The notes under the pieces were generated by a model. That model made no database searches. It saw nothing but the letters and a program-made list of their open reading frames with translations, and was not told where the DNA came from. Shown piece by piece: positions 1 to 21,025 of a DNA stretch of 21,025 bases (its first letter is position 1; the number at the start of each line of letters is the position of its first letter). The stretch is from positions 1 to 21,025 of IMG/VR virus record IMGVR_UViG_3300034071_000758. One strand, written 5' to 3'. The position numbers were made by a program, and so were the translations under genes. This DNA is from a virus.

Positions 1-1077
1 CAAATAAATTTGCCTACGTTCTCGGAGCGTGGTTCAAAAAAATGGATAAGCTATGGAGAGGACAATTTATATCCTCAATTTATAGCGAGCTTATTTTTGC
101 GTTCAGCGATTAATAGAACGGCAATTCAATCAAAGATAGACGCTACCATTGGCAATGGGTTAAAGACCACGGATGAGGCTTTAAATTACGTTTTAGTGCG
201 TGCGAATCCTATTGATAGTTGGAACGATGTGTTTGAAAAATGCGCACAAGATTATATCACATTTGGTGGGTATGCTTTGAATATAATTTGGAGCAACGAT
301 GGTAAGACAATTAGCGAAATTTATCACTTAGATTTCACAAAGGTAAGAAGTGGTAAGATTGAACCAGGCGAAGATTTACCAAGAGAATATTATTATTCTA
401 CTAATTGGGAAAACTCTAATAAATATAAGCCAACGCAATATGCAACTTATAACCCTACTTTATCATTGGAATGCCCTTCGCAAATTCTTTACGCATTTGA
501 TTATGAACCTGGCAATATCTATTATCCTTTGCCAACGTATGCTGGTTCAATCAATGATATTCAAATTGACATTGAAGTTTCTAAATTTCACATCTCAAAT
601 CTTGCCAATAGTTTGAATCCATCTTTGTTTATTAGCTTAAACAATGGGATCCCAGCGCCCGAAGAACGCAAAGAAATATACGACGAATTAACAATGGCTT
701 ATCGTGGAACTGAAAACGCTGGTAAGGCATTCGTTGCATTTAGCCAAGATAAAGAACATGCGCCCGAAGTAACTCCGATAACAAGTACAAATGACAATTA
801 TTACACTACTTTAGAAACTAGAATTACAACGAGAATCTTAACAGGGCATAGAATTACAAGTCCGTTATTATTAGGACTTTACAATGGTGGTGCTGGCTTT
901 AGCTCGAATGCTGATGAACTTGCGGTTGCGTATGGTCATTTTATAGGAACGTGTATTCGACCAATCCAAAAAAGTATGTTAAGAGTATTCAACAACTTGA
1001 TCCTAAATAGAGGTTACGAAACTGAATTACTTATCACTCCAACAACGATTATAGAACCAACAATAATAGCAGAATAA
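1..1077 (+). CDS. Phage portal protein, 5' truncated by window edge
   Basis: Portal subunit: forms the dodecameric ring at the capsid vertex through which DNA is packaged and to which the neck attaches. The frame is open from base 1 with no stop; the first possible start in the window is a TTG at 10, but the residues before it (Q-I-N) join smoothly to LPTFSERGSKKWISYGEDN, the usual near-N-terminal segment of Bacteroidota phage portals, so the true start probably lies upstream. The segment GEDNLYPQF, followed by a helical region and a conserved C-terminal helix-rich part (ITSPLLLGL, GFSSNADEL), fits the family. The stop overlaps the next ATG by one base (TAATG), indicating translational coupling to the connector gene. 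Assignment is by sequence resemblance, not search. Confidence 0.82.
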   Translation, partial: QINLPTFSERGSKKWISYGEDNLYPQFIASLFLRSAINRTAIQSKIDATIGNGLKTTDEALNYVLVRANPIDSWNDVFEKCAQDYITFGGYALNIIWSNDGKTISEIYHLDFTKVRSGKIEPGEDLPREYYYSTNWENSNKYKPTQYATYNPTLSLECPSQILYAFDYEPGNIYYPLPTYAGSINDIQIDIEVSKFHISNLANSLNPSLFISLNNGIPAPEERKEIYDELTMAYRGTENAGKAFVAFSQDKEHAPEVTPITSTNDNYYTTLETRITTRILTGHRITSPLLLGLYNGGAGFSSNADELAVAYGHFIGTCIRPIQKSMLRVFNNLILNRGYETELLITPTTIIEPTIIAE

Positions 1078-1664
1078 TGGCAGTTACTAATGTACTTTTC
1101 GTATCAGAAACAAAGTTAAAATCATATACATCAATTCATCAATCGGTTAGTCCCGATGACTTACAGCCGTTTATCTTACAGGCTCAAGATATTTATTTGC
1201 AAAATTATCTAGGTGCCACGTTTTACCAAGAGTTACAAACTCAAATAACCAATAACACATTAACGATCCCGAATAAAAAGATACTTGATGACTTTATTGG
1301 AGCGATGTTGTGTAACTATGCTTTATATCATGCTTTGCCGTTTTTGAAATACAAAGTATTTAATAAAAGTATCATGAATAATGATAGCGAAAGTGGTCAA
1401 TCGATTGATTTAGAAGCCTTGAAATTCTTACAAAACGAGGTGCGTAGTGTTGCTGAAAATTACACTAAAATGATGACTACATTTTTGCGCAATAATTTAA
1501 CCGATTATCCTTCTTATAATAGCTTTGATTTCCTTGATGGTATAACTCCCGACAAAGGCACTCCGTATTTCAGTGGATTGCAAACTAATTCGAGCTTCAA
1601 TTTATCAAGACGTAGAATAAACAGACGTGGTGATTGTAACGATTGCAACGGATACGAATATTAA
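1077..1664 (+). CDS. Head-tail connector protein, DUF6712-like
   Basis: A 195-residue protein placed directly after the portal gene, sharing the TAATG overlap. The N-terminal half (VSPDDLQPFILQAQDIYLQ, then NYLGATFYQEL) matches the pattern of DUF6712 proteins of Bacteroidota phages, which occupy the position of gp6-like head-completion adaptors. The rest is predicted helical, with a basic, Cys-containing tail (SRRRINRRGDCNDC) that could contact DNA or neighbouring subunits. The role as an adaptor between portal and tail is inferred from gene position and family resemblance. Confidence 0.7.
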   Translation: MAVTNVLFVSETKLKSYTSIHQSVSPDDLQPFILQAQDIYLQNYLGATFYQELQTQITNNTLTIPNKKILDDFIGAMLCNYALYHALPFLKYKVFNKSIMNNDSESGQSIDLEALKFLQNEVRSVAENYTKMMTTFLRNNLTDYPSYNSFDFLDGITPDKGTPYFSGLQTNSSFNLSRRRINRRGDCNDCNGYEY

Positions 1665-1693
1665 AAAATTTAACTAAAAAACAAATATAAAAA

Positions 1694-1978
1694 ATGATCG
1701 ACAATTCTAAATTCATTATTACTAATGAAGTAATCGTAGACAAGTACGACTTAATAATCCAAGCGGATGTAACTGGAGTGCCAGCTATTTTGCAAATTCA
1801 AAAAGCTAATTATGGTATTGTATTTATTGGACACTATGCTTCGTTAAAATTCTTTATTGATGGTGATAAATTGGTAATTTTAGACAACAACTTTTATGGA
1901 GAATTTTCAGTAAATAATGTAGACGGATTTAACACGGCTCAAGATTTATTAGTTTCTATAAAATCGGGAATTAACTAA
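1694..1978 (+). CDS. Hypothetical phage protein, 94 aa
   Basis: I do not recognise this protein. It is 94 residues, acidic, apparently mostly beta-strand (alternating hydrophobic stretches such as YGIVFIGHYASLKFFIDG), with no signal peptide or membrane segment. The start ATG follows an A-rich tract (acaaatataaaaaATG) typical of this genome. It lies between the head-tail connector and the holin/endolysin genes, so a structural or decoration role is possible but unsupported. Confidence 0.65.
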   Translation: MIDNSKFIITNEVIVDKYDLIIQADVTGVPAILQIQKANYGIVFIGHYASLKFFIDGDKLVILDNNFYGEFSVNNVDGFNTAQDLLVSIKSGIN

Positions 1979-1991
1979 TAAAATATAAACA

Positions 1992-2294
1992 ATGACAAAA
2001 TTAATTTTACAAGCGGGCCAACTAATTGATGTAATTAACTACAATGAAAATCAATACTTTTCTTTAGTTGTTAGTGAAGATTTACCAATGCCAACGGCAA
2101 TCTATAAAGAAGATACATCAATCGGTGTGAACGTTCAAAGATTTATCGTAGATAGCGTAATTATTGCAGTTATAAACACTAGCGAATCATTAACTGATAA
2201 CAATGGTAATGTTTACGAAAGAGTTGAAAGCGCAGCTATCCTTACTGAAAATAATTTTAAACCATTAAAAGAGACAGATGAAGCCGAAAATTAA
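1992..2294 (+). CDS. Hypothetical phage protein, 100 aa
   Basis: Unrecognised 100-residue acidic protein with beta-rich character and an acidic C-terminus (KETDEAEN). It starts 13 bases after the preceding stop, and its 3' end overlaps the holin-like gene by 17 bases, so it belongs to the same structural-to-lysis transcription unit. No catalytic motif is visible. Confidence 0.65.
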   Translation: MTKLILQAGQLIDVINYNENQYFSLVVSEDLPMPTAIYKEDTSIGVNVQRFIVDSVIIAVINTSESLTDNNGNVYERVESAAILTENNFKPLKETDEAEN

Positions 2295-2499
2295 ACATTG
2301 GTACGAAAGTAAAACAATCGTAATGAATATCCTGGTATCAATCACAATGGTAATGGCTTTATTACCGCCATTGTTTATTGACTTGAAACTAGATGAAAAT
2401 TTGACGTTAAGATTGACTGTTCTAGTAGGATTTATAACTAATGTTATTAACATCGGATTACGTTTTATTTCTACTGATAAAATTAAGCGTAATGCCTAA
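2278..2499 (+). CDS. Holin-like small membrane protein
   Basis: A 73-residue protein with two predicted membrane helices (about residues 15-33 and 44-62), separated by a short charged turn (DLKLDENL) and ending in a basic tail (TDKIKRN). The opening KHWYESKTIVMNI and the ending INIGLRFISTDKI resemble the short two-helix proteins often encoded beside phage endolysins. Such proteins make inner-membrane lesions that let endolysin reach the peptidoglycan. The role is inferred from topology plus position two genes upstream of an M15 endolysin. It overlaps both neighbouring genes by a few bases. Confidence 0.6.
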   Translation: MKPKIKHWYESKTIVMNILVSITMVMALLPPLFIDLKLDENLTLRLTVLVGFITNVINIGLRFISTDKIKRNA

Positions 2500-2713
2500 T
2501 TCAATTGTAAGCGCAAAGTTTGATTTAATGCGGTTAAATTTGCCTAAAAATAGTGAGTTTACGCTTGATAACAATACGATTAAGGTAAAGCATAGCGACA
2601 TAACTTTAAAGGCTGAAATTGAAGCGCAAATAAAGAATATAACGGCTTCAATTGGGTGCGAAATAAACGACAAGTCAACAAGCGCAAAAATTAAATTCGA
2701 AGTCAAATTTTAA
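2492..2713 (+). CDS. Hypothetical phage protein, 73 aa
   Basis: Unrecognised small protein. I choose ATG 2492 (overlapping the holin-like gene by 8 bases) over an upstream ATG at 2441, which would overlap by 59 bases and add a hydrophobic stretch read from the shadow of the membrane gene. The product shows alternating polar and hydrophobic residues consistent with beta strands (SEFTLDNNTIKVKHSDITLK) and has one cysteine. Position between holin-like protein and endolysin hints at a lysis accessory role, but nothing in the sequence proves it. Confidence 0.5.
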   Translation: MPNSIVSAKFDLMRLNLPKNSEFTLDNNTIKVKHSDITLKAEIEAQIKNITASIGCEINDKSTSAKIKFEVKF

Positions 2714-2732
2714 TATATATTTTTGTAACAAC

Positions 2733-3209
2733 ATGAAACCGAAAATATTTAGTCCCGCTGAAATGGTAAAGTACTTTGGAAAACCAAATCCACAAGGTAC
2801 TTATTTAACTATGATTGATTTACCATATACAATGTTCTACGATAGGCAACCAGTAAAGCGTATGAGATGTCACAAAAAAGTAGCACAGGCGTTTAAAAAT
2901 GTATTCAATGAATTGTTATCAAGTTACGGAGAAAGAAAGATAAATGAATTGGGAATTAATGACTTCGGTGGTTGTTTTAATTACAGATTAATGAGAGGTT
3001 CAAGAACTAAGTTAAGCGCTCATTCATGGGGTACGGCAATTGATTTGGATCCTAATAGAAATACTCTAAAGGAAACTCATAAAACAGCACGTTTTGCACG
3101 CCCTGACTACAAGGCAATGATTGATATCTTCGAAAAACATGGCTTTGCTTCATTGGGTAGATTAAAAGATAAAGATTGGATGCATTTTCAATATGGTTTA
3201 CCGATATAA
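2733..3209 (+). CDS. M15-family peptidoglycan peptidase (endolysin)
   Basis: A 158-residue D-Ala-D-Ala-carboxypeptidase-like (M15) enzyme that would cut peptide cross-links of the host wall. Zinc ligands are visible: His97 in SAHSWG, Asp104 in GTAIDLD and His151 in DWMHFQY, in the spacing typical of the family. The length fits a single-domain endolysin with no wall-binding domain or signal peptide, so release would need the upstream holin-like protein. It is the last gene before a strong terminator. A TATTTTTG (2718-2725) just upstream resembles a -7 box, but no matching -33 box is present. Confidence 0.85.
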   Translation: MKPKIFSPAEMVKYFGKPNPQGTYLTMIDLPYTMFYDRQPVKRMRCHKKVAQAFKNVFNELLSSYGERKINELGINDFGGCFNYRLMRGSRTKLSAHSWGTAIDLDPNRNTLKETHKTARFARPDYKAMIDIFEKHGFASLGRLKDKDWMHFQYGLPI

Positions 3210-3243
3210 ACTCGTTTTTTTCATAATTAAAATTTAGTGTTTT

Positions 3244-3276
3244 AGGCTCAATGTTTCTACATTGGGCTTTTTTTTT
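3244..3276 (+). terminator. Rho-independent terminator after endolysin
   Basis: An 8-bp stem (GCTCAATG 3246-3253 with CATTGGGC 3260-3267, one G.U pair), a 6-base loop and an immediate run of T residues. It separates the lysis genes from the early genes and precedes a promoter by about 65 bases. Confidence 0.85.
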
Positions 3277-3339
3277 AAAAATTTATAGCCTTTATTCATG
3301 CGCCTTTCAGCGAATTAACAAAAATAATTTGCAAAATAA

Positions 3340-3370
3340 TTTGGTAGTACGAAATGTTAGTATATCTTTG
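3340..3370 (+). promoter_or_regulatory. Bacteroidota-type promoter P1 with overlapping palindrome
   Basis: TTTG (3340-3343), exactly 19 bases, then TATCTTTG (3363-3370), matching the known Bacteroidota housekeeping consensus TTTG-N19-TAnnTTTG. It lies 23 bases before the first early ORF and after the terminator. The -33 region is embedded in TTTGGTA-G-TACGAAA, a near-perfect palindrome shared with P2 (see findings). Confidence 0.75.
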
Positions 3371-3393
3371 TATTCATAAAACAAATAATAATT

Positions 3394-3555
3394 ATGACAA
3401 ACGAAACATTAGAACTAACAAAACAAAACACTAAAAAGATCATGGATTTATTAATGGAATGTATTTTAGATAAAAACATATCTATTGAAGATAGAAATAA
3501 ATACTATTCTGATTATTTACAATTATCTGCAAGTTTATTATTATTATCTAAATAA
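3394..3555 (+). CDS. Small early phage protein, 53 aa
   Basis: A short ORF beginning MTNETLELTKQNTKK and ending SLLLLSK, preceded by promoter P1 and an A-rich AATTATG start context shared with other early genes. The product is predicted helical with a polar N-terminal half and a leucine-rich end. No family recognised. Its position as first gene after P1 is the main support for it being real. Confidence 0.55.
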   Translation: MTNETLELTKQNTKKIMDLLMECILDKNISIEDRNKYYSDYLQLSASLLLLSK

Positions 3556-3566
3556 ATAAACAAGGG

Positions 3567-3591
3567 GTGCGACTTCAACGCACAATTTTTT
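3567..3591 (+). terminator. Small GC hairpin with T-run (attenuator-like)
   Basis: GTGCG (3567-3571) pairs with CGCAC (3579-3583) around a 7-base loop and is followed by AATTTTTT. The stem is only 5 bp, so it may act as a weak terminator or RNA stabiliser between the first and second early genes. Confidence 0.4.
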
Positions 3592-3611
3592 AAAACTTTA
3601 AAAATAAAATT

Positions 3612-3824
3612 ATGATTACACTAACACAACAAACAAGCGCACAAAACACATTAACTCAACACCATTTAGATATGGTTACAATGAATGAAGTTAAGAAAGT
3701 ACATTTAGTATGCCAATTAGAAAGGCTTGAAATTGAGATGCAACAGACAGTTAAGAATTGGGATAAGATTGCATTCTTAAAAACTGATATTTTTAGATTA
3801 AAAAACTACTTAAAAAATAATTAA
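3612..3824 (+). CDS. Hypothetical early phage protein, 70 aa
   Basis: Unrecognised 70-residue protein. Residues about 25-68 look like a long amphipathic helix or short coiled coil (VCQLERLEIEMQQ, then KIAFLKTDIFRLKNYLK), so a small dimeric regulator or adaptor is possible. The start has the AATTATG context. The stop is followed directly by the next gene with one base between. Confidence 0.6.
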   Translation: MITLTQQTSAQNTLTQHHLDMVTMNEVKKVHLVCQLERLEIEMQQTVKNWDKIAFLKTDIFRLKNYLKNN

Positions 3825-3825
3825 C

Positions 3826-4032
3826 ATGCAAATAGTTAACACAACCATCGTAACATCGGTAGCAGAAATTAAAGAGCTCATTCAACATTGTATTATCCAT
3901 AATATTGAAGGTCAGATAAACTTGACATTTGAAGATAGTAAAATAATAGTTAGTGAACCGAGTAAAGAAATAGCGCCCGACTTCATTGTCGACAGATTCC
4001 CACATTCAGATTGTATAGATAATTGTCAATAA
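3826..4032 (+). CDS. Hypothetical early phage protein, 68 aa
   Basis: Unrecognised 68-residue acidic protein with one base between it and the preceding stop. It has two cysteines close to the C-terminus (HSDCIDNC), a spacing that could bind metal, and another mid-protein (QHCIIHN). No known fold assigned. Confidence 0.6.
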   Translation: MQIVNTTIVTSVAEIKELIQHCIIHNIEGQINLTFEDSKIIVSEPSKEIAPDFIVDRFPHSDCIDNCQ

Positions 4033-4039
4033 AATAAAC

Positions 4040-4246
4040 ATGGAAAAAAATAAGAAACTAGGCCGTAAAAGTATTTACATCAATCCTAAAAACAACACGT
4101 TAAAGACGTATAGAAGTAATAATCATAAGCTACTGGATATCGTAAACAAATTGATCCAAAACAAACACAGAATCAATCCTCAAAAGCTAACTGATAAACA
4201 ACGTCAAGACATTAGCGAAACCATTAACGAATTATTATTTATATAA
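4040..4246 (+). CDS. Hypothetical basic early phage protein, 68 aa
   Basis: Strongly basic 68-residue protein (KNKKLGRKSIYINPKNNTLK at the N-terminus) followed by two predicted helices. The charge pattern would suit nucleic-acid binding, but no named domain is visible. Last gene of the P1 unit; promoter P2 begins 16 bases after its stop. Confidence 0.6.
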   Translation: MEKNKKLGRKSIYINPKNNTLKTYRSNNHKLLDIVNKLIQNKHRINPQKLTDKQRQDISETINELLFI

Positions 4247-4261
4247 AAAGTAAAAAATAAT

Positions 4262-4291
4262 TTTGTAGTACAAAACAAAAGCATATATTTG
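4262..4291 (+). promoter_or_regulatory. Bacteroidota-type promoter P2 with perfect palindrome
   Basis: TTTG (4262-4265), 18 bases, then TATATTTG (4284-4291). The -33 box sits inside TTTTGTA-G-TACAAAA (4261-4275), a perfect 7-bp inverted repeat around a central G. The 22 bases 4254-4275 match 3333-3354 of P1 at 20 positions, with identical distance (12 bases) from GTAGTAC to the -7 box. Confidence 0.75.
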
Positions 4292-4320
4292 CAATTCATT
4301 AAACATTAAAAATAAAAATT

Positions 4321-4746
4321 ATGAAAATTAAAACAACAACACAAAAAACAGAGACAGTGGAAATCGAGATTAATTTCCCAACATTCACAAAAGTAGTAGA
4401 TATCCATTCTACAAAATTTTATTGCATTAAAAGTGAAGACGACATCACACGCGTTGAAAAATATAATAGTGGCAGAATCACTACTATTATAAACAAATAT
4501 TATGGCGTTCAAGATGCACTTGCAGAAGGTTTTGAATATGTTACTCAAGATGAATTTATTAAATATTATGAATTAACGATTGACCAATTATATGCAGATT
4601 TATCAGTTATGAAAGCTATGCTACCTAAGCCTGAAAAATTCATGTTACAAGATTTCATTAATGAGATGGCAGAATACGAAGAAAATAGAAAGCAAGATGA
4701 AGAAGGCTTTGAATACGATCCCGAAACTGAATCAATGGTAAGATAA
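4321..4746 (+). CDS. Hypothetical early phage protein, 141 aa
   Basis: First gene after promoter P2, starting in the AATTATG context 30 bases after the -7 box. The 141-residue product is acidic. The N-terminal part (to about 75) looks beta-rich, and the C-terminal part is helical and highly charged (AEYEENRKQDEEGFEYDPE). No family recognised. Placement ahead of the recombination genes suggests an early function such as host takeover or recombination control, which is inference only. Confidence 0.65.
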   Translation: MKIKTTTQKTETVEIEINFPTFTKVVDIHSTKFYCIKSEDDITRVEKYNSGRITTIINKYYGVQDALAEGFEYVTQDEFIKYYELTIDQLYADLSVMKAMLPKPEKFMLQDFINEMAEYEENRKQDEEGFEYDPETESMVR

Positions 4747-4757
4747 TTAATATTAAC

Positions 4758-4773
4758 GGGGGGTAACTCCCCC
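4758..4773 (+). other. G/C hairpin in the leader of the Rad52-like gene
   Basis: Six Gs and five Cs form a 5-bp GGGGG/CCCCC stem (4759-4763 with 4769-4773) around the loop TAACT, 18 bases before the next ATG and just after the palindrome TTAATATTAA (4747-4756). There is no T-run, so it is not a standard terminator. It may be an mRNA-processing or translation-control structure. Confidence 0.45.
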
Positions 4774-4791
4774 ACTAAAAACAAAATAATT

Positions 4792-5478
4792 ATGAATAAA
4801 GAACTAGCAAAACAAACGAAGGCCACAATAACAAGCCTATTCAAACAATTAGATTTGGACGTGGTTCCATTAGAGCAACTAAATGTTATCTTGTCAACAC
4901 CGCCGCCAGCGACCTGGGTAAAACAGCACCCATTTATTAAAGGTTATAACTACCTACCGATTGACAAAGTAGAATACTTACTTCGCAGATGTTTCAAAAA
5001 GTATCAAATCGAAGTTATTAAAACCGCTCAATTATTCAATGCTATTGAGGTAACCGTTCGAGTTCACTACCTTAACCCAGCAACCAACGAGATGATGTAC
5101 CATGACGGAGTGGGCGCACAAGAATTGCAAACTACGAAAGGGAGTGGGAATCTCAATATGGATATGTCAAACGTAAATAAAGGCGCAGTTATGATGGCCC
5201 TACCGATTGCGAAATCAATTGCCATTAAAGACGCATGTGACCACTTTGGCGATTTATTCGGAGCTAACTTGAATAGAAAGGATATAGTGCAATTTACAGG
5301 CGATACGGAGCTATTAAGCGCTGAAGGGGTACACAATAGCAAAGAGAAAGAACGTGTCGAAAAACACATTTTAAATGCGAATAACGTAGATACTTTGATG
5401 CAAGTTGAGAATCTTATCGAGAAATACGAATTAAGAGATATTTATAACGCTAAACACGATTTACTATATGGAAAATAA
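4792..5478 (+). CDS. Rad52-like single-strand annealing protein
   Basis: A 228-residue protein resembling the phage Rad52/Sak-type annealases, which bind ssDNA and pair complementary strands in recombination. Supporting features: the N-terminal segment YLPIDKVEYLLRRCF (54-68), the beta-hairpin core VTVRVHYLNPATNEMMYHDG (88-106 region) and the ending LPIAKSIAIKDACDHFGDLFG (about 137-157), which parallels the Rad52 signature of a conserved Ala-Lys-Ser-x-Ala-Ile-Lys helix followed by G-x-LFG. Its 3' end overlaps the exonuclease gene by 11 bases, the classic annealase/exonuclease pairing. Function is inferred by resemblance plus this pairing. Confidence 0.75.
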   Translation: MNKELAKQTKATITSLFKQLDLDVVPLEQLNVILSTPPPATWVKQHPFIKGYNYLPIDKVEYLLRRCFKKYQIEVIKTAQLFNAIEVTVRVHYLNPATNEMMYHDGVGAQELQTTKGSGNLNMDMSNVNKGAVMMALPIAKSIAIKDACDHFGDLFGANLNRKDIVQFTGDTELLSAEGVHNSKEKERVEKHILNANNVDTLMQVENLIEKYELRDIYNAKHDLLYGK

Positions 5479-6160
5479 AATCTTATTTCGTTGCAGTGGC
5501 GTTGGTTCACTCATGACAGAGCCTAAATTAAAATCCGACAAAGAAGCTGGCAACCTTTCAGAAACAGCCAAAACTTTTGTTGAAGATAAATGGCTATTTG
5601 ATACGTTCGGTTTTTCCGAACTACTCAAAAACGATTACATTGATAAAGGTAACGAATGCGAACAGGACTCAATGGACTTAGTTAGCCAAGTTGTGCCTGG
5701 TGGCTTCCGTTCACGATATAACACAAAGCTACAAAACGAGTATGTTATAGGAACGCCCGACATCGTGTTAACTGATTGTGTTGAAGATATTAAGACTTCA
5801 TGGAATCTTAAAACGTTTTTTAATGCTGAATTAAGCAAGATGTACTTTGCCCAGGCGCAGTGTTATATGTGGCTAACTGGCAAAGAAAAATATCGTTTAA
5901 TTTACGCTTTAGTGCCAACACCTCAACACATGGTCCTAAATGAATGTGAGAAGCTAGCATGGAAGTACGGCAAAAATTATGACAATGAAGACTACATTGC
6001 TCAAACACAACAAATTCAACGTAACAACGATTTGATTAAGGATTTACCTATTGAAAAAAGAGTGAAAGTATTTGCATTTGATTATGATCCTGGCTTCATT
6101 GAAACTTTAAAAACTAAAATCGAGAAAGCTCGAGAATATTACAACACATTAAAATTATAA
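5468..6160 (+). CDS. PD-(D/E)XK (YqaJ/lambda-exo-like) exonuclease
   Basis: A 230-residue nuclease expected to resect dsDNA ends to feed the upstream annealing protein. Core motifs: RCSGVGSLMTEP near the N-terminus, Glu63/Glu65 in NECEQDSM, Asp98 in GTPDIVL, the D-x-K motif D107-I-K109 in VEDIKTSWN, and the Q129/Q131 motif in QAQCYMWLTG. These are in the order of the YqaJ-type restriction-endonuclease fold. The ATG at 5468 lies within the 3' end of the annealase gene, pointing to translational coupling. The length suits a single-domain exonuclease. Confidence 0.83.
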   Translation: MENKILFRCSGVGSLMTEPKLKSDKEAGNLSETAKTFVEDKWLFDTFGFSELLKNDYIDKGNECEQDSMDLVSQVVPGGFRSRYNTKLQNEYVIGTPDIVLTDCVEDIKTSWNLKTFFNAELSKMYFAQAQCYMWLTGKEKYRLIYALVPTPQHMVLNECEKLAWKYGKNYDNEDYIAQTQQIQRNNDLIKDLPIEKRVKVFAFDYDPGFIETLKTKIEKAREYYNTLKL

Positions 6161-6162
6161 TT

Positions 6163-6531
6163 ATGAAAAACGAAATAGAACAACACATTACAAGATTGAA
6201 TGAATATGAAAATACTTTATTCAGCACAATTTGCCAATATGCAAACATTCAGATTGATGACTTAATAGGTCAAAAAAGAAAAAAAAGATTTGTAGACGCA
6301 AGGAAAGCAACCAGTTTTATCTTGAAACAGAAAGGTTATACACATCAACACATCGGAGAGATTATTAGTTTGATTCCAAAAGACCATACAACTATCATGT
6401 ATCATTTTGAAAAAGCGAAAGCTCACTATGACTTGGAACTTGAATTTAGAAATCTAGTTATTATGGTTAAAAATAAGATGAAAGTATTTGAAGACAAACA
6501 AAAAGAATTATCAAATGCAGAAATTAAATGA
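6163..6531 (+). CDS. DnaA domain IV-like DNA-binding protein
   Basis: A 122-residue protein whose central part (about 35-90) resembles the DnaA-box-binding domain IV: an R/K-rich helix (RKKRFVDARKATSFILKQK), a second helix (HQHIGEIISL) and the signature KDHTTIMYHFEKA (73-85), which corresponds to the RDHTTV motif of DnaA. There is no AAA+ ATPase domain, so it cannot be a full initiator. It may recruit replication factors, act as an origin binder or regulate transcription. It starts two bases after the exonuclease stop and precedes the HTH protein with a 17-base overlap. Confidence 0.7.
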   Translation: MKNEIEQHITRLNEYENTLFSTICQYANIQIDDLIGQKRKKRFVDARKATSFILKQKGYTHQHIGEIISLIPKDHTTIMYHFEKAKAHYDLELEFRNLVIMVKNKMKVFEDKQKELSNAEIK

Positions 6532-7003
6532 TTATATAAAAGAGAATCCTCAAATGAAATTAGATCATATATCTAGGTTATACGGAGTGAGTGTTAGTGC
6601 AATAAGCAAACGTAGGAAAACGCTTGGAATTAAGCACGAAACAGGCGAGCTTTGTAAGAAAATAGCATCAATGCTGGATAAAAGAAATATAGAGATAGCT
6701 AACGAATTAAAATGCTGCCAAAGATTGGTTGCATGTGTGAGATTTAAGAACAATAAAGAAAAAAGAATGAATAAAAAAGTAGAATTGAATCCCGAACAAA
6801 TAAAATTAGTAAAGGCAAATTATGATAAGATAAGCATTGATAAGCTCGCAAAATTAGTCGGAGTGACTAAAAGCATATTACGCTCTCGAATGATTGAGAT
6901 GAAGCTATATAATGAGAAAAGCAAGGTTAACTTTTATGGCTACGATTTAGACAATGGCAATGGCTATTTTGATTTAGATAAATATACTAAAATTATGTAC
7001 TAA
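6515..7003 (+). CDS. Putative DNA-binding protein with two helix-turn-helix segments
   Basis: A 162-residue basic protein with two separate HTH-like segments: residues about 14-40 (MKLDHISRLYGVSVSAISKR) and about 108-134 (ISIDKLAKLVGVTKSILRSR). I take ATG 6515 as the start because ATG 6488 would overlap the previous gene by 44 bases; an internal ATG at 6767 just before the second HTH could also start a shorter protein. The tail (GYDLDNGNGYFDLDK) is acidic and aromatic. Probably a phage transcription or replication regulator; the target is unknown. Confidence 0.6.
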   Translation: MQKLNDYIKENPQMKLDHISRLYGVSVSAISKRRKTLGIKHETGELCKKIASMLDKRNIEIANELKCCQRLVACVRFKNNKEKRMNKKVELNPEQIKLVKANYDKISIDKLAKLVGVTKSILRSRMIEMKLYNEKSKVNFYGYDLDNGNGYFDLDKYTKIMY

Positions 7004-7371
7004 TGGATGCAAAATATTTAAAAAGTAACACCGACATCACTCTAATTTTGACATATGCAACGCAGATTAGCAGACTTTGTGAAAATGTTATCTTGGACAT
7101 GCAGTTAACAAAGAATATTAAAAAAGACTTCACGGATGCAATGCAATCAGCTAATAGAATCCACAAGATTATAGCCAGCATTACCAATTACGAAATGCGC
7201 AAAGAGATACATGAGCGAACTACGAACAATTACGATACAGGTGCATTTGATAATATCATGTTTACAATTGGTCAAATGTCGGATCAACAACGTAACTTAG
7301 CAGACGAAGTATTGAGCGAAATATTAAATGGAACTTTAAAAATAAATAGAGATAATGACAATAACGAATGA
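7003..7371 (+). CDS. Hypothetical helical phage protein, 122 aa
   Basis: Unrecognised 122-residue protein predicted to be nearly all helix, with no membrane segment and no catalytic motif. It shares a TAATG junction with the HTH protein and overlaps the methyltransferase by 17 bases, so it belongs to the same operon. Confidence 0.6.
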   Translation: MDAKYLKSNTDITLILTYATQISRLCENVILDMQLTKNIKKDFTDAMQSANRIHKIIASITNYEMRKEIHERTTNNYDTGAFDNIMFTIGQMSDQQRNLADEVLSEILNGTLKINRDNDNNE

Positions 7372-7972
7372 AGATAATATGGATTTAATGGCTCGTTATC
7401 CTGATAATTATTTTGATTTGGCTATTGTTGACCCGCCGTATGGTTTAGGGAATAGACTTTCAGACGGGGGGGGTAAAAGAAAAGACGATCCATCTCGTTT
7501 ATTATATATAGATAAAGATTGGGATGTTTTACCTAAAAAAGAATATTGGGATGAATTATTCAGAGTTTCAAAAAATCAAGTTGTTTTCGGAGCTAATTAT
7601 TTTTTAGAATATTTATCTAATACAAGAGGTTTTATTTGTTGGGATAAAAACCAACAAATGCCAACTTTATCAGCTTGCGAATTGGTTTGGACTTCATTTG
7701 ATAAACCAGCAAAAATAATGAAAAAATCCAGTACAGATTTAGATCGATTTCACCCAACACAAAAACCTATTTATGTATATAAATTTGTATTTGAATATTG
7801 TAAAAGTATCAAAGGAGATAAAATCCTCGATACGCACTTAGGAAGTGGCTCAATAGCAATAGCTTGCCACGATTACGGATTTGATTTAACAGCATGCGAA
7901 CTTGATAAAGAGTATTACGATAAGGCAATGAAAAGAATAAACAATCATATTTTACAACAAAAATTATTTTAA
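7355..7972 (+). CDS. DNA amino-methyltransferase (N6-A or N4-C), orphan
   Basis: A 205-residue S-adenosylmethionine-dependent DNA methyltransferase of the N6_N4 family. The catalytic motif IV DPPYG (26-30) precedes HPTQKP (133-138) and the SAM-binding motif I, DTHLGSGS (159-166), which is the beta-class order. No restriction endonuclease lies beside it, so it probably protects phage DNA or tunes gene expression rather than forming a restriction-modification pair. Codons 38-40 create a run of eight Gs (7466-7473), unusual in this AT-rich genome and a potential slippage site. The recognition sequence cannot be read from the protein. Confidence 0.88.
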   Translation: MTITNEDNMDLMARYPDNYFDLAIVDPPYGLGNRLSDGGGKRKDDPSRLLYIDKDWDVLPKKEYWDELFRVSKNQVVFGANYFLEYLSNTRGFICWDKNQQMPTLSACELVWTSFDKPAKIMKKSSTDLDRFHPTQKPIYVYKFVFEYCKSIKGDKILDTHLGSGSIAIACHDYGFDLTACELDKEYYDKAMKRINNHILQQKLF

Positions 7973-7973
7973 A

Positions 7974-8117
7974 ATGAATAAAAATTTAAAAGGGTTTGAA
8001 TACCTAGGTAAAACAAAAAGCGACAAGGGAAAAACATTTGAGACAAAAGAAGTTGATGTCGCTAAAATGAAGGCGGTAAGGATTGATAAGAAAACAATCA
8101 AGTTAATTAAAAAGTAA
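7974..8117 (+). CDS. Small basic phage protein, 47 aa
   Basis: A 47-residue lysine-rich ORF (starts MNKNLKGFEYLGKTKSDKGK) that starts one base after the methyltransferase stop and fills the gap before the SSB-like gene. No family recognised; the basic charge could suit nucleic-acid binding. Support comes mainly from tight spacing and an in-frame ATG with an A-rich leader. Confidence 0.5.
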   Translation: MNKNLKGFEYLGKTKSDKGKTFETKEVDVAKMKAVRIDKKTIKLIKK

Positions 8118-8138
8118 ACAATTAAAAACAAATAAACA

Positions 8139-8483
8139 ATGAGTACAATGATTAGTGGGTACATTACCCTAGAAAAATTAAAAGAAATCGTAAAAGTATG
8201 CGAATCTAAAAACGAAACAGGCTTTAAGTTTACAGCCTCTATTTCAGACACATCAAACCAATATGGTCAAAATGTATCCTTCTTTGCAGAACAAACCAAA
8301 GAACAACGAGACGCAAAAGTTAACAAGTATTATTTTGGGAATGGCAAGGTATTTTGGACGGATGGCAAAATTAGTTTAGGAACTAAAGACCAGCCAATAC
8401 CGACTAGCGAAGTGAAATATCAAGGTGGCAAGGTTGAAGATGTTAGAGTATTACAGGCTGAATCTGACGATTTACCATTCTAG
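8139..8483 (+). CDS. SSB-like phage protein with acidic DDLPF tail
   Basis: A 114-residue, beta-rich protein (GYITLEKLKEIVKVCESK, then SNQYGQNVSFFAEQTKEQRD) that I recognise as a type common beside recombination genes in Bacteroidota phages. It ends in SDDLPF, which copies the acidic, Phe-terminated tip of bacterial SSB proteins (consensus DDDIPF) used to dock replication and repair enzymes. A role in ssDNA binding is inferred from this tail, from the FYFGNGKVFW-like strand region and from position between the annealase/exonuclease block and the primase-helicase. No classical OB-fold signature can be proven by eye. Confidence 0.6.
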   Translation: MSTMISGYITLEKLKEIVKVCESKNETGFKFTASISDTSNQYGQNVSFFAEQTKEQRDAKVNKYYFGNGKVFWTDGKISLGTKDQPIPTSEVKYQGGKVEDVRVLQAESDDLPF

Positions 8484-8498
8484 TCAAAAAATAATATG

Positions 8499-8506
8499 TA
8501 AATTTG
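8499..8506 (+). promoter_or_regulatory. Putative -7 box for the primase-helicase leader
   Basis: TAAATTTG matches the Bacteroidota -7 element TAnnTTTG. Transcription would start near 8512-8514, just ahead of the structured leader. No good TTTG is found at the -33 position, so the promoter may be weak or need an activator. Confidence 0.45.
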
Positions 8507-8520
8507 AATCGAAAATATAG

Positions 8521-8606
8521 CTGGTACCTATATTAAAAATTTTCCACTGCCCTCATTTTTTAAATGCAACGTACCAGGTTCATTTTTAATTTGAGGGTAT
8601 TTTTTT
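8521..8606 (+). promoter_or_regulatory. Structured 5' leader: pseudoknot plus terminator-like hairpin
   Basis: Three nested or crossing pairings occupy the intergenic region. Outer stem: 8548-8555 with 8592-8599 (core CCCTCA/TGAGGG), followed by a 7-base T-run (8600-8606). Inner hairpin: AAATG 8562-8566 with CATTT 8581-8585, and AAC 8568-8570 with GTT 8578-8580, closing a 7-base loop GTACCAG (8571-8577). That loop is perfectly complementary to CTGGTAC at 8521-8527, giving a pseudoknot. The T-run ends 5 bases before the start codon, so this looks like a transcription attenuator or riboregulator of the primase-helicase gene. Confidence 0.6.
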
Positions 8607-8611
8607 AAATT

Positions 8612-10906
8612 ATGATTACATTAGACAGATGTTTAAGATTGCTCGAAAGTGGTTTATCACTTGCAACTTTAAGCGAAAACAAACAAGCTAATTTTAGTTG
8701 GAAGCCAAACCAACAAACACCACTATCAAAAGAGGAATTTGCAAAGCGCTATCATTACCAAGGCGGGATCATGCTGAAAAGCGGTGAACAAATGAAAGCG
8801 ACTTCAAACATTGCTTTGATTACAGGTTATAATAACATCGAAGTTATTGACGTAGACTTAAAAGTATTTGCAACTTTACCCGAGCAGACTAACTTTTGGA
8901 ATGAGCTTCATGAATATTTGAAATCAAACATTGATGACTTTGATTTAAAGTTTGTTATTTACAAGACTAAAAACCAAGGTTATCACATTCTTTATAAGTG
9001 CAATACCATTGTAGGTAATTCAAAGATTGCTAAATTGAAAGGACATAAAGAATGCGTAATTGAATCCCGTGGAATAGGCGGTTATGTTGTGGTTTATGAT
9101 AATCAAATTAGTAAATTAGACTATCTTGAAATTAAGGCTATCACAGAACGTGACAGGCAAATCCTTTGGGATATTTGTAAAACGTACAATTATGTTGAAG
9201 AAAGCAAAACGATACAACCTGAAAAGAAAGCAGTTAAAGAGTATGCAGAAAACGAAATCACTCCATGGAAGGACTACAATGATAAAACTGATATCTTTGA
9301 TGTTATTGGTAGTGACTTCAAGATAGTAAAGAAATTAGCAAACCATTATATTATTTTGCGCCATGGAGCTACATCCGTGCAAAGCGGTTACGTTTATCGT
9401 AATTCAAACTGCATGTATTTATTCAGTACAGGAACCATATACCCAAACGAAAAGCTAATAAGCCCTTTTAGTGCGTATGCAATAAAGAATCATAATGGCA
9501 ATTATAAAGAAGCCGCAAAGGATTTATACAATCAAGGATTCGGAAGTCGTATCGTAACTAAAAAGAAAGCTATTGAAGATAAAGAAATAATTAACATCAA
9601 TGCAGACGATTTAAATTTTCCTATCGACATTTTTCCGCAAGACATTCAAGAGTATATGATTGAATGTAACAAAACTTTGGATAGCTCGATTGATTACATG
9701 GGCTGTTCAATGTTATGGCTACTTTCAGTTATTGTAGGTAATTCAATTCAGATTGAAGTTAAGCGTGGATGGTACGAAACTTGCAACGTATGGATTGCCA
9801 TCGTTGGTAAGGCGGGGCTAGGTAAAACTCCAAGTATTAGCAATATTATTTATCCATTGCAGAAAATCAATTCAAAGAGAATTAAAGAATACATCAAACA
9901 ATATGATAAATACGAAGCCTATTCAAAGTTAACCGCTGATGAACAAAAGCAAAAAGAAGAAACAAAGAAGCCTATAAAAAATCAATTCATTGCCAATGAT
10001 ATCACTTTGGAAGCCCTAGTTGATTTACATCAAGAATCAAAGAATGCAGTCGGAGTGTTTAAAGATGAACTTGCTGGATGGTTCAAAGACATGAATAAGT
10101 ATCGAGCGGGATCCGACCTTGAATTTTGGTTAAGCTCGTGGAGTGGTAAGAGTGTAAGCATGAATCGAAAGACCGCAAAATCCTCGTTTGTTGAAAAACC
10201 ATTTATCCCAGTTTTGGGTGGCATTCAACCTGGTATATTAGAACAATCATATACGGCTGAAAACAAAGAGAATGGATTTGTTGACAGGATGTTAGTATCA
10301 ATGCCCGAATTAGAGATTGAAAGCTATAACACCAACGAAATGCACGAAGCGACTTTATTATGGTACGAAACGTTTATAATAGGAATTTATGAGCATGTTA
10401 AATTCACTTTGATTGAATACGACCAAGACGCTGAAATCCTAGTTAAGAATGCTAAAATGGATGCAGAAGCCAAAATCGAGTGGGAAAGAATTTTTAATGA
10501 CATTACCAATGTGCAAAATTCAGACGATGAAAACGAGTATATGAAAAGCATGCTACCAAAACAAAAGAGTTATATCCCTCGATTTGCGCTTTTAATCCAC
10601 ATTTTAGACTACTTCATGGACGTTAAGCACAAAGACCCTTATATAGTGAATAAAGACGCAATTTTGAAGGCTGAAAAGCTATCAAAGTATTTTATCCAAA
10701 TGGCAAAGAAAGTCAAGGTGAATTCAATCGAGCACAAAGAGATTAAGGATGTTATTTACAATGCAAAAAATAAGACGAATAAACAAAAGTTTGAAGATAT
10801 GTACATGTCGAATCCTGAATTAGACAAAAAAAGAGTAGCTGAAATGCTGGGATTGTCACGAACTCAAATTTATAGATATATAGCTGAAATAGAGAAAAAA
10901 GTGTAA
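8612..10906 (+). CDS. Primase-helicase: prim-pol N-terminus with DUF3987 helicase-like domain
   Basis: A 764-residue replication protein. Residues about 20-190 look like a bifunctional primase/polymerase domain: catalytic DVD at 80-82 (VIDVDLK), GYHILYKC (123-130) and ESRGIGGYVVVYD (151-163). Residues about 335-700 match DUF3987, with a Walker-A-like GKAGLGKTPS (399-408) and the motif KDELAGWFKD. The last 30 residues form a helix-turn-helix (RVAEMLGLSRTQIYRYI) that could bind origin DNA. Known proteins of this type prime and unwind phage DNA. Its stop codon lies inside the first repeat of the symmetric array that follows, and its expression is probably governed by the leader at 8521-8606. Confidence 0.83.
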   Translation: MITLDRCLRLLESGLSLATLSENKQANFSWKPNQQTPLSKEEFAKRYHYQGGIMLKSGEQMKATSNIALITGYNNIEVIDVDLKVFATLPEQTNFWNELHEYLKSNIDDFDLKFVIYKTKNQGYHILYKCNTIVGNSKIAKLKGHKECVIESRGIGGYVVVYDNQISKLDYLEIKAITERDRQILWDICKTYNYVEESKTIQPEKKAVKEYAENEITPWKDYNDKTDIFDVIGSDFKIVKKLANHYIILRHGATSVQSGYVYRNSNCMYLFSTGTIYPNEKLISPFSAYAIKNHNGNYKEAAKDLYNQGFGSRIVTKKKAIEDKEIININADDLNFPIDIFPQDIQEYMIECNKTLDSSIDYMGCSMLWLLSVIVGNSIQIEVKRGWYETCNVWIAIVGKAGLGKTPSISNIIYPLQKINSKRIKEYIKQYDKYEAYSKLTADEQKQKEETKKPIKNQFIANDITLEALVDLHQESKNAVGVFKDELAGWFKDMNKYRAGSDLEFWLSSWSGKSVSMNRKTAKSSFVEKPFIPVLGGIQPGILEQSYTAENKENGFVDRMLVSMPELEIESYNTNEMHEATLLWYETFIIGIYEHVKFTLIEYDQDAEILVKNAKMDAEAKIEWERIFNDITNVQNSDDENEYMKSMLPKQKSYIPRFALLIHILDYFMDVKHKDPYIVNKDAILKAEKLSKYFIQMAKKVKVNSIEHKEIKDVIYNAKNKTNKQKFEDMYMSNPELDKKRVAEMLGLSRTQIYRYIAEIEKKV

Positions 10907-11145
10907 CATCGTGTAACGTATAGGTTACACAGACGTTACACACTAAAACGTTGATAATCAACACTTTAAGTAAAAAGCGTGTAACATGTTACACATTCAT
11001 AAAAAAAATAAATGAAAAATAAAATCAGAAATAAAATAAAAATTTTCAAACCGTGTAACATGTTACACAAAAAACTCATAACTCATTGATAATCAATGAA
11101 AATCGTGTAACGTATCGTGTAACGTATTGTGTAACGTAGTGTAAC
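10901..11145 (+). repeat. Mirror-symmetric iteron array, candidate replication origin
   Basis: Twelve GTGTAAC half-sites: forward at 10901, 10911, 10979, 11053, 11105, 11117, 11129 and 11139; reverse (GTTACAC) at 10924, 10935, 10988 and 11062. The inner four make two perfect 16-bp palindromes GTGTAACATGTTACAC (10979-10994 and 11053-11068). Two TTGATAATCAA palindromes (10951-10961 and 11086-11096) flank them at exactly 17 bases on each side. The centre (10995-11052) has only 7 G/C in 58 bases. Outer half-sites are spaced 10-13 bases apart, about one helical turn. Location right after the primase-helicase and the AT-rich core fit an origin; dense operator clustering is the alternative. Confidence 0.75.
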
Positions 11146-11162
11146 ATTTAAAAAAATATAAC

Positions 11163-11666
11163 ATGAATAGAGAAACCAAAAAAAGATTCCTACAAGCTAA
11201 GCGTGAACATCTCATTAGAAAATACCCAACGTGGACGGAAGATGACATCAAAAGTTTTAGTCATTACACGAAAACTGATAACGGAGCGAATGGTTTGACC
11301 AGGTGCATAATAGACTGGATAACATTCAAAGGCGGTCAGGCTGAAAGAATAAACACAATGGGCCGTAGAGTTGACAATACAAAGACAGTTAAAGACGTTT
11401 TAGGCTTTACAAGGGTAGTTGGTTCAGTTAGCTGGCAAAAGGGTACAGGAACGAAAGGGAGCGCTGATATAAGCGCAACTATCCCAATGGTAGTAAATAA
11501 CATGAAAGTAGGAGTAAGTGTGAAAATAGAGGTTAAGTATGGCAAAGACAGACAAAGCGAGGATCAAAAGAAATATGAACATTCAATCAATGAAGCGGGG
11601 GGTATTTATGTCATTGCTAGGAATATTGATGACTTTATTGAGTGGTACGATGAAACATTTAAATAA
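11163..11666 (+). CDS. PD-(D/E)XK nuclease, VRR-NUC / resolvase-like
   Basis: A 167-residue nuclease-fold protein. The core runs GTGTKGSADI (Asp102), VSVKIEVKYG (E123-V-K125) and DRQSEDQKKYEHSINEAGG with conserved Gln residues, the arrangement of VRR-NUC and Holliday-junction-resolvase-like nucleases of phages. An N-terminal basic helical region (about 1-40) could hold DNA. It likely processes recombination or replication intermediates. It begins 17 bases after the last repeat of the array and has a simple A-rich leader. Confidence 0.7.
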   Translation: MNRETKKRFLQAKREHLIRKYPTWTEDDIKSFSHYTKTDNGANGLTRCIIDWITFKGGQAERINTMGRRVDNTKTVKDVLGFTRVVGSVSWQKGTGTKGSADISATIPMVVNNMKVGVSVKIEVKYGKDRQSEDQKKYEHSINEAGGIYVIARNIDDFIEWYDETFK

Positions 11667-11719
11667 CGTGACTTATACTACACATCACAATCATTAACAA
11701 GTATATTTTATAACACATT

Positions 11720-11926
11720 ATGCAAATAGAATTTAAGATTACAGGTGAAGACCAAAACGAATTAATGCCGTACTTTCAAGCGCAAAATAGAGACGCTTTT
11801 TTATTCGAATTATTTCATAATTTTTTTAGACAATGGAAAAATACAGATGGCATGGTAGACATTGAAGATGTTAAAGAAAAGTTATTTGAGTTAAAGAATG
11901 AACATAATATTATTTTAATCAATTAA
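11720..11926 (+). CDS. Hypothetical phage protein, 68 aa
   Basis: Unrecognised 68-residue acidic protein with amphipathic helices (RDAFLFELFHNFFRQW). It starts in an ATTATG context 53 bases after the nuclease gene; that gap shows no hairpin and only a weak TATATTTT. No function can be assigned. Confidence 0.6.
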   Translation: MQIEFKITGEDQNELMPYFQAQNRDAFLFELFHNFFRQWKNTDGMVDIEDVKEKLFELKNEHNIILIN

Positions 11927-11942
11927 TTGTAGACTAACTTTG
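11913..11942 (+). promoter_or_regulatory. Putative promoter before the sigma-like gene
   Basis: TAACTTTG (11935-11942) matches TAnnTTTG; a TTTT (11913-11916) lies 18 bases upstream as an imperfect -33 box. It overlaps the end of the preceding gene and would start transcription about 12 bases before the TTG start at 11961. Confidence 0.4.
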
Positions 11943-11960
11943 TTTTCCAAATGAACTTAA

Positions 11961-12419
11961 TTGACTGATATAGTACAAGAGTACCCAATACTTATCGAAG
12001 CTAGTAAGAAGATAACAAACAACCATGAATTACACATGGACTTGTTACACTATGCTTTAGAAGAACTATATTCAAAGAAAAACTATGAAGAAATTATAAA
12101 TAGTGGTGGTGTTCGTTTCTATGTAGTTCGTATCATGCTTACTCAATGGCGTTCAAATACAGGTCCTTTTTATAAAATGTTTTTCAATCAAAAATCAAAT
12201 GAGATAAGCGAAGATATTATAGACTATAAAGAATACGACCATAACGAGCTCGAATATATCAAAGCATTAGAAGACCTAGCCTGGTACGATAAGGAATTAT
12301 TCAAAATATTTTCAGACAAACAACATACGATATCAAGCCTATCTCGAGAGACTGGCATCCCGAGGTCAAGTGTTGACATTACCATAAAAAAAGTACGCAA
12401 AATATTACGCAAACTATGA
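11961..12419 (+). CDS. Sigma-70-like regulator (HTH at C-terminus)
   Basis: A 152-residue protein arranged like a minimal sigma factor: a helical N-terminal half (about 15-65, ELHMDLLHYALEELY then VRFYVVRIMLTQWRS) in the position of region 2, an acidic linker, and a C-terminal helix-turn-helix (about 123-148, ISSLSRETGIPRSSVDITIK) in the position of region 4. It probably directs transcription of the downstream late genes. The frame has a stop at 11958-11960, so the first start is TTG at 11961; a later ATG (12037) would remove part of the first helix. It could instead be a plain HTH transcription factor. Its end overlaps the phosphoesterase by 4 bases (ATGA). Confidence 0.55.
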   Translation: MTDIVQEYPILIEASKKITNNHELHMDLLHYALEELYSKKNYEEIINSGGVRFYVVRIMLTQWRSNTGPFYKMFFNQKSNEISEDIIDYKEYDHNELEYIKALEDLAWYDKELFKIFSDKQHTISSLSRETGIPRSSVDITIKKVRKILRKL

Positions 12420-13048
12420 GCAGAGTATTAGTAATCGGAGACATTCACGAACCATTTTGTTTAGATGGGTATCTTGAACATTGTAAAAAACAATACAAAG
12501 ATTTCAAATGTGATATGGTAGTTTTCATAGGAGACATAATCGATTCACATTATAGCTCATTCCATAGCACGGATCCCGATGGTTTGAGCGCAATAGATGA
12601 GCTTAACGCTTCTATTAAGAAACTTCGCAAATGGCATAAAGCGTTCCCAAATGGAACAGTTATAATTGGCAACCATGACAGAATTGTGGCCCGCAAGGCA
12701 TTAGCCAACGGAATAAGCGCAAAGTGGATTAAGGAATTTAAAGATGTACTTGAAGTCCCAACTTGGAATTTTACTACGGATAAAATAATTGATGGAGTTT
12801 ACTACGTTCATGGAGAAGGAGCAACGGCATTCATGAAAGCAAAGAATCAATTTAGATCCGTGGTTGCCGGCCATACACACACGAAATGTTATATCGAATA
12901 TATTAACAATGTGTTCGGAATGCAAGTCGGTTGCGGAGTGGATGCGAAGGCTTACGCTATGGCATACGCTAAAAACTATGCACCGCCTCAGATAGCTTGC
13001 GGAGTGGTTATTGATGGTAAATTACCGATTATAATTAAAATGCACTAA
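12416..13048 (+). CDS. Calcineurin-like metallophosphoesterase
   Basis: A 210-residue phosphoesterase with the full metal-binding signature: GDIHEP (Asp9, His11), GDIID (Asp40), GNHD (Asn86, His87), VHGE (His132) and GHTHTK (His153, His155). Such phage enzymes hydrolyse phosphodiester or phosphomonoester bonds; some act on RNA 2',3'-cyclic phosphates or nucleotides, but the substrate here cannot be told. It is in an ATGA overlap with the sigma-like gene. Confidence 0.85.
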   Translation: MSRVLVIGDIHEPFCLDGYLEHCKKQYKDFKCDMVVFIGDIIDSHYSSFHSTDPDGLSAIDELNASIKKLRKWHKAFPNGTVIIGNHDRIVARKALANGISAKWIKEFKDVLEVPTWNFTTDKIIDGVYYVHGEGATAFMKAKNQFRSVVAGHTHTKCYIEYINNVFGMQVGCGVDAKAYAMAYAKNYAPPQIACGVVIDGKLPIIIKMH

Positions 13049-13065
13049 AATATATATTTAACTAT

Positions 13066-13347
13066 ATGAAATGGAAATTTGAAAATATAGACGTTATATT
13101 CAGTTGTCATGAGGATGACTTTGAACGCACAAGTAATTATTCACGAAATAAACTAAAAACAGATGATAGAATTATTATTATTGACGGCGCTAATATCGAT
13201 GGGAACGATAGCACTAATATTGAATCCGATATATGCGAAAGTAGTGAAGATATTATCAATACTGACAAACAGAAATCTAGAAGGAAAGCCACTAAAGTGT
13301 CCGACGTGCCTACCATTTTGGATAACGATGATAGTATTATTGAGTAA
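13066..13347 (+). CDS. Possible hydrophilic protein overlapping the next gene
   Basis: A 93-codon ORF starting 17 bases after the phosphoesterase stop. Its first 32 codons (MKWKFENIDVIFSCHEDDFE...) fill an otherwise empty 114-base gap, and codons 33-93 run in another frame through the membrane protein gene for 185 bases. The overlapped part reads as an acidic, D/N/S/I-rich chain with a purine-any-pyrimidine codon pattern, but the same pattern can arise as a shadow of hydrophobic codons in the other frame. I regard translation from 13066 as plausible and the function as unknown. Confidence 0.4.
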   Translation: MKWKFENIDVIFSCHEDDFERTSNYSRNKLKTDDRIIIIDGANIDGNDSTNIESDICESSEDIINTDKQKSRRKATKVSDVPTILDNDDSIIE

Positions 13348-13432
13348 TGGAACTTCAATATTATATTGTATTCTTTTTAGTTTTTGCGCTAGCTACCTTG
13401 GGGAGTATTTTTTTAAAAGACTTACCTCATGA
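13163..13432 (+). CDS. Small membrane protein with CPTCLPFW motif
   Basis: An 89-residue protein with a hydrophobic N-terminal helix (about 3-22), a short cytosolic segment carrying KPLKCPTCLPFW (residues 42-53) and two further hydrophobic stretches (about 54-62 and 66-82). The Cys-Pro-x-Cys-x-x-Phe-Trp cluster followed by a membrane helix is a pattern I know from short phage membrane proteins of unknown role. Its ATG lies inside the 13066 ORF, and its end overlaps the HExxH gene by 4 bases (ATGA). Confidence 0.7.
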   Translation: MIELLLLTALISMGTIALILNPIYAKVVKILSILTNRNLEGKPLKCPTCLPFWITMIVLLSNGTSILYCILFSFCASYLGEYFFKRLTS

Positions 13433-13776
13433 GAAAGACTATTAAACTGAATATTTATGATTGTAAGGTAAATTTTATCCTATCATTAGATATCAATAAA
13501 GACATTAAGAGGATATCCACAAAGAATAAACAACCTTTTATATTAGATAGTGAAGTTGAAGGCATTGTTTTTTACTTTAATTTAAGTGAATACTTCATAT
13601 TGATTAACGATGATTATTTAACCCATAATACATTGGCCCATGAGATTTATCATTTAGTTATCAAAGTAACCGAACCACGGGACATAACAGATGAGGAAGC
13701 TCAAGCCTGGTTATGTGGAAAACTAACACAAGAAATATATAAATTTTTAGAACAAAACAAAGTAGAGATTAAATGA
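13429..13776 (+). CDS. Mini zinc metallopeptidase-like protein (HExxH)
   Basis: A 115-residue protein with the zinc-peptidase helix LAHEIYHLV (His71, Glu72, His75) followed after 13 residues by DEEAQAWL, which can supply the third, acidic ligand. The pattern resembles ImmA/IrrE-type (M78-like) or related small phage peptidases, but it lacks an HTH and no repressor gene lies next to it. The target could be a phage or host regulator. It overlaps both neighbours by ATGA junctions, placing it in a tightly coupled operon. Confidence 0.65.
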   Translation: MRKTIKLNIYDCKVNFILSLDINKDIKRISTKNKQPFILDSEVEGIVFYFNLSEYFILINDDYLTHNTLAHEIYHLVIKVTEPRDITDEEAQAWLCGKLTQEIYKFLEQNKVEIK

Positions 13777-13988
13777 CAATGGTAATAACGCAAGAAGATA
13801 AGGATATATTATTAGAGAATAGAAAGATTATTCTCGATATAACACATGGATATAAGATGGATGAATTGAAGGTATTATATGAGGTACATAATCGAATATA
13901 TAAGACTAATAAGAGCCCAAATGGGTGCGGTTCATGTATTAGAAGCGTAATGATATCACTACAAAAAGCATTGTCTAAAGTATTATGA
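13773..13988 (+). CDS. Small phage protein with CxxC motif, 71 aa
   Basis: A 71-residue helical protein with NGCGSCIRSVM near the C-terminus; small proteins with this G-x-x-C-G-S-C-x-R-S pattern recur in Bacteroidota phages, usually close to terminase genes. The Cys pair might bind zinc or form a disulfide, and a zinc-ribbon-like DNA contact is conceivable. Function unknown. It overlaps both neighbours by four bases. Confidence 0.65.
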   Translation: MTMVITQEDKDILLENRKIILDITHGYKMDELKVLYEVHNRIYKTNKSPNGCGSCIRSVMISLQKALSKVL

Positions 13989-14548
13989 AAATAAAATTAA
14001 ACCCGAATAATCCACGAATAATTAAGGATGACAAATTTAAGAAGTTAGTTCAATCAATAAAGGACTTTCCCGAGATGCTTGACATACGTCCTATCGTAGT
14101 AAATAAAGATGGGATTATTTTAGGCGGTAATATGCGATTTAAAGCATGCTTGGAAGCTGGAATTAAAGAACCGCCTTATAAGGTAGTTGACTTAACAGAA
14201 GAACAGCAAAATGAGTTTCTTATTAAAGATAATGTAAGCGGTGGTGAATGGGACTGGGATGCATTAGCAAATGAATGGGATGTTGAACAATTAGACAATT
14301 GGGGGCTAGATATGCCTAACTCTAAAGAAAAAGTTGAAGATGGTGAAATTTTTTTTAGTAATGAATTAGACCAAGTTAGTAATTACGTTATTTTAAAATT
14401 TAGCACAGATATTGACTTTATAAATATTCAAACTTTGCTAGGGTTAAAATCTACTTATTCAAAAAGAGCAAATGGGAAACCATGGGCAAAAGGAATAGGA
14501 AGGGTAGTAGATGGAATTGATGCAATTATAAAAATAAAAGAAGAATGA
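13985..14548 (+). CDS. ParB-like nuclease-domain protein
   Basis: A 187-residue protein with an N-terminal ParB/sulfiredoxin-like domain: LNPNNPRIIKDDKFKKLVQS (4-23), RPIVVNKDG and the GGNMRFKACLEAG motif (about 48-60), the phage equivalent of the ParB nucleotide-binding GG-x-R-R box. The C-terminal half (WDWDALANEWD, then a unique alpha/beta segment) is of unknown fold. In phages such proteins accompany DNA-modification enzymes and terminases; this one overlaps the glycosyltransferase by four bases, suggesting they act together. It lacks the HTH of a partition ParB. Confidence 0.8.
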   Translation: MKIKLNPNNPRIIKDDKFKKLVQSIKDFPEMLDIRPIVVNKDGIILGGNMRFKACLEAGIKEPPYKVVDLTEEQQNEFLIKDNVSGGEWDWDALANEWDVEQLDNWGLDMPNSKEKVEDGEIFFSNELDQVSNYVILKFSTDIDFINIQTLLGLKSTYSKRANGKPWAKGIGRVVDGIDAIIKIKEE

Positions 14549-15285
14549 AGATAGGATATTTTTCACCATCGTATAAAAGACCACAAAAATCTATTACTCA
14601 ACTTAAATATCCTTTCGTTAAAATAATTGTAAAAGAAGATGAAAAGGAAGAATATTTAAAAAATGGTAATATTATAGATATATGCCCAAATGAAATACAA
14701 GGTAACATATCCAGGGTTAGAAATTATATATTAGATAATTATAAAAATGATTTTGATGCAATAGTGATAATAGATGATGATTGCAATAAAATTGGATATT
14801 GGGAAAATCAAAAATATAATATATTTAATGAAGAAGAATTACAAGAATTTTTTGAATCAATGTATATAGTCACAAATGATTTTGGATATAAGTATTTTGG
14901 TTTAAATTGTATTACTGATAAAGGAGCTTATATGGAACATACCCCATTTTCAACAAATAAATTTATAGGAGCGCCATGCTCAATGATATTTACAGACAGT
15001 GTATGTAGATATGACGAAGAAATACCATTGAAAGAAGATTATGATTTTACATTACAGAATTTAAAAAAATATGGGGGTGCATTAAGAGCTAATTTTGCTA
15101 GTTATGATGTTAAACAAGCAGAACAGGTAGGCGGTTGTGCAAACATGAGAAATAATAAAGAAGAGGAAAGACAATTTAATTTATTACAAAAAAAATGGGG
15201 TAATAAAATAATACAGAAAGATAATAAAAGCAAAAGAAAATTTGATTTTAACCCATTATTAAAATCACCTTTAAAAGGAGTTTAA
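14545..15285 (+). CDS. TET-associated-type glycosyltransferase (DNA hypermodification)
   Basis: A 246-residue GT-A-like enzyme. Motifs in order: SPSYKRP (7-13), GNISRVRNYILD (53-64), the metal-binding IIDDDC (75-80), EDYDFTLQ (164-171), KQAEQVGG (190-197) and LQKKWG (214-219). This series matches what I know of the TET-associated glycosyltransferases of phages, which add sugars to modified bases. No TET/JBP dioxygenase or hydroxymethylase lies in the window, so the acceptor base is unknown. The gene is even more AT-rich, with more ATA codons, than its neighbours, which may mark separate acquisition. It is coupled to the ParB-like gene by an ATGA overlap. Confidence 0.68.
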   Translation: MKIGYFSPSYKRPQKSITQLKYPFVKIIVKEDEKEEYLKNGNIIDICPNEIQGNISRVRNYILDNYKNDFDAIVIIDDDCNKIGYWENQKYNIFNEEELQEFFESMYIVTNDFGYKYFGLNCITDKGAYMEHTPFSTNKFIGAPCSMIFTDSVCRYDEEIPLKEDYDFTLQNLKKYGGALRANFASYDVKQAEQVGGCANMRNNKEEERQFNLLQKKWGNKIIQKDNKSKRKFDFNPLLKSPLKGV

Positions 15286-15303
15286 CAGAGAAACTACACC
15301 GAA

Positions 15304-15639
15304 ATGAACAGAGAAGATAATTTAAAACCTAATTGGCAAAAAGGAGAAAGCGGGAACCCAAACGGGCGCCCGAAAGGTTCAAAGAATCGAAGCACGATTG
15401 CACGTAGATGGCTAGAGGTCAATCAAAATTTAAAGAATCCTTTAACGGGTGAGAATGAAAACATGAGCCAAGAAGATTTAATGACATTAGCTTTAATTAA
15501 GAAAGCTCGTGAAGGCGACACGAATGCTTATAAAGCATTGATGGATAGCGGTTACGGAGCGCCAGTTCAACAAGTTGAAAACGATATTACCATAAAGGAA
15601 TTTGATATCTCTAAACTCTATAATGGAGAAGCACAATAA
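15304..15639 (+). CDS. Small terminase subunit, DUF5681-like
   Basis: A 111-residue protein opening with WQKGESGNPNGRPKGSKNRS (15-34), the DUF5681 signature of many phage small terminases. A helical middle and an acidic tail (TIKEFDISKLYNGEAQ) follow, the latter probably contacting the large subunit. TerS recognises the packaging start on phage DNA. It overlaps the TerL start (ATG 15623) by 17 bases, as expected for a terminase pair. Confidence 0.78.
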   Translation: MNREDNLKPNWQKGESGNPNGRPKGSKNRSTIARRWLEVNQNLKNPLTGENENMSQEDLMTLALIKKAREGDTNAYKALMDSGYGAPVQQVENDITIKEFDISKLYNGEAQ

Positions 15640-16837
15640 TATATGGAATTTACTTGGTTCCAAAAGTAGATATTTCGTAGTCACGGGTGGTCGTGGCTCG
15701 GGTAAGTCTTTCGAGGTTGGTAGGTTTATAACGTTATTATCATTCGAGCAAGGTCACAAGATATTGTTTACAAGGCAAACGATGACCAGTGCGCACCTAT
15801 CTATCATTCCCGAATTTAAAGAGAAAATTGAGCTGTTAAAATTAGAGGACCTATTCAGCATCTCAAAAAGTGAGATTAAGAATAAAAATTCAAATAGTGA
15901 AATATTTTTTAAAGGCTTAAAGACTTCGAGTGGTGACCAAACGGCTAACTTGAAATCATTGCAAGGTGTTACGACTTGGGTGCTAGATGAATCTGAAGAG
16001 CTAACAGACGAATCTACCTTTGATAAAATCAATTTATCAATACGTTCAAACGATAAGCAAAACAGGATTATATTAATCTTAAACCCAGCTACAAAAGAAC
16101 ATTGGATATATAGAAAGTTTTTTGAGCAAGAAGGCATAAAAGAAGGCTTTAACGGGACTAAAGGCAATACGACATACATACATACTACCTACGAGGATAA
16201 CATCAAGAATTTAGGCGTTTCTTTCTTACAAGAGGTTGAGAAAATTAAGATACATAATCCCGACAAATACAATCACGTTATTTTGGGCGGTTGGCTTGAG
16301 AAAGCTGAAGGCGTGGTGTTTACAAATTGGGAGTTTGGTGCATTCAATCCGAACTATCTTCAAACTTCATTCGGTATGGACTTTGGATTCTCGATTGATC
16401 CTGACGCATTGGCTGAGGTTGCTATTGATGTTAAAAACAAATTGCTATATGTCAAAGAACATATTTACCAACGTGGACTTAAAACGCATGAGTTATCAAA
16501 AATGCTACTTGAAAAGACTAAAGGCGGTTTAATTATAGCAGATAGTGCCGAACCTAGATTGATTGATGATTTAAGATTTCAAAAGATAAACATCCAAGCG
16601 GTTAAGAAAGGAACGATTGAAAGCGGGATTGTAAGGATGCAAGATTTCAAGATAATAGTTGACCCGAATAGCACTAACATAGCAAAGGAATTGAATAATT
16701 ATTGTTATTTGAACAAAGGCTCTAAGCTATATGTGGATAATTGGAATCACATAATAGACGCTATTAGATACAATGTGATATACAACCTTGATAACCCAAG
16801 CCGAGGTACATATGGATTTTACAAAAAAGGTATGTAA
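15623..16837 (+). CDS. terL: Large terminase subunit (TerL)
   Basis: The DNA-packaging motor, a 404-residue Terminase_3-type protein. ATPase: Walker A GGRGSGKS (22-29) and Walker B WVLDESEE (119-126, catalytic Glu123). Nuclease (RNase H fold): GMDFG (Asp253), IADSAEP (Asp307) and HIIDAIRY (Asp379). I choose ATG 15623 because the alternative upstream start is a TTG (15602) that adds only seven residues and lengthens the overlap with TerS. In contrast to most siphophages, the next genes are tail-completion genes, not the portal, which lies at the other end of the window. Confidence 0.93.
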   Translation: MEKHNNIWNLLGSKSRYFVVTGGRGSGKSFEVGRFITLLSFEQGHKILFTRQTMTSAHLSIIPEFKEKIELLKLEDLFSISKSEIKNKNSNSEIFFKGLKTSSGDQTANLKSLQGVTTWVLDESEELTDESTFDKINLSIRSNDKQNRIILILNPATKEHWIYRKFFEQEGIKEGFNGTKGNTTYIHTTYEDNIKNLGVSFLQEVEKIKIHNPDKYNHVILGGWLEKAEGVVFTNWEFGAFNPNYLQTSFGMDFGFSIDPDALAEVAIDVKNKLLYVKEHIYQRGLKTHELSKMLLEKTKGGLIIADSAEPRLIDDLRFQKINIQAVKKGTIESGIVRMQDFKIIVDPNSTNIAKELNNYCYLNKGSKLYVDNWNHIIDAIRYNVIYNLDNPSRGTYGFYKKGM

Positions 16838-16864
16838 TTTTACAGATAAATTATATTTATCACT

Positions 16865-17335
16865 ATGCAAGGTAGTATTTACGAAATATTAATTAAGGAT
16901 TTAAAAACATTGTGCTTATCTCATAAGGCGGTTAAGTCATTCAGGGTAGGCGATATAAGCGCCATCGAACAACCAACAGGAAACGATGGGCCAAACACAA
17001 ATTCGTATGAATATATTGCAGTTCATTTAGTACCATCGACCGCAGTAATGAATGGTCAATCTACTAAATTCGAGTTTGATATGGTAGTGTTCGACCTTTG
17101 CAAAGATGACTTGGAATTACAAGTAATAACTCAATCTCAATGTCTTGAAATTACTCGTGACATAATAAGCAAATTTAACCTTACCGATTGGGAAGGCTTT
17201 AGATATAACATTCAACTACCTACGACATCAATGATATTTGATGAATCGTTTGTGAATAGCGTGGCTGGGTATACAACACGAATCATAATCGAAGTAATTA
17301 GTCCGTTTACTTTATGCGAAAATCCTTTTAATTAA
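16865..17335 (+). CDS. Tail terminator / tail-completion-like protein
   Basis: A 156-residue mixed alpha/beta protein. Its ending (SMIFDESFVNSVAGYTTRIII, then EVISPFTLCENPF) follows the pattern of tail-completion proteins in Bacteroidota siphophages, where the final strands carry a conserved Cys-x-x-Pro ending. Position between terL and an HK97-gp10-like protein supports a neck/tail-end role. It shares the TAATG junction with the next gene. Confidence 0.6.
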   Translation: MQGSIYEILIKDLKTLCLSHKAVKSFRVGDISAIEQPTGNDGPNTNSYEYIAVHLVPSTAVMNGQSTKFEFDMVVFDLCKDDLELQVITQSQCLEITRDIISKFNLTDWEGFRYNIQLPTTSMIFDESFVNSVAGYTTRIIIEVISPFTLCENPFN

Positions 17336-17775
17336 TGGATCCGCAGAAGTTATATATACGACAAGTTACCAAGGCCCTCGAATCATTGGGCCAAGAAATC
17401 TTGAATATAATGAAGGCCCAAGCGCCCGTAAAGACTGGGAAGCTAAAGCGTTCAATTAGATACAAAGTAGTAACTAAGAATGGTAACCCAGCGTTATCGT
17501 TTTATTATATCTATTATGGCGTATATGTAGACTTAGGAACGTATAGCAATGCAGATAAGGCAAGCTATGGAATGAGCCAATTTATAATGCCACGTTGGAA
17601 TCCGAAGCCAGGTAAGATTGGCAAAGGAATCATGCCACGTTATTGGACATCATTAAGTGAAGACGCAAACGAATTAATTGAATACTTCGCAGAGAAATTG
17701 CAAAAGACAGTCGGAGCTGACATAGTAGAATTATTAACAGGCGTAACAACAAAAACAAGTAGAGCAACATCATGA
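17335..17775 (+). CDS. HK97 gp10-like head-tail protein
   Basis: A 146-residue protein with the gp10 hallmark APVKTGKLKRSIR (30-42), followed by a beta-rich part ending in YYGVYVDLGT (about 59-68) and a C-terminal helix. Family members are head-tail joining or tail-completion components. It overlaps the chaperone gene by an ATGA junction. Confidence 0.82.
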   Translation: MDPQKLYIRQVTKALESLGQEILNIMKAQAPVKTGKLKRSIRYKVVTKNGNPALSFYYIYYGVYVDLGTYSNADKASYGMSQFIMPRWNPKPGKIGKGIMPRYWTSLSEDANELIEYFAEKLQKTVGADIVELLTGVTTKTSRATS

Positions 17776-18431
17776 TAAAAAAAATTAACAGCATATCAAT
17801 TAAGAAATTCATTGAGATTTCAGACTTAATCAAAGACGATGCAAGTATTCACGACCGCATGGAAGTGATACGAATTGTTAGCGAATGCGACATGGAAGAA
17901 ATTAGAATAATACCAGCCAATGTGCTTGATGGTATTTGGAATGACTTTGTAAAAAATTGTTTTGATTTGGGAGATGGTTCGATTGATAACATCGTTACGA
18001 TTGATGGGATATCGTATGGCTTAATAGACGTTAAGAAATTGAGCGTTGGAGAGATGGCAGACATTGACATATTAAAAAACCATCCTAAATTAAATTTCAA
18101 TCTACACAAGATTATGGCTATACTTTATAGACCATTGAAAAGCAAATTGCCTTTTGTAGTAGAACCATTTAATCCCGACACGTTTGAAGCTCGTGCAGAA
18201 TTATTCGCAGAGAAAATGCCCGTTAAGGTGGCATTAAACACGGCTGTTTTTTTTTTAAATATATTGGGCAGCTTGAAAGGAGCTATAAAGGACTTTTCGG
18301 AGAAGCCGAAGGCGGAGAAGAAAAAGAAAATCTTGAGCGTGCTGACATCCGTTGCGCTCGAGGTTGGAATGCGTTTGTTTACTTCCTTGCTAAAGACGAC
18401 ATCCTCAAAATCGAAGAGGTTACAAAAATAG
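17772..18431 (+). CDS. Tail assembly chaperone, zero-frame product (G-like)
   Basis: A 219-residue protein resembling tail assembly chaperones of Bacteroidota siphophages: a helical core with LHKIMAILYRPL (111-122), FEARAELFAEKMPVKVALNT (138-157) and the hydrophobic FFLNILG. In lambda-type phages the corresponding gpG coats the tape measure during tail assembly and is extended by a -1 frameshift to gpGT. This gene has a canonical U UUU UUA slip site at codons 161-162 and a long open -1 frame beyond it. The zero-frame tail after residue 162 is Lys/Ser-rich and has a higher G+C content than the rest of the gene, as expected if two frames are read. Confidence 0.65.
   Translation: MIKKINSISIKKFIEISDLIKDDASIHDRMEVIRIVSECDMEEIRIIPANVLDGIWNDFVKNCFDLGDGSIDNIVTIDGISYGLIDVKKLSVGEMADIDILKNHPKLNFNLHKIMAILYRPLKSKLPFVVEPFNPDTFEARAELFAEKMPVKVALNTAVFFLNILGSLKGAIKDFSEKPKAEKKKKILSVLTSVALEVGMRLFTSLLKTTSSKSKRLQK
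18251..18257 (+). other. Slippery heptamer U UUU UUA for -1 frameshift
   Basis: The last bases of a T10 run (18247-18256) plus A18257 form U UUU UUA in register with the reading frame (codons TTT 18252-18254 and TTA 18255-18257), the same heptamer type as the HIV-1 gag-pol site. After a -1 slip the ribosome reads TTT TTT AAA TAT. A TTCGG/CCGAA stem (18296-18300 with 18306-18310) lies 38 bases downstream, further than a usual stimulator. Confidence 0.6.
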
Positions 18432-18493
18432 AATTGATAACGGCCTATAATTTTTTAGCGCACCAAAAGAATAAAAATGATAACACAAATTAA
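18257..18493 (+). CDS. -1 frame extension of the tail assembly chaperone (T-like)
   Basis: Seventy-eight codons in the -1 frame relative to 17772, open from 18227 to the TAA at 18491. There is no ATG or GTG start in this interval, so it can be reached only by frameshifting (or by a homopolymer indel). The encoded tail reads as a compact domain: GWNAFVYFLAKDDILKIEEV followed by TKIELITAYNFLAHQKN, a pattern I know from C-terminal pieces of tail chaperones in Bacteroidota phages. The full fusion would be 162 + 78 = 240 residues. Its stop overlaps the next ATG (18477) by 17 bases, closing what would otherwise be a 45-base gap. Confidence 0.6.
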   Translation, partial: KYIGQLERSYKGLFGEAEGGEEKENLERADIRCARGWNAFVYFLAKDDILKIEEVTKIELITAYNFLAHQKNKNDNTN

Positions 18494-19943
18494 CTACGCA
18501 CCATCTTACCTACAAGGAACATACAATCCGATTATATGGAGTGTTACGAGTAATCAAATTACTCAATTAAATTTTTCCTATGTATTTGATGTTTATATCA
18601 ATGGAACTTTTGAAATAAGATTAAAAGTTAAACCAAATCCCGCTGGTGTTGGTATGGTTGACATTAGTCAGATTTGCCAAGCGTATTTAAAAAATGATAG
18701 AATACCCGAAACAGTTATTAACACGACTACTTTTCAAGATTTATTTGCAGATAATACTAATTCAAGTTTACATCTATTTTTAAAAGTTGGTGAAGAGTAT
18801 GGTGGTTTCTTATTTAATGGAGTTACTACGGGCCAACTAGGAGCGCCAGCTTATAATTTGTGGGCTCGCACAATTCAAAATAATTTCGATATCCCCGTTC
18901 ACGTTTGGAATAGTAGTTTAGAATTTAGACTGCAACAGGATGGGATGAGTAATGGATATTTATACAGCGGTGGCTATGGTTTATTGCCATCGCAAACAAT
19001 TACCTACGATTGGGGCCAAGCAATTAATAACAATACATTGGCATATCCGTTAAGTTATAACACATTAAACCAAAAAGTTTATTACAATGATTTGAACGTT
19101 TTATCATTTATAAATTGGACACAATATCCAAACGTATTAGATAATAGTTACATTGCATTTTGTATGTTAAGTTATTACGATAAATTTGGGAATCCGATAG
19201 TAACTAACTTACCAATTGAAGTAAGTAATGCAACTGGCTTTAGTCAAAAAAATCAATGTAATAATATAGTTGTAGCACAATTAAACCCTAGATTTGATAT
19301 ACTGCATGTTCAATGTAGATTAGCTTCTTTGATTGAAATGATTAATAACGCTGGCCCTACATATACTATGAGCGAAGGTCAATACATTGAAGTTCAAATG
19401 TATAATCATGTAAGTGGTAATGGATGTACACCAAGTGTGCCCGTAACACAAGTTAGTAGATTTACCATGCTAGAAGATTGCGACAATCTATATACCCGAG
19501 TTCGATTAAGTTGGTTAAATGATTTAGGCGGTCGAGATTACATGAACTTTACTGCATTTTTTGAAAAGGACACAACGACTACAAATGATAACTACTATCA
19601 AGAGGCAATGAATTGGAGCGCATTAAAGCCAGTTACTGAAAACGTAACGAATCCAAACTTTAATCTACAAACGAAAGGCGGTGAAGTTATCTATAATAAG
19701 CAAGCGATGACATCGTGGACATTGAACACGGATTGGTTAACACAGGATGAAGTTAACTTATTAGAAGGCTTACAAAAGAGCTCAAATGTAATTGCTTATT
19801 TCAATGATAATGCTTACAATGTGTTAGTGCCATATAGTGTTAGAATAGGCCAAACAAGTTACAAGACAAAGAATATAAAACAAGTTAAGTTAGTACAAGG
19901 TGAATTTGAGATATTCTTAAACCAAACGCAAAAGATTAATTAA
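18477..19943 (+). CDS. Tail/baseplate structural protein, 488 aa
   Basis: A 488-residue beta-rich protein of a type frequent in the tail modules of Bacteroidota phages: the opening NYAPSYLQGTYNPIIW, the central region with many Asn/Tyr/Gly residues, and the ending IRIGQTSYKTKNIKQVKLVQ-like strands (450-470). It probably forms part of the tail tip or baseplate. No enzymatic motif, coiled coil or tape-measure character was seen. It overlaps the frameshift extension upstream and the next gene by one base (TAATG). Confidence 0.6.
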   Translation: MITQINYAPSYLQGTYNPIIWSVTSNQITQLNFSYVFDVYINGTFEIRLKVKPNPAGVGMVDISQICQAYLKNDRIPETVINTTTFQDLFADNTNSSLHLFLKVGEEYGGFLFNGVTTGQLGAPAYNLWARTIQNNFDIPVHVWNSSLEFRLQQDGMSNGYLYSGGYGLLPSQTITYDWGQAINNNTLAYPLSYNTLNQKVYYNDLNVLSFINWTQYPNVLDNSYIAFCMLSYYDKFGNPIVTNLPIEVSNATGFSQKNQCNNIVVAQLNPRFDILHVQCRLASLIEMINNAGPTYTMSEGQYIEVQMYNHVSGNGCTPSVPVTQVSRFTMLEDCDNLYTRVRLSWLNDLGGRDYMNFTAFFEKDTTTTNDNYYQEAMNWSALKPVTENVTNPNFNLQTKGGEVIYNKQAMTSWTLNTDWLTQDEVNLLEGLQKSSNVIAYFNDNAYNVLVPYSVRIGQTSYKTKNIKQVKLVQGEFEIFLNQTQKIN

Positions 19944-21025
19944 TGAAATTATATGTAAATAGTACAACGGGGTATATATTGCTTGACTTAATGGAAAACA
20001 ATCCTATTAAGTTGACAATGGCGGTCGCTGACATAATGGATCCGACCAAAAGCCCATCGACATATTCGCAAACGTTTAGAGTACCAAATACGGCAAACAA
20101 TAATTTGTTTTTTAAAAGTGCGTTCAATATCAATGCACAAACTTTTGATGCGACTAAAAAAATCGATGCGTATATTGAAGATAGCAACGTGACTATTTCA
20201 GTAGGTAATATCCGATTGACTAATATCTTTACAAATAATAAAGATAAAAACGTAGAATACGAGGTTACTTTTTTCGGTGAAGTTTCTGATTTCGCTGCTA
20301 AAATAGGCGGTGGATTCATGAATAATTTAAGCTTATCTCAATACAACCATGAGAAAAGTTATGTTAACATTGTAAATAGTTGGAATCTAAATTTGTTTGG
20401 TGGCGATGTGATATATCCTTTAATCGAATGGGGCTATGATTATTTAAACGGAGAACCAGTACAAAATACTTTGTCTTATCGTGATGGCACACATTCAAAG
20501 AATGGATTTACAAGCAATCAACATCCATTATCAATCGCACAATTTAAGCCCGTTATTCGTGCAAAAGTTTTACTTGATGCTATCTTTAATGAGAGTGGAT
20601 ATACTTACGAAAGTGATTATTTAAGCGGTTCAGACTTCATGAATCAATATGTAATTACAGAACAACAAGATAGGGCAACAGATACAACTATTTCAAAATT
20701 AGAAGCGAATGGATTATGGCAACAAGTATTAGGAGCTTTTACTGAAAATATTCAATTCCCGTATGAAGTTTACGACCCGAGTAATTCATTTGATAATACT
20801 AATTCAGTATTCAAAGTACCTATTCAATTTGCTAGTCCAACTGATTATTACATATTTGATATTGGCGGTTGGGTTACATTAAATTATAATTTTGTACTTG
20901 ATTTTTTTGATATTGAAATCTTTAACATAACAACAAATACAGTAATTGCAACGACTACTTATATAGCTACACCGTTTGTACCTTATTATTTCTTTCACAC
21001 ATTTAACATACCTAATTCACTAGCG
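19943..21025 (+). CDS. Baseplate/tail structural protein, 3' truncated by window edge
   Basis: An open frame of 361 codons from ATG 19943 to the last base, without stop. The N-terminal part carries DPTKSPSTYSQTFRVPNTA (about 33-51) and VEYEVTFFGEVSDFAAKIG (about 105-125), both hallmarks of a large Bacteroidota phage tail/baseplate protein family (conserved S-Q-T-F-R-x-P and F-F-G-E-V motifs). The rest is beta-rich with many Asn and Thr. It starts within the TAATG junction with the preceding gene. Confidence 0.7.
   Translation, partial: MKLYVNSTTGYILLDLMENNPIKLTMAVADIMDPTKSPSTYSQTFRVPNTANNNLFFKSAFNINAQTFDATKKIDAYIEDSNVTISVGNIRLTNIFTNNKDKNVEYEVTFFGEVSDFAAKIGGGFMNNLSLSQYNHEKSYVNIVNSWNLNLFGGDVIYPLIEWGYDYLNGEPVQNTLSYRDGTHSKNGFTSNQHPLSIAQFKPVIRAKVLLDAIFNESGYTYESDYLSGSDFMNQYVITEQQDRATDTTISKLEANGLWQQVLGAFTENIQFPYEVYDPSNSFDNTNSVFKVPIQFASPTDYYIFDIGGWVTLNYNFVLDFFDIEIFNITTNTVIATTTYIATPFVPYYFFHTFNIPNSLA

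What the first reader, a model, noticed from the sequence alone, without database searches (positions are those of the whole stretch)
10901..11145. Base-exact mirror-symmetric array of two palindrome families around an A-rich core
Seen: 16-bp palindromes GTGTAACATGTTACAC at 10979-10994 and 11053-11068, and TTGATAATCAA at 10951-10961 and 11086-11096. All four share the same centre of symmetry (11023.5), with exactly 17 bases between the two elements on each side. Eight further GTGTAAC half-sites flank them, four per side, at mirrored positions within one base (10924 and 11117 mirror exactly). Orientation of the two outermost left sites breaks the dyad. The 58-bp core has 7 G/C. This is more ordered than a random operator cluster and looks like an initiator-binding origin with a central unwinding element, possibly of a new type, directly behind a primase-helicase with a C-terminal HTH. 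Known: iterons next to replication genes; inference: origin function and bidirectional symmetry.
Basis: partly seen in the sequence, partly recalled or inferred. Interest (0 to 1): 0.82.

Follow-up and report, generated by a model that had tools for sequence, protein, structure and literature searches.

The report
Mirror-symmetric phage origin beside its initiator
A family of phages that appear to infect Bacteroidota carries, next to the gene for its DNA-copying start enzyme, a mirror-symmetric row of short binding sites that is probably where copying begins; the sites and the enzyme's DNA-reading tip change together and are swapped as one unit, which exposes a natural recognition code.

Summary
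Comparison with relatives shows it is not a coincidence: all 75 analysed have a dense array of 8-19 half-sites beside the same Prim-Pol/DUF3987 primase-helicase gene, usually just downstream, in some clades just upstream. Half-site sequence differs (about 17 types), but the plan recurs: outer cluster, spacer, inner pair, A/T-rich core, inner pair, spacer, outer cluster. Left and right spacers match in length (median difference 2.5-3 bp, about 10.5 when permuted). Base-exact symmetry itself is not conserved.

The reader of the sites is almost certainly the primase-helicase's own C-terminal HTH: of 756 nine-residue windows, the one that best predicts half-site sequence is its recognition helix. 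Phages about 90-98% identical elsewhere differ only from the HTH codons to the end of the array, so the two are exchanged as one cassette.

Best explanation: an iteron replication origin read by a self-loading primase-helicase, working like SaPI Rep or P4 alpha. Replication was not shown, and GC skew is uninformative. DnaA-like and double-HTH proteins are not the readers. Some relatives carry T5orf172 nucleases with the same HTH beside the array, suggesting an origin-targeting arms race.

The parts
8612..10906 (+). Primase-helicase gene: Prim-Pol (aa 10-162), DUF3987 helicase (aa 359-701), C-terminal HTH; proposed initiator that reads the array
   Evidence: Pfam and PHROGs; Foldseek: N-terminus matches pRN1 ORF904 prim-pol, 1rni, E 1.6e-5; covariation
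10778..10900 (+). C-terminal HTH (aa 723-763); recognition helix starts at aa 750 (nt 10859)
   Evidence: AlphaFold2 helices 723-733, 739-746, 750-763; covariation peak at aa 750-758, partial r 0.61
10901..10941 (.). Left outer cluster: four GTGTAAC half-sites (10901+, 10911+, 10924-, 10935-)
10951..10961 (.). Left spacer element TTGATAATCAA, binder unknown
   Evidence: CATTGA-type elements in 32 of 82 spacers of relatives, 1.4 expected
10979..10994 (.). Left inner palindrome GTGTAACATGTTACAC (convergent half-site pair)
   Evidence: inner convergent pairs recur in relatives
10995..11052 (.). 58-bp A/T-rich core, proposed DNA unwinding element
   Evidence: 7 G/C; among the least stable 0.44% of stretches of the record
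11053..11068 (.). Right inner palindrome GTGTAACATGTTACAC
11086..11096 (.). Right spacer element TTGATAATCAA
11105..11145 (.). Right outer cluster: four GTGTAAC half-sites, all on the + strand (11105, 11117, 11129, 11139)
10786..11160 (.). Exchangeable specificity cassette: HTH codons plus array (approximate borders)
   Evidence: DNA identity to L008 falls from about 90% to 40-55% here and returns to about 85% and more after it;

Best explanation
The element is an iteron-type replication origin read by the C-terminal HTH of the primase-helicase encoded beside it. The protein binds the twelve half-sites through this HTH. The two inner pairs, one on each side of the A/T-rich core, would nucleate two protein assemblies, probably two helicase rings facing each other. 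The outer clusters would wrap or load further subunits, helped by a bending protein at the CATTGA/TTGATNATCAA element of each spacer. The core then melts, the rings thread on, and the N-terminal Prim-Pol domain primes synthesis in both directions. HTH and array form one specificity cassette that recombination swaps between phages, so each phage would replicate only from its own origin. Shown here by computation: the array, its constant link to this gene, the conserved mirror layout, HTH-half-site covariation, cassette exchange. Inferred: actual binding, origin activity, double rings, melting, bidirectionality, role of the spacer element.
For: 75 of 75 analysed relatives have an array of 8-19 half-sites beside the gene. 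Half-site sequence follows the recognition helix, not relatedness: partial Mantel 0.473, 0 of 5000 permutations; body given helix 0.074. The helix is the best of 756 windows, 0.61 against 0.304 for the best window before residue 725. Arg750 goes with G in 28 of 28, Leu/Val/Ile with T in 17 of 18, in a frame built from half-sites alone. Cassette swaps between near-identical phages. Mirror-matched spacers. Unstable core. The array stays with the primase gene whether up- or downstream of it. The N-terminus matches pRN1 Prim-Pol. SaPI Rep and Cch2 read iterons directly downstream of their genes with the C-terminal domain (PMC7581432); pRN1 needs the region downstream of its prim-pol-helicase gene (PMC4234260).
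Against: No experiment or read-depth data. GC skew does not turn at the array. The tree-based sign test has too few independent pairs (5 of 6, p 0.0625). One exception to the residue-750 rule, and Lys755 is mixed in the half-site-only frame. The orientation of the near-palindromic GTTTAAAC sites is uncertain. HTH proteins can also act as repressors. Full-length pRN1 protein showed no specific binding to its downstream region (PMC4234260).
Confidence: 0.8

Rival explanations
1. Transcriptional operator: the primase-helicase (or another HTH protein) binds the array to repress or switch a neighbouring operon, with no role as an origin.
For: Short half-sites in inverted pairs next to genes are typical of operators; HTH proteins are often repressors. 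Where the array is upstream of the gene, some arrays lie within 3-210 bp of its start codon.
Against: The array is downstream of the gene in most relatives and the next gene differs between relatives; 8-19 sites with mirrored spacers round an A/T-rich core exceed an operator's needs. Some upstream arrays are separated from the primase by an ORF.
Confidence: 0.1
2. Origin, but read by another phage or host protein: the DnaA-domain-IV protein, the double-HTH protein or host DnaA; the HTH of the primase-helicase only tracks it.
For: A DnaA-IV protein is encoded at 6163-6531 and in 11 of 18 long records, window included; a few arrays of relatives hold a DnaA box.
Against: These genes are not constant (double HTH in 2 of 18). 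DnaA-IV covariation 0.217 against 0.549 for the helix in the same phages. No exact DnaA box in the window's array.
Confidence: 0.05
3. Recombination, partition or packaging site rather than an origin.
For: Multi-site arrays with bending elements also occur at such loci (own knowledge). A resolvase-like nuclease gene follows the array here.
Against: The array is tied to the primase-helicase and its HTH; the terminase-like gene lies about 4.5 kb away, and the nuclease gene is not constant.
Confidence: 0.03

Closest known systems
SaPI Rep / SaPI ori (Ubeda et al. 2007, as described in PMC7581432) and SCCmec Cch2
   Same: Initiator helicase whose C-terminal domain reads multiple short iterons directly downstream of its own gene; two hexamers proposed
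   Different: Other helicase families (DUF927 or D5-type) and no Prim-Pol fusion in SaPIbov1-type Rep; here Prim-Pol plus DUF3987, many half-site classes on one scaffold, mirrored five-part layout, array sometimes upstream
Phage P4 alpha protein and its origin (as described in PMC4234260)
   Same: One protein with primase, helicase and winged-helix origin-binding domain that reads repeats at the origin
   Different: P4 primase is of the bacterial (TOPRIM) type; layout not compared here
Plasmid pRN1 ORF904 and downstream origin (PMC4234260)
   Same: Prim-Pol fold, helicase, C-terminal DNA-binding domain, essential region just downstream of the gene; the paper suggests the same for some phages
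   Different: pRN1 origin is a stem-loop without iterons, with no specific binding found; here an iteron array with reader covariation
PLE RepA/ori and ICP1 Odn (PMC8263062)
   Same: DNA-binding domain and origin covary and are exchanged as a module; a T5orf172 nuclease with an initiator-like DNA-binding domain attacks origins
   Different: RepA_N domain, three ~30-bp iterons and two specificity groups there; short HTH with single-residue switches and many groups here

Membership tests
Self-loading initiator helicase with iteron origin (SaPI Rep kind) | Multiple short iterons next to the initiator helicase gene | tested here: met
   75 of 75 relatives
Self-loading initiator helicase with iteron origin (SaPI Rep kind) | C-terminal domain of the helicase determines iteron specificity | tested here: met
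   By covariation and cassette swaps only, not by binding
Self-loading initiator helicase with iteron origin (SaPI Rep kind) | A/T-rich region that melts next to the iterons | tested here: inconclusive
   A/T-rich, unstable core present; melting not testable
Self-loading initiator helicase with iteron origin (SaPI Rep kind) | Drives replication from the array | not testable with these tools
   No experiment; GC skew uninformative
pRN1-type replicon | Prim-Pol domain of the ORF904 type | tested here: met
   Foldseek 1rni E 1.6e-5, 3m1m E 6.8e-6; Pfam Prim-Pol 7e-5
pRN1-type replicon | Large stem-loop origin without iterons | tested here: not met
   The region is an iteron array; no 100-nt stem-loop among the inverted repeats listed
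P4 alpha family | TOPRIM-type primase domain | tested here: not met
   Primase part is Prim-Pol/AEP
DnaA-box origin | TTATNCACA boxes bound by DnaA | tested here: not met
   No exact box in the window's array, occasional ones in relatives

The most novel reading that the evidence does not exclude
Origin specificity in these phages is a fast-evolving compatibility lock. HTH-plus-array cassettes are swapped and re-coded by single recognition-helix changes under pressure from origin-directed T5orf172-HTH nucleases carried beside the origin by rival phages or as homing genes. The mirror layout stays fixed because it positions two primase-helicase rings head to head on the core.
Probability: 0.35. 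Interest if true: 0.85.

Novelty: new variant of a known kind. Interest (0 to 1): 0.68.

Why it matters
It gives a large natural series (49 non-redundant pairs, about 17 half-site types) in which an initiator's recognition helix and its origin change together on one scaffold. Origin-recognition rules and initiator-origin compatibility can then be tested directly by swapping residues and sites. It extends SaPI-type self-loading initiators to DUF3987 primase-helicases of phages. It also suggests that replication origins are targets in phage-phage conflict.

Tried and rejected
GC-skew turn at the array: none, skew follows gene strand. DnaA-IV or double-HTH proteins as readers: rejected on presence and covariation. 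Base-exact symmetry as a conserved trait: rejected, broken in 99%-identical relatives. Spacer element as an IHF site: WATCAANNNNTTR fits both sides in the window by eye, but many relatives carry other CATTGA-type elements, so left open. Conserved A-on-top-strand polarity of the core: not universal. PDB sequence search with the alignment: no match. DNA-palindrome scan of viral contigs: besides known relatives it brought in L093 and L096, both with a primase and R750/R755 helices that fit the code; L084 has an array at a contig edge without a recognised primase; L085, L086, L087, L089, L092 and L094 look unrelated. A Streptococcus phage Sfi21 origin downstream of its primase gene, remembered, was not found in the library.

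Full report
OBSERVATION. Twelve GTGTAAC sites fall in 245 bp; the whole 21,025-bp record holds 14, against 1.9 expected. Two perfect 16-bp palindromes flank a 58-bp core with 7 G/C, and two TTGATAATCAA elements lie 17 bp further out, all centred on 11023.5. The core is among the least stable 0.44% of stretches of the record. The window is the whole of a virus record that is probably a genome fragment. The only matches in bacterial genome assemblies were four metagenome bins, three of them labelled Bacteroidota.

RELATIVES. The gene in front (8612-10906) encodes Prim-Pol, DUF3987 and a C-terminal HTH. Scans brought in its relatives; 78 distinct ones kept a stop codon and flank and 75 were analysed further. 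All 75 have an array of 8-19 half-sites beside the gene. Most arrays start within a few dozen bases of the stop codon. In some clades the array is missing there and lies just upstream of the gene instead. Across 17 long contigs the primase-linked array is the only dense repeat in 13; four have one more dense repeat elsewhere.

LAYOUT. Half-sites differ between clades (GTGTAACAT, GTGTAACC, GTGTAAACC, GTTTAAAC, GTGTGACAT, GTGCGACAT, TGCAACAT, TATGCAAA, GTGTGCAA, GTGCGCAA, TGTCAAAT, GGTTGAAT, GGTTCAAT, AGTTCACA, GGTTGTT and others). The plan recurs: outer cluster with steps of about 10-13 bp, spacer, inner pair, A/T-rich core (typically 59-65 bp between the flanking site centres), inner pair, spacer, outer cluster. 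Spacer length varies from about 30 to 67 bp, but left and right agree: median difference 2.5 bp in 36 arrays, and 3.0 in 39 arrays against 10.8 when permuted. With only relatives at least 35% diverged (n 12) it is 1.5 against 9.4, P 0.005. So the mirror symmetry is a selected feature, although the base-exact match in the window is not kept even in L003 and L004 (18 versus 17 bp).

READER. Half-site distance correlates with recognition-helix distance after removing body distance (0.473; 0 of 5000 permutations), while body distance adds nothing significant (0.074). Among 756 nine-residue windows the best is 750-758 (0.61); the best window before residue 725 reaches 0.304. AlphaFold2 places the third HTH helix at 750-763. 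In a frame built from half-sites alone, Arg750 goes with G at the third base in 28 of 28 and Leu/Val/Ile with T in 17 of 18; Arg755 goes with C in 9 of 9 and Asn755 with A in 13 of 13, while Lys755 is mixed in that frame. On a tree of the rest of the protein, residue 750 changes 7 times and the base 6 times; 5 of 6 independent pairs go together, too few for significance alone (p 0.0625). Two further members were found by scanning for the palindrome DNA, not by protein (L093, L096), and both carry Arg at 750 and 755.

CASSETTE. Window and L008 are about 88-100% identical per 60 bases along the gene and about 85-100% identical after the array, but only 40-55% identical from the last 60 bases of the gene to about 240 bases after it. 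L024/L027 and L048/L051 show the same, L017/L018 more weakly. L026 and L027 have bodies 99.3% identical, HTH regions 75% identical, and TGCGACA versus TATGCAA arrays. HTH and array therefore travel together.

OTHER PROTEINS. The DnaA-IV protein and the double-HTH protein are not constant companions, and the DnaA-IV protein covaries weakly with the half-sites (0.217 against 0.549). The spacers are enriched for CATTGA (32 of 82, 1.4 expected) across half-site classes, which points to a different, more constant binder, perhaps a host bending protein. That is a guess.

WIDER REACH. Distant DUF3987 genes also have inverted short repeats directly downstream: a human-gut phage (L214, seven TGCAGT/ACTGCA sites), L213, and Streptococcus phage Javan191 with its IMG/VR relatives (TTTTGTCAC repeats, TATATA-rich core, GTGACAAAA). 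L217 and L218 show little or nothing, so the rule is not proven outside the close family.

MECHANISM AND STATUS. The best explanation is an iteron origin read by a self-loading primase-helicase. SaPI Rep is the nearest known kind (PMC7581432). pRN1 shares the Prim-Pol domain and the downstream location, but its origin is a stem-loop (PMC4234260). PLE RepA/ori is a precedent for domain-origin covariation and swapping (PMC8263062). DUF3987 was predicted to be a helicase in mobile-element primases (PMC5862659). Binding, melting, double rings and bidirectional replication are inferred, not shown. GC skew gave no support.

SIDE FINDING. In L060, L031 and L055 a T5orf172 (GIY-YIG superfamily) nuclease lies next to the array and ends in an HTH homologous to that of the primase-helicase, with a different recognition helix from its neighbour's; G013 has a similar protein. 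This resembles ICP1 Odn, an origin-directed nuclease (PMC8263062), and would explain why origin specificity changes so often. It is a hypothesis.

Noticed in passing
L060:2274-2804, L031:2380-2961, L055:5608-6105, G013:C1:26748-27230: T5orf172/GIY-YIG-type nuclease genes directly beside the array, ending in an HTH like that of the primase-helicase but with a different recognition helix; Odn-like candidates (Pfam run on the first three only).
   Followed up: partly
window 6163-6531: Small protein with a DnaA domain IV (Bac_DnaA_C, E 1.6e-10) as its only recognised domain, present in 11 of 18 long records; its site and role are unknown.
   Followed up: partly
window 10951-10961 and 11086-11096, and spacers of relatives: Spacer element (TTGATNATCAA or other CATTGA-type) kept across half-site classes, so probably bound by a different, more constant protein.
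   Followed up: partly
L213, L214, L216 and L219-L225, first 200 bases after the DUF3987 gene: Inverted short repeats directly downstream of distant DUF3987 genes in human-gut and Streptococcus phages, suggesting the arrangement is widespread.
   Followed up: partly
L084:102-522: An array of 16 TGTAAC sites with four copies of the same 16-bp palindrome at a contig edge, without a recognised primase gene on the piece held.
   Followed up: no
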